Positions 1 to 64,000 of a stretch of DNA of 64,000 nt are shown one piece after another. The notes beneath the pieces were generated by a model. It was given only the letters and a program-made list of their open reading frames with translations, was not told the origin of the DNA and made no database searches. The number at the start of each line of letters is the position of its first letter. Position 1 is the stretch's first letter. Position numbers and translations under genes: made by a program. This DNA comes from Balnearium lithotrophicum (GTDB lineage Bacteria; Aquificota; Aquificia; Desulfurobacteriales; Desulfurobacteriaceae): positions 1-64,000 of the forward strand of contig NZ_FXTM01000002.1 of assembly GCF_900182585.1 (NCBI RefSeq), given 5' to 3'.

Positions 1-302
1 ATCTGAGGTTGTCTTACTCTGTGGGGTCTTTTGTTTCTGTCTTTGAGGCCTTCTAAACCGTACTTTTTGTATCTATTTTTCCATTTGTAGAAGGTGGTTG
101 GACTTATTCCGAAGTATCTGCAGGTTAGTCTTGCATTTTGGTGTTTTTCGTAATGTTGAATCCATTTAAGTCTTTTTCTCACGTTTGGGTCTTTTGTTAG
201 GTCGAGTTTTGTTTTTATTTTCGTTCCTCTTTTGATTGTTTTTTTGAAGGGTGTATTTGATATGTGCAGGGATGTTCCTTTGAATTTCTTTAATTGTTTC
301 AT
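1..302 (-). CDS. Transposase N-terminal part (IS481/integrase-core type), runs off window
   Basis: This is a frame of about 100 codons, open to the window edge, starting with ATG at 300-302. The start follows an AGGAGG ribosome site that lies within the adjoining inverted repeat. The protein is very basic. It contains a helix-turn-helix with the residues LTCRYFGISPTTFYKWKNRY, followed by KKYGLEGLKDRNKRPH. This HTH followed by GLxGLxDR and RPH is typical of the DNA-binding N-terminus of IS481-like DDE transposases; the catalytic domain would lie beyond base 1. The frame was read directly from the reverse complement. Whether the element is intact is unknown. Confidence 0.7.
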   Translation of the reverse strand, partial: MKQLKKFKGTSLHISNTPFKKTIKRGTKIKTKLDLTKDPNVRKRLKWIQHYEKHQNARLTCRYFGISPTTFYKWKNRYKKYGLEGLKDRNKRPHRVRQPQ

Positions 303-303
303 T

Positions 304-354
304 GGTGGACACCTCCTTTTGTTGGAGTTCAAATCTTATTTTAGGGTGTCCACC
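304..354 (-). promoter_or_regulatory. Inverted repeat able to hide the transposase ribosome-binding site
   Basis: On the minus strand GGTGGACACC (345-354) is followed 31 bases later by its exact complement GGTGTCCACC (304-313), directly before the transposase ATG. The AGGAGG ribosome site overlaps the inner edge of the second arm. A second, smaller pairing of CTCC with GGAG could also cover it. RNA read through from the upstream kinase gene would contain both arms and could fold so that the transposase is poorly translated. A transcript starting inside the element would lack the outer arm. This is known logic in other IS elements; here it is an inference from the sequence. Confidence 0.5.
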
Positions 355-1043
355 TTCTTTCTGAACTTCAACAAAAAACTTACAATCTCTGGAAATACCT
401 TACTTGGATTCTCCTTGTAGAGCTCCAAAAGTTCCAACAGTTTCTCCTTGTCTATTTTCAGCATATTAAGGAGCTCTGTACTTCTAAGCAGGTGGTAACC
501 TACAAACTGGAGGAGGTTTCTCGGTTTATCCTTGAACTTTGCACTCTCAAAGTCAATTATCCTGATTCTTCCATCAAAGATTAGGTGTTTTTCACCCTTT
601 ATCTCAGAGTGTTCAACCTTTGTTTCATCAAGGAGATAAACGCTCTCAAGGGCTTTTAGAACTACTTCTTTACCAAATCTTTTGAAGGCTTCTTTAAACG
701 GTAACCCCTCTATCCACTCCATAACGATAAATCTGTTCCCACAAAAATAAGGCTTTGGAGCGGGATTTTTCTCGTTTAGTTTTTCATCAAGGTATTTAAG
801 TATCTCACACTCCTTTTCCACTACGTTTTTCTTTTTAGAGTCGGAACGGGGAACCTTAACCGCAACGGGAATGCCATTCCAATTTCCCTTAAAGACTACT
901 CCCCTGTATCCCTTTGAAACAAAGGAGAGCTCCTTAAGACCTAACTTTGAAATTTCTTCAAAGAGCTTTCTTCCACTGGAAGTATCACCTCTTGGATAGT
1001 CCAAGAGCTTAAACAATTGAGAATTCCGGTATTCCATAGACAC
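336..1043 (-). CDS. RIO/Bud32-like predicted protein kinase (COG2112 type)
   Basis: A 235-residue small kinase-fold protein. Visible elements are a glycine-rich loop SKGYRGVVFKG (about 43-53), the ATP lysine in VAVKV (Lys63), a hinge IVMEWIEGLPF, a catalytic loop HSEIKGEKHL (about 145-154) and the metal site IIDFESAKF (DFE, about 164). The pattern fits the COG2112 predicted Ser/Thr kinases, best known from archaea. Glu stands where the catalytic Asp of HRD usually is. The start is GTG at 1043 or ATG at 1037; an AAGG precedes both. The gene overlaps the upstream unknown gene by about 35 bp and is last in the rpoN-glnE run. Its final residues VDTLK and the stop are encoded by the IS inverted repeat, so the native C-terminus may be lost. 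The substrate is unknown. Confidence 0.7.
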   Translation of the reverse strand: MSMEYRNSQLFKLLDYPRGDTSSGRKLFEEISKLGLKELSFVSKGYRGVVFKGNWNGIPVAVKVPRSDSKKKNVVEKECEILKYLDEKLNEKNPAPKPYFCGNRFIVMEWIEGLPFKEAFKRFGKEVVLKALESVYLLDETKVEHSEIKGEKHLIFDGRIRIIDFESAKFKDKPRNLLQFVGYHLLRSTELLNMLKIDKEKLLELLELYKENPSKVFPEIVSFLLKFRKKVDTLK

Positions 1044-1644
1044 GCCTTAGGCACTTCTTCACGAGGGTTCTCTTGGTCAACTTTACAATTTTCTTGTCCC
1101 AGTAGAAGGAGTACTTTTTCAGAAGGGACTCTGCCCTCTTCCTGCACTTTTTAGCCTTTGGAGAGTTTCTCTCAACAATTTTAAGAAACTCCTCCTCCAA
1201 ATCTGCTAAAGACTTTTCAATTTCAAAGAGATTCGGATAGTTTTTAAGGGAAATTATCTTATCAACGATTGAAAAATCGGAGATGTTTAATTCGATTAAA
1301 ACTGACTTAACGATTCTGGCCAACTTTTCAATTTTATTGTAGGGTAAATTATCCTCTTTAAAAGTTTTTCTTGCCTCCTCTGCCTCCTCTTTAGCCTCCT
1401 TTTTGTACCAGTTCTTCACAAATTCCCTTATGTCCTGAAGTTTAAAGTTGGGGGAGATTTTACCTTGGGACAAACCCTCAGAAATCGCAAAGAGAACATA
1501 ATGGGGCTCAATCCCTATCATGTACCAGTCCCTGATTACGGCAAAATCGTCACTACTTCCTCCCCACTGATAGGTATCAAAGTGGTCCTTAATGCACTCC
1601 CATACCTCTTTGGCGTAATCCTCTACACTTTTAATGTCATCCAA
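1009..1644 (-). CDS. Unknown protein between glnE and the kinase
   Basis: A 211-residue protein with no family I can name. It is soluble, charged and largely helical, with no signal or membrane segment. The N-terminal half contains DWYMIGIEPHYVLFAISEG, faintly like helical domains of replication-accessory proteins, but this is not enough for a call. The middle is a lysine/glutamate-rich coiled-coil-like stretch (about 80-100), and the C-terminus is strongly basic (KKCRKRAESLLKKY, then KKIVKLTKRTLVKKCLRR), which suggests nucleic-acid contact. It overlaps the end of glnE by 22 bp and the kinase start by 35 bp, so it is almost certainly translated as part of the same operon. Confidence 0.6.
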   Translation of the reverse strand: MDDIKSVEDYAKEVWECIKDHFDTYQWGGSSDDFAVIRDWYMIGIEPHYVLFAISEGLSQGKISPNFKLQDIREFVKNWYKKEAKEEAEEARKTFKEDNLPYNKIEKLARIVKSVLIELNISDFSIVDKIISLKNYPNLFEIEKSLADLEEEFLKIVERNSPKAKKCRKRAESLLKKYSFYWDKKIVKLTKRTLVKKCLRRVYGIPEFSIV

Positions 1645-4277
1645 TTTACAAACTCCCTGTAAAAGGAACGTATCTCTTTCCTCAATTCATTAATTTTATC
1701 ACCTAAAGAGGTTATCTCACTGAAAAGCCTTTTCTCAGTTTCGGCCTGCCTGATTAGTCGGTAAAGGTCCTCACCCTTAGAGAACCTCTCTTCCTCCTGT
1801 GACAGCGCTTTTAGTGATTCAAGGGTGTGCCTCAGCCATTTCTTTGAGTAGAGCTGATAGATGTAGGAGACAAACTCTAAGTCGACAACTCCACCGGGTG
1901 CGTACTTTAAAGTAGAAGATGGAAACTCCCTTTCAAGTCTTTCCCTCATAGATAGTATCTCATTTAAAACTTCCCTGTTGAAGGGTTTCTTAAAGAGGAA
2001 TTCCCTGACAATTCTCTCCGCCCTTTCCCTGCCGTCTCCGACCAAAAACCTGAATCGGGTAAATGCAAGCCTCTCCCAGGTCCTCGCCGTCTCTTTCAGG
2101 TACTTTTCCAAGTAGGACAGCGTAAAAACCAGCTCTCCCTTTTCTCCAAAAGGCCTTAGCCTCGTATCAACCTCATATCCTAACTCTTCCAAGGACTTTA
2201 CAAAATCAACAGCCCTTTCCGTTTCGTCTTCCACCTTTTCCTTGGATATAAACAGAAGGTCGAGGTCAGAACCAACGTTCATCTCCCTGCTTCCACACTT
2301 TCCCAAGGAGGATACGGCAAATTTAGGTTTGAGTTTTTCATACCTCCTTTTCAAGCAGAAATCGCAAATAGAGGTTAATTCGCTGAAAAACTCCTCTATC
2401 CTTGTTCTGCCCAACCTCTTTCTAAGGAGAGAAACGATTTCAAAGGTATTTTTCAAAAGTTGAAGGTTCTGGAGCTCCTTAAAAAATTCCTCCATTGAAC
2501 TCTCGTTTACGGGAGATTCAATAAGTTCAGGTGAGAAGATGTGCTCTAAAACCTCTGGGGATTTTCTGAACCTCTTTAGGAAGAAGTCCTTTGTGGAAAG
2601 GAGGTAGATGAGAAGTTTCAGGAGATTTTCGTGGGAGAGGACGGAGAAGAAGAAAACCTGTCCTTCCTCCGTTTCCAGAAAGAGGAGTAAGTTCTTGATT
2701 GCAGTTTTTGATACAGGGGCCTCGTAGATTAGTTTAAGGAGTTTCGTTCCAAGAACGTCCAACTTTCTCTTCTTTTCAACGGATAAACTCTTTGAGTCAA
2801 AAAGTGCATCTATGAACCTTTTAATCTCTTCTGGTTCTTTAAATCCAAACCTTTCAAGTTCCTCAACTGTATAGGAGGAAAGAGGTTTAAGCTCCTTAGT
2901 TGGGAAAAACCTGTTGAAGTAGTAATTAACTCTCTTCATTACGGAGGAGAGCTCCCTCAAAAACTCATCCCTGCTTTTAAATCCCAACTTTTTAGAAAGT
3001 TCCTCGGCCTCCTCACTCTCGGGGTGAAAGGTTTGGGTCTGTCTGAAGTTTGTTACCTGGAGCATATGCTCGGCTCTCCTTAAGAAGATGTAGCTATTTA
3101 GGAGCTCTTCATACTCTCGTCTGTTAAGAAATCCCCAGTTTAAAAGTTTCTTTAAAGCTACTACAGTATTTTTGGACCTTATCTGAGGGTACTTTCCTCC
3201 GTATATGACCTGAAAGGCCTGAACGATAAACTCAATCTCCCTTATTCCCCCCTTTCCGAGTTTTAGGTCAATCTTTCCTCCTTTTTTTGAAACCTTGGCC
3301 CTTATCATCTCCTTTATTCTGAGAACCTCCTCAATTAAGGAAAGGTCAATGTACTTTCTGTAGACAAATAGGTTTGCAAGCTCTAAAAACTCTAAACCGA
3401 CTCCCCCTATGTCCCCTGCAGAAGGTCTTGCCTTCAGCAGTGCTATCCTCTCCCAGGGTCTTGCAACTGCCGTATAGTACTGCTCAAGAGCTTCTATGTC
3501 GTTTGTCAGAGGTCCCATACTGCCGTTTGGCCTCAGCCTTGTATCAACAACAAAGCAGATTCCCTCCTTTGTTCTTTCGGATAGGAGTTCCGTTATCTCC
3601 CTTGAAAGGAGAGTGAAAAAGTCGTGGTTCTGCAGTTTCCCGTATGTTCCACCCTCTGTCTCTCCGTACCTACTTCCGTAAACGTAGATAACGTCAACGT
3701 CGGAGGAGTAGTTGAGCTCAAATCCCCCTGCCTTTCCCATATCAACAACGATGAAATTAGAGCTTGGCTTTCCGTACTTTTTTACTAAGTTCCTGTATGC
3801 AAAATCGTAGGCAGCTTTAATACAGGCGTCGTGAATGAGCGTCGTATCCCTCACAAGCTCTAAGAAGGGAGCCAAATGGAGGATGTCCCTTAAAACTACC
3901 CTTGCTATCTGAAGGTTTTTATAGACCCTTAGGGAGTCTATAAATTTCCTTCTATCCTGTGTGCTTATCTCAATCCTAAAGTCAGATGGAAGAAAAGTTT
4001 CCCTGTAAATTGACCTTAACTCCTCTATAAGCTCAACGTGGTTAATTAAAAATTCCCCTAAAAACTGGGAGTAGGAAAAGAGTAGTAACAGGTGAAAACC
4101 AAAATCACCGTGAAGGTAGTCTGAAAACTGACAGTTCAGTCTGTTGCTTAATTTTTCAATGAAGAGAAGAGCTCTCCTCGGATTTGGAAATTCCTCCTGT
4201 CGTTCTTCAACAGCTCTAACCAAATTCAGCCACTCTGGATTGAGTGAACACTTCAATTTTTCCAGTAGAAAATTCAA
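1623..4277 (-). CDS. glnE: Bifunctional glutamine synthetase adenylyltransferase/adenylyl-removing enzyme
   Basis: GlnE adds AMP to, and removes it from, glutamine synthetase in response to nitrogen status (PII signalling). At 884 residues it is near the usual 940 or so. Both nucleotidyltransferase halves are visible. The N-terminal adenylyl-removing domain has GGFELNYSSDVDV (Asp pair about 193-195) and KGGIREIEF (about 342). The C-terminal adenylyl-transfer domain has SSLGKCGSREMNVGSDLDLLF (Asp pair about 671-673) and a later PGGVVDLEF. The start ATG overlaps the stop of the psiE-like gene by 4 bp (ATGA), so the two are translationally coupled. It lies downstream of rpoN in a nitrogen-regulation operon. 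Confidence 0.95.
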   Translation of the reverse strand: MNFLLEKLKCSLNPEWLNLVRAVEERQEEFPNPRRALLFIEKLSNRLNCQFSDYLHGDFGFHLLLLFSYSQFLGEFLINHVELIEELRSIYRETFLPSDFRIEISTQDRRKFIDSLRVYKNLQIARVVLRDILHLAPFLELVRDTTLIHDACIKAAYDFAYRNLVKKYGKPSSNFIVVDMGKAGGFELNYSSDVDVIYVYGSRYGETEGGTYGKLQNHDFFTLLSREITELLSERTKEGICFVVDTRLRPNGSMGPLTNDIEALEQYYTAVARPWERIALLKARPSAGDIGGVGLEFLELANLFVYRKYIDLSLIEEVLRIKEMIRAKVSKKGGKIDLKLGKGGIREIEFIVQAFQVIYGGKYPQIRSKNTVVALKKLLNWGFLNRREYEELLNSYIFLRRAEHMLQVTNFRQTQTFHPESEEAEELSKKLGFKSRDEFLRELSSVMKRVNYYFNRFFPTKELKPLSSYTVEELERFGFKEPEEIKRFIDALFDSKSLSVEKKRKLDVLGTKLLKLIYEAPVSKTAIKNLLLFLETEEGQVFFFSVLSHENLLKLLIYLLSTKDFFLKRFRKSPEVLEHIFSPELIESPVNESSMEEFFKELQNLQLLKNTFEIVSLLRKRLGRTRIEEFFSELTSICDFCLKRRYEKLKPKFAVSSLGKCGSREMNVGSDLDLLFISKEKVEDETERAVDFVKSLEELGYEVDTRLRPFGEKGELVFTLSYLEKYLKETARTWERLAFTRFRFLVGDGRERAERIVREFLFKKPFNREVLNEILSMRERLEREFPSSTLKYAPGGVVDLEFVSYIYQLYSKKWLRHTLESLKALSQEEERFSKGEDLYRLIRQAETEKRLFSEITSLGDKINELRKEIRSFYREFVNWMTLKV

Positions 4278-4729
4278 TCTCCCCTCCTAATTCTTCCAGT
4301 TACTTTGTAGAAGTAGAAAATCAAAATAAAGAAGAGACCGGATGCTATTGTTAAAACAAAAATTAAAAATGAATTCTCGGGGACAGGTGAGAGGAGTATG
4401 AGCTTCCTCGTAATTACTATGAATCCTATTTCAAGCAGTGAAAGAACGTAGTGGATTCTCTTCTTGTAGAACATTGCAGATATGAAGTCAATTACTATAA
4501 GGACGAAGAGGGCATCCGTTAGAAACTCCCTCATCTCCTCAAAGGTTAGGAGGTAATGGGACGAGGAGAGGAAGTTAAACAGCTTTATTATTAAACTAAA
4601 AAGACTAAAAAGTAAGTACAGGATGAGAATCGAAATGAATACGAATCTTGAAATCTGAACCAGTTTTTGAAGAAGTCTATAGCTCTTTGAACTTATTAAC
4701 TCCATTTTATCAGGAGTTTCTATTTTCAT
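4274..4729 (-). CDS. PsiE-like small membrane protein
   Basis: A 151-residue inner-membrane protein with four hydrophobic segments: around FVFISILILYLLFSLF, LTDALFVLIVIDFIS, VLSLLEIGFIVITR and FLIFVLTIASGLFFILIFY. The spacing and the charged KKRIHYVLSLLEIGFIVITRKLIL segment match the phosphate-starvation-inducible PsiE family, whose function is unknown. I chose the ATG at 4727-4729 because an AGGAG lies six bases upstream; an ATG 13 codons earlier has no such site and would overlap rpoN. The gene begins 13 bp after the rpoN stop and is coupled to glnE. Confidence 0.7.
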   Translation of the reverse strand: MKIETPDKMELISSKSYRLLQKLVQISRFVFISILILYLLFSLFSLIIKLFNFLSSSHYLLTFEEMREFLTDALFVLIVIDFISAMFYKKRIHYVLSLLEIGFIVITRKLILLSPVPENSFLIFVLTIASGLFFILIFYFYKVTGRIRRGD

Positions 4730-4742
4730 CTTAACTCCTCTT

Positions 4743-5990
4743 TTATCTAATCTTTCTCCCAAAAGCACCAGGAATTCCTAAGCTTTCCCTATACTTTGCA
4801 ACTGTTCTCCTTGCAATTTTAAACCCTCTTTCCTTTAGAATCCGAGAGATTTTTTCGTCACTTAAGGGTTTCCTCTTATCCTCATTTTCAATGATTTCCC
4901 TTATCATCTGTTTTATTTCGTCCGTTGTTTGTTCTTTGTTCCCCTTTGGAAAGAAGAATTTAAGGGGATAGATTCCAAAAGGAGTTTCAACAAACTTTCT
5001 ACTTACGCACCTGCTTATCGTTGATTCGTGGAGGGATACCCTTTCGGAAACTTCTGATAAGGTTAAGGGTTTTAAGCTCTTTCCGTCAAAGAGGAACTCC
5101 TTCTGTTTTTCAAAAATGGCCTTAATTACCTTCTCTAAGGTTTCCTTCCTCTGTTCAATTGCTCTCTTTAAAGAAAGAGCTCTCTGGTACTTTTCAAGGA
5201 TGAATTTCCTAAGCTCTTTGTTACTTGCATGCTTAAGGTAGAACTTGTTTATCCTGAAATTAAAGTTTCTGAAACTAAAGACCTCCAACTTTACCTCTCC
5301 CTTTTCCAACCATACCCTTGCCTCAGGTCTTACAGGAGTGTTTAACACTGCACTGTCAAAGGGTCTTATGTCACACCTTCTAAAGTACGAAAGGAAATTC
5401 TCGTACTCCTTTTCACTTAACCCCGTTTTTAACTTAAAAGTTGAAGGTGAAGAGAGAAGCTCGAAGTATGAAAGGGCATCAATAAACTTAGTCGGAGCTC
5501 CCATCTCCTCAAACTGAACCTGAAGGAGCTCCTTGACAGAGTAAGAACCACAACCAACAGGATTTAAACGTTTTACCCTGTCTCGAATACGTTTTACAGT
5601 TCCAATATCAAGATTGAACTTCTCTGAAATTTCCTTCTCTGCAACTAAAAGAAGTCCCTTTCTATCTAAGTTGTTAACAATAAAAAGAGCTACATCTTTC
5701 TCTACTCCATCAAATTCGAGATTTATTTGTTCCTTTAAAATTTCTGAAATTGATTCAGGTCCCTTAAATTCACTATCAAAATTCTCTTCATAGTAGTAAG
5801 TTTTAGAGTTTTCAAGAACAAACGAAACGTTGTCCTCTACTTCAACAAGTGGGTTTGCCTCCAGTTCGCTAATAAGAAAGTTCTCTAAGTCTAAAGAGGA
5901 TAGCTAAAGAACCTCAAGGCTTAGAGAAACCGAAGGTGTCAGTTTAAGCTGTTGTGAAACATTTTGTGAAAGTTCTAAGCTTTTCTTCAT
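4743..5990 (-). pseudogene. rpoN: RNA polymerase sigma-54 factor, interrupted by an in-frame TAG at codon 29
   Basis: Read as one frame from ATG 5988-5990 to the stop at 4743, this is a 415-codon sigma-54. Region I reads LSQNVSQQLKLTPSVSLSLE, then VL-stop-LSSLDLENFLISELEANPLVE. The core-binding and HTH regions are continuous (RVKRLNPVGCGSYSVKELL), and the C-terminus carries the RpoN box ARRTVAKYRE. The only disruption is TAG at 5904-5906, where the family has a glutamine (the LLQ of region I); CAG to TAG is a single transition. No ATG occurs between the stop and codon 163 (5504), so simple reinitiation would give only a C-terminal piece without region I. It heads the operon with psiE-like and glnE. 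It may be a real mutation, a sequence error or a read-through codon. Confidence 0.88.
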
Positions 5991-6009
5991 AAATTAAATT
6001 CCCCAAAAT

Positions 6010-6018
6010 TGATAGAAT
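6010..6018 (+). promoter_or_regulatory. Extended -10 promoter for the M48 protease gene
   Basis: TGATAGAAT (TG-n plus TAGAAT) lies 10 bases before the ATG at 6029. No Shine-Dalgarno sequence is present between them. A start of transcription 6-7 bases downstream would give a transcript with essentially no leader. The same TGATAGAAT string precedes purH at 51721-51729. There is no clear -35. Confidence 0.4.
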
Positions 6019-6028
6019 TTCTTTCACT

Positions 6029-6913
6029 ATGAGAAAAATATATTCCCTCTTTGGAGTAGTAATTTCCATTTTTCTGTTCGCATGTGGCGTTGTAAGGACG
6101 TCTCCATTTGGAGAAACCTCCCTTATTTTAATTCCAACATCCCAGGAAGTAGCTTTGGGAAGGGAGGCGGCGAAACAGATTGAAAGGAAGGAGAAACTTT
6201 GTAGTGACCCCGTCATCAATTCGTACGTAAGTTGGGTTGGACAGAGGATTGCTGCAGTTTCAGATAGGCACGACATAACCTATCACTACAAGGTTATTGA
6301 AAGTGACGTTCTCAATGCCTTTTCCCTTCCCGGAGGTTGGGTCTACATTTACACCGGACTTCTCAAACACTTAAAAAATGAGGCCGACTTGGCATTCGTT
6401 CTGGGTCATGAAACGGGACACATAGTTGGAAGGCACGCCATAAGAAGGCTCCAGTTCATCTACGGAATAAATTTCCTACTAAACCTTACTCTTGGAGACA
6501 AAAACCTCTCTCCTGCAGCTTTGGAGGTTCTAAAAGTTCTCTACCAAATAACGTTAGCTGGATACTCAAGAAAGGACGAGTTTGAAGCTGATGCCATGGG
6601 AGCCTACTATGCAGGAAAGGCTGGATGGAATCCCGTTGCAGGCATAGAGACAATACAGATTTTGGATTCCCTCATGAAGTTTAAGCCACGTGGGGTTATG
6701 GAACTCTTTATGGACCACCCCACAAACAAGAAGAGAATTGAAAACCTCAACAGGTGGATTAAAACATTTCCTAAGAAGTGGTTAAGGAATCCATTTAACG
6801 AGGAGAGGTACAGGGAGAAGGTTCTCAGGAGGCTCAATGGAAATTCTGAAAGAGGGAAGGAGAATTTTAAAGGAGGAGGCAAGAGCTCTCCAGAAGTTGG
6901 CAGAGCTGCTTGA
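6029..6913 (+). CDS. M48-family metalloprotease lipoprotein (BepA/LoiP-like)
   Basis: A 294-residue zinc protease for envelope quality control. The N-terminus is a lipoprotein signal peptide ending LFAC (Cys19). The zinc site HETGH is at 127-131 and the third ligand is the Glu in EFEADAMGA. It lacks the C-terminal TPR repeats of E. coli BepA, so it is closer to the short lipoprotein forms. It is divergent from rpoN across only 38 bp and has no ribosome site before ATG, which suggests a leaderless transcript. The last 77 bp overlap the start of kdsD; a good AGGAGG for kdsD lies inside this gene, so the two appear coupled. The substrate is unknown; outer-membrane protein turnover is the family role. 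Confidence 0.85.
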   Translation: MRKIYSLFGVVISIFLFACGVVRTSPFGETSLILIPTSQEVALGREAAKQIERKEKLCSDPVINSYVSWVGQRIAAVSDRHDITYHYKVIESDVLNAFSLPGGWVYIYTGLLKHLKNEADLAFVLGHETGHIVGRHAIRRLQFIYGINFLLNLTLGDKNLSPAALEVLKVLYQITLAGYSRKDEFEADAMGAYYAGKAGWNPVAGIETIQILDSLMKFKPRGVMELFMDHPTNKKRIENLNRWIKTFPKKWLRNPFNEERYREKVLRRLNGNSERGKENFKGGGKSSPEVGRAA

Positions 6914-7793
6914 TGAAAACTTTGAAAGGGCAGTTCAAATTATCTACAGAACACAGGGAAGAGTAATTCTAACAGGGGTTGGAAAGTCGGGACTTATCTG
7001 TAAGAAGATTGCAGCTACACTCTCGAGTACCGGAACACCTGCCTTTTTCCTTCACCCAACGGATGCAGCTCACGGCGATTTGGGAATGGTCAGAGGGGAG
7101 GACACTGTAATTGCAGTCTCAAACAGCGGGGAAACGGCAGAACTCCTCTCAATCGTTCCAATTATAAAGAGCTTTGGAATACCTGTAATAGCCATTACAA
7201 GTAATCCTAAATCGACTCTTTCAAGAATTTCTGATGTAACAATAAATCTCCACGTTGAAAGGGAGGCCTGTCCGTTAAACTTGGCTCCTACAACATCAAC
7301 AACCCTAACCCTTGCCCTTGGTGATGCAATAGCTGGAGCTCTGATGAAGCTCAAGGGATTTACCCCTGAGGAGTTCAAGAGGTACCATCCAGGAGGGAAG
7401 TTGGGAATTAGACTCTCCAAAATAGGGGAAATTATGAGGAGGGGAGAGGAAATTCCCAAGGTTTACCCGGAAACTCCTGTAAAGAAAGTAATTTTCGAGG
7501 TTTCTGCAAAGAAATTAGGTGCAACATTAGTTTTAGATAGAAGAGAAAATTTAGTTGGAATAATTACTGATGGGGATTTAAGGAGAGCTTTTGAAAAAGG
7601 TTACAACTTGGATTCAAAAGCACAAGAGATTATGACGAGAAATCCTAAAGTTATTAGAGAGGATGTTTTTGCTGAGGAAGCTCTTAAAATCATGGAAAAA
7701 AATAAAATAACAGTTCTTCCTGTTTTAAATAGACAAAATAAAGTTGTAGGCATCATCCATCTCCACGATATTCTTGGGAAAAGAGTTGTTTAA
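6837..7793 (+). CDS. kdsD: D-arabinose-5-phosphate isomerase
   Basis: Interconverts ribulose 5-phosphate and arabinose 5-phosphate, the first step towards KDO for lipopolysaccharide. At 318 residues it is the full family length. The N-terminal SIS domain has GVGKSGLICKKIAATLSSTG and the PTDAAHGDLGMV signature. Two CBS motifs follow (about 200-318, with DGDLRRAFEKG and VVGIIHLHDIL). The start ATG has AGGAGG five bases upstream, inside the end of the M48 protease gene. gmhA, for heptose synthesis, elsewhere in the window fits an LPS-bearing cell. The cytoplasmic location is from family knowledge. Confidence 0.93.
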   Translation: MEILKEGRRILKEEARALQKLAELLDENFERAVQIIYRTQGRVILTGVGKSGLICKKIAATLSSTGTPAFFLHPTDAAHGDLGMVRGEDTVIAVSNSGETAELLSIVPIIKSFGIPVIAITSNPKSTLSRISDVTINLHVEREACPLNLAPTTSTTLTLALGDAIAGALMKLKGFTPEEFKRYHPGGKLGIRLSKIGEIMRRGEEIPKVYPETPVKKVIFEVSAKKLGATLVLDRRENLVGIITDGDLRRAFEKGYNLDSKAQEIMTRNPKVIREDVFAEEALKIMEKNKITVLPVLNRQNKVVGIIHLHDILGKRVV

Positions 7794-7849
7794 ACTTTCC
7801 TTTTTTTTAATTTCTTGTTAAAATTAGCTAAAACTTATATGGAGGAATT

Positions 7850-8080
7850 ATGGCAAGAGGAAAAAGGGGAAGAAAAAAAGGTGTTAAAAGTGTAAAACTC
7901 TCTCTTCCTAAAAGAACGTACTACATCCTCTACGGAATAGCCGGGAATAACGAGCAGAAACTCAACAGACTCATAAAGTTAATAGTTGAAGAGAAACTGG
8001 AAAACTCAACTGTATCCGAACTTTCCCAGATGTTGGAACCTAAAAAGAGAGAAGAAGAGGAAGAGAGTACAGAGGAGTAG
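7850..8080 (+). CDS. Small basic protein, possibly ribbon-helix-helix
   Basis: A 76-residue protein with a GGAGG five bases before its ATG. It has a lysine/arginine tail (ARGKRGRKKGVKS), a short beta-like stretch VKLSLPKRTYYILYGIA, a helical segment LNRLIKLIVEEKLENS and an acidic C-terminus. The order of basic arm, strand and two helices resembles CopG/Arc-type ribbon-helix-helix DNA-binding proteins, but no residue signature is decisive. It stands alone after kdsD, 57 bp away, and converges on trpE/pabB with one base between them. The function is unknown. Confidence 0.55.
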   Translation: MARGKRGRKKGVKSVKLSLPKRTYYILYGIAGNNEQKLNRLIKLIVEEKLENSTVSELSQMLEPKKREEEEESTEE

Positions 8081-8081
8081 T

Positions 8082-9365
8082 TTAAAGGCGAATTCCTAAA
8101 CTTTCGAGGAGGGCTCTTCCCTTGTGGAGAGTCTCCTCATACTCCATTGAAGGGTCTGAATCCCAAACAATTCCAGCTCCTACTTGAAGTGTTCCTAAAT
8201 TTTCTTTAAATAGGAGTGTCCTAATAACTATATTAAAATCCATATCTCCATTGAATGCCATGTATCCTACAGAGCCAGTGTAGAGGGCTCTCCTTGTCGG
8301 CTCCAATTCAGAAATAATCTCCATAGTCCTCACCTTCGGAGCTCCCGTTATAGTTCCCCCTGGAAAGAGGGCTCTCAAAACATCAACAGGCGAAACTTTC
8401 CTCTTTAAAATTCCTCTAACGTTTGAGACTATGTGGATAACGTGGGAGTACCTCTCTGGAACCATAAGTTCGTTAACCTCAACACTTCCGTACTCACAAA
8501 TCCTTCCAAGGTCGTTCCTTTCAAGGTCAACAAGCATTATGTGCTCTGCCCTTTCCTTTTCCGACAGAAAGAGCTCCTTCTCAAGTTCAACGTCTTCCTG
8601 TTTACTTTTTCCCCTTCTCCTCGTTCCAGCTATTGGTCTTGTTTCAACGATTCCGTTCTTTACCCTGACAAGCCTTTCAGGAGAACAGGAGACAGCTGTA
8701 AAGTTACCCAACTCAAAGTAGAAGGAAAATGGCGATGGGTTAATTTCCCTCAATCTCCTGTAGAGCTCCAGGTGGCTTCCCTCAAAGAGAACGTCCAACC
8801 TTTGTGAGAAGTTTACCTGGAAAGAGTCCCCAGATGCTATGTAATCCTTAATTCTATTAACTGCCCAAACAAAGTAGTCCTTTTCCATGTTTGTCCTGTA
8901 GAAAGTGGATTGAAAACTGAGGGAAGGAAGGGAAAAACTTTCAGGAATCTCAATAAACTCTCCAAAACTTACTTGGTAGCACTCACTTTTGAGGTTATCG
9001 AAGATTAACGTTTGGTACGGAAGTATAAAATGGATGTCTGGCATTGAGAGATCGTTTATTGGGGGTGTAGGAATGTTCTCTATAAATCTATTAACATCGT
9101 AGGAAATGTAACCGTAAATTCCAAAGGGAAGTTCAGGAACAATAAATTTGCATTTGGAGGAGTAAAACTTGTAAAGCTTTGAAAGAGCAGTTTTATCATC
9201 CTTTAAAACAATTTCATCCTCAACGCCTACACAGATTATTGAGTATCTACCGGTCTTAGTGTTTGGATTTGCTGAGTCTAAAAAGAGTTTTACGGGATAG
9301 CCAGAGGTTTTAAGGTAAAGAAAAGTCTCAAAGGAATTAGTAAAATTCAACCTCCTAACTCTCAA
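8082..9365 (-). CDS. Chorismate-utilising enzyme: anthranilate synthase component I or PabB
   Basis: A 427-residue member of the TrpE/PabB family. The chorismate-binding core is complete: ETRPIAGTRRRGKS, HIMLVDLERNDLGR, FPGGTITGAPKVRTMEII and GAGIVWDSDPSMEYEE. In the PIxGT motif position 3 is Ala, as in TrpE, while classical PabB has a catalytic Lys there. Against this, the short length and YMAFNGDMDFNIVIRT look PabB-like. Tryptophan leader-type residues at the N-terminus (LLExS) are not evident. No glutaminase partner (trpG/pabA) is adjacent, though trpA lies at 31.8 kb. I favour chorismate-to-anthranilate chemistry but cannot settle it. Confidence 0.75.
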   Translation of the reverse strand: MRVRRLNFTNSFETFLYLKTSGYPVKLFLDSANPNTKTGRYSIICVGVEDEIVLKDDKTALSKLYKFYSSKCKFIVPELPFGIYGYISYDVNRFIENIPTPPINDLSMPDIHFILPYQTLIFDNLKSECYQVSFGEFIEIPESFSLPSLSFQSTFYRTNMEKDYFVWAVNRIKDYIASGDSFQVNFSQRLDVLFEGSHLELYRRLREINPSPFSFYFELGNFTAVSCSPERLVRVKNGIVETRPIAGTRRRGKSKQEDVELEKELFLSEKERAEHIMLVDLERNDLGRICEYGSVEVNELMVPERYSHVIHIVSNVRGILKRKVSPVDVLRALFPGGTITGAPKVRTMEIISELEPTRRALYTGSVGYMAFNGDMDFNIVIRTLLFKENLGTLQVGAGIVWDSDPSMEYEETLHKGRALLESLGIRL

Positions 9366-9415
9366 CGGTCACCTCCGATTAACAGCAAAGGAATATAGGA
9401 GGTTTGCAGGCCTTG

Positions 9416-9424
9416 TGCTATTAT
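9416..9424 (+). promoter_or_regulatory. Possible extended -10 promoter for ilvBNC
   Basis: TGCTATTAT (TG-n plus TATTAT) lies 28 bases before the ilvB ATG and leaves a short leader containing AGGAGG. No good -35 is seen, and the leader is too short for a T-box or a peptide attenuator. Confidence 0.35.
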
Positions 9425-9452
9425 TTCCACTTACAAGCAGCAGGAGGAAAAG

Positions 9453-11192
9453 ATGAAACTTTCTGGAGCTGAAATTTTACTGAGAGCTCTTGAACTTGAA
9501 GGTGTTGATAGGATATTTGGCTATCCAGGTGGTGCCGTTTTAGACATATACGATAGGCTTCCCTTTTCTCCCTTAAAACACTACCTGACAAGGCACGAAC
9601 AGGGAGCTGCCCATGCTGCCGATGGTTATGCAAGGGTTACAGGAAAAGTGGGAGTCTGCTTTGCAACCTCAGGTCCCGGTGCGACTAACTTGGTAACAGG
9701 TCTTGCAACGGCTCAGATAGACTCTGTTCCTATTGTTGCATTTACCGGAAACGTTCCAACCTTCATGATTGGAAATGACGCATTTCAAGAAGTTGACACG
9801 GTAGGAATAACGAGACCCATTACTAAACACAACTTTTTAGTCAAGGATGTCAAGGAACTGGCAGATACAGTTAAAAAGGCCTTTTACATTGCCAAAACGG
9901 GAAGGCCGGGAGTTGTTTTGGTTGACCTTCCTAAGGACGTTACAAGGGAACTAACAGACTTCTTTGAGGAGGAGTACAAGTTCCCCGTCCAGATAAGGAG
10001 TTACAAGCCAGTTTTAAAGGGGCATCCGGGACAGATTAAGAGGGCTGCAAAGGCCATTGCCTCCTCTGAAAAGCCCGTTCTATACATAGGTGGGGGCGTT
10101 GTTTCATCCGGAGCTTCAGATTTAGTGGTAAAACTCTCCGAGGTTGCAAATGTACCGATGACTGCAACGCTAATGGGACTGAGTGCTGTTCCCGGCAACC
10201 ATCCTTTCTTCCTTGGAATGTTGGGAATGCACGGAACCTATGCAGCAAACATGGCAATTCAAGAGAGCGATTTAATAGTAGCAATCGGAGCAAGGTTTGA
10301 CGATAGGGTTACAGGAAAGCTCTCCGAATTTGCACCAAATGCGAAAGTTATCCATATAGATATTGACAGTGCAGAAATAGGAAAGAATAAGCCCGTTGAT
10401 ATTCCAATAGTCGGAGATGCGAAATTGGTTCTTGAGGAGCTCCTCCCCGAAGTTGAAAAACAGGTAGCAAAGAACAGGGAGTTCTATGCTTTAAGGGAGA
10501 AGTGGCTCCTAAAGGTTAGAAGCTGGGCTGAAAGGTATCCACTCTGGTACGAACCGAGTGAGAGGGTTATAAAGCCTCAGTTCGTTATTCAGAAAATCTG
10601 GGAAGTTACTAAGGGAGAAGCTATAGTTACAACCGATGTTGGCCAGCACCAGATGTGGGTTGCCCAATACTACAAACTCAAGTTTCCAAGGCAGCTTGTA
10701 ACGTCCGGTGGCTTAGGAACTATGGGATTTGGAGTTCCTGCTGCGATTGGAGCAAAGGTAGGAAGGCCTGATAAAACGGTCTTCTGTATTTCCGGTGACG
10801 GTTCTTTCCAGATGAACATGCAGGAAATAGTTACAGCAGTTCAGTACAATATCCCAATAAAGGTTGGAATAATCAACAACGGATTCTTGGGAATGGTTCG
10901 TCAGTGGCAGGGAATTTTCTACCAGAAAAACTATTCCCAGGTTCACTTGGACGTTCAGCCAGATTTTGTTAAGTTGGTTGAATCAATGGGAGGAGTAGGA
11001 TTTAGGGCAACAAAACCTCAGGAAGTAGAACAGGTCCTGAAGGAAGCAATGACTATTAATGACCGTCCTGTGGTCATTGATTTTGTAGTTGACAGGGAGG
11101 AGGATGTCTATCCTATGGTTCCTCCCGGTGGAGCTCTCCACGAAATGCTACTTCCAACCTACGGGAAGAAGAGGGAGAGAAAAGCAGTTTAG
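9453..11192 (+). CDS. ilvB: Acetolactate synthase large (catalytic) subunit
   Basis: A thiamine-diphosphate enzyme that joins two pyruvates, or pyruvate and 2-oxobutyrate, in valine/leucine/isoleucine synthesis. It has 579 residues. The catalytic Glu lies in LTRHEQGAAHAADGYAR near the N-terminus, followed by FATSGPGATNLVTGLATAQ. The central FAD-binding domain contains GARFDDRVTG. The C-terminal ThDP/Mg motif is GDGSFQMNMQEI...NNGFLGMVRQWQ. A strong AGGAGG precedes the ATG. It is the first gene of ilvB-ilvN-ilvC; the regulatory subunit starts 10 bp after its stop. Confidence 0.96.
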   Translation: MKLSGAEILLRALELEGVDRIFGYPGGAVLDIYDRLPFSPLKHYLTRHEQGAAHAADGYARVTGKVGVCFATSGPGATNLVTGLATAQIDSVPIVAFTGNVPTFMIGNDAFQEVDTVGITRPITKHNFLVKDVKELADTVKKAFYIAKTGRPGVVLVDLPKDVTRELTDFFEEEYKFPVQIRSYKPVLKGHPGQIKRAAKAIASSEKPVLYIGGGVVSSGASDLVVKLSEVANVPMTATLMGLSAVPGNHPFFLGMLGMHGTYAANMAIQESDLIVAIGARFDDRVTGKLSEFAPNAKVIHIDIDSAEIGKNKPVDIPIVGDAKLVLEELLPEVEKQVAKNREFYALREKWLLKVRSWAERYPLWYEPSERVIKPQFVIQKIWEVTKGEAIVTTDVGQHQMWVAQYYKLKFPRQLVTSGGLGTMGFGVPAAIGAKVGRPDKTVFCISGDGSFQMNMQEIVTAVQYNIPIKVGIINNGFLGMVRQWQGIFYQKNYSQVHLDVQPDFVKLVESMGGVGFRATKPQEVEQVLKEAMTINDRPVVIDFVVDREEDVYPMVPPGGALHEMLLPTYGKKRERKAV

Positions 11193-11202
11193 GAGAAGAG
11201 TT

Positions 11203-11718
11203 ATGGATAAACAGTGCCACAGAAAACACGTAATAAGTGTTTTGGTCGAAAATCAACCGGGGGCTCTGGCCAGAATTATAGAGCTCTTTAGCTCCCGAGG
11301 ATACAACATAGAGAGCTTAAACGTTGGACATACCGAAGACCCTTCAATTTCAAGGATTACGATGGTAGCAAAGGGTGATGAGCATACGATAGAGCAGATA
11401 GTTAAACAGCTCAGGAGAATAATTGACGTTTTCAAGGTGAGGGATTTAACAGACAGAAAAAAGGTCGATAGGGAACTTCTCATAGTAAGGGTAAACGTTG
11501 ATAGTTCAGCTAAGAAGGAAGAAGCTCACAGGCTCGTAAAGATATTTGGAGCTCAAATAATTGATGTTTCTCAGGATACATACACAATTGAGTTAACAGG
11601 AGATGAGGAGCAGATAGACGCTTTTCTTGAACTAATCAAACCGTTAGGAATAAGGGAAATGGCAAGGACGGGCAGGGTTGCAATGGTGAGAGCTCTACAG
11701 GGAGAAACGTTCGAATAA
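11203..11718 (+). CDS. ilvN: Acetolactate synthase small (regulatory) subunit
   Basis: A 171-residue regulatory subunit that activates IlvB and confers feedback control by valine. The N-terminal ACT domain is clear: HVISVLVENQPGALARIIEL, then FSSRGYNIESLNVG. The C-terminal half matches the ALS small-subunit domain (RELLIVRVNVDSSAKKEEAHRL, IREMARTGRVAMVRA). I chose the ATG at 11203 because AGGAG lies 8 bases upstream and the ACT domain begins just after; an upstream in-frame ATG at 11089 would overlap ilvB by 100 bases. Confidence 0.95.
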   Translation: MDKQCHRKHVISVLVENQPGALARIIELFSSRGYNIESLNVGHTEDPSISRITMVAKGDEHTIEQIVKQLRRIIDVFKVRDLTDRKKVDRELLIVRVNVDSSAKKEEAHRLVKIFGAQIIDVSQDTYTIELTGDEEQIDAFLELIKPLGIREMARTGRVAMVRALQGETFE

Positions 11719-11737
11719 AACAACAGATTGGAGGTAA

Positions 11738-12751
<1,014 letters not shown>

Positions 12752-12756
12752 TTAAG

Positions 12757-12775
12757 GGAGGGGATTATCCCCTCC
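12757..12775. terminator. Hairpin between convergent ilvC and the TPR gene
   Basis: GGAGGGGAT and ATCCCCTCC are separated by one base (effective stem 7 bp, loop 5). The hairpin overlaps the last codons of the minus-strand gene. No strong U run follows on either strand, so it may be a weak bidirectional terminator. Confidence 0.6.
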
Positions 12776-13289
12776 TAAATTCCCTACTAAGAAGTTCCTC
12801 TGCTCTCTTTTTGAAGGAATCTGAAAGAACATCAAATCCACTCTTTCTGAAAATTTCAGATATCCTTTCATAAAGTGCTGCAGCTTCTATAAATCTTCCC
12901 TCCTTTAGATAGCAATCAGCAAGACTCTTTATTAAGAAGGTATCCTCTTTAAGGAATGAAATCACAGGTACCAAAATTTCCTCCAATTCCTCGCAGTTCT
13001 CCTCGGTAAGTAATCTTCCTACTAAAATGAGCAAATCCTCACTTTTTTTTAAATCTTTCTTGAGTCTACTTAGTAGTAGAAACCAAATTGTTAAAAGCAT
13101 CAAAAAGAGAAGAATAAATAAATTCCTTTTGATAGTTACTTCCTTTTCTTTCTCCTCTGTGTAGATTGAAGATTCGCTCAAAATTCTATTAATATTTGAT
13201 GATTTGAACTCAGCTGGAAAAGAAATAGTAGAAAGAGTTGTAACAATGGTAGTTATTAATAAAAAGGGAAGTAAAAACTTTCTAATCAT
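12765..13289 (-). CDS. Membrane-anchored TPR-like protein, unknown role
   Basis: A 174-residue protein with an N-terminal signal-like hydrophobic segment ([19 protein letters not shown]), a short external stretch, a second membrane helix ([18 protein letters not shown], about 56-73) and a cytoplasmic C-terminal half. That half reads like one or two TPR units ([21 protein letters not shown]). The topology suggests both ends inside or an N-terminal cleaved signal; the sequence does not decide. It overlaps cysE by 8 bp and so is co-translated with it. I do not recognise the family. Confidence 0.6.
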
Positions 13290-13938
13290 TATCCTCTACC
13301 CTCTTTTTTAGCGATTTAACTTCAAGTTCCAAATCGTGAATTATCGTTAACATCTGTTTTAACGTTTCCATGACAGGGTCGGGAAGCTGACCGTGCTCTA
13401 AATCAACCCTCGTAGGCTTTATTCCATCCCTTTTTACAACCTTTCCAGGAATTCCAACAACTGTAGAATTTGGAGGAACATCCCTAATTACAACTGAGTT
13501 TGCTCCAATTTTACAGTTGTCCCCAATTTTAACAGGACCTAAAATTTTGGCTCCTGCTCCAATAACAACGTTGTTTCCTATGGTAGGATGTCTCTTCCCC
13601 TTTTTTGTGCTCGTTCCCCCCAACGTTACTTGGTGGTATATGGTAACGTCATTGCCTATCTCCGCTGTCTCCCCTATCACAACCCCCATTCCGTGGTCTA
13701 TAAAAAACCTCCTTCCTATTTTTGCTCCAGGGTGAATCTCTATGCCGGTAAGCCAGCGAGAGATATGGGATACCAACCGAGCGAGAGTCTTTAATCCATG
13801 GCTCCAGAGCCAGTGGGCAATTCTGTGAAACCAGATTGCATGAAGTCCCGGATAGCAGAGTAAAACCTCCAAGATACTTCTCGCAGCAGGGTCCCTCTCA
13901 AAAACAGTTTGGATATCTTCCCTAAACCGTTTCAGCAT
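13282..13938 (-). CDS. cysE: Serine O-acetyltransferase
   Basis: Makes O-acetylserine, the acceptor for cysteine synthase (encoded at 34.9 kb). It has 218 residues, shorter at the N-terminus than E. coli CysE (273). The left-handed beta-helix is clear, with hexapeptide repeats [22 protein letters not shown], then [18 protein letters not shown], and [18 protein letters not shown]. The active-site His residues in IDHG and YHQVTLGG are present. The C-terminal tail is coiled-coil-like. It is divergent from an ArsR regulator across 51 bp with a palindrome between them. Confidence 0.95.
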
Positions 13939-13955
13939 GGACTTCTCCTCTTTTG

Positions 13956-13971
13956 GTAAAATCTCTTTTAC
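13956..13971. promoter_or_regulatory. Palindrome between cysE and the ArsR gene
   Basis: GTAAAA-TCTC-TTTTAC is a perfect 6-bp inverted repeat midway in the 51-bp divergent gap. Looser symmetry (TTG outside left, CAA outside right) extends it. Its place suggests an operator for the adjacent ArsR-type repressor acting on itself or cysE. Confidence 0.4.
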
Positions 13972-13989
13972 AAGGGTAGGAGGTTCTTT

Positions 13990-14289
13990 ATGGACAATTC
14001 CTGTGAAAAAAAGTATAAGAAATTTGAAGAAATGGCAAAACTTTTTGAAGTTCTCTCAAATCCAATAAGAATAGGAATAGTTGCTTCTCTTGCTGAAGGT
14101 CCTAAAAAACCGAAGGAAATTAGAAAGGAGTTGGGAGTTCCACAACCACTCCTATCTCAGCATGCTACAATTTTGCGTGAGTTTGGGATAATTGAAAAGG
14201 TTGACAGATTTAACGTAAAGTCTCCCTGTCGAATTAAGGATGAAAGAATCCTTGGAATTTTAAAAGCAGCAGGATTAAAATTGAAATAA
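13990..14289 (+). CDS. ArsR-family winged-helix regulator
   Basis: A 99-residue DNA-binding protein. The helix-turn-helix is [29 protein letters not shown], with the typical ArsR LSQH recognition helix, preceded by the dimer helix [20 protein letters not shown]. The classical ELCVCDL metal site is absent. Two cysteines (Cys5 and one in KSPCRIKDE) could still sense metal or redox state. AGGAGG precedes the ATG. It is divergent from cysE, and its stop directly abuts the mraY stop (no spacer), so the genes converge. Confidence 0.85.
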
Positions 14290-15366
14290 CTATCTAATTT
14301 TAAGCATACTTAAGGATATCAAGGCCAAAATAACGGATATTATCCAAAACCTAACAGTAATCTTAGGTTCCTCCCATCCCAACTTCTCAAAGTGATGGTG
14401 CAGAGGAGCCATTCTAAAGATTCTTCTCCCCTCTCCGTACTTTTTTTTCGTGTACTTGTAGTAGTAGCGCTGAAGAATCACAGAAACTGTTTCCAAAACA
14501 AAAATTCCACCTGCAATTGCAAGAATAAATTCCTGCTTCGTCAGAACTGCAACTGTTCCTAAAAGAGCTCCAAGGGAGAGCGACCCAACATCTCCCATAA
14601 AGACCTCAGCCGGATAGGAGTTGAACCATAGAAATGAGAGAGAAGCCCCAATTAGAGCGGCACAGACTATTGTTAGTTCTCCAACTCCTGGGACGTAGGG
14701 AAGTTGCAGGTAAGTTGCAAGTTTAACGTTTCCAGCTACGTAGGAAAATACGGAAAATACCAGTGATGTCGTAATAACTGAGCCTATAGCAAGACCATCG
14801 AGTCCATCGGTTATATTTACTGCATTGGAGGTGCCGACAATTATGAATACTGCCCACGGAATGAAGAGTATCCCAAGGTCAAAGTGGAGGTTTTTAAACA
14901 CGGGAAAGTAGAGCTCCGTTGAAAATCCACTTTTGTAGAGGTATAGAGCAACGAAGGTGGCAAAGAAAAGCTGTGATAGGAACTTTGCCCTTTCAGAAAT
15001 ACCTTCAGGTCTTTTCAACTTCGCTTTTATGTAGTCATCAACAAAGCCAACAGCACCAAAGGTTACAACTACAAACAGAACTAACCAGACAAAGTGATTT
15101 AACAGGTTATTCCAGAGTAAAATAGAAAGGGATAAGGAAGTAATTATTAAGAGCCCTCCCATTGTTGGAACTTGCTTCTTCTTGTGACCTTCGGGCATAT
15201 ACTCCTTTATTGTCTGTTTAAACTGCAAGTCCTTCAGTTTTTTCTCAAAAATGGGATAGAGGAGAAAACCTATAAAGAGGGCTGTAACGGCAGAGTAAAT
15301 ACTTCTGAAGGTTATGTACTTAAATAGCGTTATGCCAAGGACTTTGTAAAGTATGAGATAGAGCAT
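14290..15366 (-). CDS. mraY: Phospho-N-acetylmuramoyl-pentapeptide-transferase
   Basis: An integral membrane enzyme that makes lipid I, the first membrane step of peptidoglycan synthesis. It has 358 residues with about ten membrane helices. Diagnostic motifs are PTMGGLLI, VDDYIKAKLKR (catalytic Asp pair), NITDGLDGLAIG, FMGDVGSLSLGALLG and the histidine loop MAPLHHHFEKLGWEE. It lies outside a dcw cluster here, immediately downstream (1 bp) of two peptide-permease genes on the same strand, so it is probably in their operon. Confidence 0.96.
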   Translation of the reverse strand: MLYLILYKVLGITLFKYITFRSIYSAVTALFIGFLLYPIFEKKLKDLQFKQTIKEYMPEGHKKKQVPTMGGLLIITSLSLSILLWNNLLNHFVWLVLFVVVTFGAVGFVDDYIKAKLKRPEGISERAKFLSQLFFATFVALYLYKSGFSTELYFPVFKNLHFDLGILFIPWAVFIIVGTSNAVNITDGLDGLAIGSVITTSLVFSVFSYVAGNVKLATYLQLPYVPGVGELTIVCAALIGASLSFLWFNSYPAEVFMGDVGSLSLGALLGTVAVLTKQEFILAIAGGIFVLETVSVILQRYYYKYTKKKYGEGRRIFRMAPLHHHFEKLGWEEPKITVRFWIISVILALISLSMLKIR

Positions 15367-15367
15367 T

Positions 15368-16426
15368 TTACCTCTCTAACTTAACATCGAAGAAATCCCT
15401 AAGCCCGTCTCCTAAAAGGTTGAATGAAATAACAACTAACGAAATAGCAATCCCTGGGGAGAGTATCCAGGGATAGTTAGAAAGAGCATAAATGTTTTCT
15501 GCCTCTGAAAGCATATTACCCCAAGAGGGAAAGGGTTCCTGAACTCCAAGCCCTATCAAGCTTAAAGAGGCCTCACCTAATATGTAACCAGGAATACTCA
15601 AGGTAGCGGCAATTATAACGTAGGAAAGTGTATTTGGTAAAACGTGTTTCAAAATTGTATAGAAATCACTACCTCCAAGAACCTTAGAGGCCTTAACAAA
15701 GTCGTTTTCCCTGATTGATAGAACCATTCCCCTGATAACCCTTGAAAGTCCTGCCCAACCTATAAGGGATAGAATTGCAACAATTACAAGAAAAACAAGA
15801 ACACTCGGCATATCTATTGGGAACATGGACCTTAAAGCAAGCATCAGATAGAAGGCCGGAAATGCCATTAGTATCTCGACCAATCTCATAGTGATAGAGT
15901 CTATCCTTCCACCAAAGTAACCGGAAATTCCTCCAATTAAAAGTCCTAATGAGAAGGATATAAAAACTCCAACAAGCCCTACAGTCAAAGAGATTCGCGT
16001 TCCGTAGAGTAGCCTTGAGAATATATCCCTTCCTAATCTATCGGTTCCTAAGAGGAAAATGTGTCCGCCCCTTTCAACTCCAAAGAGGTGAACATTTGTT
16101 TTGATAAATCCAAACAGATAGTGGGGATATCCCCTTACAAAGAGTCTCAATCTGTACTTTTCATTGAAGTTGACTGCGTACTTCTTCTCAACTGGGTCAA
16201 CAAGCTTGTGTCCATAAACAAAGGGAACGATGTGAAAGTTTCCTTTCTCATCAAAGAAGTGAATAGGAGTAGGAGGGTGGTAGGGGTAGTGGCGAAACTG
16301 TACATCGTAAGGGTAAGGGGATATGAAATCGGCAAAGATAGAAACAAAGTAGAGAAATAAAAGGAAAAGAAGGGAGTATGCAGCAAGTTTGTTTCTCCTG
16401 TAGAGTAATATTAAAAACTTAAACAC
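15368..16426 (-). CDS. Oligo/dipeptide ABC transporter permease, OppC/DppC type
   Basis: A 352-residue inner-membrane permease. It has an N-terminal OppC_N helix (KLAAYSLLFLLFLYFVSIFADFI), a long periplasmic loop, and a C-terminal domain of about five helices with the ATPase-contact (EAA) loop, ending in GEASLSLIGLGVQEPFPSWG, a hallmark of OppC/DppC/NikC. It overlaps oppB by 8 bp. No substrate-binding protein or ATPase genes are near, so the partners must lie elsewhere. Being next to mraY, murein-peptide uptake is a reasonable guess but unsupported. Confidence 0.85.
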   Translation of the reverse strand: MFKFLILLYRRNKLAAYSLLFLLFLYFVSIFADFISPYPYDVQFRHYPYHPPTPIHFFDEKGNFHIVPFVYGHKLVDPVEKKYAVNFNEKYRLRLFVRGYPHYLFGFIKTNVHLFGVERGGHIFLLGTDRLGRDIFSRLLYGTRISLTVGLVGVFISFSLGLLIGGISGYFGGRIDSITMRLVEILMAFPAFYLMLALRSMFPIDMPSVLVFLVIVAILSLIGWAGLSRVIRGMVLSIRENDFVKASKVLGGSDFYTILKHVLPNTLSYVIIAATLSIPGYILGEASLSLIGLGVQEPFPSWGNMLSEAENIYALSNYPWILSPGIAISLVVISFNLLGDGLRDFFDVKLER

Positions 16427-17408
16427 TCAGTTTTCCCTCCACTTCTCTCTCTCTAATTCTCGGGTCGTTCAGTGCAAGGAGGAGGTCTGAGATTAAATTA
16501 CCAAAAAGGAGCATAATTCCACCGATGTAGAGGGAGCCCATAACAACAAACAAGTCCTGAGACATAACTGCATCGAACATTAACCTTCCCATTCCAGGCC
16601 AAGCAGTAACAATCTCAATCAGGGCAGCCCCGGAGAGGAGATTTGCTATGTCAAATCCAATGAGGGTTAAGAATGGATTTAAGGCATTTCTAAATGCGTG
16701 CTTTAGAACAACTCTCCTGTAGGGAAGACCCTTAGCTATGGCCAGTTTCACATAATCCTTGTTTAACTCCTCAAGGACTGTACTTCTAACAAGTCTTAAG
16801 AGGCCCGCTATACTCCCAACAACCAAAACCGTTAACGGTACTGCCATGTGCCAGAGCCTGTCCAAGATTTTTCCAAAGAAAGATAGATTCTCGTAGTTCT
16901 GTGAAACGACCCCTCCTATAGGAAAGAGTCCAGTTTTTGCAGCAAAAAACATTAGAAGGAAGGCAAGGAAGAAGTTAGGAAATGATATGCCAAATAGTGA
17001 GAAGAAAACGATGAGTCTGTCAAGTAACCTATCCTTGTAGACTGCCGCAACGATTCCCAGAGGAACTGATAAAAGCCACGATACGAAAAAGGAAGTAACT
17101 GTGAGTTCAAGCGTGTTTAAGAGTCTTTCCTCTATGAGGTCTAAAACAGGTTTATGGTATGCAAAGGAGTAACCGAAATTAAAAAGAAGAGCATTTTTAA
17201 GCCAGTACAGGTACTGGAGAAGTATGTTCTGGTCTAAACCGTACATTTTTCTTAATTCTTCTATTGTCTCTTTAGAAATTGATGGATTGAGCTCTAACTG
17301 GGTTAAGTAATCCCCAGGAGCAAGTTTTATAACAACAAAGGAAATAAACGTCATCCCTATAAGAATAGGAATCATCTGAAGGAGGCGTTTTATCAGGTAC
17401 TTAAACAT
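16419..17408 (-). CDS. Oligo/dipeptide ABC transporter permease, OppB/DppB type
   Basis: A 329-residue permease with six helices. The N-terminus MFKYLIKRLLQMIPILIG then MTFISFVVIKLAPGD is the classic OppB/DppB start. The EAA-type loop is VLEELNKDYVKLAIAKGLPYRRVVLKHAFRNAL, and GGAALIEIV-like GAALIEIVTAWPGMGRL follows. It is paired with the OppC-type gene (8-bp overlap) and lies 1 bp after the flavin-pathway reductase. No cognate binding protein or ATPase is in the window. Confidence 0.86.
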   Translation of the reverse strand: MFKYLIKRLLQMIPILIGMTFISFVVIKLAPGDYLTQLELNPSISKETIEELRKMYGLDQNILLQYLYWLKNALLFNFGYSFAYHKPVLDLIEERLLNTLELTVTSFFVSWLLSVPLGIVAAVYKDRLLDRLIVFFSLFGISFPNFFLAFLLMFFAAKTGLFPIGGVVSQNYENLSFFGKILDRLWHMAVPLTVLVVGSIAGLLRLVRSTVLEELNKDYVKLAIAKGLPYRRVVLKHAFRNALNPFLTLIGFDIANLLSGAALIEIVTAWPGMGRLMFDAVMSQDLFVVMGSLYIGGIMLLFGNLISDLLLALNDPRIREREVEGKLSV

Positions 17409-17409
17409 T

Positions 17410-18072
17410 TCAGAGCCGTAAGTACTCCGTAATCACTTGATTACCGCACTGGAAAACCCTCTTTATTTTAAATCTCTTAACTAACTCCAATTTTCCAAAA
17501 CCCTCTCCAGATGTAAGCGAAGGAACGTCATTTCCACCTACAACAACTGGAAGGTGAATGAGCCTTATTTCATCAACCAAATCGTTCTTTATGAGCTCCC
17601 AGTTAACAGAGCTCCCACCTTCAACCATTAGTTTCTCTATTCCCATATCCTTAAGCTTTTTGAAAAGCTCCTTAAAGTCAACTCTATCTTCACCTGCAGT
17701 TATAACCTTAGCTCCCCTCTTCTTAAACTCTTCTATTTTCTCAAGGGGAGCTCTCTTCGAAACGGCAACTACTGTTGGTGCAACTTCTGTATTTAAAACG
17801 TTTGAATCTAAAGGAATATCCCCTTTTGATGTAGGAATGACTCTGACAGGATTTTTACCTTCAACGTACCTTACAGTAAGGTTAGGATTGTCGATTCTTA
17901 CAGTATTTGCACCAACCATTATCCCATCACACTCAGCTCTTATCCGGTGGAGGTACCTGTTTGCCTCCTCGTCCATCAACTTCATTATCTCCTTACTTGA
18001 GACTCCCCTTGAGAGAGTGAGCTTTCCATCGATTGTAACCTCAGAAACAATTAAAACGTAAGGTCTTTCCAT
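17410..18072 (-). CDS. Diaminohydroxy-ribosylamino-pyrimidinone-phosphate reductase (archaeal/fungal ArfC/Rib7 type)
   Basis: A 220-residue stand-alone RibD_C (DHFR-like) protein. Motifs are SEVTIDGKLTLSRGVS, CDGIMVGANTVRIDNPNLTVR, IEKLMVEGGSSVNWELI and IHLPVVVGG. In riboflavin synthesis it would reduce the ribosylamino side chain with NADPH. Most bacteria carry this as the C-terminal half of RibD; a stand-alone form of this shape is typical of archaea and fungi. Riboflavin synthase (ribE) lies at 21 kb. It is in a minus-strand run with the CDP-alcohol transferase upstream (2 bp) and oppB downstream (1 bp). Confidence 0.85.
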   Translation of the reverse strand: MERPYVLIVSEVTIDGKLTLSRGVSSKEIMKLMDEEANRYLHRIRAECDGIMVGANTVRIDNPNLTVRYVEGKNPVRVIPTSKGDIPLDSNVLNTEVAPTVVAVSKRAPLEKIEEFKKRGAKVITAGEDRVDFKELFKKLKDMGIEKLMVEGGSSVNWELIKNDLVDEIRLIHLPVVVGGNDVPSLTSGEGFGKLELVKRFKIKRVFQCGNQVITEYLRL

Positions 18073-18074
18073 AA

Positions 18075-18698
18075 TTAAACCTCGTACTCCTTTCCGTATT
18101 TCCTGTATAGATAAACCAACCTGTGGAGAAGGGATAGAAATGACATTACAGCTATAAACTCAACTCCATAGGTCAATACTTTATGGTTCCAAGGATAGAA
18201 AATTGATGAAAGAAAGAGAAATATAAATGTTTCAGGCCTTCCGAAGAACCCTGTATTTTCAAGGGGGTCCTTTATCTTCCCGGTACTTCTATTTTCATAC
18301 CCTATCTCAGCATAGGCGACAGGTTTTATAAATGTATGAAGCATCGTTGAAACAACAGCTAAGAGGGCAACCCACTCGTTTGCATACTTTAGGGCAACTG
18401 CTCCAAGGACGAAACCATCAACCCACTTATCTGCTATCCAGTCAAAAACAGCTCCAAACTTTGTCGCTCTTTTATTGTTAACAGCAACGTACCCATCACA
18501 GAGGTCTAAGATGCCAGAAACGGATAGGAAAAAAGCTCCAATAACTGGATGCTTCGAAAAGTAGAGAACAGCAGATAGCGTTCCAAAGATAACTGCCAAA
18601 AGTGTTATTACGTTAGGTGAAACGTTGGCCTTTGCAAATACCCATCCAAAGGGTGAATAGAGTTTCTTTAAGGCATCTCTCTTACTTGTAATGTTCAT
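18075..18698 (-). CDS. CDP-alcohol phosphatidyltransferase family membrane protein
   Basis: A 207-residue enzyme with about six helices, which would join a CDP-activated lipid to a polar alcohol. The family motif is DLCDGYVAVNNKRATKFG, then AVFDWIADKWVD. It fits DxxDGxxAR-x8-GxxxDxxxD except that the Arg after Ala is Val. All four Asp are present. Overall shape is like archaeal-type inositol-phosphate or glycerophosphate transferases, so I cannot name the alcohol. The start ATG shares one base with the ugd stop. Confidence 0.78.
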   Translation of the reverse strand: MNITSKRDALKKLYSPFGWVFAKANVSPNVITLLAVIFGTLSAVLYFSKHPVIGAFFLSVSGILDLCDGYVAVNNKRATKFGAVFDWIADKWVDGFVLGAVALKYANEWVALLAVVSTMLHTFIKPVAYAEIGYENRSTGKIKDPLENTGFFGRPETFIFLFLSSIFYPWNHKVLTYGVEFIAVMSFLSLLHRLVYLYRKYGKEYEV

Positions 18699-20029
18699 TA
18701 CGGTCTCCCAATACTTTCATACGTGCAGAATTGCTCCATGATAGAAGGTTCCCACAGGTTCCTTCCATCAATTACAACCTTTCCCTTAAGTTTATCAAAA
18801 TCCACGTTCTCGAACTCCTTCCACTCTGTAACCAGAATCAGAGCTTCAGCTCCCTCAAGAGCTTCGTACTTATCCTTTGAGAACGTAAGCCTTTCTCCAA
18901 ATTTCTCCAATTCCTCCTTAAAAACCCTCTTTGCATTCTCAACAGCAACCGGGTCGTAGGCCTTTACATTTGCCCCCAAACTTAAAAGCCTTTTGATTAT
19001 TGGTATTGAAGGCGCTTCCCTCATATCGTCAGTTTCAGGTTTAAAGGCAAGTCCCCAAACTGCAACAGTTACTCCTTTCAAGTCTGGAATGTGCCTCAAC
19101 AACTTCTCAACGGGTTTCAGCTTTTGCCTTTCATTTACAGAGATAACCGATTCAAGTAGTTCAGGTTCCTCCCCTGCCCCTTTAGCAGTGTTGATAAGAG
19201 CCTTTACATCCTTTGGGAAGCAACTTCCTCCAAATCCACACCCGGCCCTCAGGAAGTGGGGGCTAATTCTGTGGTCTAAACCCATACCCCTCGCAACTAC
19301 AGTCACATCTGCTCCGTACTTTTCACAGATGTTTGCAACTTCATTGATAAACGAAATCTTCGTAGCTAAGAATGCATTTGAGGCGTACTTTATCATCTCT
19401 GCAGTTGGTAGGTCTGTTATCAAAATGGCAGGCTGAAGCTTTTCGTAGAGTGAGGCAACCCTTCCTGCAACATCCCTATCATCGGCTCCAACTACAACCC
19501 TATCAGGTTTCATAAAATCCTCTACTGCCTTTCCTTCTCTCAAAAATTCGGGATTGGAGACAACGTCAAACCTCTTCTCCGGCTCGTCTATTCCTCTCTC
19601 CTCTAAGAGCTTCCTTATAAATTCCTTAGCCCACCTTCCAGTTCCTACCGGAACTGTTGACTTGTTAACAATAATCTTGTAGTCCCCGTTATCTATGAAT
19701 TTAGCTATGCTCCTGTAGGCACTTTCAACGTAGGAGAGGTCTGCAGAACCGTCTGGTCTTGAGGGTGTTCCTACGGCTATAAAGATGAAGTCTGAGTTTT
19801 TCACAGCATAGGAGTAGTCTGTTGTAAACTCAATTTTTCTGTTCTCAAGGGCACTCTTCAGAATTTTGTCCAGTCCAGGTTCGTAAATGGGGACCTCACC
19901 CCTTTTAAGCCTCTCTATCTTTTCCTCATCAATGTCAAGGCCTATAACTCTGTGACCTAAGTATGCAAAACATGCTCCGGAGACAAGGCCGACGTATCCT
20001 GTTCCTATTACAGCTATTCTCTTTTCCAA
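18698..20029 (-). CDS. ugd: UDP-glucose 6-dehydrogenase family (nucleotide-sugar dehydrogenase)
   Basis: Oxidises a UDP-hexose to the uronic acid with 2 NAD, for polysaccharide or surface sugars. It has 443 residues. The N-terminal NAD site is VIGTGYVGLVSGACFAYLGH, then NKSTVPVGTG and NPEFLREGKAVEDF. The catalytic cysteine lies in GCGFGGSCFPKDVKAL. The C-terminal domain has VAVWGLAFKPETDDMREAPS. The UGD versus UDP-ManNAc dehydrogenase choice cannot be made by eye, but KDVKAL and the length favour UGD. It overlaps ppx/gppA by 16 bp. Confidence 0.9.
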   Translation of the reverse strand: MEKRIAVIGTGYVGLVSGACFAYLGHRVIGLDIDEEKIERLKRGEVPIYEPGLDKILKSALENRKIEFTTDYSYAVKNSDFIFIAVGTPSRPDGSADLSYVESAYRSIAKFIDNGDYKIIVNKSTVPVGTGRWAKEFIRKLLEERGIDEPEKRFDVVSNPEFLREGKAVEDFMKPDRVVVGADDRDVAGRVASLYEKLQPAILITDLPTAEMIKYASNAFLATKISFINEVANICEKYGADVTVVARGMGLDHRISPHFLRAGCGFGGSCFPKDVKALINTAKGAGEEPELLESVISVNERQKLKPVEKLLRHIPDLKGVTVAVWGLAFKPETDDMREAPSIPIIKRLLSLGANVKAYDPVAVENAKRVFKEELEKFGERLTFSKDKYEALEGAEALILVTEWKEFENVDFDKLKGKVVIDGRNLWEPSIMEQFCTYESIGRP

Positions 20030-20946
20030 TTTTTTGCCTCCTTCAAAGCTAAACTGTAAAGTAGTCCCAGTTCACTAACAGTCAAATACTCCTTCTCAAA
20101 AACATCACAGAAGACCTTAAAAAAAGCAAGCCCTGGAATAATAACGTCAGCTCTGTTTTCCTCTAAACCTACAACGTTCTTTCTCTCCTCTAACGTCATT
20201 GAGGAGAGCTTCTTATACCACTTATCTATCACTTCTTTTGAAACCCTGTATCCGTGGACAACTTCAGGTCTGTAAACTTCCATTTTTTCCTCCATTGCAA
20301 CAACGGAGGTTATTGTTCCTCCAACGGCGAAGGTCTCGAAGTTCAAATCCCTTATTCCTACTTTAACTTCAAGGAGATTTTCAGATACAAACTCCTCTAA
20401 CTTTAGGAGCTCCTCCTCAGCCGGAGGGTTGGAGTGGAGAAACTCTTCGTACAGAAAAACGACTCCAAACTTTAAACTCTTTAGGAGTTCTATTCTCTCT
20501 TTAGTTCCGTAAACGATTTCGGTACTTCCACCCCCTAAATCTACAGTCATTGCATAGCCTGAAGGGTTAAAGTGATAAACGTTTGCCAGAAAGACAAGCT
20601 CTGCCTCTTCCCTATCTGAGAGAATTTTAATGTCTATTCCAAGTTCTCTAACTTTATTCAGAAACTCCTCTGAATTTTCAGCAAGCCTTGTTGCTTCCGT
20701 TGCTACTGCAGTGATTTTGTCAACATTGTACTTAGAAATTATTTCCTTAAATTCCTTCAAAACCTCTACCGTCCTGTCAATACTCTCCTTTGAGAGAACT
20801 TTGGATTCCCTTAACCCCTGACCTAACCTCGTGACCTTTCCCGTTTTAAACAGAGGTATAACTTCTCCATCCCTAATTTCCGATATTAAGAGCCTTGTAG
20901 AGTTTGTTCCAATATCTATTGTCGCTAACCTCAAAACCTCCTCCAA
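20014..20946 (-). CDS. Ppx/GppA exopolyphosphatase/pentaphosphatase
   Basis: A 310-residue short form (N-terminal ASKHA phosphatase domain only; no HD domain). Motifs are ATIDIGTNSTRLLI, the acidic GLRESKVLSKESIDRT region, VATEATRLAENSEEFL and MTVDLGGGSTEIVYG. It would degrade polyphosphate or convert pppGpp to ppGpp; the short form is common in thermophiles. It is the first gene of the minus-strand run reaching towards mraY and is divergent from ribE with 42 bp between start codons. Confidence 0.88.
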   Translation of the reverse strand: MEEVLRLATIDIGTNSTRLLISEIRDGEVIPLFKTGKVTRLGQGLRESKVLSKESIDRTVEVLKEFKEIISKYNVDKITAVATEATRLAENSEEFLNKVRELGIDIKILSDREEAELVFLANVYHFNPSGYAMTVDLGGGSTEIVYGTKERIELLKSLKFGVVFLYEEFLHSNPPAEEELLKLEEFVSENLLEVKVGIRDLNFETFAVGGTITSVVAMEEKMEVYRPEVVHGYRVSKEVIDKWYKKLSSMTLEERKNVVGLEENRADVIIPGLAFFKVFCDVFEKEYLTVSELGLLYSLALKEAKNWKRE

Positions 20947-20988
20947 CTATAATTGAATATCAAATTCTACCAAGAAAGGGGTAGACGA

Positions 20989-21591
20989 ATGTTTACAGGA
21001 ATTGTTGAGGAAGTAGGAAGGGTAATTTCTGTTAGAAGAAAAAGTAAGGGTGCAGAGCTAACCGTTAAGGGAAAAATCACTACTCAGGAAACAAAATTGG
21101 GAGACAGTATATCCGTAAACGGTGTCTGCTTAACAGTAACAGAAATAGGTAAGGACTTCTTTTCGTTCTTCGTTTCATATGAAACTTTGAGGAGAACAAA
21201 TCTGAAAGAAGTTAAACCGGGTGACTTTGTAAATTTGGAGAGAGCTCTTACTCTAAACAGCAGACTTGGAGGACACATTGTCCAGGGACACGTTGATACG
21301 ACAACGAAGATAACGAGGATAAAAAGAGAGGGAGAGAGCTTTAAGTTTTACTTTTCACTGCCTTTGAGTTTCTCCCACCTAATAGTTGAGAAGGGCTCAG
21401 TCGCAGTTGATGGTATAAGTCTGACAGTTGCAGAAATTTTAAGTTCAGAATTTTCAGTTGCAGTTATTCCCCATACTTACGAAAGCACAAATTTAAAGTT
21501 TAAGAGGGCTGGAGATAACGTAAATCTTGAATTTGACATAATAGGAAAGTACGTAGAGAGAATGTTAAAAGTGCCCCAGAGGGGCACCTGA
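20989..21591 (+). CDS. ribE: Riboflavin synthase alpha chain
   Basis: Dismutates two dimethyl-ribityllumazines to riboflavin. It is 200 residues long with the characteristic internal duplication: MFTGIVEEVGRV, LGDSISVNGVCLTV, SYETLRRTN and GGHIVQGHVDTTT in the first half; KGSVAVDGISLTV, VIPHTYESTNL and IGKYVERML in the second. The start at 20989 was chosen because MFTGIV is the invariant N-terminus and a purine-rich AAAGGGG lies upstream; an earlier in-frame ATG adds 12 residues without family support. Confidence 0.95.
   Translation: MFTGIVEEVGRVISVRRKSKGAELTVKGKITTQETKLGDSISVNGVCLTVTEIGKDFFSFFVSYETLRRTNLKEVKPGDFVNLERALTLNSRLGGHIVQGHVDTTTKITRIKREGESFKFYFSLPLSFSHLIVEKGSVAVDGISLTVAEILSSEFSVAVIPHTYESTNLKFKRAGDNVNLEFDIIGKYVERMLKVPQRGT
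21571..21587 (-). terminator. Terminator of the suf-superoxide reductase operon
   Basis: GTGCCCC-TCT-GGGGCAC on the minus strand (7-bp stem, 3-base loop) is followed by TTTT. It lies just past the superoxide reductase stop, within the last codons of the convergent ribE. Confidence 0.7.
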
Positions 21592-21927
21592 CTACTCCTC
21601 AACTTCTACTTTAACCTCTTCACTGTGCCATAGGCCGTGAAGGTTGCAGTAGGCGTGAGCGGTTAGGGTAGCACTATTTTCAAGCTTTACTTTGAAAACA
21701 ACTTCAGATGCTGCCCTTTCAGCTTCAAAGTCTGCCCTTGCAACTAAGAAGTTGTCTGCCCAAAGGGAAACGTGCTCAATCCAGTGCTCCTTTGTGTTTG
21801 GGTGTGGAATGTCCTTTCCTACAACAACTCTAACTTCAAACCACTCTCCCTTTTTAACCTTTGCAGGTGCTTCAACTACAGGGGTGTGCTTCCTCTTTCC
21901 TTCTGGTTCTGGACCGAATACTTTCAT
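21592..21927 (-). CDS. Superoxide reductase (neelaredoxin, 1Fe type)
   Basis: Reduces superoxide to peroxide without making oxygen, the usual defence in anaerobes. It has 111 residues. The Fe(His)4(Cys) site is visible: His14 (KHTP), His42, His48 and His52 region (HPNTKEHWIEH), and Cys94/His97 (CNLHG). Lys13 of the usual EKH motif is kept, but the preceding Glu is Arg. There is no N-terminal desulforedoxin domain, so it is the 1Fe class. It is 27 bp downstream of sufB in the same operon and ends at a clear terminator. Confidence 0.92.
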   Translation of the reverse strand: MKVFGPEPEGKRKHTPVVEAPAKVKKGEWFEVRVVVGKDIPHPNTKEHWIEHVSLWADNFLVARADFEAERAASEVVFKVKLENSATLTAHAYCNLHGLWHSEEVKVEVEE

Positions 21928-21954
21928 CTTACCTCCTCCAAATTTAGATAGTTT

Positions 21955-22899
21955 TTATCTGAGCATACCTTGAACTATAACATCAACTGCTTCATCCTCA
22001 GAGAGTCCCCTTGCCATCAAGGTTTCCAACTGTTTCTTATCAATACTACCAATTGCAGCCTCGTGGGTAACCTTTGCAGTCTCATCGTTAACAACAACAA
22101 CAGGAACAGCTTTAACTGTTACATCCTTTCCTCTTATAATTTCAGAGCAGTCAATGTGTCCTCTACACTTTGGAGCATTACCGTAGGTCTCACCTACAAA
22201 GGTAGCCTTCGTCTCATCCACGGCAATAATACGGCTCTTTGAAATGCCCCTTGATTCCTCACCGTTGAGGTGGATTACATCCTCAACGTAAATCTCATCG
22301 TCCTTCTTTCCAATCATCTTTGTTTCAAATACAGCAATTCCCTTTTTATCTACATTGGCTTTCAAAACTATCCTTACCTTTCCAGCTCTACCTCTTGTCT
22401 GTTTGAAAACGGACCTGAAGTAGGCATTTTCACCAATGTAGGCATCAGTTTCCGTTTCCAACTCAACAAACGTTTCCTCTCCGTTGTAGTGAAGGTCTAA
22501 GAACTCAAACCTTGCCTCTTTCTCAACTCTAACCTTTAATTTGTTTTTGTGCTTCAGCTTTATTCCTTCAGCCATTGCCCCGTAAACCTGAAACTTAACG
22601 TCTGCACCTTCTCCTACAATAATTTCCCCTTCGGTTGTTTGGACTTCTGTAGTCTCTGCAGCTCCAAAACAGAGGGTAACCGGTTCCTCAAGTTTCGTTC
22701 CCGGCTCTACGTAAACCTTAGTTTTAACCCCTGTAGGAGTTTCATGAACCTCAGACCTCACTCCTGGAGCGGGATAACGAATAACAACTTTGTTCCTATC
22801 AACTAAGAGGTTAAACTTGTTCCTATCAAAGAGTTCCTTTGGAAGTCCTATCTGAACAAATTTTTTTGCTATATCATTAATGGAGTTCTTTGTAGCCAT
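21955..22899 (-). CDS. sufB: SufB/SufD-type Fe-S scaffold protein (minimal SUF form)
   Basis: A 314-residue right-handed beta-helix protein, much shorter than E. coli SufB (495). The C-terminal signature is clear: SRGISKSRIIAVDETKATFVG, then NAPKCRGHIDCSEIIRG, ending THEAAIGSIDKKQLETLMARGLSEDEA. It corresponds to the single SufB-like protein that partners SufC in archaea and early-branching bacteria (SmsCB). There is no sufD, sufS, sufE or sufU nearby. It abuts sufC (1-bp overlap) and precedes the superoxide reductase. Confidence 0.9.
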   Translation of the reverse strand: MATKNSINDIAKKFVQIGLPKELFDRNKFNLLVDRNKVVIRYPAPGVRSEVHETPTGVKTKVYVEPGTKLEEPVTLCFGAAETTEVQTTEGEIIVGEGADVKFQVYGAMAEGIKLKHKNKLKVRVEKEARFEFLDLHYNGEETFVELETETDAYIGENAYFRSVFKQTRGRAGKVRIVLKANVDKKGIAVFETKMIGKKDDEIYVEDVIHLNGEESRGISKSRIIAVDETKATFVGETYGNAPKCRGHIDCSEIIRGKDVTVKAVPVVVVNDETAKVTHEAAIGSIDKKQLETLMARGLSEDEAVDVIVQGMLR

Positions 22900-23633
22900 T
22901 ACTTACCTCCTACAAGCTCAGGGTTTCTAACTTCACACTTAACACACATCGTCTTAAATTTTTCTCCAATTTCCTTTGGATTCCCAGTTTGGACAACCCT
23001 ACCATCACACATGAGAGTTGCTCTATCGGCTATCTCAGCAATCTCCTCTCTGTGGGTTATCATTAAAACAGTCGTTCCATTTTCCCTCATTGTTTTAATC
23101 ATGTTTGCTATATCTTCCATGGATGCAAAGTCTATTCCAGAGTCAGGCTCATCTAAAACTGCAAGTTTAGGTCTCATTGCAAGTATCGATGCAAGTTCAA
23201 CCCTCTTCCTCTCTCCACCTGAAAGGGTATCATCAACAAACCTGCTCAAGTACGTACAGTCGAGCCCTACAAGCTCTAAACACTTAACTACATCAAGCTC
23301 TGGGTTGTTCCTACCTGAAAGCTTTAAATACTCCTCAACAGTTATTCCTTCAAACCTTGCAGGCTCCTGCCAGGCAAGTGTCACCCCCAACTTAGCCCTT
23401 TCATAAATTTCAAGGCCATTGAGTAGCTTATCCTTAAAAATAATTTCCCCTTCATCAGGAGATTTTAGCTCGTTAATTCCCATAATTAAGCTTGCCAGTG
23501 TTGACTTCCCAGCACCGTTGGGACCTAAAATCGCATGTATTTCTCCCTCGTTTACAACTAAATTAACACCTCTTAAAATCGGTCTCTCATCTATTGTAAG
23601 TTTTACATTGTTCACTGTAAGAAGCGGTTTCAT
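22899..23633 (-). CDS. sufC: Fe-S cluster assembly ATPase
   Basis: A 244-residue ABC ATPase of the SUF system. Walker A is GPNGAGKST, the Q-loop region is LAWQEPARFEGITVEEYL, the signature is LSGGERKRVELASIL, Walker B is LAVLDEPDSGIDF and the switch His is in MITHREEIA. This pattern (LAWQEP; DEPDSGIDFASMED) is SufC rather than a transporter. It is first in the sufC-sufB-superoxide reductase operon, with AGGAGG before ATG and a good sigma-70 promoter upstream. Confidence 0.95.
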   Translation of the reverse strand: MKPLLTVNNVKLTIDERPILRGVNLVVNEGEIHAILGPNGAGKSTLASLIMGINELKSPDEGEIIFKDKLLNGLEIYERAKLGVTLAWQEPARFEGITVEEYLKLSGRNNPELDVVKCLELVGLDCTYLSRFVDDTLSGGERKRVELASILAMRPKLAVLDEPDSGIDFASMEDIANMIKTMRENGTTVLMITHREEIAEIADRATLMCDGRVVQTGNPKEIGEKFKTMCVKCEVRNPELVGGK

Positions 23634-23660
23634 CTACAACCTCCTTCGTTGATTAATTTA

Positions 23661-23689
23661 ATCTTATTTTAAATTTCCTTAACTGTCAA
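23661..23689 (-). promoter_or_regulatory. Sigma-70 promoter of the suf operon
   Basis: On the minus strand, TTGACA (23684-23689), a 17-base spacer and TAAGAT (23661-23666) lie 28 bases upstream of the sufC start codon. Confidence 0.7.
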
Positions 23690-23705
23690 GGGATAACTTG
23701 GCCTT

Positions 23706-23724
23706 ATTGATAAAGATTATCAAT
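23706..23724. promoter_or_regulatory. Fur/PerR-type operator between suf and the antiporter operon
   Basis: ATTGATAA-AGA-TTATCAAT is a perfect 8-bp inverted repeat. Its core TGATAAA-G-ATTATCA matches the 7-1-7 consensus TGATAAT-N-ATTATCA of Fur-family repressors with one mismatch. It lies 17 bp beyond the suf -35 and just upstream of the antiporter -10. The regulator is not encoded in this window. Confidence 0.6.
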
Positions 23725-23741
23725 TAAGCTCACTCTTTCTG

Positions 23742-23750
23742 TGTTAATAT
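23742..23750 (+). promoter_or_regulatory. Extended -10 promoter for the TrkA-like/antiporter operon
   Basis: TGTTAATAT (TG-n plus TAATAT) lies 28 bases before the start codon at 23778. Its -35 region falls on the edge of the Fur-type palindrome, so a bound repressor could block it. Confidence 0.45.
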
Positions 23751-23777
23751 CTCAAAGTTAAAGTGTACTAAATCCTA

Positions 23778-25199
23778 ATGGAGATATTTGAATTGAAGCT
23801 ACTAATCGTTGGTGCAGGAGAGGTAGGCAGAGAACTTATAAAGAGGCTCCAGAAGGAGTGGAAGTTAATAGTAATCGACCTTAGTGAGGAAAAGCTTGTA
23901 AAGATAGTTGAAGTCTTAAACTCTGAATCCCTAAATAGGGTTAAGCTTATCCAGGGAGACGGAACAAGTAAACTACTTTTAAAGAGAGTAGGGATAGAAA
24001 GTGTAACGGCATTTGTGGCCTGTACGGGGGATGATGAGGTCAACATTGAGGCATGTAGACTCGCAAAGGAGTTTAACGTCCCCTCAATATTTTCAGTTTC
24101 AAACAGTAGAGAACACGACGAGTGGTACGAAAGGGAAGGGATTGACTACGTTAATAAAGCTGTAGCAACGGCCTCACTCCTTGAAAAACAGATAGAATCT
24201 GGAGTCGTTTCCCCTACAAACATAGGTCTTGGACAGGGGGAAATTATTGAGGTAACAATAACTCCTATGTCGATAGTTGCTGGATATCCCGTTGGGAAGT
24301 TTACATCAAGAAGATGGAGAATTGTAGCTATTTTTAGGGGGGATAAACTCATACTCCCTAAGCCTAAAACCGTAATAAAACCGGGAGATAGAATTTTAAT
24401 CGTTGGAGACCCCAAAATTTTAAAGTACATAGCTGGATTAATAAGGTCTGGAGAACCTCAGTTTCCCCTTCAATTTGGGACGGAAGAGGTTGTCTTTTTG
24501 GAAAGAAGGAGTGATTCACTTTTAAAGGATGCGAAGTTTTTCTATGAAAACACAAAAGTTTCAAAACTGTCCTTTTATTCATGTGAAGATTTTGGAAAGA
24601 GAGTTGTAGAAACCTTTAAAGAAGCAAAATCTGGTGAAGTGAAAGTAAAGAAACTTAACGGTTGCGAGAAGGAGTTTTTTGAGATTGTAAGGGGAGAAAA
24701 TTTCGGTATTTTAATCATGCCACCTAAGTACAGTGAAATCCCCCTATTTTTTGGTATAAAAACGTTTCCGGTTATTGTTGCAGAGGAGACGTTATCTCCT
24801 GTGGTTATAGCTAAAGGAACAACTCCGACTGAGAGAATTTTAGTTCCTGTTTCTGGTTCTTTCAGCAGTTTGAGGGCCCTTGAAGTCGGGATAGAAATCT
24901 CCCTAATGACAAATTCAGAATTAACTGCCCTCTATGTATCCCTCTACGAGAATGACCCGAAAATAGAACGGTTAAGGGAAAAATTGGCAAAGATTTCAAG
25001 TATGTACAAAAAGAACATTAACTTTAAAGTTAGGTATGGAAATCCAGTAAGGGAGTTTTCCAAGGAGAGTGAAGGATACAATCTATCAATCGTGGGATGT
25101 AGAAAGGGAAGAAAAACCAACTGGTTTAATCCTTATCCTCCCTTCCACATGGTTCACCGGTCAAAGTGTACTTCTATGCTTATCTGTGTAGGAGATTAG
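23778..25199 (+). CDS. TrkA-type nucleotide-gating protein with C-terminal USP domain
   Basis: A 473-residue cytoplasmic regulator. An RCK N-domain (1-120) has LLIVGAGEVGRELIKRLQKE and IQGDGTSKLLLKRVGIESV. An RCK C-domain (about 145-215) has EVTITPMSIVAGYPVGKF and IKPGDRILIVGDP. The rest (about 340-473) looks like a universal-stress-protein domain (ERILVPVSGSFSSLRALEVGIE; SIVGCRKGR). It probably senses NAD(H)/ATP or c-di-AMP-like ligands and gates the membrane antiporter encoded 1 bp downstream. It lies downstream of a Fur-type palindrome. Confidence 0.8.
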   Translation: MEIFELKLLIVGAGEVGRELIKRLQKEWKLIVIDLSEEKLVKIVEVLNSESLNRVKLIQGDGTSKLLLKRVGIESVTAFVACTGDDEVNIEACRLAKEFNVPSIFSVSNSREHDEWYEREGIDYVNKAVATASLLEKQIESGVVSPTNIGLGQGEIIEVTITPMSIVAGYPVGKFTSRRWRIVAIFRGDKLILPKPKTVIKPGDRILIVGDPKILKYIAGLIRSGEPQFPLQFGTEEVVFLERRSDSLLKDAKFFYENTKVSKLSFYSCEDFGKRVVETFKEAKSGEVKVKKLNGCEKEFFEIVRGENFGILIMPPKYSEIPLFFGIKTFPVIVAEETLSPVVIAKGTTPTERILVPVSGSFSSLRALEVGIEISLMTNSELTALYVSLYENDPKIERLREKLAKISSMYKKNINFKVRYGNPVREFSKESEGYNLSIVGCRKGRKTNWFNPYPPFHMVHRSKCTSMLICVGD

Positions 25200-25200
25200 T

Positions 25201-26367
25201 ATGGAGAGCTCCCTCATTTCCATATTTTTAATAACCATTGGAATACTGTTTGTTCCCTTCTTTAGTAAAGTTTTTAAAATTCCCGTTGCTGTTGGAGAGG
25301 TAATCTACGGAATACTCATTGGAAAGACCTGTTTTAACCTTGTTGAATCAAGTGAGCTGATAGACTTTCTATCAAACTTTGGATTCCTGCTTTTAATGTT
25401 CATTGCCGGTCTTGAGGTTAAATTTGTAGAGATAAGAAAGCAATCTCCAAAAACAAAAATTCTCACATTTATAATACCAACATTGGTATTTTTGATTGCT
25501 CTACTCTTAGGAAGTGAATTAAAACTCAACTTCCTCGTTTCCTTGGTGGTTGGAGCGATATCAGTCGGAGTAGTTGTTTCTGTTCTGAGGGAAAGGGAAA
25601 TTTTAAATACACGGTACGGAAAAACAATTTTTTTAATAGGAATTGTGGGAGAAGTAATTAGTATTCTGCTTCTGACCCTTGCTTCTCTCTACACGAAGTA
25701 CAAATTCTCTTTTGATTTCTGGATTGGAATAGTTGAACTTATCCTATTTTTTATAGTTTCACGAATTGTACTTCTGTTCTTACGTAGCTTTGTCTGGTGG
25801 TATCCAAACAGATTTAAGTTCTTCTTTGAAAGAAATCCATCTGAAATAGGAGTGAGAATAAGTCTTGCTGTTATGTTTCTCCTTTCAATAGATGCAACGC
25901 TTATCCACATTGAACCGATAATAGGAGCCTTTATAGCTGGAGTAATATTTGCAACCGTCTTTGAGGAAACAGAAAATATAGAGGAAAAATTATCAGGTAT
26001 AAGCTTTGGTTTTCTAATTCCCATATTTTTTATCCACGTAGGAATAGAGTTTCAAATACCAAATTTAGATTTCCAGCTATTAAAGTTTTTACTTTTACTT
26101 ACCGCTTTAAGCTTTTTAGCAAAGGTATTTCCGTCGGTTCTTCTCAAGTTGGAAGGATTTTCACTTACAAACTCGATAGCCGCGGGATTTCTCCTTTCAG
26201 CACCACTAACACTCGTTATTGTGATTTCAGAGGTTGGGGTTAAGTTGGGGGTAATTGACCACCATACTGAAGGAACCTTAATTTTACTTGCGGTATTAAC
26301 GGGAATCTTAGCTCCAACACTGTTTAACTTGCTCTACAGAAGGGAAGATGAGAGTAGTAATACTTGA
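25201..26367 (+). CDS. Monovalent cation:proton antiporter, CPA2 family
   Basis: A 388-residue membrane protein with about 12 helices, of the Kef/NapA type. It has an N-terminal helix pair with VPFFSKVFKIPVAVGEVIYGILIGK, a membrane acid segment, HIEPIIGAFIAGVIFATVFE and FGFLIPIFFIHVGIEFQIP. It lacks its own RCK domain, which the preceding gene supplies, so the two form a Kef-like or GerN-like unit for K+ or Na+/H+ exchange. Its last 20 bp overlap the radical SAM gene. Confidence 0.85.
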   Translation: MESSLISIFLITIGILFVPFFSKVFKIPVAVGEVIYGILIGKTCFNLVESSELIDFLSNFGFLLLMFIAGLEVKFVEIRKQSPKTKILTFIIPTLVFLIALLLGSELKLNFLVSLVVGAISVGVVVSVLREREILNTRYGKTIFLIGIVGEVISILLLTLASLYTKYKFSFDFWIGIVELILFFIVSRIVLLFLRSFVWWYPNRFKFFFERNPSEIGVRISLAVMFLLSIDATLIHIEPIIGAFIAGVIFATVFEETENIEEKLSGISFGFLIPIFFIHVGIEFQIPNLDFQLLKFLLLLTALSFLAKVFPSVLLKLEGFSLTNSIAAGFLLSAPLTLVIVISEVGVKLGVIDHHTEGTLILLAVLTGILAPTLFNLLYRREDESSNT

Positions 26368-28036
26368 TGGATACGTCGATGAACCAACGTGCCTTGGAGT
26401 TCCTCCCTATATCTCTACTTACGTGAGGTACGTTGCGGGAGCCCTCGTCCTTTCAGGAGTTAGTGAAGAGAGCATAAACTACGTTGCAATCGATGATTAC
26501 AGGAGAAGTAAGGAAAAGAGGGAGTTAGTTGAAAGTGCCGATGTTGTCTTTCTAATTACTGGGATGACCGTTCCCGGAAGGTACTTGGGAGGAAAGCCCA
26601 TTACCGAAAGGGAAATTGAGGAGATTGGAAAACTTCCCAACTATAAAGTTGTGGGAGGACCTATAAAGTTTGGATTTACTCTTAAGGGAGGAACAAGGGC
26701 AAAGAAGCTCTCATTTGAGAAGTTTGACCTTGTATCCTTAGGGGATGTTGAACTTGCAGCCTACCACGTTGGAAGAGCTCTCGTTGAAGGGAAGGAACTC
26801 CCTACTGGAACCTTCAGCTTAAAAAGAACAGCTGAGTTTGTCAACAAAGTTGCTCCATTGGGAGCATTTATTGTTAAGGAACACTTTTACTTCCCCTATG
26901 TAATCTGCGAGGTTGAAACTTTTAGAGGGTGCGAGAGGAAACACCACTGCTCCTACTGTACCGAAGGACTCTACGGAAAGCCGGATGAAAGGGAGTTGGA
27001 GAAAGTTGTTGAGGAAGTTGGAGCTCTCTACGAGACTGGAGTTAGGTACTTTAGGATAGGAAGACAACCTAACATACTGGGATATAAAGCTCTCAAAGGA
27101 AGTGGAGAGTTCCCAAAACCAAACTATGAGGTAATTTGTAAACTGTTTAGGAATATACGGGAAATCGGAAACATAAAAACGCTCCACATAGATAACGTTA
27201 ATGCAGGAACGATAAACGCATATCCAGAGGAATCTGCCAAGGCCTTGAAGTGTATTGCTACCTACGATACCGAAGGGGATATAGCTCCCTTTGGACTTGA
27301 AAGTGCTGATGAGGAAGTAATAAGGAAAAACTACCTCAAAGTTAACCCGGAAGGTGTAAAGAGGGCAATAGAAATAGTTAACGAGGTAGGAGCGTTTAAG
27401 GAGAGGGAAAACGGACTTTACAAACTTCTGCCGGGGATAAACTTCCTAATTGGACTTCCAGGGGAAACAAAGGAAACTTTCAGAAAGAACATAGACTTCC
27501 TTAAATCCATCTTAGATGAGGGACTCTTAGTTAGAAGGGTAAACATTAGACAGGTCATGGTGTTTGATGAAACTCCAATATCTCAGATGACTAAAAGGAC
27601 AAAAACGAAACACAGAAGGGAGTTTGAAAGATTCAAGGAGTGGGTAAGGGAAAATTTTGACCTGCCCATGATGAAAAGGGTCTTTCCTGTTGGAACGGTA
27701 ATAAAGGATGTTCTCCTTGAGGCCTACGATGGAGCACACACGTTGGGAAGACAGATAGGCACCTATCCCATTTTGGTTAGAATTCCGGAGAAGTTGGAAC
27801 TCTTTAAAAAAGTTGATGTTGTAGTTGTTGGCCACAGGGAAAGGTCTGTAATTGGAGTTCCAGTTCCGATAGAGATTAACAGGATTTCCCATAAACTTTT
27901 AACGTTCCTACCGGGAGTTTCTAAGAACTTAGCGAGTGAAATAGTCCTTAAAAGGCCTTTCAAGAACAAGGAAGAACTAATTTCCCTGTTTCCTCAGTTA
28001 GAAAAAATATCAAGGGAAATAAAAGTTGAGGGGTAG
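26348..28036 (+). CDS. Radical SAM protein, COG1031 type, with C-terminal helix-hairpin-helix
   Basis: A 562-residue Fe-S oxidoreductase of uncharacterised function, best known from archaea. An N-terminal domain (1-180) resembles the cobalamin-binding part of related methylthiotransferases but lacks an obvious DxHxxG. The cluster motif is GCERKHHCSYC (Cys195, Cys201, Cys204), a C-x5-C-x2-C spacing rather than C-x3-C-x2-C. The radical SAM barrel continues with GVRYFRIGRQPNI and LPGINFLIGLPGETKETF. The C-terminus (about 510-562) is HhH (LTFLPGVSKNLASEIVLKRP), suggesting nucleic-acid binding. It overlaps the antiporter gene by 20 bp and ends in a perfect palindrome. Confidence 0.8.
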   Translation: MRVVILDGYVDEPTCLGVPPYISTYVRYVAGALVLSGVSEESINYVAIDDYRRSKEKRELVESADVVFLITGMTVPGRYLGGKPITEREIEEIGKLPNYKVVGGPIKFGFTLKGGTRAKKLSFEKFDLVSLGDVELAAYHVGRALVEGKELPTGTFSLKRTAEFVNKVAPLGAFIVKEHFYFPYVICEVETFRGCERKHHCSYCTEGLYGKPDERELEKVVEEVGALYETGVRYFRIGRQPNILGYKALKGSGEFPKPNYEVICKLFRNIREIGNIKTLHIDNVNAGTINAYPEESAKALKCIATYDTEGDIAPFGLESADEEVIRKNYLKVNPEGVKRAIEIVNEVGAFKERENGLYKLLPGINFLIGLPGETKETFRKNIDFLKSILDEGLLVRRVNIRQVMVFDETPISQMTKRTKTKHRREFERFKEWVRENFDLPMMKRVFPVGTVIKDVLLEAYDGAHTLGRQIGTYPILVRIPEKLELFKKVDVVVVGHRERSVIGVPVPIEINRISHKLLTFLPGVSKNLASEIVLKRPFKNKEELISLFPQLEKISREIKVEG

Positions 28037-28050
28037 TACTACCCCTCAAC
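28025..28050. terminator. 26-bp perfect palindrome, bidirectional terminator
   Basis: GTTGAGGGGTAGT is followed immediately by its complement ACTACCCCTCAAC. The palindrome spans the stop codons of both convergent genes. On the minus strand it is followed by TTTTATTT, a good intrinsic terminator for the aldolase-like gene. Confidence 0.75.
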
Positions 28051-28836
28051 CAATTTGAGAGCTTCCTCTGCAGATACCCCTTCATGAACTATTGCAGCAA
28101 TGGCTCTAACAATCTTTTCTGGGTCGTCGTGTTGAAAGGCATTCCTTCCAATAGAAACTCCCTTAGCTCCTGCCTTCATTGCTCCTTCAACCATTTCAAG
28201 GATTTCCCTGTCGTTACTCATCTTTGGTCCACCAGCGATTACAACGGGAATCGGACAACCTTCCGTAACCCTTCTAAAGGTCTCTGGGTCTCCTGTGTAG
28301 GCTACCTTAACAATGTCTGCTCCAAGTTCCGCGGCAACCCTTGCACAGTGAGCTACTGTTTCTGGGTCAAAAGGATTTTCAATGTGTTCACCGCGGGCAT
28401 ACATCATAGCAATTAACGGCATTCCCCACTCTAAACACTTTTCAGAAATTCTTCCGAGGTCCTCAAGCATCTTATCCTCGTTCATATCTCCTAAGTTAAC
28501 GTGGACAGAAACTCCATCGGCCCCAAGCTTTATAGCCTCTTCAACGGTACAAACTAAAACCTTAGTGTTGGGCTTTGGAGAGAGGTTTGTACTTGCAGAG
28601 AGGTGGACGATGAGGCCTACATCCTTTCCCCTCTTCCTGTGTCCATGGCGAACAAGACCTTTGTGAATTATAACAGCATTGGCTCCACCGTTTGCAACTT
28701 TATCTATCGATTCCCTAATATTTATTATTCCGGGAATTGGTCCCATTGAAACGCCGTGGTCCATTGGAATAATTACAGTATTTCCAGTTTCTCTATTGAT
28801 AATTCTCTCCATTCTAATAGCTTTTCCTATTTTCAT
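28039..28836 (-). CDS. 2-amino-3,7-dideoxy-D-threo-hept-6-ulosonate (ADTH) synthase / archaeal class I aldolase
   Basis: A 265-residue TIM-barrel aldolase of the DhnA/MJ0400 type. Motifs are [42 protein letters not shown], the Schiff-base lysine segment [11 protein letters not shown] and [14 protein letters not shown]. The [14 protein letters not shown] signature is closer to the methanogen ADTH synthase, which starts an alternative route to dehydroquinate, than to fructose-bisphosphate aldolase. No dehydroquinate synthase II gene is in the window, so gluconeogenic aldolase is the other option. Confidence 0.78.
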
Positions 28837-28900
28837 AGCAAAACCTCCCGAAATTTTAATTTTAGGTGGGATTTTACAGGAAATTTTATTGATTCAACTA

Positions 28901-29512
28901 CTATCTATCTACTCCCTCCCCGAAGGGAGGGAAGTACTTTTCGTATGAAAAGAGATAACCTTCAATGAAATCGCAGAGAACGTGACCTAATGTTATGTGA
29001 ACCTCTTGAACTCGAGGAGTTGAAAAGTTCTTAACGATAAATGGATAGTCCACAATATCTTTTAATCTACCTCCATCTTTCCCCAAAAAGCCAACTGTTA
29101 GAATTCCCATTTCCTTGGCTTTTAAAACAGCATTTACTACATTCTTTGAATTTCCACTTGTGCTTATACCTATTAAAACGTCTCCCTCCTCTCCTAATGC
29201 TTCAACCTGCCTTTCAAATATTTTATCAAAAGAGTAGTCATTTCCTACAGCAGTTAGAATTGAGGTATCCGTTGTTAGGGCAATTGCAGGAAGAGCCCTC
29301 CTTTCCATTTTGAATCTGCCGACCAACTCTGCCGCTATGTGCTGACAGTCTGCCGCAGAACCTCCATTTCCACAGAGTAGAATCTTTTTTCCCCTCTTTA
29401 CCCTTTCGGCTATCTCCTTAAAGACATCAAAAATCCTATCCCTGTTCTCCTCTATAAAGGCCCTTTTCGTATCCGCACTCTCAAGAAAACTGTAATAAAT
29501 CAGCTCCCTCAT
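28901..29512 (-). CDS. gmhA: Phosphoheptose isomerase
   Basis: Converts sedoheptulose 7-phosphate to heptose 7-phosphate for lipopolysaccharide core. It has 203 residues with a SIS fold. Motifs are [60 protein letters not shown] and [13 protein letters not shown] (zinc and active-site residues). The start overlaps the rho stop by 4 bp. The last codons form a very stable hairpin with a UUCG loop (28914-28931). Confidence 0.94.
28914..28931 (-). terminator. UUCG-capped hairpin at the end of gmhA
   Basis: On the minus strand CCCTCCC-TTCG-GGGAGGG forms a 7-bp all-but-perfect GC stem with a C(UUCG)G tetraloop, inside the final gmhA codons. No U run follows, so it may protect the transcript end rather than terminate by itself. 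Confidence 0.5.
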
Positions 29513-30780
29513 GCGTTCATCGCCTTTAAGAAGTCCTCGTTTGTTTTGTACTTTCTCAACTTCTCAAGGAGAAATTCCATAGCTTCAACGGGAGACATTG
29601 AGGTAAGGAGTCTTCTTAAAATCCAGATTCTGTTGAGTTCCCACTCAGATAGGAGGAGCTCCTCCTTCCTCGTTCCAGACTTATGGATGTTTATTGCAGG
29701 GAACACTCTCCTCTCAACCAAGGACCTGTCGAGAACAATTTCCATGTTACCCGTACCTTTAAACTCCTCGAATATAACGTCATCCATTCTACTTCCAGTT
29801 TCAACAAGGGCAGTTGCAAGTATGGTTAAACTGCCCCCCTCCTCTATGTTCCTTGCAGCTCCAAAGAACCTCTTAGGTTTGTGGAATGCATGGGCATCTA
29901 TACCACCAGAAAGTATCTTTCCACTTGGGGGAGTTAACGTGTTGTAAGCCCTTGCAAGCCTTGTCAGTGAGTCTAATAGAATTACAACATCTCCCTTGTG
30001 TTCAACTAACCTCTTGGCCTTCTCTATAACTATCTCTGCAACTTGGGCGTGTCTCTCTGGAGGTTCATCAAAGGTAGAGGATATTACCTCGTCTGCCAAA
30101 GTATTTCTTTTCATGTCTGTAACTTCTTCAGGCCTTTCATCTATCAGAAGAATTATTAGGTAAGTATCTGGATAGTTTGTTTTTATCGCATTTGCAATTT
30201 TTTGTAGTAGAACAGTTTTTCCAGCCCTTGGCGGAGCAACAATCAATCCCCTCTGTCCTTTACCTACAGGCGTTATAAGGTCAACAACCCTCGTTGAAAG
30301 TTCGGATGGGTCATTTTCGAGTCTAAACCTCTCCATTGGATGGAGGGGAGTAAGCTGGTCAAACTGGGGTCTATTTTTGGCTACTTCAGGAGGTTCCCAG
30401 TTTATCGCATGAACCTTCAAGAGAGCGTGGTACTTTTCCCCTTCCTTTGGAGGTCTTACTTCTCCAGCAATTGTATCCCCCGTCCTTAACCCTAACTTCC
30501 TAATTTGAGAGGGTGAAACGTAAACATCACTCGAACTTGGGAGGTAGTTGTTTTCCGGGGAACGAAGGAAACCAAAACCGTCCGGTAAAACTTCTAAGAC
30601 TCCTACCTTAAAAATGGAACCTCTTCTCTCAGCGTCCTTCTCCAAAATTCTCCTTATTAAGTCATCCTTTTTTGCAGACTTTGTTTCAACACCTAAACTT
30701 TTGGCAATCTTTCTTAGGTCAAAAATGCTCATCTTCTGGAGCTTTTCTAAGGAAAGGTTTTCCATTAAATTTTCAGCCAT
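29509..30780 (-). CDS. rho: Transcription termination factor Rho
   Basis: A 423-residue hexameric RNA helicase, standard length. The N-terminal helical domain is [16 protein letters not shown], the OB-fold RNA site is [20 protein letters not shown], Walker A is [13 protein letters not shown], Walker B is [17 protein letters not shown] and the Q-loop/R-loop segments ([11 protein letters not shown]) follow. It overlaps gmhA by 4 bp and is 26 bp downstream of tatC. Confidence 0.97.
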
Positions 30781-30806
30781 AAAAGGCTCCCTCCGAGATT
30801 GGGTTG

Positions 30807-31556
30807 TTAATAGATATCCTCCTCTCTATTCCTTCCGGCAAATTTCGATATCCAAATACTAAGCTCGTAAAGGGCTAAAAGTGGCAGAGCCATCATAACT
30901 TGTGAAAAAGCATCAGGAGGAGTTAAAACTGCAGCTACTATAAATATAACTAAAATAGCTATTTTTCTGTTCTTTTCTAACATTCTGTAATTTATTACTC
31001 CAAGCTTTGAAAGCAACCATACAACAACGGGTAATAGAAAAACAAAACCAAAGGCTAAAATCATTTGAATGACAAATGAAATGTAACTACTTATTGTGAT
31101 TTGAGGAGTGAGCAAATCTCCCATAAATCCAAGTAGAAACCTCAGTCCAAAGGGAAGTATAACGAAGTAGGCAAACGCTGCTCCTGAAAAGAAGAAAAGA
31201 ATAGAAAAGAACATAAAAGGTAGGATAAACTTCTTTTCATGCTCGTACAGTCCCGGCTCTACAAACCTCCAGACCTGATAGAGAACGTAGGGAAGGGATA
31301 TTAGAATACCTGCAAAGAAGGAGACCTTTAATGCTGTAAAGAAGGCTTCTGGTGGGGATAGGAAGATAAGCTTACCTTGGAGATTTTCTGGTAGCGGCCT
31401 TTCAAGAAACAGGAGAATTTTTTTCTTAAAGGGCCATGCTATTAGAAAACCAACAACAACAGCAATGAAGGATTTAAAAAGCCTTTGGCGAAGTTCCTCT
31501 ATGTGCTCAGTTACAGGGAGCTCTTCTTCGGGAACGTTGTTTAACTTTTCAGACAT
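30807..31556 (-). CDS. tatC: Twin-arginine translocase subunit TatC
   Basis: A 249-residue six-helix membrane protein that recognises RR signal peptides. The N-terminal hallmark [13 protein letters not shown] is present, with [19 protein letters not shown] and [18 protein letters not shown]. It is 8 bp after tatA. Two Tat substrates of the nap cluster (NapA and NapG) are encoded in the same window. Confidence 0.95.
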
Positions 31557-31564
31557 ATCTCAAG

Positions 31565-31813
31565 CTAATCCTTGACTTTTATTTTTTCTATACTTTCCTC
31601 TTTTTCCTTCTCTGAAACAGCTTCGGATTTCACCTTTCTTTCTTCCTTAGACTCCTTCTTCTCCTCCTCATCCAAAACGCCAGATGAGGCCTTTCTAAAC
31701 TCATTTATTGCCTTGCCAGTTGAGCGGGCAAGCTCGGGAAGCTTTTTAGGGCCGAAAATGAGAAGTGCTATAACGAGAATAATTATAAGCTCCTGAGTTC
31801 CAAGTCCAAACAT
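31565..31813 (-). CDS. tatA: Twin-arginine translocase subunit TatA/E
   Basis: An 82-residue protein with one N-terminal helix and an amphipathic helix: MFGLGTQELIIILVIALLIF, then GPKKLPELARSTGKAINEFRK. The FGPKKLPEL hinge is diagnostic. The C-terminal half is a charged, disordered tail. It lies 14 bp after trpA and directly before tatC. Confidence 0.94.
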   Translation of the reverse strand: MFGLGTQELIIILVIALLIFGPKKLPELARSTGKAINEFRKASSGVLDEEEKKESKEERKVKSEAVSEKEKEESIEKIKVKD

Positions 31814-31827
31814 TTTTTCCTCCAGGA

Positions 31828-32610
31828 TTAATTTTTGGTTGCGGCTTTTAACGATGAAAGAAGCTCCTTCAGTCCCTCAATGTCCCAGTTTTCAATCCTC
31901 TTTACAACGGCACTTCCTACAACAAATCCATCAGGAGTATTATACATTTGCTTGATGTGTTGTGGCTTGGAAATTCCAAAACCGACAACGGTTCTTTTTC
32001 CGGTAATTTCCTTTATCCTCTTAATATTTTCCTCTATTTCTCTGTAGGCAAGTTCATCCCTCTCTCCTGTTATTCCAGTAACAGAAACGAAGTAGATAAA
32101 TTCCCCGGTAACCTCACCTATAAGTTTTAATCTATCGTCCGTACTTGTTGGTGCTGCAAGGAAAACTGGGGACAACTTTATTGACTTAACCTTTCTCGAA
32201 AAGTCCAAACCTTCCTCAGGAGGGAGGTCTGGAACGATAAATCCATCAACCCCAGCTGACTTTGAATCCCTTATAAACCTATCCTCACCGTAAACAAATA
32301 TGGGATTGTAGTATCCCATAAGAACGATGGGCTTTTCAGAAAAATCCCTCAGTTTTGAAACAAGCTCTAAGACTCTGCACGTATTTGCGCCCGAGGAAAG
32401 GGCTCTCTCGTGAGCCTTCTGGATGGTAGGACCATCTGCCAATGGGTCCGAAAATGGCATTCCAACCTCAACAATGTCCGCATATTCAAGAATAACTTTA
32501 AATACATCAAGGGACCTTTTGCAATCGGGGTCACAGGCAGTTGCATATACAATTAAGGGTTTTTCTCCTCTCTTTTCAGCTTCCTCAAAGGTCTTTTTTA
32601 TCCTTTCCAT
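31828..32610 (-). CDS. trpA: Tryptophan synthase alpha chain
   Basis: Cleaves indole-glycerol phosphate to indole and glyceraldehyde 3-phosphate. It has 260 residues and a TIM barrel. The catalytic Glu and Asp are in DIVEVGMPFSDPLADGPTIQ; VDGFIVPDLPPEE, FVSVTGITGERDEL and VGFGISKPQHIK follow. trpB is not in the window, so the trp genes are scattered. It overlaps the upstream DedA gene by 26 bp and precedes tatA by 14 bp. Confidence 0.95.
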   Translation of the reverse strand: MERIKKTFEEAEKRGEKPLIVYATACDPDCKRSLDVFKVILEYADIVEVGMPFSDPLADGPTIQKAHERALSSGANTCRVLELVSKLRDFSEKPIVLMGYYNPIFVYGEDRFIRDSKSAGVDGFIVPDLPPEEGLDFSRKVKSIKLSPVFLAAPTSTDDRLKLIGEVTGEFIYFVSVTGITGERDELAYREIEENIKRIKEITGKRTVVGFGISKPQHIKQMYNTPDGFVVGSAVVKRIENWDIEGLKELLSSLKAATKN

Positions 32611-33217
32611 AACGTCTCCAGAAAAAGTATACTGATAAAAGAGCTATGACGGTCAGTATTCCAAGAAACTTATGTCTAATGATATTTGAAAAAAACTCCT
32701 CTATCAAGTTCCCAAATATTAAGTAGGAGGTTGCCCATAGGAGAGCTCCAATCCCATTAAAAACGGAAAAGACAAAGTAGTTGGGTTTAAAAGCACCTAA
32801 AACCACAGGAAGTAGAGGTCTAACAATAGGAAAGAACCTACCAAAAATTAAGGAGAGCTCTCCTTTTGTATTAACAAAACTCTTTACCCTCTCAAAGTCA
32901 TCCTCATTTACGTTGAACTTGTTGGTCAGTTTCCTTAAAGCTTCCTCTCCTAAAAAGTATCCGAGAAAGTATGAAAACTCGTAGCCCAAAAATGTTCCTG
33001 TTGATACACAAATAAGGTATGAAACGGGAGATACAATCCCCTTTGCAACTAAGAAGGAAGAGAGGAGAAGAACTTTCTCGGCGGGAAGAATAAGTCCCAA
33101 CAAAAATGCAGTTTCTAAGAAAGACCAGAGAAAGAGAACTAAACACGAGAAATTAGGATGTTCTTTAATGAATAGAATACTTTTATCAACAAAGGAGTAG
33201 AGGGATGAAAATTCCAC
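32585..33217 (-). CDS. DedA-family (VTT domain) membrane protein
   Basis: A 210-residue inner-membrane protein with four or five helices. The family core is visible: LLGLILPAEKVLLLSSFLVAKG, GTFLGYEFSYFLGYFLGEEAL and the arginine motif FGRFFPIVRPLLPVVLGAFKPNYFVF. DedA proteins are linked to undecaprenyl-phosphate or phospholipid recycling and proton-motive-force homeostasis. It is first in the run to gmhA, divergent from rpmE by 67 bp, and overlaps trpA by 26 bp. Confidence 0.85.
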   Translation of the reverse strand: MEFSSLYSFVDKSILFIKEHPNFSCLVLFLWSFLETAFLLGLILPAEKVLLLSSFLVAKGIVSPVSYLICVSTGTFLGYEFSYFLGYFLGEEALRKLTNKFNVNEDDFERVKSFVNTKGELSLIFGRFFPIVRPLLPVVLGAFKPNYFVFSVFNGIGALLWATSYLIFGNLIEEFFSNIIRHKFLGILTVIALLSVYFFWRRYGKDKKDL

Positions 33218-33246
33218 TTGACACCTTTACAGCTCTAACTTAAACT
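33218..33246 (+). promoter_or_regulatory. Sigma-70 promoter of rpmE
   Basis: TTGACA (33218-33223), a 17-base spacer and TAAACT (33241-33246) lie 38 bases before the rpmE ATG. Confidence 0.55.
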
Positions 33247-33284
33247 TTCCAACCACAAGCCAATTATACAGGAGGTTTGAGATA

Positions 33285-33491
33285 ATGAAAAAGGGAATCC
33301 ATCCTGAGTACAGGGAGACAAGAGTTGTCTGTGCCTGTGGAAACACTTGGGTAACAAGGTCAACAAAGTTTCCTGAAATTAAGGTAGAAGTCTGCAATGC
33401 CTGCCATCCTTTCTTTACAGGTAGCCAGAAACAAAAGGTTGTCAGGGGTAGAGTAGAGAAGTTCTTGGCTAAGTACGAGGGTAAATACTAA
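33285..33491 (+). CDS. rpmE: 50S ribosomal protein L31 (zinc form)
   Basis: A 68-residue ribosomal protein. [20 protein letters not shown] begins it, then [15 protein letters not shown]. The two cysteine pairs (CAC near 16-18, CNAC near 37-40) make this the zinc-binding C+ type. AGGAGG lies seven bases before ATG. Its stop is one base from the GTG start of the ThyX-like gene, so the two are coupled. Confidence 0.97.
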
Positions 33492-33492
33492 G

Positions 33493-33879
33493 GTGAAAGT
33501 CAAACTTCTCTCCTCTACTGAGAATTTCATCAAGGTCATAGCTACAGCTGCAAGGGTTTGTTACTCTGGGTTGCCCTTAGAGGAGCTCCTTTCCCGCTAC
33601 TCGGAGGAGGATGATATTTCACTTATAAAGAGGGTAGTGGGAATGGGGCACCTTTCAGTTGTTGAACATGCAGTTTTTACATTTGAGGTTGATAGGGAAC
33701 TAAAGGAGGAGCTTTTCAAAATCCTGATGGAGAAGCCCTACCTGAAAATTTCAGAAAGGGAAAGTTCTTTTATAGTTTCTCTTAATTTGAGAACAGCTTT
33801 AGAACTTATCTCGGAAATGCCGGAGTTGGAATTTGTAAACTCCCTCAAAGAATTCATTCCAGGATTTCTCATACCTTAG
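33493..33879 (+). CDS. Shortened ThyX-like protein lacking the catalytic motif
   Basis: A 128-residue protein with GTG start. The N-terminal half aligns with flavin-dependent thymidylate synthase (ATAARVCYSG; then VGMGHLSVVEHAVFTFEV, the conserved GHxSxxEH element). After that, the roughly 85 residues holding the RHRxxSxxxxSxRY signature are missing, and the sequence resumes at FIVSLNLRTALEL, like the later ThyX helix. True ThyX is about 220 residues. It therefore cannot be a normal thymidylate synthase. There is no frameshift within the frame. It may keep only dimer or nucleotide-binding features. It follows rpmE by 1 bp; its last 4 bases overlap the stop of a convergent gene. Confidence 0.7.
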   Translation: MKVKLLSSTENFIKVIATAARVCYSGLPLEELLSRYSEEDDISLIKRVVGMGHLSVVEHAVFTFEVDRELKEELFKILMEKPYLKISERESSFIVSLNLRTALELISEMPELEFVNSLKEFIPGFLIP

Positions 33880-34871
33880 ACATTAATCTCTAAGGAAATG
33901 CCCTCTCCTTTTAAGAGTTCCTTTAATGCCTCTTCTACTCTCTTTTCCTTTACTTGAGAGATAAAAACCGGTTTAAGGCCAATTTTTCTTAAAATTTCCT
34001 CCAACTCATTTGGTTTTACATGTTTAGAAAGTTCTCCGGTAGCAGAATACTCGATGGAAGCTTGGTTCTGGACTAATTGAACAACTGCCTTAAAGTTTCC
34101 TTTAGAAGTTGAGATATCTATAAAAGCCCTTGAGATATCCCTTTTTGAGTAGAAAACCTTTCCCTTAAAGTTTTCATCAATGTAAACAGGTACAGTTAAA
34201 ACATTTGAGAGTGCATACAAAGAGTAAAGGCTAATTAAATTACTCATTACTTCAACAATTTCCTCCTTCCTGGGAGGATTTTTTAATTTTGAGCGAACTT
34301 CATCCTTCAAAAGGGCTAAAAGAGAGAGAATGTAGTGGGGAGAGAAAATTGCATTTCCCCTTGACATGTAGGCTTTAAACTCTGGAATCAATTCCGGTAT
34401 GGAGTCCTTTATAAATTGAAAGACAACTTCAAGCTCTTCATGGGAGAGCTTTGGAAATTTTATTGTACTACCGAAAATTCTATTTATGCTTGTTCTAAGA
34501 ATCTCTGAAAGTTTAACCTTTAAAGGAAAAACTAATGCTAACTCCACTCTTTCGTTTAAACTTTTGACCTTTAAGAGTATTTCTTCCCCCGGTTTAAATG
34601 TTTTATCAGTTTCAAGTTTTGCGCTTAGTATTAAATCACCGACTTTTATTTTTCCTCTACCACCAGATAAGTACTCCAGAAAAGTTGCTCTAAGAAGGTT
34701 TTCAAACTCAGAACTTGGATTCCCCTTCCCCTCTCCTTTTGATATGAGCGAAAGAAGTTTCTGCATGTCCCTGTAGGAAAAATTTTCCAACTTGAGGGGA
34801 AGGTCTCTGTTGACTCCTTCGATAGGGAGAATTCCTTCTATTCTCCTAATTTCCACACTATCCTCAATCAA
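33876..34871 (-). CDS. Unknown protein, possible FliK-like C-terminal domain
   Basis: A 331-residue soluble protein with no signal or membrane helix. The N-terminal two thirds are helical and of no family I recognise. The last 90 residues (RAFIDISTSKGNFKAVVQLV, QNQASIEYSATGELSKHVKP, NELEEILRKIGL) resemble the small beta domain of FliK-type hook-length proteins, where a strand is followed by 'aex..vr..l...l..L...L...Gl'. The match is by shape only. No flagellar genes are nearby. The start overlaps the cysteine synthase stop by 8 bp, so it belongs to that operon. Confidence 0.5.
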   Translation of the reverse strand: MIEDSVEIRRIEGILPIEGVNRDLPLKLENFSYRDMQKLLSLISKGEGKGNPSSEFENLLRATFLEYLSGGRGKIKVGDLILSAKLETDKTFKPGEEILLKVKSLNERVELALVFPLKVKLSEILRTSINRIFGSTIKFPKLSHEELEVVFQFIKDSIPELIPEFKAYMSRGNAIFSPHYILSLLALLKDEVRSKLKNPPRKEEIVEVMSNLISLYSLYALSNVLTVPVYIDENFKGKVFYSKRDISRAFIDISTSKGNFKAVVQLVQNQASIEYSATGELSKHVKPNELEEILRKIGLKPVFISQVKEKRVEEALKELLKGEGISLEINV

Positions 34872-35775
34872 AAAGGTCTGTTGATAGGTATCTCTCTCCG
34901 GTGTCTGGTAGAACTGTGACTACCCTTCTCTTTATGCCTAACTCATTTGCTAACTTAATTGCAACAGAAACGTTTGCTCCTCCTGAAATTCCCGTAAGGA
35001 CTCCAAACTTCTTTGAGAGGAGGTTCGTGTAGAACTTTGCCTCATCGTACGATACTGTTTCAACTCTATCTGCAAGGCTCCTATCAAAAATGGAGGGAAC
35101 AAAACCTGCACCAATACCCTGAATTTTGTGAATTCCCGGATTACCTCCCGAAATAACAGGGCACTCCTCAGGTTCAACGGCAACTGTGAAGCAGTTGCTG
35201 TTAACCTCTTTAAACCTCTTTGCAATCCCCGTGAACGTTCCTCCCGTTCCAACACCTGCAACGAAGAGTTCAGGGAGCTCCCCCATCTGCTCCAAAATTT
35301 CAACCGATGTCTTTTCGTAGTGAACCTTTGGATTTACCGGATTCTCAAACTGCCTTGCAGGAAAGTACTTTTCAGGATTTTTCTCTATTAGTTCTTTTAC
35401 CCTTTCAACTGCTCCCCTTACCCCTTTATCAGCCGGAGTTAAAAGGAGCTCTGCTCCATATGCCCTTAAAATTTTCTTTCTCTCCTCACTCATGTTCTCT
35501 GGCATAACTATTAAACACCTGTAACCCTTCGCAGAGCAGACCAATGTCAAACCTATTCCAGTATTTCCACTCGTTGCCTCAATTACCGTTTTACCCCTGT
35601 TAAGCTCTCCCCTTCTCTCTCCATCTTCAACTATCTCAAGGGCTACCCTGTCCTTTATTGAACCACCAGGGTTGAACATCTCAAGTTTTAGAAAAAGTTC
35701 TATCCCTTCAATTTCCACTCTTAAAAGTGGAGTATTTCCTATAGCTTTAAGGATACTTCTTAAGTACGTCTTCAT
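34864..35775 (-). CDS. Cysteine synthase (O-acetylserine sulfhydrylase family)
   Basis: A 303-residue PLP enzyme that makes cysteine from O-acetylserine (CysE product) and sulfide, or possibly thiosulfate. Motifs are IGNTPLLRVE, the PLP lysine in NPGGSIKDRVAL, the substrate loop ATSGNTGIGLTLV, the phosphate loop GVGTGGTFTGIAKRFK and TGISGGANVSVA. I chose the ATG at 35775 because GGAGGAGA lies upstream; an ATG 17 codons earlier is inside the upstream gene with no such site. CysK versus CysM cannot be fixed by eye. It overlaps the Trm10-like gene by 29 bp. Confidence 0.92.
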   Translation of the reverse strand: MKTYLRSILKAIGNTPLLRVEIEGIELFLKLEMFNPGGSIKDRVALEIVEDGERRGELNRGKTVIEATSGNTGIGLTLVCSAKGYRCLIVMPENMSEERKKILRAYGAELLLTPADKGVRGAVERVKELIEKNPEKYFPARQFENPVNPKVHYEKTSVEILEQMGELPELFVAGVGTGGTFTGIAKRFKEVNSNCFTVAVEPEECPVISGGNPGIHKIQGIGAGFVPSIFDRSLADRVETVSYDEAKFYTNLLSKKFGVLTGISGGANVSVAIKLANELGIKRRVVTVLPDTGERYLSTDLFD

Positions 35776-36832
35776 CGGAAATCTCCTCCAGAACGAAAAC
35801 TTTCCTTCCCCTGACCTCCGTCTCACCTAAAACTTTATCAAATATTGAGGGTTTAAAGACAATAAAGCCACTAACGTGTTTTGAGGCCTTTTTGAAGATA
35901 AAGTCCGAAAAACCAAACTCTTCAATTAGCCATTTGAACTTTTCCTCAGGAATCCCCCGAACAATTTCTCCATTTACCAAAAATCTGACAATTTCCCTTT
36001 CTAAAAACTGTCTAAGGAATCTTAGTTTTGAATCCCTAGTCAGATTTCTCCTTACAACTTCGCAGAGTTCATCGGGCGATGTCAGATAGTCAAGAATTAT
36101 TTTCACTATTTCATTTATCCTATCTGGAACAATTGATACAATCCCTTTGTAGGTAATTTTTCTGTGTTTAAACTCCTTCAAGATTTTTCCCGTTGACCCC
36201 TTCAACCTCTCCGAGGAATCAACAATTCCACCTACAACAATTAGAGTATTTCCATCTACTTCCTCATGGGTAAATTCTTCTTCAGCATTCGGATCTAAAA
36301 CAATAACGTTTGAGTAACCCTCTATGGATTCCCTGATTCTAAAGGGAACTTTCGGCTTAAAGAAAGTTTTTAAAAACTCCTCCGCTTGGGGAGAGAGGTT
36401 AAAGACAAAGAAGTTTTCAGGAGTCAGGTAGTCCTTAACAATTCCATAGGAGAGCTCCAACTGAACGGCTAAACTTTTCTTTTCAGACGGAAGGAGTTCT
36501 CTAAAAAATGAGAGGTCGACACCTACATCAGGATATTTGAACTCAATGTAGGAAAGGTCAACTGTCCCCTTCCTCCTAATCACTGCAGAGTCTGGAACTT
36601 CGTCTCCTTTAAACCCTAAAAACTCAACATCCTTGCACTTCTCTATCAACTTTCCCGGTTTAATTTCAGGAATATCTCCCTTTCTCAAAATACCATACTT
36701 TCCCTTAACAACCTTGTATGCCGTTCTATTCAGAAAATCACCTCTTCCTGGATTAAAGAGGAATTTCAGTCTTTTTACTCCTAACCTGTAGAGTTCCTCA
36801 CAAAAAATCTCCCTCGGCTTTTTGAACTTCAC
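35747..36832 (-). CDS. Trm10-like SPOUT tRNA methyltransferase (archaeal type)
   Basis: A 361-residue protein. The core (about 180-270) has the Trm10 pattern: NTLIVVGGIVDSSERLKGST then GKILKEFKHRKITYKG and PDRINEIVKIILDYLTSPDE. In Trm10 enzymes GGIVD, KG(L/S)T and the 'v.qv.eIil.yL...dw' helix line the SAM knot. These enzymes methylate N1 of purine 9 in tRNA and are known from eukaryotes and archaea. The N-terminal 150 and C-terminal 90 residues are not recognised but are basic and folded-looking. It heads the operon with cysteine synthase, and is divergent from argJ across 54 bp. Activity in this organism is inferred. Confidence 0.65.
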   Translation of the reverse strand: MKFKKPREIFCEELYRLGVKRLKFLFNPGRGDFLNRTAYKVVKGKYGILRKGDIPEIKPGKLIEKCKDVEFLGFKGDEVPDSAVIRRKGTVDLSYIEFKYPDVGVDLSFFRELLPSEKKSLAVQLELSYGIVKDYLTPENFFVFNLSPQAEEFLKTFFKPKVPFRIRESIEGYSNVIVLDPNAEEEFTHEEVDGNTLIVVGGIVDSSERLKGSTGKILKEFKHRKITYKGIVSIVPDRINEIVKIILDYLTSPDELCEVVRRNLTRDSKLRFLRQFLEREIVRFLVNGEIVRGIPEEKFKWLIEEFGFSDFIFKKASKHVSGFIVFKPSIFDKVLGETEVRGRKVFVLEEISDEDVLKKYP

Positions 36833-36886
36833 TGAGAGCTCCCTTAGAGTTAAACTTAACTTCCAAATTATATATGGAGGTTAAGG

Positions 36887-38059
36887 TTGAAAAAGGGAAT
36901 AGCAGAAGTTCCGGGAATTCTCTGTGGAACGGCATTTGCAGGTATAAAGAGAACGGAAAAACCAACTAACAGACCTGATATTTTAGTTGTTGTAACAGAA
37001 AAATCTTCCGAGTTTGCCGCCGTTTTTACAAGAAACGATGTAAAGGCTGCTCCTGTAAGGGTAAGCATGGAAGTAAGGGGAAAGGTCTCTGGAATTGTTG
37101 CAAACAGTGGAAACGCCAATGCATGTACAGGAAAGAGAGGGTTGAGCGATGCCTACGAAATGTCGAAATTAACATCTCAACTAACAGGGAAGGGAAAGTT
37201 TTTAGTGGCTTCAACCGGAGTAATTGGGGAGCCCCTTCCAATGGATAAGGTTAGAAAGGGAATTGCCGAGGCCGTTTCTAACTTAGGAGAGGCAAGAGGG
37301 GAGGAACCTGCAAGGGCAATTATGACAACCGATACATTTCCAAAGACCTCTTTTAAGGAAGGGAATGGTTTTGTAGTAGGGGGTATAGCAAAGGGGGCTG
37401 GAATGATAGACCCCTCAATGGCGACAATGCTCTCCTTTGTTGCCACCGATGCTGATGTTCCAAAGGAGCTCCTTGAAAGGGCCCTGAGTGAGGCCGTAGA
37501 TGTTTCCTTCAATTCAATTACCGTTGACGGTGATATGAGCACTAACGACTGTGTATTTCTACTCTCAACGGGGAAATCCGGAGTAAAAGTAGATGAGAGA
37601 AATTATGGAGAATTTAGAGATTTACTAACCAAAGTTTTGGAGGATTTAGCCTACCAGATTGTCAAGGACGGAGAGGGAGCAACAAAGGTGGCAAAAATTG
37701 TTGTTGAAAAGGCAAGAACAAAAGAGCAGGCAAAAAAGGTTTCAAGGAAGATTGCCCTATCTCCCCTTGTTAAGACAGCCCTCTTTGGTTGTGACCCGAA
37801 CTGGGGAAGAATAGCTGCAGCTGCCGGGGCTGCCTTGGCGGGAGTTGATGAAGAAAAGTTGGAGATATACATAGGGAACTACCTCCTCTTTAAAGGTGAA
37901 AGAGCTTCTTACAGAGAAGAGGACGTTTACAGGTATATGAAGGAAAACAAAGAGATTGAGATAAGGGTAGTTTTAAATCAGGGAAACGAGAGTTTTAAGT
38001 ATCTAACGTGCGATTTCTCCTACGACTACGTGAGGATAAATGCCGAGTACAGAACGTAA
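36887..38059 (+). CDS. argJ: Glutamate N-acetyltransferase / amino-acid N-acetyltransferase
   Basis: Transfers acetyl from acetylornithine to glutamate, giving the cyclic arginine route. It has 390 residues. The self-cleavage site is in KGAGMIDPSMATMLSFVATDADV (nucleophile Thr of ATML). Other motifs are VVANSGNANACTG, FNSITVDGDMSTNDCVFLLS, DGEGATKVAKIVVE and GCDPNWGRIAAAAG. The start is TTG at 36887 with GGAGG six bases upstream. It overlaps coaX by 20 bp. Confidence 0.95.
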   Translation: MKKGIAEVPGILCGTAFAGIKRTEKPTNRPDILVVVTEKSSEFAAVFTRNDVKAAPVRVSMEVRGKVSGIVANSGNANACTGKRGLSDAYEMSKLTSQLTGKGKFLVASTGVIGEPLPMDKVRKGIAEAVSNLGEARGEEPARAIMTTDTFPKTSFKEGNGFVVGGIAKGAGMIDPSMATMLSFVATDADVPKELLERALSEAVDVSFNSITVDGDMSTNDCVFLLSTGKSGVKVDERNYGEFRDLLTKVLEDLAYQIVKDGEGATKVAKIVVEKARTKEQAKKVSRKIALSPLVKTALFGCDPNWGRIAAAAGAALAGVDEEKLEIYIGNYLLFKGERASYREEDVYRYMKENKEIEIRVVLNQGNESFKYLTCDFSYDYVRINAEYRT

Positions 38060-38747
38060 GGTACTGCTAATAGATGCCGGTAATACAAGGGTAAAGGGAG
38101 CTCTCTCAGAAAACGGTAAGGAGTTTAACTCAGTTTTTAACGTACCAACTGATAAATTTCGTTTAGAGCTCCTCTCCCCTTTTTCAAATCTCCCGATGGC
38201 CGTATCTTCTGTTGTTCCTGAGATTTCAAAAATTATTAAAGGGAAATTCCCTAAAGCTTTCTTTGTCTCTCAAAAGTTGAATTTACCTATTGAGATTAAC
38301 TATAAATCAGAACTTGGAGCTGACAGAATCTCAAACATGGTTGGTGGACTTTTTTATGGCAGTAGTTTTATAGTTGGGAGCTTTGGAACTGCAACCGTTA
38401 TTGACATAGTTGTTGACAGGAAATTTCTTGGTGGTTACATATTTCCCGGAGTTGAAACAATGGTAAAGGCACTGAGTAGATTTACAAGGAAACTTCCTGA
38501 AGTTAACATTACTCCTTCTTTAAACCCTGGTAAATCTACAGAGAAGTGTATCTCCTCTGGGATTTTCGTCTCAACCGTTGGAGCTCTATCGTTTGTTCAG
38601 AGAAAATTCAACCTTCCAACCATAGTTACCGGTGGATACGGAAGGTTAATTAAAGGGTTTTTAAATAGGACAGCCCTTGACGAGAATCTAACCTTCAGGG
38701 GAATCTATAGGATTTTTGAAATTAATGGGGGGAATTCCCCCCAATGA
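38040..38747 (+). CDS. coaX: Type III pantothenate kinase
   Basis: First step of coenzyme A synthesis, K+-dependent ASKHA kinase. It has 235 residues. Motifs are LLIDAGNTRVKGAL (phosphate 1), ELGADRISNMVGG (catalytic Asp), SFGTATVIDIV and GGYIFPGVETMVKALSRFT. The ATG lies within the argJ end, preceded by GAGG, so it is translationally coupled. Its transcript would end at the GC hairpin overlapping the stop. Confidence 0.93.
   Translation: MPSTERKVLLIDAGNTRVKGALSENGKEFNSVFNVPTDKFRLELLSPFSNLPMAVSSVVPEISKIIKGKFPKAFFVSQKLNLPIEINYKSELGADRISNMVGGLFYGSSFIVGSFGTATVIDIVVDRKFLGGYIFPGVETMVKALSRFTRKLPEVNITPSLNPGKSTEKCISSGIFVSTVGALSFVQRKFNLPTIVTGGYGRLIKGFLNRTALDENLTFRGIYRIFEINGGNSPQ
38727..38742. terminator. 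GC hairpin between convergent coaX and cytochrome c genes
   Basis: GGGGGG-AATT-CCCCCC forms a 6-bp stem with a 4-base loop, within the last coaX codons and 6 bp from the cytochrome stop. It has no clear U run but acts as a plausible bidirectional stop. Confidence 0.55.
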
Positions 38748-39002
38748 TTACTTTCCAAAAACTTCCTTAGCTGCAGCTTTAAGTGCAGAATCGTTGTTCT
38801 TAACTGCTGCCATCATAGGATTTGTTGACTTTTTAGCTGCCTCGACAAATTTCTGAGGGGATTTCAACTTAGCTTTGAGCTGTGCCTTTGAAGGAGCTAA
38901 GCCTCCGTTATGGCATCCGGCACATTGGGTTTCCCAAACTCCTGCTGATGCTGGAAGTGAGAAGAGAACTGCCAATGTTAGAGCTCCAAAAATTTTTCTC
39001 AT
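38748..39002 (-). CDS. Small monoheme cytochrome c
   Basis: An 84-residue periplasmic electron carrier. A signal peptide (MRKIFGALTLAVLFSLPASA) is followed by one heme site CAGCH and a helical lysine-rich domain, with a likely axial Met in TNPMMAAV. This is the class I, cytochrome c-553-like, minimal form. I chose the ATG at 39002 because AGGAGG lies upstream; an upstream in-frame start adds ten residues before the signal. It lies downstream of napH with 79 bp between, where a Crp/Fnr-like palindrome sits, so it may have its own promoter. Confidence 0.85.
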   Translation of the reverse strand: MRKIFGALTLAVLFSLPASAGVWETQCAGCHNGGLAPSKAQLKAKLKSPQKFVEAAKKSTNPMMAAVKNNDSALKAAAKEVFGK

Positions 39003-39050
39003 ACCTTTCCTCCTTACTAAAAGTTTCTTCACAAGGGTAAATTTATCTTA

Positions 39051-39070
39051 CATTTGAAGTAAGTCAAATG
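39051..39070. promoter_or_regulatory. Crp/Fnr-type palindrome upstream of the cytochrome c gene
   Basis: CATTTGA-AGTAAG-TCAAATG is a perfect 7-bp inverted repeat containing TTTGA-N6-TCAAA, the TTGA-N6-TCAA layout of Crp/Fnr-family sites. It lies between napH and the cytochrome gene, next to an AT-rich possible -10 (TAAGAT, 39045-39050, minus strand). Confidence 0.5.
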
Positions 39071-39081
39071 ATAATAGTCAA

Positions 39082-39948
39082 TCAAGAAATCTCTTCTTTT
39101 TTAGGAGGGGGAGCTACTAAAATCCCTCTATCCCTCCACACAAACTTTAGTGCATTTGTAGGACATACATCAACACATTCGGCACAGTTCCAACAGTAAA
39201 CACTTTGACTTTCACCTATGCTTGGGTTGATTCCCATTGGACATCTCGTATCACAAATTTTACAGCCAACGCACACGTTTTTATCGTAGTGAATAACGAG
39301 CTGTCTCCACTTAGCAATTAAAGCAAGGATAGCTCCAAGGGGACACAGGTATCTACAGAAGAATCTCCTCGTTATTAAGTTCAGTAAAAGGACAAGTACA
39401 ACGATAAATACTTCTGGAGTGATATGTTTGTAGAAAACGTAAAACATAGTTTCCCTTCCAACAAGTCCTGGAGGAGACCACCAGACGAACATGGGATATC
39501 CAACAATCATTGTCGTTAAAAGTTCAGCAATGAGGGCAAACCAGAGGGTTTTCTTTGCCAACCTAATTAAGTCTGGCCTGTACTTGAGCTTGTTTCCATA
39601 CTTTGGAATTAGTCCAAGTATCTTATCCGTTAAAAGGGATAAAAACTCTATTGGACACATCCAGCTACAGAATACCCTTCCCATTAAAAAAGCAAGGGTA
39701 ACAGGAACAACCATTCCCACCAAGGATGGCATGTAAAAGAATTTCGCCGTTAGGATTGATTCGAGTCCTTCCAAAGGAGAAACAACCCATAAATTACCCA
39801 CTCCTAAAGATTGGAACCAACCCTGAATGAAGTTTATATCCCAGTAATAGTTTGTAAAAGGGTTTCCAACAACAGTGATAAAACACCCTGTTAAAAAGAG
39901 GTAGCGCCAAACTGTTATCCTTTTCCAAAAGACCTTTTTTCCGGCCAA
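39082..39948 (-). CDS. napH: Quinol dehydrogenase membrane component NapH
   Basis: A 288-residue inner-membrane protein with four or five helices and two C-terminal 4Fe-4S clusters (CVGCKICDTRCPMG, then CWNCAECVDVCPTNAL). Two conserved CxxxCP motifs face the cytoplasm (FCSWMCPIEF and CRYLCPLGA). With NapG it oxidises quinol for nitrate reduction. The start is TTG with AGGGGTG upstream. It follows napG by 11 bp and is the last nap gene. Confidence 0.93.
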   Translation of the reverse strand: MAGKKVFWKRITVWRYLFLTGCFITVVGNPFTNYYWDINFIQGWFQSLGVGNLWVVSPLEGLESILTAKFFYMPSLVGMVVPVTLAFLMGRVFCSWMCPIEFLSLLTDKILGLIPKYGNKLKYRPDLIRLAKKTLWFALIAELLTTMIVGYPMFVWWSPPGLVGRETMFYVFYKHITPEVFIVVLVLLLNLITRRFFCRYLCPLGAILALIAKWRQLVIHYDKNVCVGCKICDTRCPMGINPSIGESQSVYCWNCAECVDVCPTNALKFVWRDRGILVAPPPKKEEIS

Positions 39949-39959
39949 TTCTTCACCCC

Positions 39960-40652
39960 TTAGGATTTCTTTATATCCTCAAGTTTTATCTCTTTTATTT
40001 TCTTCCACTTAATTGGCATTATTGTTATAGCTTTTTTTCCGTTATTTTCTGGTAAAGTATCAGCTATACACGAATAGGCACATATACCACAGCCCGTACA
40101 GTTTTCCTCAACAATGTAGGGTCTGAAGTCATGGTCAATCTTTATTGCAATTCCTGAGAATGGACAAACGGAAAAACACGTCTTGCACATAAGTCCTGTT
40201 TTATTCTGCTGCCAGGTAACACAAATTTGCCTGTTTATTACAGCGACACCCATTCGTACTTCTTCTTTCTTACATGGAACTAAAGAACCGGTAGGGCAAA
40301 CTTCAACACACTTCATACAGAGGTAACATGGTTTTTCAAGAACATCAACGTGAGGTGTTCCTGAAAAAACACCTCCATCTCTAATGTCAAAGTACTTGAT
40401 GCAGTGGTAAGGACATACCTCCCCACATCTTCCACATCTTATACACTTCTGGGCAAAGATATTTTCAGGAACAGCTCCTGGAGGTCTCAAAACGTTTGGC
40501 CCGATGGGAGATTTAACCATTGTTTTTGGATTTTTCAAGTTCTTTAAATTGCAGGAAGTAAGAACTCCAGAGATAAAAGCTCCTAAAGCAACCTTTAAAA
40601 ATTTCCTTCTATTTTCAGTTTTCTTCCTTTTCTCCATTTTCATCTTCCCCAA
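39960..40652 (-). CDS. napG: Periplasmic ferredoxin-type protein NapG
   Basis: A 230-residue iron-sulfur protein exported by Tat: ENRRKFLKVALGAFISGV near the N-terminus. Four 4Fe-4S sites are visible (CIRCGRCGEVCPYHC, CYLCMKCVEVCPTGS, CKTCFSVCPFSG, CTGCGICAYSCIAD). It works with NapH as the quinol-oxidising module. The start may be TTG 40652 or the ATGs at 40643 or 40637; a GGGGA favours the ATGs. It overlaps napD by about 38 bp. Confidence 0.93.
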   Translation of the reverse strand: MGKMKMEKRKKTENRRKFLKVALGAFISGVLTSCNLKNLKNPKTMVKSPIGPNVLRPPGAVPENIFAQKCIRCGRCGEVCPYHCIKYFDIRDGGVFSGTPHVDVLEKPCYLCMKCVEVCPTGSLVPCKKEEVRMGVAVINRQICVTWQQNKTGLMCKTCFSVCPFSGIAIKIDHDFRPYIVEENCTGCGICAYSCIADTLPENNGKKAITIMPIKWKKIKEIKLEDIKKS

Positions 40653-40986
40653 GCCAGGCTCTTTCTGCTTCCTTTTCAGCCTTCCTTAGCCCTCTGAATG
40701 GATTTATTGGATAAATCTCTCCTTCTTCAATTTTTTCAAATTCGTCCAAAAAGTGAGCTTCTATTACGGCAACTTGAAGAACACCATCGATACCTTTTAT
40801 GGATTTTTCCATTTCTTCAAGGTCTTTGTACCTTAAAGCATCAAGAACAACTACTATGTGATAAGCATTTTCCTCCTCCTTTAACCCTCCTCCGTAAACT
40901 TCAACTCCTGGAATTTTTAAAAGCTCCGTTTCAACTTCCTTACCCTTCTCAGGGGTTGTTGTTACAACACAGCTGACAATAGGCAT
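40615..40986 (-). CDS. napD: NapA maturation chaperone NapD
   Basis: A 123-residue cytoplasmic chaperone that binds the NapA twin-arginine leader. The ferredoxin-like core (MPIVSCVVTTTPEKGKEVET, VEVYGGG, YHIVVVLDA, IDGVLQVAVIEAHFLDE) is normal NapD. About 35 extra acidic residues follow and overlap the napG start. The ATG at 40986 is preferred over a TTG one codon earlier. An 84-bp gap with a hairpin separates it from napA. Confidence 0.88.
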   Translation of the reverse strand: MPIVSCVVTTTPEKGKEVETELLKIPGVEVYGGGLKEEENAYHIVVVLDALRYKDLEEMEKSIKGIDGVLQVAVIEAHFLDEFEKIEEGEIYPINPFRGLRKAEKEAERAWLGEDENGEKEEN

Positions 40987-41050
40987 CAATCACCTCTCTT
41001 TTATATACTGAAACTCCGATTAAATAAAGAAAGGAAACTTAGGAAAAGGG

Positions 41051-41067
41051 GAGGGAGGAACCCTCCC
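41051..41067 (-). terminator. Hairpin between napA and napD
   Basis: GGGAGG-(GTT)-CCTCCC on the minus strand, followed by CCCTTTTCC, lies just past the napA stop. There is no proper U run; it may partly terminate or shield napA mRNA so that less napDGH is made. Confidence 0.4.
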
Positions 41068-41073
41068 ACAAAA

Positions 41074-43719
41074 TTACCTTTGGTTGGGGTCAAGTTCTGC
41101 ATTGTGTAGGTAACCACCTTTAACCTTGACGAGCTTAACAAGGTACTGCTTGAGAGGTTGAGCTGGTGCATACTTCTTGATTCTACAAGCACAAATCTTA
41201 AACTCAGGCTGTTTGGAACCAGGGTCAAAAGCGTCAAGGGTACAGAAGTTAATCATCCTATCCTTGTGCTGGTCGTACCAGTAAACAAAGACCATTCCTT
41301 CCATTGGACCTTCGTCCGTTGAAATTCTTGCAGGAAGGATGTTTCTTCCACGGCGAGTTTCAACGAGAACAAGGTCTCCAGGATTTATTCCAAGGCGCTG
41401 AGCATCCTTCGGGTTAATTTCAACCCAAGCGTGAGGATAGTCTCCCGCAAGCTCTGGAATACGTCCAGTCATGTCTCCTGAGTGCCACATGTCAATAACC
41501 CTACCTGTTGACAGGTAGAATGGATACTCAGCATCTGGTGGCTCAGCAGGTCCTTTGTAAGGTCTGAGCCAAATCCAGAACTTGTGGTCCTTATGGAGGT
41601 GTCCGTAATCAACAACCTCCCAACCTTTTAGTCCGTGTTTCTTAACAAACTCTGTAGCAAGTGGGTCTTTTCCTACTACGAATCTCCTTAATGTTCCACC
41701 TTTCCTTGCAATCTCAACGGTTGGTGCAGGCCACTGAACACCGTCGGGCCTTTCGAGGAGAACCTCATAAGTGGCTCCAGCAAGTGTTGAGTCCCTACCT
41801 TTAGTTACATGCTGAGCGTATTCCGTCCAGACAGCTTTTGAGAGCTCCCACCATGGGTCTTTCTTAGCAGCTTTAATAAACGGAGCTACACACTGGTAAA
41901 CCGTGTGAGCCCTTGCACGGAGTCTTGGGTCCCTTTCTCTTCTCAGTTTTTTAGCAAGGACTTGAGCAAATTCAACGATAATTTGAAGTTCAGGTTTTGT
42001 ATTACCTGGAGCCTTAACTGCAACAGGAGTTAACTGTGAACGACGCTCAGTACAACCGTAAACTCCGGTCTTTTCAAAGTGGAAAGGAGTTGGGAGAATT
42101 AGGTTTGCAAATTCAGTAGTCCTTGTTGGGAATATTTCGTTAACTACTACAAAGACATCATCCCTTGCAAATCCTTCCCTGAACCTTCTCATGTTTGGAA
42201 GAGACTGGAGAGGTGTTGTTTCCTCTATCCAGATGAAGTGAATAGGTTTAAGTCCAGGGAATCTCCTTCTGTCCTCCTCTGTATAGGAAATCGCTGAGAA
42301 CATCTTAACAGTGTGATAACCAGGCTTTGGAGGTATTGTTCCCTTTGGAACTCCCCATATTCTCTCAAGGTCTTCTCTCATTGCTTTAGATTTAACTACC
42401 CTGTGACCAGGAAGAATGTGACAGAGTCCACCACCTTCACGAACACCACCACAGGCGTTTGGCTGACCTGTTAGTGAAAGGGCGTCAGCTCCATCCTTAC
42501 ATACGTTTCCTGTTAAGAGATGGAGGTTTGTAACAAGGTTGTTAACCCAAACACCACGGGTCCTCTGGTTAAGACCCATAGTCCAGATGGAAACAGTTCT
42601 TGTTGTAGCAAATCTCCTTGCTACTTTGCGAATCATTTCAGGAGTTATGTTTCCACCACAAATTTGAGCTGCGTACTCAGGTGTGTACTTTTGGAGAAAT
42701 CTCTTGTACTCTTCAAATGAAACTTCGTGACCAATGAGAGGTACTTTATCTCTACCCTTCGTAAAAATGTGGAATGAACAGTACTTACTTACAAAGTCCT
42801 TATCGTAAAGTTCTTCATTAACAATTACATGAGCCAATGCGTTAAGGAGTGCAAGGTCCGTTCCAGGCTTAAACTGCATGTGGATATCTGCAATCTTTGA
42901 AGTAGGAGAAACCCTTGGGTCAACGTTGATTACCATGTAACCACCAGGGTTTTTAAGCTTGTTGTGCATAATACGGCGGTATAGAATTGGGTGACACTCG
43001 GCTGTGTTTGAACCAATAATGAAGACTGTTTGAGCCTTGTCAAAGTCTGCATAACCACCTGCTGGTTCATCCGTTCCATAGGATGTTAAGTAACCACCAA
43101 CTGCTGAAGCCATACAGAGCCTTGGGTTACCCTCTACATGGTTGGTTCCAATACACCTGAAGAGTTTTTGGAAGAGGTAGGTTTCCTCCGTTAAAGCCTG
43201 ACCTGAACCGTAGTATGCAATTCCGGACCACCCAAAAGGTGTCCACTCCCCTTTCTTAATGGCTTTAATCATTTCATCGGCAATGATTTCGTAGGCCTTT
43301 TCCCAGGAAATAGGCTTAAATGGTTCCTTCTTGCTCTTTCTATAGAGAGGTTGAGTTAACCTATCTGGATGCCTAAAGAGCTTGTAGAAGAGCATTCCCT
43401 TCATACAGAGAAATCCAAAGTTAATAGCCGAATTTCTCTCTCCCCTTATAACGGCAGGCTTCCCATTTCTAAAACCTAACCAAACCTTACATCCCGTTCC
43501 ACAGAAACGACAAACTCCCCTTACCCAGGTGTAACCACCTTCCTCCTTGTAAGCTGGAGATTTCTTAACTTCTTCAGGAATTCTCATTAAGTTTTCACCA
43601 GCTTTAGCGTCCTCTCCTAATGTAACTCCATCTGCCTTTATCTTTAAATTAATCCCCACAAGAGATGCTGCAGTTAGGGCAGCACTCTTTTTGAGGAATT
43701 CTCTTCTTCCAACTCCCAT
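41074..43719 (-). CDS. napA: Periplasmic nitrate reductase catalytic subunit
   Basis: Reduces nitrate to nitrite with a Mo-bis-MGD and one 4Fe-4S cluster. It has 881 residues. The Tat leader is GVGRREFLKKSAALTAASLVG. The cluster motif is CRFCGTGC with the fourth Cys in NFGFLCMKG. The molybdenum Cys is in EGNPRLCMASAVGGY. The later motifs GLNQRTRGVWVNN, LTGQPNACGGVREGGGL and the C-terminal NPKDAQRLGINPGDLV are typical. I chose the ATG at 43719 because GGAGGG lies four bases before it; the ATG four codons upstream has no such site. It is 27 bp after napM. Confidence 0.96.
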   Translation of the reverse strand: MGVGRREFLKKSAALTAASLVGINLKIKADGVTLGEDAKAGENLMRIPEEVKKSPAYKEEGGYTWVRGVCRFCGTGCKVWLGFRNGKPAVIRGERNSAINFGFLCMKGMLFYKLFRHPDRLTQPLYRKSKKEPFKPISWEKAYEIIADEMIKAIKKGEWTPFGWSGIAYYGSGQALTEETYLFQKLFRCIGTNHVEGNPRLCMASAVGGYLTSYGTDEPAGGYADFDKAQTVFIIGSNTAECHPILYRRIMHNKLKNPGGYMVINVDPRVSPTSKIADIHMQFKPGTDLALLNALAHVIVNEELYDKDFVSKYCSFHIFTKGRDKVPLIGHEVSFEEYKRFLQKYTPEYAAQICGGNITPEMIRKVARRFATTRTVSIWTMGLNQRTRGVWVNNLVTNLHLLTGNVCKDGADALSLTGQPNACGGVREGGGLCHILPGHRVVKSKAMREDLERIWGVPKGTIPPKPGYHTVKMFSAISYTEEDRRRFPGLKPIHFIWIEETTPLQSLPNMRRFREGFARDDVFVVVNEIFPTRTTEFANLILPTPFHFEKTGVYGCTERRSQLTPVAVKAPGNTKPELQIIVEFAQVLAKKLRRERDPRLRARAHTVYQCVAPFIKAAKKDPWWELSKAVWTEYAQHVTKGRDSTLAGATYEVLLERPDGVQWPAPTVEIARKGGTLRRFVVGKDPLATEFVKKHGLKGWEVVDYGHLHKDHKFWIWLRPYKGPAEPPDAEYPFYLSTGRVIDMWHSGDMTGRIPELAGDYPHAWVEINPKDAQRLGINPGDLVLVETRRGRNILPARISTDEGPMEGMVFVYWYDQHKDRMINFCTLDAFDPGSKQPEFKICACRIKKYAPAQPLKQYLVKLVKVKGGYLHNAELDPNQR

Positions 43720-43746
43720 CGTACCCTCCATTAAACAATTTTTAAA

Positions 43747-44157
43747 TTACTCAGCATGGAAATCCTTAGCTGTTTTAATTTTACTTACGCCATTTCCATG
43801 GAATTCAAAGATGTGAGCCTCATGGCAGTCCCAACACTTGGCTCCTGGTTTCTTCTCCTGCATTGTTACAACTTCCTGGTAGTGACAAGCCATACATTTA
43901 GTTATAGGAGGAATCTTGTGAAAATCACTAAATGTTCCATGACACTGGAAACAGCGAACGTTGGCAATTGCATGTCTTGAATGTGCCCACTGCTTGTAAA
44001 CCTTTGGGGTTGTTTGTTTGTGACAAACTCTACATTGTTGCTGCTGAGGTGGTAAATTCTGAATGACGTTTGGTGGAACTGGGTGTTGGTCTGCCATTGC
44101 CAGCCCGCTTCCAGCAAACACAAGGCTGGCAATCAGCGATAGAGTTTTTCCTTTCAC
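43747..44157 (-). CDS. napM: Tetraheme cytochrome c NapM
   Basis: A 136-residue periplasmic cytochrome. A signal peptide (KTLSLIASLVFAGSGLAMA) is followed by four heme sites: CRVCH, CFQCH, CMACH and CWDCH. Its place between napC and napA matches the NapM of the napCMADGH arrangement, where it likely replaces NapB in passing electrons to NapA. Many His residues outside the CxxCH motifs can serve as distal ligands. The start is GTG with GGGGAGG upstream. It lies 43 bp after napC. Confidence 0.85.
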   Translation of the reverse strand: MKGKTLSLIASLVFAGSGLAMADQHPVPPNVIQNLPPQQQQCRVCHKQTTPKVYKQWAHSRHAIANVRCFQCHGTFSDFHKIPPITKCMACHYQEVVTMQEKKPGAKCWDCHEAHIFEFHGNGVSKIKTAKDFHAE

Positions 44158-44200
44158 TTTGCACCTCCCCTTATTGATTTAAATACCTTTATCTATTATT

Positions 44201-44746
44201 TTACTCTTTATTTTCCTTTTTGCCAAAGAACTCCTTTAGCTTCTCCTCAAAGTCAAAGCCATGGCCAACGTACCAGTGACAGGTTAAGCAATCGCCCTTA
44301 ATCTCACCAGACTTAAGTTTTTCATGCATGACGTTATCAGGTAAAGCCGTGTGACATCTTTCACAGTTTGAAACAAATACGTAGTGTTCTCTTTCTTTCC
44401 TCTTTTCTATCCAGTGTTCGAGATTATCACTGTAGCCACCTTTAAAGAAATGAGCAATTGCATCATTGGTACCAAACTTTGACTTGTTTATCAAGTAAGA
44501 GAGAACACTGGTATGTGGGAGGTGGCAGTCTGCACATCCAGCCCTTACTGCTCCCCTCTTGTTCCCAAGAGGACCGTGAGGACCTTTCTCCCACGCTTCA
44601 AACATCGGTTTCATTTCGTGGCACGAACCACAAAACTCCGGTTCAGCAGTGTTTTCAACCATCTGGGCTGAAATGAGAGCTCCCACTCCAGCAATAACAA
44701 TTCCTACAATTCCCCCTACTATAAAGGCTTTAGTTTTCTCGTTCAC
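44201..44746 (-). CDS. napC: NapC/NirT-family tetraheme quinol dehydrogenase
   Basis: A 181-residue cytochrome anchored by one N-terminal helix (AFIVGGIVGIVIAGVGALIS) with four hemes: CGSCHEM, CADCH, CERCH and CLTCH. The EFCGSCHEMKPMF motif is the quinol-side NapC/NrfH signature. It takes electrons from menaquinol to periplasmic partners; here NapM/NapA, and possibly the HAO-like protein. The start is GTG after AGGAGGGAAAA. It is first in the nap operon, with a strong promoter upstream. Confidence 0.92.
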   Translation of the reverse strand: MNEKTKAFIVGGIVGIVIAGVGALISAQMVENTAEPEFCGSCHEMKPMFEAWEKGPHGPLGNKRGAVRAGCADCHLPHTSVLSYLINKSKFGTNDAIAHFFKGGYSDNLEHWIEKRKEREHYVFVSNCERCHTALPDNVMHEKLKSGEIKGDCLTCHWYVGHGFDFEEKLKEFFGKKENKE

Positions 44747-44781
44747 TTTTCCCTCCTTAGCACATAAGGAATTTCTTATAA

Positions 44782-44819
44782 AGCTATTTAATTATAGCTA
44801 AACAAAATAAAAAGTTCAA
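44782..44819 (-). promoter_or_regulatory. Promoter of the nap operon, with overlapping palindrome
   Basis: On the minus strand TTGAAC (44814-44819), a 17-base spacer and a perfect TATAAT (44791-44796) are followed by AGGAGG and the napC GTG. The -10 sits inside AGCTAT-TTAATT-ATAGCT (44782-44799), a 6-bp inverted repeat that would suit a repressor. Confidence 0.7.
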
Positions 44820-44825
44820 GGTTTA

Positions 44826-45320
44826 TTAATAATCGTCATCAGTAAAGTATTTTTTTAGTTCTTTAACCTCTTTTCCATTTGGATTTATAGAAAGCATACC
44901 GGAGTAACATTTAAATGCACTGTCCAAATCACCTCTCTTTAAATAGCCTCTTGCCGCCCTATAGTAAAGTTTATAAGCCTTGCTTTTATTCTCTTGTATA
45001 TCGTTGTATACAGCTTCCATGTACAAAAGTCTTGGGTCTGATGGGGAACAATATTTCTTTGCACTTTCAATCTCGTCCTTTGCCCCTTCATAGTCGGAGG
45101 CTGTTATGTACTGGTCTGCAAAGAGGAGATGGCGGGTGCAGAGGTCAAGTTTTTTCGGATTGACGGGGGAAGAAATGGGGAGCTCCTGAGAAGGTTTTTC
45201 AGAAATTTTTTCATCCAAGGGGGATTTTTGAACAGGTGGAACGTACGATAAATTCCTCTTTTTTGAGGTTCCACATGAGACTATAAAAAAGAGGATTAGT
45301 AGAACGGCCAATCTACGCAT
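44826..45320 (-). CDS. TPR-like lipoprotein, unknown
   Basis: A 164-residue exported lipoprotein: MRRLAVLLILFFIVSC (Cys16), then a proline/serine-rich linker (SYVPPVQKSPLDEKISEKPS), then helical repeats resembling TPR (LLFADQYITASDYEGAKDEI; AYKLYYRAARGYLKRGDLDS). It overlaps the upstream TPR gene by 8 bp. It lies before, and is probably separated from, the nap promoter. No known family; the TPR part suggests protein contact in the periplasm. Confidence 0.65.
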   Translation of the reverse strand: MRRLAVLLILFFIVSCGTSKKRNLSYVPPVQKSPLDEKISEKPSQELPISSPVNPKKLDLCTRHLLFADQYITASDYEGAKDEIESAKKYCSPSDPRLLYMEAVYNDIQENKSKAYKLYYRAARGYLKRGDLDSAFKCYSGMLSINPNGKEVKELKKYFTDDDY

Positions 45321-46209
45321 GGTTACCCTTCAACTTTTTAAGATAGGGTGAATTTGGATTAGCAAGTTCAAGTTTTTTTATAACTTCTTTGTAAGCTTCT
45401 TTATCTCCTTTCTTCTTAAAGATTAAAGCAGCTTTGTAGTAGGCCTCTTCTGCAGCAGAAGAAGCTTCAGGTAAATCCTCTCCAAGGCTACCGCTGTACA
45501 AATTTCCAAGTTGGTAGTAAGCCAAAGCATTCTCAGGGTCAACTTTCACAGCTTCTTGAAGTTCCTTAACAGCCTTTTGAAGGTAGGTCAGTCTTTCTTC
45601 GTCTAATCTGTCCGATTCTCTCTGTGCTTTTGAAATTAGTCTATCTAAATCCTCTTCTTTTACTCCCATTTTTGAAAGCATTTCTTTATACTTTTTAGTA
45701 TCCTTCTGGCTAAAACTGTCAGGAAATAGTTTTTTCTTTGTATAAAGGTTCATCAACTCTTCTATTTGGAAAAAGTTAAAGCCTTTTTTCTCCAAGTTTT
45801 TGTAGAAATCTGCATAGATTTTTTTAACGGAAGAATCATCTAAATTAAGAGATTTTTTGTAGTAGAGCATTCCTAAGAGCATGTGAAGGTCAGAAGCCAC
45901 AGACTTAACGTGAGGGTCCCTAAGTTTTGCCTTTTTCTGAACTGCATTTGGAACAGTTCCATTAGGATTTTTTCTCATTAAAGGTTCTATTTCTTTCAAA
46001 GCTCTTTTTGCTTTTTCTATCCCATCATCAAATTTGTGGTTATGGTAATCTCTATAGATACAGTAGAAGTACACAGGTGGATTTGAGAGAAACGACTTTG
46101 GACACTGAATTTCCTTTTCTATCCTCTTTTGAAATGTTGCCTCTTTAGAGTAAGCTGGGAATGAAATCAGAGATAGAACTAAAACTGCTGGAAAAATCCT
46201 TTTAATCAA
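45313..46209 (-). CDS. Periplasmic TPR-repeat protein, unknown
   Basis: A 298-residue protein with a cleavable signal peptide (RIFPAVLVLSLISFPAYS). The mature part is helical. The clearest TPR is LQEAVKVDPENALAYYQLGNLYS (about 213-235), with more repeat-like segments before (FDDGIEKAKRALKEIEPLMR) and after (AAEEAYYKAALIFKKKGDKE). The start is TTG with AGGAGG upstream. It lies after the terminator of the HAO-like gene and overlaps the TPR lipoprotein by 8 bp. The pair sits between two cytochrome loci, so a role in cytochrome assembly or complex formation is possible but not shown. Confidence 0.65.
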   Translation of the reverse strand: MIKRIFPAVLVLSLISFPAYSKEATFQKRIEKEIQCPKSFLSNPPVYFYCIYRDYHNHKFDDGIEKAKRALKEIEPLMRKNPNGTVPNAVQKKAKLRDPHVKSVASDLHMLLGMLYYKKSLNLDDSSVKKIYADFYKNLEKKGFNFFQIEELMNLYTKKKLFPDSFSQKDTKKYKEMLSKMGVKEEDLDRLISKAQRESDRLDEERLTYLQKAVKELQEAVKVDPENALAYYQLGNLYSGSLGEDLPEASSAAEEAYYKAALIFKKKGDKEAYKEVIKKLELANPNSPYLKKLKGNHA

Positions 46210-46239
46210 GATAACCTCCTGGTGGGATAATTAAGAAAG

Positions 46240-46255
46240 GGGGGCAAAAGCCCCC
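46240..46255 (-). terminator. Terminator after the HAO-like gene
   Basis: On the minus strand GGGGGC-TTTT-GCCCCC (6-bp stem) is followed by CTTTCTTAATT, 7 bp after the stop of the HAO-like gene. Confidence 0.6.
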
Positions 46256-46261
46256 AATTGA

Positions 46262-47637
46262 CTATTGAGCAGTTTGTCCGTAACGCTTGAGGTAGAACTC
46301 TGCAATCTTTCTGAGTTCAGACTTGGGCATACCCTTGAACCACTTGTGCTCAGGTCTGCTGAAGAGTTCTTTCTTAAACTTAGCCCAGTCTCTCTTATCC
46401 TTTCTTGTACCTTTTTCCTTAACGATTTCATCAGCTTCAGGAATGAGCTCAAAGTAGAATCTTTCAGCAACTTCAAAGAGACCATGCCAGTGTGTCCAGT
46501 CAGGAGCCATCATAGAAGCACCGTGTCTTGCCCTACGTCCTTCGTGGTGCCAGAGGAGGAAGTATGTCCACTCAATCTTCTCGTTGAACGGTGTTGGGTC
46601 GATGAGGTGTCTGCTCTTGAGGAACTTGATAATCTTGTTAGCAGGAATTCCAAACTTGGTGTTGTAGAGATTTACTAAGTTATCAAACTGGTAGTAGAAT
46701 CCATCTACCCATACTCTTTGGTGGCATGCAGCACAAACCTTCTTCATTTCAGCACGCTTAGCCTGCCAGTTAGGCTTGTGCTTGGAGATTGGTGGACGGA
46801 GTGTCCAGGATAGCCTTGCACCAACGTCGTGTGTAGCTTTAGCTCCTGTTACAGATGCTCCCATGTGACATGTTACACAGTTTGGAGCTTGGTAGTAGTC
46901 CTCTCCGAGAACCCATTTAGCCCTATCGAGAGTTTGTTCAATTTCAGATTGGTGTGCTTTGTAGGCGATACCGTGCTTTGAAAGCTCCCAAATCTCAATC
47001 TGTGGATGGTCAGGTCCCTGGTGACACTTACCACACATGTCAGGTTCACGGACTTGCTTGAGGCTGAAGGAGTGTCTGAAGTGACATGCAGCACAGTTAC
47101 CCTTTGAACCGTCAGGGTTAATTCTACCTATACCCTCGTTTGGCCAAGGTCCAAGAACAGGAAGTCCGTTCTTAACTGGAATTGTTCTACCGTGACACTG
47201 GGCACAACCTAAGTTAAAGAGAGGCTCTCCCTCAACAATCCTTCCGAGAACGTTGTCAAGAGAACCAACGAACTGTGCAGCCTTTGCGTGGTGGGATTCT
47301 GTAACTTCTTTTTCTTCCTTAGGGTGACACTTTCCACAGTCAAGAGGAGAAACGATTGTTGAGATTGTGAATCCAAAGTGCTGGAAAGCGTCCTTGTCTC
47401 CCTTGTTTGCCATGTGACACTCATAACATCCAACTCAGCCTCAGCGTGCTTGCTCACTCCCCACTGCTGAACAAGGGCCGGGTTCATACCCTTGTGACAT
47501 CCAAGACACGCTTGAGACTCTTTTGAGATGTTTCTCAGGGCTGCTTGGGAATCGGTAGTATTAAGACCTATTACTGCAGCTGCAGCAAAGGTTACAGCAA
47601 GCAGCCCTGTGCGAAGCTTGCTTAGCTTCCCCTTCAT
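46262..47637 (-). pseudogene. Octaheme HAO-like cytochrome (epsilon-HAO type), frameshifted
   Basis: Eight CxxCH motifs occur in two frames: CLGCH in the first; CYECH, CGKCH, CAQCH, CAACH, CGKCH, CVTCH and CAACH in the second. The first frame carries the signal peptide (ATG at 47637) and leads into KHAEAE; the second resumes at VGCYECHMAN. Adding one base at about 47433/47434 (GAG-TTGG to GAG-GTTGG) joins them into one 458-residue protein, the normal HAO length. The C-terminus has RHGASMMAPDWTHWHGLFEV, with Trp where I recall the cross-linking Tyr of true HAO, so it would be a reductive HAO. It has its own promoter and terminator. As written, no full protein is made. Confidence 0.85.
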
Positions 47638-47675
47638 GGTTTCCCTCCTTTTTGGTTGTGTTCCTCGATATAGTG

Positions 47676-47704
47676 ATTTTATTTTAGTTAGTTTGTTGTG
47701 TCAA
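47676..47704 (-). promoter_or_regulatory. Sigma-70 promoter of the HAO-like gene
   Basis: On the minus strand TTGACA (47699-47704), a 17-base spacer and TAAAAT (47676-47681) lie 38 bases before the ATG, which has AGGAGG upstream. Confidence 0.65.
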
Positions 47705-47723
47705 GAGTTTTTTTTACAACTAT

Positions 47724-47737
47724 ACTAATATATTAGT
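47724..47737. promoter_or_regulatory. AT-rich palindrome upstream of the HAO-like promoter
   Basis: ACTAATA-TATTAGT is a perfect 14-bp palindrome whose near edge is 20 bases upstream of the -35. It could be an activator site. It resembles neither the nap palindrome nor the Crp/Fnr-type site in this window. Confidence 0.35.
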
Positions 47738-47743
47738 TAATTT

Positions 47744-48580
47744 TTATGAAAGAGGTAAACTAATTTCAAGTTCCGTTAAATTCAGCATCCCCAAATCAAC
47801 ACATGGCTTATTTTTACCATGAAAATCTGAACCTCCTGTAATAAATAAACTGAGCTCTTCAGACATTTCCTTTAAAATCCTTACATCGGGAGCTCCATGC
47901 CTGTAGTGGTAAACTTCCACTCCGCCAAGTCCTAACTCCTTTGCCTTTCTCAGGAAGCAGTAAACTTCCCTGTAAGAGATGTTCATCGTAACAGGATGGG
48001 CAATGACAGGAATTCCTCCTGATTCAACTATCAATCTCAAAACTTCCCTGTAATCCAACTTTTTCCTATCAACACCTAATGACGATAAAAAATCTATCGC
48101 TTCTTCTCTCTCTTCAAAGTGACCTAAATCAATTAATACCCTCGCTAAATTGGGCTTTCCAAAGTTTTCTCCAAACTCCTTCACCATCTCCTCGTAACTA
48201 ATCGAATATCCCTTCTCTTCAAGCCTGAAGCAGAGCTCCCTGTTTCTCTCAATCCTTGAGTTTCTGAAAAACTCCACAAGCTGTTTCATCGAGGGAGAGT
48301 TTGGATTAAAGTGGTAACCTAAAATGTGGAGTTCCCTCCTTCCCTCTCCCAAAAATGATGTATCTGCAGTAACTTCAATTCCCGGAATTACGTTAATTCC
48401 TAATTCCTTTCCCTTTTTAATAGCCTCTTCTATACCTGAAACTGTGTCGTGGTCGGTGAGGGATAGGTGCTTTATTCCCCTCCTCTTTGCAAGTTCAACG
48501 ATTTCAGATGGAGTCAACGTTCCGTCAGAATGGGTTGAGTGGCAGTGGAGATCTACCTTCTGCAGAGAAATGCTGTCCAT
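47744..48580 (-). CDS. PHP-domain phosphoesterase (TrpH / RNase AM type)
   Basis: A 278-residue metal-dependent phosphoesterase. The PHP motifs are VDLHCHSTHSDGTLTPSE, HLSLTDHDTVSGI, VIPGIEVTADT, the insert domain, VIAHPV and GGSDFHGKN. Close relatives hydrolyse 3'-phosphoadenosine 5'-phosphate or trim 5' ends of short RNA. It overlaps prmA by 28 bp and is last in the SPFH-nfeD-alr-prmA run. Confidence 0.88.
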   Translation of the reverse strand: MDSISLQKVDLHCHSTHSDGTLTPSEIVELAKRRGIKHLSLTDHDTVSGIEEAIKKGKELGINVIPGIEVTADTSFLGEGRRELHILGYHFNPNSPSMKQLVEFFRNSRIERNRELCFRLEEKGYSISYEEMVKEFGENFGKPNLARVLIDLGHFEEREEAIDFLSSLGVDRKKLDYREVLRLIVESGGIPVIAHPVTMNISYREVYCFLRKAKELGLGGVEVYHYRHGAPDVRILKEMSEELSLFITGGSDFHGKNKPCVDLGMLNLTELEISLPLS

Positions 48581-49362
48581 TCTCCCTTACTCCTTTGAGA
48601 TTCTAACTTAAAACCTACCCCTTCAACCTCCTTTAAAAACTCCCCAGCCTGAGACTTTAAAATTCCAGAGAAAATAGCTGTATTTTTTGTTCTCTTGTAA
48701 ATTTCCTCTAAAAGTGGAGAAAGTAGGTGCTTTTCAATATTTGCAACCACAACGTCAAATTTGCCTGAAACACTATCAATGCTACCTTGAACAAACTCCA
48801 CTCCCGATATACCACTTAAGGAACTATTTCTCTCAACTTCCTCTTCAATTCCCTCCTGAATATCACAGGCAACGACTCTTCCTGCACCTAACTTTTTGGC
48901 AAGGATGGAGAGAATTCCACTTCCCGTTCCAACATCTAAAAAGGAAATTCCCGGCTTTAAAGTTTCTTCCATGTATTCAATAACCAACTGAGTTGTCTCG
49001 TGGGTTCCCGTTCCAAATCCCCTTCCTGGGTGGATGTAGATAACTACGGAGTTTTCTGGTTCCTTAAATTTTCCCTTTTCCCAGGAGGGAACAATCCAAA
49101 TCCCCTTTGTTATCTGAACGGGTTTATAGTACTTCTTCCACTCCTCGTTCCAATCCCTGTCCTCTAAGAAATTTTCCTCAATTACGTACTTAGAAATGTC
49201 ATCTGGAATTTCAACTTCCTGTCTAAAGTAGACTCTGAATAGAACTTCTTCACTCTCTGAAACTATTTCAGTTCCGAGAGTTCCTAAAACAAAAACTTCG
49301 TCGGACAACCTTTCAAATTCATTCCTTGGAACCTTAAGTAAAATCTCCTTATACCTCAACAT
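48553..49362 (-). CDS. prmA: Ribosomal protein L11 methyltransferase
   Basis: A 269-residue SAM-dependent enzyme that trimethylates L11. The N-terminal L11-binding part contains EDRDWNEEWKKYYKPVQI. The methyltransferase core is PGRGFGTGTHETTQLVIEYM, then FLDVGTGSGILSILAKKLG, VVACDIQ and VVANIEKHLL (the N-I-E variant of the NPPY-like loop). It overlaps alr by 14 bp and the PHP gene by 28 bp. Confidence 0.92.
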   Translation of the reverse strand: MLRYKEILLKVPRNEFERLSDEVFVLGTLGTEIVSESEEVLFRVYFRQEVEIPDDISKYVIEENFLEDRDWNEEWKKYYKPVQITKGIWIVPSWEKGKFKEPENSVVIYIHPGRGFGTGTHETTQLVIEYMEETLKPGISFLDVGTGSGILSILAKKLGAGRVVACDIQEGIEEEVERNSSLSGISGVEFVQGSIDSVSGKFDVVVANIEKHLLSPLLEEIYKRTKNTAIFSGILKSQAGEFLKEVEGVGFKLESQRSKGEWTAFLCRR

Positions 49363-50401
49363 AAATCCTCCTAACCCTCTGGCTGATAGAGCACATCAAT
49401 TCGTAAGGAATCTTGCCTATTTCTTTTGAAACTTCCTTAAATGGAATTTCCTCTCCATAAATAATAGCTGTATCATCCTTCTCAACTTTAACGTTATTAA
49501 CAGAAACTACCGTCATATCCATACAGACCTTTCCTCTAATGGGGCACAGCTCTCCATTTAAAAGAAATTTCCCTCTGTTCGAGAGCTCCCTCGGATAGCC
49601 ATCGGCATACCCAAAGCTCACAACAGCAATTCTCTCCTTTTTATTAGTTCTATAAGTTCTTGAATAGGAAACTGAAAAGTTTGGAGGGAGTTCCTTAACG
49701 GTTAAAACTTTTGCCTTTACCTCCATTACCTGTTCTAACTTAGGGTAGCCTTCACATGGCTCTACACCGTAGAGTGAAAGGCCTACCCTTGAATGGGTTA
49801 AAATTCCATTAAGCTTGAACCTTACAGCTGCACTGTTTTCCGAGTGAACTTCAACTTTATTAAATTTCCTCTTTAATTTATCAACAAAGGATTTAAACTT
49901 TTTCAACTGAAATTTTGTGTATTCGTAGTCCTCATCTGCAGAGGAAAAGTGGGTCATAACACCTATAAGTTTCGTTTCCCGAATCTCCTCTAAGAGTTTG
50001 TTCCATTCAGACTCTAAAAATCCTAATCTTCCCATACCCGTATCAATCTTAAGGTGGAAGGAAACAGAGAGCTCCTTAACAAGTTTAAGCTCATCAAAAT
50101 CGTAGACAACGGGCGTTAACCGGTACTCCTTTAAAAACTTTTTTCCCTCTGAAATTGTTGAAGACATAACGAGTATAGGTTTCTTTATCCCCGACTGACG
50201 GAGCTCTGCCCCTTCTTCGTAGGTTGCAACACAGAAACCGTAAACAGAGGTATTTTCCTCCAAAGTCTTTGCAACTTGTACACTTCCATGGCCGTAAGCA
50301 TTTGCCTTAACAACAGCATAAATTCTCTTTTTTGAAAGTTCTTCTATCTTCTTGAAGTTTCTAATTAACCTGTCCAAGTGAACTTCAGCCCACCTAAGCA
50401 T
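49349..50401 (-). CDS. alr: Alanine racemase
   Basis: A 350-residue PLP enzyme that makes D-alanine for peptidoglycan. The PLP lysine is in YAVVKANAYGHGSVQVAK near the N-terminus. KIDTGMGRLGF, SRVGLSLYG and the C-terminal catalytic Tyr/Cys region SVSYSRTYRTNKKERIAV, GYADGYPR and GKVCMDMTVV are present. It overlaps nfeD by 8 bp and prmA by 14 bp. Confidence 0.95.
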   Translation of the reverse strand: MLRWAEVHLDRLIRNFKKIEELSKKRIYAVVKANAYGHGSVQVAKTLEENTSVYGFCVATYEEGAELRQSGIKKPILVMSSTISEGKKFLKEYRLTPVVYDFDELKLVKELSVSFHLKIDTGMGRLGFLESEWNKLLEEIRETKLIGVMTHFSSADEDYEYTKFQLKKFKSFVDKLKRKFNKVEVHSENSAAVRFKLNGILTHSRVGLSLYGVEPCEGYPKLEQVMEVKAKVLTVKELPPNFSVSYSRTYRTNKKERIAVVSFGYADGYPRELSNRGKFLLNGELCPIRGKVCMDMTVVSVNNVKVEKDDTAIIYGEEIPFKEVSKEIGKIPYELMCSISQRVRRIYVEV

Positions 50402-50831
50402 CTACTACCTTTTTAACGAGGAGTTTGTTTCCCTTAATTCCAACAACTTTAACCTTGTCCCCATAGTTTAGCTTCTCCTCACTGTAAGCGTTCCAGACCT
50501 CCTCCCCTCCTGCACCCAAGGGAAACCTTATCTGATAAGTGAAATCGTCCGTTTGAGAGACAACAATTCCCTCCTGCGATTTAATCTCATTTAGAACTTC
50601 ACGTATTCCCTTAATTTTCCTAACGTACTTAAAGCTCAAGTAGTAGAGAATACCAGTTGTCAGTGTAAATATTACGAGAGCTCCAAATATCCCTTTAAAA
50701 ACAACTAAATAAATCCCTGAGAGGATAAAACCGAAACCTATTGGAAATACGTAAGCCGTAAAGAAGGAGAGTTCAAGAATTAGAAGGATTAATCCAAGGA
50801 AAAAGAGGGCTATTCCCAACTTAACTTCCAT
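50394..50831 (-). CDS. NfeD-like membrane protein (short form)
   Basis: A 145-residue protein with three or four N-terminal helices (ALFFLGLILLILELSFFTAY then VFPIGFGFILSGIYLVVF and GALVIFTLTTGILYYLSFKYV) and a C-terminal OB-fold (about 85-145: QEGIVVSQTDDFTYQIRFPL, YGDKVKVVGIKGNKLLVKKV). NfeD short forms pair with SPFH proteins in membrane microdomains. The SPFH gene is directly upstream, overlapping by 11 bp. Confidence 0.87.
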   Translation of the reverse strand: MEVKLGIALFFLGLILLILELSFFTAYVFPIGFGFILSGIYLVVFKGIFGALVIFTLTTGILYYLSFKYVRKIKGIREVLNEIKSQEGIVVSQTDDFTYQIRFPLGAGGEEVWNAYSEEKLNYGDKVKVVGIKGNKLLVKKVVDA

Positions 50832-51678
50832 TCTTCTTCCCTATTAAATCTAAAAGTGAATCAACAGACGGAGGTAAAAGAACAATTTTTGAGTTTTTTG
50901 AAGATGCCATTTTTTCAACGGACTTAACAAAGTCGTCACCTAACAAGAACTTTCCTGCAAGTTCTGGATTGCCAACGGCTTCAATAACACTTTTAACGGC
51001 ATTTGCTCTTGCTTGACCTATCCTCTCTATTGCCTCTGCTTCCTGCCACTTTGCAAGTTTGTATCCCTCTGCTTCAAGAACTGCAGCCTTTTTCTTACCC
51101 TCTGCCTCGGTTACCATTGCCCTCTTCTTCCTGTCTGCCTCTATGAGCATGCTCATTGCCTGAACGATGTTAGCTGGAGGCTCAATCTCCTTTACTTCAA
51201 CTCTGTTTATTAGGATTCCCCAAGTTCTTGAAGCTCCCTGAAGAACCTCCTTAATTTTTGCATTTATCTTGTCACGGGACGATAGAATCTCGTCCAACTC
51301 CATACTTCCTATGATGTCCCTCAGGTTCGTCTGAATCGTTTGAATTATTGCATATTCAAGGTCTTCAATGTTGTAAACTGCATCCTCAGGTTTTACAACT
51401 GTAAAGTAGCAAACGGCATCAATTCTAACCAAAACGTTGTCCTTTGTTATTACCTCCTGTTTTGGAATGTCCAAAACCCTTTCCTTCAGGCTTACCTTAG
51501 CTCTGACTTTATCAAAAAATGGGAGAATTAAGTGGAGACCTGCTGTTAAGGTTCTGTGGTACTTTCCTAATCTCTCAACAATCCAAGCCTCCTTTTGAGG
51601 GACAACCTTTACGCAGGTTGCTAAGATAACTACAGAAAAAGCAAGAAGGACTATTAAAAGAGGAATAATATTTTCCAC
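50821..51678 (-). CDS. SPFH/stomatin-like protein (QmcA type)
   Basis: A 285-residue membrane-anchored protein. It has an N-terminal helix (IIPLLIVLLAFSVVILATCV), the SPFH domain (VPQKEAWIVERLGKYHRTLT; LILPFFDKVRAKVSLKERVL; ALEDLxYAxxQTxxTxLRxxIG-like EYAIIQTIQTNLRDIIGSME, LDEILSSRDKINAKI) and an Ala/Glu/Lys coiled coil (DRKKRAMVTEAEGKKKAAVL). It would form membrane rings with NfeD. The start is GTG after GGAGATGAA. It heads the operon and is divergent from purH. Confidence 0.9.
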   Translation of the reverse strand: MENIIPLLIVLLAFSVVILATCVKVVPQKEAWIVERLGKYHRTLTAGLHLILPFFDKVRAKVSLKERVLDIPKQEVITKDNVLVRIDAVCYFTVVKPEDAVYNIEDLEYAIIQTIQTNLRDIIGSMELDEILSSRDKINAKIKEVLQGASRTWGILINRVEVKEIEPPANIVQAMSMLIEADRKKRAMVTEAEGKKKAAVLEAEGYKLAKWQEAEAIERIGQARANAVKSVIEAVGNPELAGKFLLGDDFVKSVEKMASSKNSKIVLLPPSVDSLLDLIGKKNGS

Positions 51679-51720
51679 TTCATCTCCAAAAAAACGTTTC
51701 CCTAATTCTACTCCTTCCTC

Positions 51721-51729
51721 TGATAGAAT
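51721..51729 (+). promoter_or_regulatory. Extended -10 promoter for purH
   Basis: TGATAGAAT (TG-n plus TAGAAT) lies 28 bases before the purH ATG, in the divergent gap with the SPFH gene. It is identical to the element before the M48 protease gene. No -35 is seen. Confidence 0.35.
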
Positions 51730-51757
51730 TCGCCAAAAATACCTTTAAGGAGGTAGT

Positions 51758-53353
51758 ATGAAACCTGTTAGAGCCCTCATCTCCGTTTCAGACAAGAGAG
51801 GAATTGTTGATTTTGCTAAAGAACTTAATGAATTGGGAATTGAAATTGTATCAACAGGTGGTACAGCAAGGCTTTTAAAGGAATCCGGAATACCTGTTCG
51901 TGAGATTTCAGACCTTACAGGATTCCCGGAAATCATGGAGGGAAGGGTTAAGACGCTCCACCCTAAGGTTCACGGAGGAATACTTGCGGACAGAAGTAAG
52001 GATGAACACTTAAGGGCCATGAGAGAGTTAGAAATAGAGCCAATAGACATGGTTGTTGTAAATCTCTATCCATTTAAAGAAACTGTGAAAAAGGGAGCAG
52101 ATTTAGATGAAATAATTGAAAACATCGATATTGGTGGTCCTACAATGGTAAGGGCTGCTGCAAAGAACTTTAAGCACGTTGCAATAGTAACAGACCCTGA
52201 AGACTATGAAAGAATTATCAACGAACTGAAAGAGACGGGGGAAATTTCGCTTAAGACAAGGTTTTACCTTGCAAGGAAGGCCTTTAACTTAACTGCCCAC
52301 TACGATGCTGTAATTTCAGACTACCTCTTTTCAATAGATGAAGAGGGTAAAAAAGTAGGCTGTAGGGAACTTAGAAATCCACTAACAATTACCTTTGAAA
52401 AGGTTCAGGACTTAAGGTACGGAGAGAATCCCCACCAGAGGGGAGCTTTCTACAGGGAAGTTTTTGTCACTGAACCCTGCGTTACAAGGGCAAGGAAGCT
52501 CCACGGTGAGAAGGAGCTTTCATTCAACAACATTTACGACTTGGACGGAGCTCTCAACTTAGCCCTTGAGTTTGACCCTGTGAAGGAGGGAATTTCCTGT
52601 GCAATCATAAAACACGCAAACCCCTGTGGAGTTGCATTAGGAAAAACGCCAGAGGAGGCCTACGAGAGAGCTCTGAAAGTTGACCCCCTATCTGCATTTG
52701 GTGGAATAATAGCCTTTAACAGCAGAGTAACCCCTGAAGCAGCAAGACTGATAGTTGAGAGGTTTTACGAGTGTATCATTGCCCCAGACTACGATGAAGA
52801 GGCTTTGGAAATCCTGAAAACGAAGAAAAACTTAAGGGTTTTAACAACAGACGGACTGAACGGCTTAAAGAACAGGGGAGAGGATTCACCGTTTGACTAC
52901 AGAAGGGTTGTTGGAGGACTTTTGGTTCAGGATAGGGACTTGATGACCCTTGACCCTGAAAAGCTAAAGGTGGTAACTGACAGGGAGCCAACAGAGAAGG
53001 AGTGGGAGGATTTAATATTTGCTTTTAAGGTTGTTAAGTGGGTTAAGTCAAACTCTGTCGTTTACGCTAAGGATAAAGTAGCCGTAGGAATAGGTGTAGG
53101 ACAAACATCAAGAGTTGATTCTGCCCGCTGTGCGGCAGAAAAGGCAAAGCTAATGGGAATTGACCTTTCAGGCTCAGTTTTAGCATCAGAGGCCTTTTTC
53201 CCCTTTAGGGACAGCATTGATGAGGCAGCAAAGGTTGGCGTTACGGCAGTGATTCAGCCGGGAGGTTCCATAAGGGATAAGGAGGTTATACAAGCTGCAA
53301 ACGAACATGGAATGGCCATGGTCTTTGCAGGAATTAGACACTTTAGACATTAG
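51758..53353 (+). CDS. purH: Bifunctional AICAR transformylase / IMP cyclohydrolase
   Basis: Last two steps of IMP synthesis. It has 531 residues. The N-terminal MGS-like cyclohydrolase has SVSDKRGIVDFAKELNELGI, STGGTARLL and GRVKTLHPKVHGGILA. The C-terminal transformylase has LRYGENPHQRGAFY, CAIIKHANPCGVALG (catalytic Lys-His) and VGVGQTSRVDSARCA. The C-terminal RHFRH is the usual PurH end. AGGAGG precedes ATG. Confidence 0.97.
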   Translation: MKPVRALISVSDKRGIVDFAKELNELGIEIVSTGGTARLLKESGIPVREISDLTGFPEIMEGRVKTLHPKVHGGILADRSKDEHLRAMRELEIEPIDMVVVNLYPFKETVKKGADLDEIIENIDIGGPTMVRAAAKNFKHVAIVTDPEDYERIINELKETGEISLKTRFYLARKAFNLTAHYDAVISDYLFSIDEEGKKVGCRELRNPLTITFEKVQDLRYGENPHQRGAFYREVFVTEPCVTRARKLHGEKELSFNNIYDLDGALNLALEFDPVKEGISCAIIKHANPCGVALGKTPEEAYERALKVDPLSAFGGIIAFNSRVTPEAARLIVERFYECIIAPDYDEEALEILKTKKNLRVLTTDGLNGLKNRGEDSPFDYRRVVGGLLVQDRDLMTLDPEKLKVVTDREPTEKEWEDLIFAFKVVKWVKSNSVVYAKDKVAVGIGVGQTSRVDSARCAAEKAKLMGIDLSGSVLASEAFFPFRDSIDEAAKVGVTAVIQPGGSIRDKEVIQAANEHGMAMVFAGIRHFRH

Positions 53354-53364
53354 TAGTGTATAAT
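53335..53364 (+). promoter_or_regulatory. Promoter of the fmdE-like gene
   Basis: TAGACA (53335-53340), an 18-base spacer and a perfect TATAAT (53359-53364) run across the purH stop. The start codon, with AGGAGG, lies 30 bases on. Confidence 0.55.
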
Positions 53365-53394
53365 TTCGTTGAAAACCGAAAAAAGGAGGATTGA

Positions 53395-54003
53395 ATGAAC
53401 AAGAAATTAGAGGAACTTTTAGAGTTAGGTTTTAAGTTTCACGGCCACAAGTGTCCCGCAATGCCAATGGGACTCAGGGCTGGATTAAAAGCCATGGAAG
53501 TTTTAGGAGTGGAAAGGGCTCAAGACAAGGAGCTCTACGTAATTGCAGAAACGGGTAAGGGGCACGCAGCAGGCTGTTTCTTGGATGGAATCATGGTGGC
53601 AACGGGATGTACCTACGGGAAGTCAAACATCGAAAAGAAGTACTGGGACAAGATGGCATTTACCCTAATTGATACGGAAACAAACAGAGCTGTTAGGGTC
53701 TCTTTAAAGCCAAAGTTCTTTGAACAGGCTTTGAAGTCCCCGTTTGTGGAAATGAGAAAAAAAGGGATTCCTCCTCAGGACATACCTTACGAGGTGCTTA
53801 AACCCCTTTTGGACAAAATTCTCACAATGCCTGAGGAACAGTTCTTGGATATAAGTGAGGTTTTTGAGTACAAACTTGAGAGAAAACCGGGATGCTTCAA
53901 AGCTGAACCATGTGCTATCTGTGGTGAAATGACTTTTGAGAAGGCTTTAAGGGTAAAGGGCGGAAAACACGTATGTATTCCGTGTTCGGGATACGAAAAG
54001 TAA
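53395..54003 (+). CDS. FmdE-family protein (FwdE/GG-zinc ribbon)
   Basis: A 202-residue protein. The FmdE signature is [19 protein letters not shown], followed by [30 protein letters not shown]-terminal zinc ribbon ([20 protein letters not shown], then CIPC) follows. FmdE relatives accompany formylmethanofuran dehydrogenase and other molybdenum/tungsten enzymes; the actual role is unknown. The HGHxCP and GCTYGK cysteines could bind metal or FeS. It has its own promoter and a convergent terminator with gltB. Confidence 0.85.
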
Positions 54004-54004
54004 G

Positions 54005-54025
54005 GGGGGGAAGCTTTCCCCCTTT
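54005..54025. terminator. Terminator between convergent fmdE-like and gltB
   Basis: GGGGGA-AGCTT-TCCCCC is followed by TTTT on the plus strand: a good intrinsic terminator for the fmdE-like gene. The stem could also serve gltB from the other side. Confidence 0.7.
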
Positions 54026-57000
54026 TAATCAGGAAGTCTATCGTAACCTGAGAGTTTATCCTCCAACTCCTTAACTCCAATCGGAACAACTTTTCTAATC
54101 CTTTCGAGGAGAGCTCTATCCTCTAAAACCCTTGCGGCCACTTCACTCTTTGTAAACTTGTAGTGCTTTGAAAGCAAGGACTTTAAAACGTCGTAGTCCC
54201 TCGGCTCCAACCTCCTTATCTCTACGTAGTCCCTGTTTATCTTCTCCTCAATCTCATCATCGAGTACAAAGGCTGTTCCCCCCGTCATACCTGCACCAAA
54301 GTTCTTTCCAACCTTTCCAAGGACAACAATAATTCCCCTAACCATGTACTCACAGGCGTGCTGTCCGGCTCCCTCAACAACGGCAATTGCACCACTGTTC
54401 CTTACGGCAAACCTCTCACCAACGACACCGGAGGCAAAGAGAGCTCCCCCCGTCGCTCCGTAGAGTATCGTGTTTCCGGCTATAACATTTTCGTTTGATT
54501 TCCCTCTAAACTCTTCAGGAAATCTCAGGACAATAGTTCCTCCCCCAAGACCCTTACCAACATAGTCGTTTGCCTCTCCAACGACCTCTAAGAGAACTCC
54601 GTAGGGTGCAAATGCTCCAAAACTCTGTCCGGCAACTCCATAAAATCTCAAATGGACAAGATTTTCAGGAAGCCCTTCCTTTCCAAAGAGTTCAACTATG
54701 TGATAGGAAAGCGATACTCCGATGCTCCTATCGATATTCCTTATTTTGTACTCCTTAAATACCCTTTCCCCCTTTTTTAAGTAGGGTAAAATATCCTTGA
54801 CTATTCTATCGTTAAGGTTTGACTCAACAGGAGTGTAAGGAAGGTCTCTTCTATTAAGCTTATAAACGGGAACATCCAAGATGTTTTTCAAATTAAGGTT
54901 CTTGGCTAAAGGATACCTTTTCTTCAACTCTTCATTTTCCTCAAGGAGGTCGTACCTTCCAACAATCTCATCCAAACTCCTGTATCCCATTTCGGCTAAT
55001 ATTCTTCTAACATCCTCCGCCACGAGTCTAAAGTAGTTGATAACAGTTTCAACAGCTCCCCTAAACCTCTTTATTCTGTTTTCATCCTGGGTGGCTATTC
55101 CAACGGGACACCTGTTCGTATGGCAGTCCCTATCCATTACGCAGCCTTCAGCAATCATTGCGGCAGTTCCAAAACCAAACTCCTCTGCTCCCATGAGGGC
55201 AGCAACAACAACGTCTCTTCCTACCTTGAATCCGCCGTCAACCCTAAGGGCAACGTTTTCTCTAAGTCCATTGTTAATCAAATCCCTCTGAGTTTCAGAT
55301 AGACCAATCTCCCAAGGAAGACCTGCTCCCTTTATTGAGGAAAGAGGTGATGCTCCCGTTCCCCCGGAAGCTCCACTTATCTGGACTATATCTGCCTTTG
55401 CCTTTGCAACCCCACTTGCCACCGTTCCAACACCTACCTCAGAGACCAACTTTACAGCAATTCTTGCCTTCGGATTTGCAAGTTTTAGGTCGTAAATGAG
55501 CTGTGCCAGGTCTTCAATGGAGTAAATATCGTGGTGGGGAGGGGGTGATATTAGAGCCACACCGGGAACAGAAAACCTTAGTGAGGCAATGTAAGGTGTA
55601 ACTTTGTGTCCAGGAAGGTGTCCTCCCTCTCCGGGCTTTGCTCCCTGGGCAATCTTTATTTCAATCTCCTCGGCAGAGGCAAGGTAGGCTGGTGTTACTC
55701 CAAACCTTCCCGAGGCAACCTGTTTAATTTTGCTGTTCTTTATCGTTCCGTACCTTTCAGGGTCTTCTCCTCCCTCTCCCGAACAGCTCTTACTGCCTAA
55801 AATGTTCATCGCCTCAGCAATTACTTCATGGGCAACTTTGGAGAGAGCTCCCAATGACATTCCCGGAACCATAAGTCTCTTCACTATCGACTCAACAGGC
55901 TCCACTTCCTCAATAGGTATAGGCTTCCTATCGGACTTGATTTTAAGTAAGTCCCTTATATAGACAGGCCTTTCCTCAACTGCCTTTACAACTTCCTTAA
56001 AGTCCTCGTAACTACCACTCTTTGCTGCTTTAAAGATTCCCCTTACAACCTTTGGGCTCCACGAGTGGTAAATTCCATTTGGACGGGAACGGAGCTCCCC
56101 CAAAGGTTCTGGTTCTCCCTTCTCCTCCGCCAACTTGACCCTTTCCTTAACAACTCTCTCTATGTCCTCAAGCGTTATACCACCTATAGGGGACGATGTA
56201 TGTGGAAAGTACTCTTTGACAACTTCTTCTGAAATTCCAACAATATCAAAGAGGTGTGAACGGTGGTATGAGGAGATAACGGAAATTCCCATTTTTGACA
56301 TTATCTTCAAAAGCCCTGCATTAACGGCTTTTTTGTAGTTCTCCTCGAGCTCCCTGTAGGGTTTGTTTAAATCAAGCTCTTTTGACTTTAAGTAATCAAA
56401 GACCAAGTATGGATATACTCCTGAAGCTCCAAATGCAATTAGCGATGCTACCTGATGAGTATCCCTGACCTCTCCCGTTTCAACAATGATTGATACTCTG
56501 TAGAGGAGCTTTTCCCTCTCCAAGTAGGCACAGAGACCAGAAACTGCCAAGAGGGAAGGTATTGGGAACTCTACCTCTCTATCTGAGAGAACTACAATCT
56601 CGGTGTTTTCGTTCAATATTGATTCCTTTACAGAGGAGAAAAGTTTATCCAAACCCCTTTTTAGTGACGTCTCAAATTCCATTTTAAAGGTCTTTACGTT
56701 AACAAAATAGGTATTCTTAATCTCGTTAAACTCGGTAGGGGTTAAAAGAGGGGAGTCTATCTCTATTCTCCTCCTTAACTTTCCCGAGAGCTCCAAAAAG
56801 TTCACCTTCGACCCCAACCTTAACTTTAAGCTCATTACAGCCTTTTCCCTTATCGGGTCAATGGGTGGATTGGTTACCTGGGCAAACCTCTGCTTAAAGT
56901 GGCGAAACAGGAGGTAAGGCCTATCTAATAGATTTGGAATAGGAGTATCATCCCCCATGGAAAAGACCGGCTCCTTTCCCATTTCAGCCATGTACTCAAC

Positions 57001-58359
57001 TACTTCCTCTAAATCCTCTTTGGAGTAGCAAAACTTAACCAACTCCCTGTTGAGATTTTCGGAAGGTTGTGGTTCTAAATGATTCTCCCTCTTTAGTTTG
57101 TAGAGCTTTCTCCTTACCTCTTTTTCAACTAAAAATTCCTCAGACATTTCACTCAGAATTTCCTTGTTTTCTTTTATCTCTCCCGTTTCCGTATCAACTA
57201 AAAAGACCTCTCCCGGCATCAATCTTCCAAACTTTTTGACCTCTCCATCAGGTACATCTATCATTCCAACTTCTGAACCAAAGACAACAAGACCGTTCTC
57301 TGTGACAATGTACCTTGCAGGCCTTAGTCCGTTCCTGTCTAACTTTCCTCCAACCACCCTTCCATCGGTAAAGGCAACTGCTGCAGGACCATCCCAGGGC
57401 TTCATTAGAAGGGATACGTACTCAAAGAATGCCTTCTCCTCCTCTGATAAGTCATCTAAGAGCTCATAGGCAGGGGGAATTAAAACCGTTATTGCAACCT
57501 CAGGCTTGATTCCAGAAATAACCATGAGTTCAAAAACTCTGTCCAAGGAGGCCGAGTCACTCTCGTCAAATTCCACAAGGGGAAGGACTTGAGAAATTCT
57601 CTCTCCTAACACTTTTGAACTTAGAATCGGCTCAATAGACCTAACAAAGTTTCTGTTAGAAGTTATTGTGTTTATCTCACCGTTGTGAGCTATCAACCTT
57701 AGAGGTTGGGCAAGCCTCCATTCAGGATTTGTATTTGTTGAGTACCTCTGGTGAAAAATGGCTATTGATGAGGAAAGTTCCTCATTCTGAAGGTCTAAAA
57801 AGAATCTCTTTAAATCGGGAGCAAGGAGCATTCCCTTGTAGACAACTAAATCCCCCGAAAGAGAAACAACGTAATTCTCCAGATTTAATTTCTGGAGCTC
57901 CCTTTCGAGTTTCCTCCTTAAAATGTAGGTTTCAACTCTATTTCCCTTTGGAGCTATTACCTGATAAATGGCAGGAAGACTTTTCCTCGCAATTTCCCCA
58001 CACTGACTAACGTCTACAGGAACCTCCCTTAAAACAGCATCTCCTAACGTTTTCTTAACCTCCTCCTCTATCAGGGAGAGAGCTCCCTCTACATGGCCTT
58101 TCAGGAAGAATGTTCCTACAGTTACCTCTTTAAAATTGAAGTCTCCTCTGATTTTTTTGGCTTCCTTTACGAAAAATTCATGAGGGATTTGGAAAAGAAT
58201 TCCTGAACCGTCTCCAGTTCTTCCGTCAGAGAGAGCAGCTCCTCTATGGGTTAAATTGGATACAGCCTTTAGTCCCTTATCAATTATTTCATAGCTTTTT
58301 TCACCGCTGATGGATGCAATAAATCCAACTCCACAGGAATCCTTAACACTTAAAGCCAT
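54025..58359 (-). CDS. gltB: Glutamate synthase large subunit
   Basis: A 1444-residue enzyme that moves the glutamine amide to 2-oxoglutarate. The N-terminal class II amidotransferase has its nucleophile Cys in KDSCGVGFIA (Cys9), after a short leader removed in relatives. The FMN synthase domain carries GAKPGEGGHLPGHKVTPYIA and SGASGGTGASPLSS. The 3Fe-4S cysteines are in CVMDRDCHTNRCPVGIATQDE. The C-terminal GXGXG beta-helix is present (NDYVGKGLGGGTIV). No gltD is nearby, so the electron donor may be ferredoxin or a distant GltD. It works with glutamine synthetase, the GlnE target. Confidence 0.96.
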   Translation of the reverse strand: MALSVKDSCGVGFIASISGEKSYEIIDKGLKAVSNLTHRGAALSDGRTGDGSGILFQIPHEFFVKEAKKIRGDFNFKEVTVGTFFLKGHVEGALSLIEEEVKKTLGDAVLREVPVDVSQCGEIARKSLPAIYQVIAPKGNRVETYILRRKLERELQKLNLENYVVSLSGDLVVYKGMLLAPDLKRFFLDLQNEELSSSIAIFHQRYSTNTNPEWRLAQPLRLIAHNGEINTITSNRNFVRSIEPILSSKVLGERISQVLPLVEFDESDSASLDRVFELMVISGIKPEVAITVLIPPAYELLDDLSEEEKAFFEYVSLLMKPWDGPAAVAFTDGRVVGGKLDRNGLRPARYIVTENGLVVFGSEVGMIDVPDGEVKKFGRLMPGEVFLVDTETGEIKENKEILSEMSEEFLVEKEVRRKLYKLKRENHLEPQPSENLNRELVKFCYSKEDLEEVVEYMAEMGKEPVFSMGDDTPIPNLLDRPYLLFRHFKQRFAQVTNPPIDPIREKAVMSLKLRLGSKVNFLELSGKLRRRIEIDSPLLTPTEFNEIKNTYFVNVKTFKMEFETSLKRGLDKLFSSVKESILNENTEIVVLSDREVEFPIPSLLAVSGLCAYLEREKLLYRVSIIVETGEVRDTHQVASLIAFGASGVYPYLVFDYLKSKELDLNKPYRELEENYKKAVNAGLLKIMSKMGISVISSYHRSHLFDIVGISEEVVKEYFPHTSSPIGGITLEDIERVVKERVKLAEEKGEPEPLGELRSRPNGIYHSWSPKVVRGIFKAAKSGSYEDFKEVVKAVEERPVYIRDLLKIKSDRKPIPIEEVEPVESIVKRLMVPGMSLGALSKVAHEVIAEAMNILGSKSCSGEGGEDPERYGTIKNSKIKQVASGRFGVTPAYLASAEEIEIKIAQGAKPGEGGHLPGHKVTPYIASLRFSVPGVALISPPPHHDIYSIEDLAQLIYDLKLANPKARIAVKLVSEVGVGTVASGVAKAKADIVQISGASGGTGASPLSSIKGAGLPWEIGLSETQRDLINNGLRENVALRVDGGFKVGRDVVVAALMGAEEFGFGTAAMIAEGCVMDRDCHTNRCPVGIATQDENRIKRFRGAVETVINYFRLVAEDVRRILAEMGYRSLDEIVGRYDLLEENEELKKRYPLAKNLNLKNILDVPVYKLNRRDLPYTPVESNLNDRIVKDILPYLKKGERVFKEYKIRNIDRSIGVSLSYHIVELFGKEGLPENLVHLRFYGVAGQSFGAFAPYGVLLEVVGEANDYVGKGLGGGTIVLRFPEEFRGKSNENVIAGNTILYGATGGALFASGVVGERFAVRNSGAIAVVEGAGQHACEYMVRGIIVVLGKVGKNFGAGMTGGTAFVLDDEIEEKINRDYVEIRRLEPRDYDVLKSLLSKHYKFTKSEVAARVLEDRALLERIRKVVPIGVKELEDKLSGYDRLPD

Positions 58360-58399
58360 TGTTACTCCTCTTATAGGTGGATTTTAATGAGAATTAATT

Positions 58400-58987
58400 T
58401 TAACAAAACCTTAGAATATATTTACCTAAGGGAGATTCTATCGGTTCAAGGCCTACAAATGTAGAGTTTCCAACTCTTTCCTTTTTGTAAACGTTTGAGG
58501 GGTAAAATACGTATTCGGGTTTCGTTATTTCAAGTATCTCCTTAAATACAGGTTTATCTGGAGCGTCAGAAACAACTAAAAAGTTCAACCTCTTTTCACC
58601 GCTCTTTAAAAAAAGAGCTATCAGGTTTTCAACGTCCTCTTTAAAAATGGAGTTTATTTTGCTTCTTCCTATTTTTCCCTTTATTCTTATCCACTCAGAA
58701 CGGGTAAACTTTGCAGTTGAAGGGTTGTAAACTCCACTTACTCCAGAAAATACAACTCCTTCCTTTGTCTTGAAAATTCGGGACATGAAGTCAATGCCAG
58801 AGCTCCTTGATAAAACCTCAATTCTATCCCCTTTCCCTCGGGAATAGAACCACCTCTGAGGAATTTTTACAAGCTGCTCAAATCCGTGGGTTCCTAACGA
58901 AACCACCACATCCGGATTAGAAACCTCAATTAACCCTAAGAACCTTTCTAAATTTCCCCTAACCGGTCCCAACAGGAGTACTTCCAT
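58400..58987 (-). CDS. Degenerate metallophosphoesterase-like protein, unknown
   Basis: A 195-residue soluble protein. LLLGPVRGNLERFLGLIEVS, then NPDVVVSLGTHGFEQL, recalls the first strands of calcineurin-like phosphoesterases (GDxHG...D), as in the catalytically dead CwfJ/Dbr1-like N-domain, and FLVVSDAPDKPVF and YVFYPSNVYKKE could be later strands. The metal ligands are not conserved (no GDxHG, no GNHE), so activity is doubtful. It is 40 bp upstream of gltB on the same strand. Confidence 0.5.
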   Translation of the reverse strand: MEVLLLGPVRGNLERFLGLIEVSNPDVVVSLGTHGFEQLVKIPQRWFYSRGKGDRIEVLSRSSGIDFMSRIFKTKEGVVFSGVSGVYNPSTAKFTRSEWIRIKGKIGRSKINSIFKEDVENLIALFLKSGEKRLNFLVVSDAPDKPVFKEILEITKPEYVFYPSNVYKKERVGNSTFVGLEPIESPLGKYILRFC

Positions 58988-59015
58988 CTTACCTTCAAGC
59001 TCGCGTTTTTTAAAA

Positions 59016-59035
59016 ATTATAGCTTAATAATTAAG
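59016..59035 (-). promoter_or_regulatory. Possible -10 and palindrome upstream of the phosphoesterase-like gene
   Basis: TATAAT (59016-59021, minus strand) is next to the palindrome CTTAAT-A-ATTAAG (59023-59035). No -35 is evident. The rest of the gap from 58988 to 59098 is AT-rich and shows nothing else I can name. Confidence 0.35.
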
Positions 59036-59098
59036 AATTTCTCCTTGACGCCTTAACCTTTTGTTTCATATATTTATGAACAACATAAAGTTATTATA

Positions 59099-59155
59099 TT
59101 TAGATGAATCGATTCAAAGATAGCTTTTTTCTATAGCTTCCCCTTCCAATTCCCA
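59099..59155 (-). pseudogene. 18-codon open frame resembling a broken Tat-leader gene start
   Basis: Directly after lolA, with AGGAGG and the same spacing as napA, a frame starts at ATG 59153-59155 and reads MGIGRGSYRKKLSLNRFI before TAA. From ribosome site to codon 6 it matches the napA start in about 24 of 29 bases. A single G-to-A change would give GRRSYRKK, close to a twin-arginine motif. It could be the remnant of a lost exported redox protein gene, or a small peptide. No later homologous frame is seen in the gap. Confidence 0.4.
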
Positions 59156-59166
59156 TGGTACCCTCC

Positions 59167-59760
59167 TTAAGGCTGGCTCTGAGCCGGCCTTTCACACTCC
59201 TCCAACTTAAAGAGGGAATTTCTCAGCGGAACGTTCCTCTCAAACTCCTTAATTAGGTAAGTTTGCTCTGTTCCATCGTACTGAATTGCAACAACTTCCT
59301 TGAGTCTATCTCTTTCAAAGAGAAATCTAATTTCCTTAAAGTAGGAATTTTTACTCTTCGGTTTTAAAATGAAAATTTCATCAGAGTTTAACTTTCTGTG
59401 AATAATGTTGTATTCCTCCTTTAAGAGTTCTGGAGCTTCTACCAATTCCAGAATGGGAAACAGGGATAGATTTTCCTTCACACTTGAAATCTGACACGTT
59501 CCATCATCAAGAACTGTTTCCATTAAACGGCCGTTTGAGACAACAAGGGATTTGCTTCCCCACGTGTACTTCCAGAGAAACTTTAAAGGTCTTTCGTAGA
59601 AAATCTCTCCTTTGTACATGGTAACTTCATCACCGGCAACGGGGAGCTCCATCCTCTGAGAGAAAACAATATGAAGTGTATTTATTCCCTTAAAGTAATC
59701 TGTAAGTGTTCCTGCAAGGGAGGTTTGAAAGAGAAGAAGCACAAAAAGGAGAACCTTCAC
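59167..59760 (-). CDS. lolA: Outer-membrane lipoprotein carrier protein
   Basis: A 197-residue periplasmic chaperone that ferries lipoproteins. A signal peptide (MKVLLFVLLLFQTSLA) is followed by the LolA fold: YFKGINTLHIVFSQRME, then YKGEIFYERPLKFLWKYTWG and LVVSNGRLMETVLDD. It is very short of exact motifs, but order and length (203 in E. coli) fit. The start is GTG with AGGAGG upstream. Its presence agrees with the outer membrane implied by kdsD and gmhA. Confidence 0.85.
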   Translation of the reverse strand: MKVLLFVLLLFQTSLAGTLTDYFKGINTLHIVFSQRMELPVAGDEVTMYKGEIFYERPLKFLWKYTWGSKSLVVSNGRLMETVLDDGTCQISSVKENLSLFPILELVEAPELLKEEYNIIHRKLNSDEIFILKPKSKNSYFKEIRFLFERDRLKEVVAIQYDGTEQTYLIKEFERNVPLRNSLFKLEECERPAQSQP

Positions 59761-59813
59761 AATTTCCTCCTTCTATTTAAATTAAGTACTAACGCTAATT
59801 TATTGGAGTCAGA

Positions 59814-60389
59814 ATGAAAGTTGTAGGTGGAAAATATAGAGGAAGGCCAATCAAATCGATGCCAAAAAGGGAGGATACAAAGCTTTTAAGGCCAACAACG
59901 GAAAGGGTAAAGGAGTCGGTCTTTTCCATTTTGAATAACTACCTTGAAGGAACAAAGTTTTTAGACCTCTTTGCAGGAACGGGCTCTATAGGAATTGAAG
60001 CCCTCAGCAGGGGAGCAGAAAAGGTTGTTTTTGTGGAGAGCGATAGAAGGTTCTGTAATCTTATAAAGGAAAACCTTAAAAAGCTTGGTATTCCAAGGGA
60101 AAAGTACGAAGTAATCTGCGATGACTATACAAGAGCCCTTAAAAAACTCTCAAAGAGAGGAGAGGTTTTTGACTTTATCTATGCGGACCCACCCTACGAA
60201 AGAGGTTACTACACAAGAGTTGTCAACATGGTTAAAAACTTAGGTTTACTCGATAGGGACGGTCTCTTAATTCTCGAGGAGCCGAAGAAGAATCCATTCA
60301 TTCCTGAAGACGAGGAGTGGTTGGTTGAAAAGAGGAGCTACGGAACCACAACCGTCAGTTTCTTAAACTTTAACCCGGAGGACGAGTAA
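59814..60389 (+). CDS. rsmD: 16S rRNA (guanine966-N2)-methyltransferase
   Basis: A 191-residue SAM-dependent enzyme. Motifs are VVGGKYRGRPI near the start, LRPTTERVKESVFSIL, FLDLFAGTGSIGIEALSRGA, VVFVESDR and the catalytic IYADPPYERG (DPPY). A GGAG lies five bases before ATG. It shares one base with the start of the queD-like gene (TAATG). Confidence 0.95.
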   Translation: MKVVGGKYRGRPIKSMPKREDTKLLRPTTERVKESVFSILNNYLEGTKFLDLFAGTGSIGIEALSRGAEKVVFVESDRRFCNLIKENLKKLGIPREKYEVICDDYTRALKKLSKRGEVFDFIYADPPYERGYYTRVVNMVKNLGLLDRDGLLILEEPKKNPFIPEDEEWLVEKRSYGTTTVSFLNFNPEDE

Positions 60390-61036
60390 TGTTTGAAATA
60401 TCAAAGACATTTGAATTTTCGTCTGCCCACTCGGTTCACTCTCAAAGGCTTAATCCAGAATGGGCTGGTAACAGTTATCCAAAGTGTAGAAGACTTCCCG
60501 GACACGGTCACAACTACAGGCTCAAGGTTTTTCTATCCTCTGACAAATTGGATGAAAGTCAGATGGTTACCGATTTTGGTCATTTGAAGTGGTTGAAGGA
60601 GTTTATAGACGACTGTTTTGACCATAAACTAATATTAGGAATGGATGACCCGGCCTTTCATTTCCTCCTTGAAAGGTTAGGTTTAACGAATGGAAACAGT
60701 TTTATTATTCCACACGGAAAAGCCAAATCTACCATAGTTGATGAACACTTTAGAATTGAGACGAAAGAAATCTCTGAAATTTCATTAAAGGATTTAAATA
60801 GATTCAATTTCATTACTTTCAATAGCTACTCACCGAACGAGATATCTCCGATTACAGATTTTTACCAGAGGCTAATTGATGGAATAGCCTTTTTCAAGGG
60901 TTCACCAACCTCTGAGAACTTGGCAAGGTTTTTCTTTAAGTTTGTCTCTGAAAATGTAAAACCATTAGGAGTAAAGTGCAGTAGGGTGAAAATTTATGAA
61001 ACTCCAACGTCCTGTGCATCGTACTTTGAAGAGTAA
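60389..61036 (+). CDS. 6-pyruvoyl-tetrahydropterin synthase / QueD family, long form
   Basis: A 215-residue member of the PTPS fold (typical QueD 120). Zinc ligands appear as SSAHSVHSQ and GHGHNYRLKV; the catalytic Cys precedes by the C-x5-HGH spacing (CRRLPGHGHN). MVTDFGHLKWLKEFIDDCFDHKLIL is the standard second half. PTSENLARFFF and ETPTSCASY close it. A 70-residue insertion (about 90-160) with no known match separates DHKLIL from the C-terminal motif. Queuosine precursor (carboxytetrahydropterin) or pterin synthesis are the options. It is coupled to rsmD and overlaps uvrC by 41 bp. Confidence 0.82.
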   Translation: MFEISKTFEFSSAHSVHSQRLNPEWAGNSYPKCRRLPGHGHNYRLKVFLSSDKLDESQMVTDFGHLKWLKEFIDDCFDHKLILGMDDPAFHFLLERLGLTNGNSFIIPHGKAKSTIVDEHFRIETKEISEISLKDLNRFNFITFNSYSPNEISPITDFYQRLIDGIAFFKGSPTSENLARFFFKFVSENVKPLGVKCSRVKIYETPTSCASYFEE

Positions 61037-62792
61037 GGTTGAGTCCGTTCCAGAGCTTCCAGGTGTTTACCTGTTTAAGGATAGGGACGGAAATGTAATC
61101 TACGTTGGAAAGGCAAAATCCTTAAAGAGGAGACTTCTAAATCACCTATCGGCCACGAATCCAAGCGATAAGAGTTACAAAATCGTCAGCTCATCCTGTG
61201 ACTTTGACTACATTGTGGTAAAGAGTGAAAGGGAGGCCTTAAAACTTGAGGCTGAGCTGATAAAAACGTACCTTCCAAGATTCAACGTTCTTTTAAAGGA
61301 CGATAAGAGCTATCCTTTTCTCGTTATAACGGATGAGGAGTTTCCAACTGTAAAGATTGTAAGGAAAAAGGACGATGTTTCCGGAGAGAAGTTCGGTCCG
61401 TTCATTCCACCCAAAATTGCACGGCAGTTAAAGGAGCTCCTCCATAAAACCTTTAAACTGAGAAAGTGCAAGGAATTAAAGAAGAGGAATAAACCCTGCC
61501 TCCAGTACTACATAGAAAGGTGCACAGCCCCCTGCTGTGGCTACGTTGGAAAGAAGGAGTACAGAAACCAAGTTAAGGGAGCTCTATCCTTCCTAAAGGG
61601 AAACGTTAAGGAGCTCATAAAGGAACTCCACTCAAAAATCGAGGAGGCAGCCGAGAAGTTGGAGTTTGAAAGGGCTGCCTCACTGAGGGACCAGCTTCTT
61701 GCAATTAAGGAGGTCTATCAGAGGAGCTCTTACCTCTTTGATGAATTTCCCAACTGTGACATATTCTACTTGGAAGAGAAAAAGGGTCTCTTTAACGGAG
61801 TTAAGTTAACAGTTAGGAATGGAATCATCTACGGAAAGGAGAGCTTTACGTTTGACCCTGTTGACCCCTGGGATGAGGAATTACTTGAGGAGCTCTTTAA
61901 CTACGGAGAGGAAAAAATTTCGAGTGAAGTTGTTGGAACGATATGGTTGAAGAACAACTACTCTTGCTTTGAACTTCCAGATAGGATTTTTACAAACTTT
62001 AAATCCCTTGATTCCCGTTATAAAACGGAGGATATACCAGAGAGCATTTTGACCCTTGTTAAAAAGAACAGAAAATTCGAAAGGGCAAGGTTAAATCTTG
62101 AAAAGCTGAGAGAGGAGTATGAATCTGTCTTTTACGATTTCTTTCCCAATAGGGTGGAGGTCTTTGACATCTCGACACTTCAGGGAGAGGCAACTGTAGG
62201 TTCTTGCGTTGTTTGGGAAAATGGAGAGTTTGTTAAAAGTGATTACAGAAGGTACAGAGTGAGAAGTGTAGATGGCGTCAACGATTATGCATCAATGGAG
62301 GAGGTTTTGAACAGGAGGTTTAAGAGGATAAAGTCGGGAGAGGTCAGAGCTCCAGACCTCGTTTTAGTCGATGGGGGAGTAGGACAGCTCAACGTGGCCG
62401 TAAGGGTCAGGGATTCCTTAAATCTGGATTTCAGGGTGTTCTCAATAGCAAAGAAGGAGGAGTTGGTTTTCACGGACGACGGAGAAATCATTGAAACTAA
62501 GAAGTATCCATTACTTTTCAGGTTCTTCACGTCCCTTCGGGATGAGGCCCACAGATTTGCAATAAGCTACAATAGAAAAGTTAGGGAAAGAGAGATGTTG
62601 AGGAGTTCCTTTGATGGAATAAAGGGGCTTGGGGTTAAGAGGAAAACACTGATAGAGAGGTTTTATCCGGATTTAAGGGAGCTCTCAATGGCAACAATTG
62701 AGGAGCTCCGAAGGATTGGCATTCCGAAGAACGTAGCAGAGGAAGTTATAAAACGGGCAAGGGAAGTTTTTGGAGGGAGAGATGAGAGTTGA
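60996..62792 (+). CDS. uvrC: Excinuclease ABC subunit C
   Basis: A 598-residue nuclease that makes both incisions in nucleotide excision repair. The GIY-YIG domain is LPGVYLFKDRDGNVIYVGKA, the UVR motif is KLEFERAASLRDQL (about 220-233), the RNase H-like domain is VFDISTLQGEATVGSCVVWE through LVLVDGGVGQLNVA, and the end has tandem HhH (FDGIKGLGVKRKTLIERF; IGIPKNVAEEVIKRA). The ATG at 60996 overlaps queD by 41 bp; GTG 61014 or TTG 61026 are other possible starts. Confidence 0.95.
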   Translation: MKLQRPVHRTLKSKVESVPELPGVYLFKDRDGNVIYVGKAKSLKRRLLNHLSATNPSDKSYKIVSSSCDFDYIVVKSEREALKLEAELIKTYLPRFNVLLKDDKSYPFLVITDEEFPTVKIVRKKDDVSGEKFGPFIPPKIARQLKELLHKTFKLRKCKELKKRNKPCLQYYIERCTAPCCGYVGKKEYRNQVKGALSFLKGNVKELIKELHSKIEEAAEKLEFERAASLRDQLLAIKEVYQRSSYLFDEFPNCDIFYLEEKKGLFNGVKLTVRNGIIYGKESFTFDPVDPWDEELLEELFNYGEEKISSEVVGTIWLKNNYSCFELPDRIFTNFKSLDSRYKTEDIPESILTLVKKNRKFERARLNLEKLREEYESVFYDFFPNRVEVFDISTLQGEATVGSCVVWENGEFVKSDYRRYRVRSVDGVNDYASMEEVLNRRFKRIKSGEVRAPDLVLVDGGVGQLNVAVRVRDSLNLDFRVFSIAKKEELVFTDDGEIIETKKYPLLFRFFTSLRDEAHRFAISYNRKVREREMLRSSFDGIKGLGVKRKTLIERFYPDLRELSMATIEELRRIGIPKNVAEEVIKRAREVFGGRDES

Positions 62793-63279
62793 GTTTCAAC
62801 TGAAGGAGATTTTAACAAGGAAGGGGCTAACAGTATCGACTGCTGAAAGCTGTACAGGAGGTTTGGTTGCTGCACGTATTGTTAATGTTCCGGGGAGCTC
62901 TGAGTACTTTATGGGAGGAGTTGTTGCCTACGATAACAGTGTAAAGATGAAGGTTTTGAATGTAAAGGCAGAGACCCTATTAAAGTACGGAGCAGTGAGT
63001 GAAGAAACGGCAAGGGAGATGGCATTGGGTGTTAAGGAGCTAATAGGAACAGACTGTTCAATATCAACAACGGGAATAGCAGGTCCTACCGGAGGAACCC
63101 CAGAAAAGCCGGAAGGATTAACCTACATAGGCGTTTCCTTTAGAGATAGAGTCGAAGTTTTTAAGTTCATCTTTGAGGACAATGACCCCGACCCTGTAAA
63201 GAGGAGAAATAACAGGAGGAGAAAGGCCGCTAAAAAGGCCATCCAGCTTCTAGTAAAGCTGTTAGAGGGAAAGATTTGA
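62782..63279 (+). CDS. CinA C-terminal domain protein (nicotinamide-nucleotide amidase)
   Basis: A 165-residue PncC-type amidase that deamidates NMN in the pyridine salvage cycle. Motifs are TVSTAESCTGGLVAARI with the catalytic Ser/Lys region, YDNSVKMKVLNVKAE, GAVSEETAREMA and SISTTGIAGPTGGTPEKPEG. I chose the ATG at 62782 because GGAGGGAG lies just upstream; it overlaps the uvrC stop by 11 bp. It is followed by folK, overlapping by 4 bp. Confidence 0.92.
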   Translation: MRVEFQLKEILTRKGLTVSTAESCTGGLVAARIVNVPGSSEYFMGGVVAYDNSVKMKVLNVKAETLLKYGAVSEETAREMALGVKELIGTDCSISTTGIAGPTGGTPEKPEGLTYIGVSFRDRVEVFKFIFEDNDPDPVKRRNNRRRKAAKKAIQLLVKLLEGKI

Positions 63280-63698
63280 GAGCTCTCCTGATTTTAGGAA
63301 CAAACTTGGGAAATAGGAAGGAAAATCTTGAGAGAGCAGAAACTTTAATTGAGAAATTTGTAGGTAGGGTTTTGAAGAGGAGTTCTATAATTGAAACAGA
63401 GCCTTTTGGAGTTCCAAATCAACCACACTTTTTAAACTACGGCCTCTTGGTTGAAACCTTCCATCCTCCCTTTGAACTTTTAAAACTCTTAAAGTGGATA
63501 GAGAAGAGGGTCGGGAGGTACAGGACCTACAGATGGGGACCAAGAGTTATAGACATTGACATAGTTAGACTTGAGGGACTGAAAATCTCAACACCTGAAC
63601 TTAAAGTTCCTCATCCAGGACTAAGGGACAGGGAATTTTTTAGGAAAATAGGGAAAGAGGTTCTAAACGAAAACCTCTTCCCTGTTAACGGGCTTTAA
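63276..63698 (+). CDS. folK: HPPK (2-amino-4-hydroxy-6-hydroxymethyldihydropteridine diphosphokinase)
   Basis: A 140-residue folate-pathway kinase. LLILGTNLGNRKENLERAET, then SSIIETEPFGVPNQPHFLNYG, WIEKRVGRYRTYRWGPRVID, and the metal DIDIV and VPHPGLRDREFF motifs are complete. The start is TTG at 63276, overlapping the cinA stop. Slightly short (159 in E. coli). Its end overlaps the convergent KamA-family gene by 36 bp. Confidence 0.93.
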   Translation: MRALLILGTNLGNRKENLERAETLIEKFVGRVLKRSSIIETEPFGVPNQPHFLNYGLLVETFHPPFELLKLLKWIEKRVGRYRTYRWGPRVIDIDIVRLEGLKISTPELKVPHPGLRDREFFRKIGKEVLNENLFPVNGL

Positions 63699-64000
63699 GT
63701 CATCGAGCCAACCGGCGTTTGGAGTGAGGATTCTCTTAAAGAGCTTACCGACTTTTTTGGGATTTTTACACTGGTGGTACTTTAGATAGATTTCATTTCC
63801 AATTATTCCGACAATCTCTATCTTTCCGGTTTTGTGGGACATTATGTACTTAAACCTCTTAGCATGACCATCTAACATCTGCTTTGCCTTCTCAACTATT
63901 TCGTAACCTTTTTTCAGAGGAACTTGAAAGTGGCTCTTTACCCTTTTTACAGGCCTACACTGAAAGACGTAGTAGGGAATAACACCGGCTGATGTTAGTT
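63663..64000 (-). CDS. KamA-family radical SAM protein (lysine 2,3-aminomutase-like), C-terminal part
   Basis: About 112 codons open to the right edge. The frame reads LTSAGVIPYYVFQCRPVKRV, then KSHFQVPLKKGYEIVEKAKQ and MLDGHAKRFKYIMSH. AGVIPYY with a following QC is the C-terminal core of the KamA/EpmB family, and KYIMSHKTGKIEIVG follows. The radical SAM cysteines and PLP lysine would lie outside the window. The substrate (lysine, glutamate or the EF-P lysine) cannot be told. The C-terminus overlaps folK by 36 bp. Confidence 0.8.
   Translation of the reverse strand, partial: LTSAGVIPYYVFQCRPVKRVKSHFQVPLKKGYEIVEKAKQMLDGHAKRFKYIMSHKTGKIEIVGIIGNEIYLKYHQCKNPKKVGKLFKRILTPNAGWLDDLKPVNREEVFV

Follow-up and report, generated by a model that had tools for sequence, protein, structure and literature searches.

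The window, the whole 64-kb stretch of DNA that was analysed, contains on its minus strand a reading frame for the sigma factor sigma-54 (rpoN) that extends over 415 sense positions from 5990 to 4743 and closes with a TAA. A sigma-54 gene would be expected to be uninterrupted, and this frame contains a single internal stop, a TAG at codon 29 (5904-5906). Retranslation returned the same continuous 415-codon frame and the same stop that the initial annotation had described, and its remark that nothing else in the gene is disrupted also stands, with the TAG as the lone internal stop and matches to all three sigma-54 domains. The features of the locus are the following.

4743-5990, minus strand: rpoN (sigma-54) reading frame, broken by one TAG (translation; Pfam Sigma54_AID, CBD and DBD over cut-off)
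5904-5906, minus strand: in-frame amber TAG, codon 29, in place of a family-invariant glutamine of region I (translation; alignment of 18 relatives; Gln27 of E. coli sigma-54)
5838-5972, minus strand: region I, the activator-interacting domain, cut by the amber (PF00309, E 1.9e-11, one TAG inside)
5502-5504, minus strand: codon 163, the first ATG, GTG or TTG downstream of the amber, not early enough for rescue (sequence scan)
5238-5771, minus strand: core-binding domain, downstream of the amber (PF04963, residues 74-251, converted to window coordinates)
4752-5207, minus strand: DNA-binding domain, intact, with the RpoN box ARRTVAKYRE (PF04552, residues 262-413, converted likewise)
4274-4729, minus strand: gene for a small membrane protein between rpoN and glnE, weakly PsiE-like (PF06146, E 2.7e-4, below cut-off)
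1623-4277, minus strand: glnE, glutamine synthetase adenylyltransferase, downstream in the same putative operon (PF03710/PF08335)

With an X substituted for the stop, the three domains follow each other in the expected order (activator-interacting, residues 7-51; core-binding, 74-251; DNA-binding, 262-413), all over the Pfam cut-off, and the RpoN box is present in the C-terminal part. The gene is single copy in a search of its own genome (1.73 Mb, 49 contigs, 99.91% complete), with one TAG inside the copy, so the second complete rpoN that had been named as a refutation is absent from this draft. The interrupted frame is also the only gap of more than 200 bp between open reading frames of at least 60 amino acids in the window, and the break therefore does not belong to a wider pattern of broken frames in the assembly.

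Translation would end after 28 codons, leaving a 28-residue peptide. A protein begun at codon 163 would lack region I together with roughly half of the core-binding domain, and we rejected rescue by a downstream start, as only ATT, ATA and CTG codons, with no evident ribosome-binding site, are found before that point. Loss of region I from sigma-54 is known to give a form that bypasses the activator (PMC4551910), and the amber likewise falls in region I, but here nothing after it should be translated, and a bypass form is not expected, since the first possible restart would cost the protein about half of its core-binding domain as well. Without a usable restart, no sigma-54 would be made except by trace readthrough.

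The neighbourhood of rpoN and glnE is kept across the family, with glnE beside rpoN in G002 and G004 to G014. In several relatives (e.g., G006 and G009) both genes directly adjoin, unlike here, where they are separated by the small membrane protein gene, which starts at an ATG at 4729 after GAGGAG and has an alternative GTG at 4768. The amber could exert polarity on this gene and on glnE.

The amber position in related genomes

The comparison of rpoN with related genomes, which had been proposed as a check, shows the gene to be intact in all family relatives where it is present in full. At the column of the amber, glutamine is encoded in every one of the 18 family members whose sequence could be read, by CAG in 13 and CAA in 5, and the five congeners all have CAG, so that one C-to-T transition (CAG to TAG) is enough to give the stop. 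In E. coli sigma-54 (chain 9mse_M) the corresponding residue is Gln27, directly after Leu25-Leu26 in the Leu/Gln-rich region I. The conserved glutamine described by the initial annotation is thus real for the family and for E. coli; it is not universal, as the other families of the class do not keep it (LLML, LTLN and others are found at this place). Family homologs (e.g., G007, G013, and G002) share with this rpoN the same domains, the rpoN-glnE neighbourhood and 44 to 57% identity, while being uninterrupted and having glutamine at the amber position.

Across the 61 genomes searched, 57 had an rpoN match, and a TAG inside the gene was found only in this one. Interruptions flagged in four distant relatives (G029, G035, G040, and G053) were discarded, being TGA or TAA codons past the true C terminus that were included by alignment overrun. 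A scan of genome contigs for rpoN matched only a distant SAR86 gene and no sister strain, and the literature search returned nothing on sigma-54 in the Desulfurobacteriaceae or their phylum.

Activators and promoters of the sigma-54 regulon

The remaining parts of the sigma-54 circuit, both of which had been put forward as checks, are present in the genome. We identified three uninterrupted enhancer-binding proteins with the GAFTGA motif, on contigs C7, C19, and C3. The strict -24/-12 pattern TTGGCAYGN4TTGCW gave two exact sites, whereas the same pattern run backward as a control gave no matches in 22 genomes. One site lies 36 bases before glnB, which is followed by amtB. The second precedes a lipoprotein gene by 38 bases, and this gene is itself located after an activator and a histidine kinase. 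The nitrogen link proposed earlier from the presence of glnE in the operon is retained, although the promoter of glnB-amtB supports it better than glnE does. Relatives have the same kind of site before glnB (G007), before genes of the ammonium-transporter type, named by sequence resemblance rather than by profile search (G002, G009, and G013), and before similar lipoprotein genes (G001 and G005). The regulon, intact here and conserved in the family, was thus being maintained by selection up to the very recent past.

Between the enhancer-binding protein/histidine kinase pair and the promoter of the lipoprotein gene, immediately upstream of the latter, there are two near-identical palindromes of the TTCGGAAATTTTTCCGAA type (around 1516-1620 of stretch L068, contig C3, minus strand). 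They are a good candidate for a pair of activator-binding sites.

Use of TAG and tRNA complement

TAG is an ordinary stop in this genome, as had been noted from the ends of other genes in the window: it terminates 16 of the 62 window genes of at least 120 amino acids, and RF1-type and RF2-type proteins are both present and intact. The suggested search for an amber-suppressing tRNA gave 40 tRNA matches, none of them with a CUA anticodon; the list from this draft does not have some of the tRNAs that are usual in rRNA operons, which leaves a slight chance that a suppressor gene lies in a repeat that did not assemble. One gene for tRNA-Gln(UUG) was found. For PylS, there were only weak matches below the threshold, of the same kind as those given by control genomes. 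Taken together, stop usage, release factors, tRNAs and PylS rule out a genetic recoding of TAG, which had already been judged unlikely.

Two other tRNAs deserve mention. One, apparently tRNA-Arg(CCT) from the reading of its anticodon, has no 5' part (positions 95-152 of C24:1-400, stretch L104), and the start of C24 resembles the end of a transposase/integrase open reading frame (HQSLGYKTPVEKFEEYIKKL); the tRNA looks to have been cut by an insertion element or by a join made in assembly. A selenocysteine tRNA is also present (112-206 of stretch L105, contig C10), so that TGA can be recoded in this genome, with no bearing on TAG.

Origin of the stop codon

The most probable explanation, which we hold with some reserve, is that a fresh nonsense mutation (CAG to TAG) has inactivated rpoN, present in one copy, in the strain that was sequenced. 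The stop, the single copy, the intact remainder of the gene and of the regulon and the lack of any sign of recoding are observed, while a genuine base, the loss of sigma-54 activity and the conditions that permit this loss are inferred. The three options left by the initial annotation (a recent change, an error or a tolerated one) hold up. The absence of any further stop in rpoN indicates that the break is recent: 3.4 to 5.7% of random substitutions in this sequence make a stop, and 386 further codons without one limit neutral divergence since inactivation to less than about 0.04 to 0.07 per site (95%). After such a mutation, the promoters of glnB-amtB and other sigma-54 targets would be left intact, as would the three activators, but without holoenzyme, and the genes for ammonium uptake would be deprived of their sigma-54 promoter, a loss that may be tolerable when ammonium is plentiful, just as laboratory culture of E. 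coli K-12 tolerates rpoS(Am). The closest precedent is the amber at codon 33 of rpoS in some K-12 strains, where an alternative sigma factor gene likewise has a lone early TAG, is intact in the rest of its sequence and is dispensable in culture (PMC2700278). In contrast, K-12 has a known strain history and known amber suppressor strains, while here the factor is sigma-54 and the search gave no suppressor tRNA.

Should the TAG be genuine, the strain would be a naturally occurring sigma-54 null, in a thermophilic family whose other members retain rpoN, caught before its activators and promoters decayed, and it would allow a direct test of the role of sigma-54 in ammonium uptake via glnB-amtB and with respect to the lipoprotein beside the activator/kinase pair. 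An error, on the other hand, would be a warning to users of this genome as a reference. Neither outcome represents a new mechanism, and the mutation, if real, is of an ordinary kind.

An error of sequencing or assembly, or a minority variant that entered the consensus, in a strain whose rpoN is normal, is the strongest competitor, although we consider it rather unlikely. It would produce exactly the present picture, a single aberrant base in a 49-contig draft with the sigma-54 circuit otherwise intact and conserved, and the intact regulon is equally expected if the true sequence had no stop. Against it, the assembly is not visibly error-prone, with no other interrupted gene in the 64-kb window and a genome estimated as 99.91% complete and 0.27% contaminated, and a wrong base would seldom, a priori, happen to create a stop within a conserved regulatory gene.

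Less probable still is that the stop is read through, with the near-cognate tRNA-Gln(UUG) inserting glutamine at low frequency and a little wild-type protein sufficing for a factor in low demand. The stop falls exactly at a glutamine codon, the required tRNA gene is there, the regulon and the gene are conserved, and suppressor-free E. coli inserts glutamine at UAG and UAA at a low level, according to the mention of Nilsson and Ryden-Aulin (2003) in PMC8954436. The coincidence with a glutamine codon is nevertheless weak, since any C-to-T change that makes a TAG hits a CAG codon, and this explanation also has to face the lack of a CUA anticodon among the 40 tRNAs, intact release factors, the dependence of 16 of 62 window genes on the TAG stop, and the absence of the TAG from all relatives. 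A stronger version, in which the amber is real and functional and insertion of glutamine at codon 29 keeps sigma-54 at a low dose, with no dedicated suppressor tRNA and a working regulon, appears quite improbable.

As for the rate of evolution, RpoN has changed at 11 of the 99 columns that are invariant in 10 relatives, the highest count of the set (the others reach at most 6 of 94), and its branch measures 0.60; the amber was entered as glutamine and is not among the 11. A fast rate is likewise seen here for glnE, the control gene (15 of 300 invariant columns, branch 0.42), and the other genomes have similar differences in rate between genes. The RpoN counts are therefore suggestive of selection relaxed before the stop but inseparable from the generally faster rate of this genome. 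An older degeneration, with sigma-54 long under relaxed selection in the lineage and the amber as a late step, would account for these RpoN values but is very improbable, given that glnE is fast too, that rpoN has no further stop or frameshift, and that the promoters and enhancer-binding proteins are all intact.
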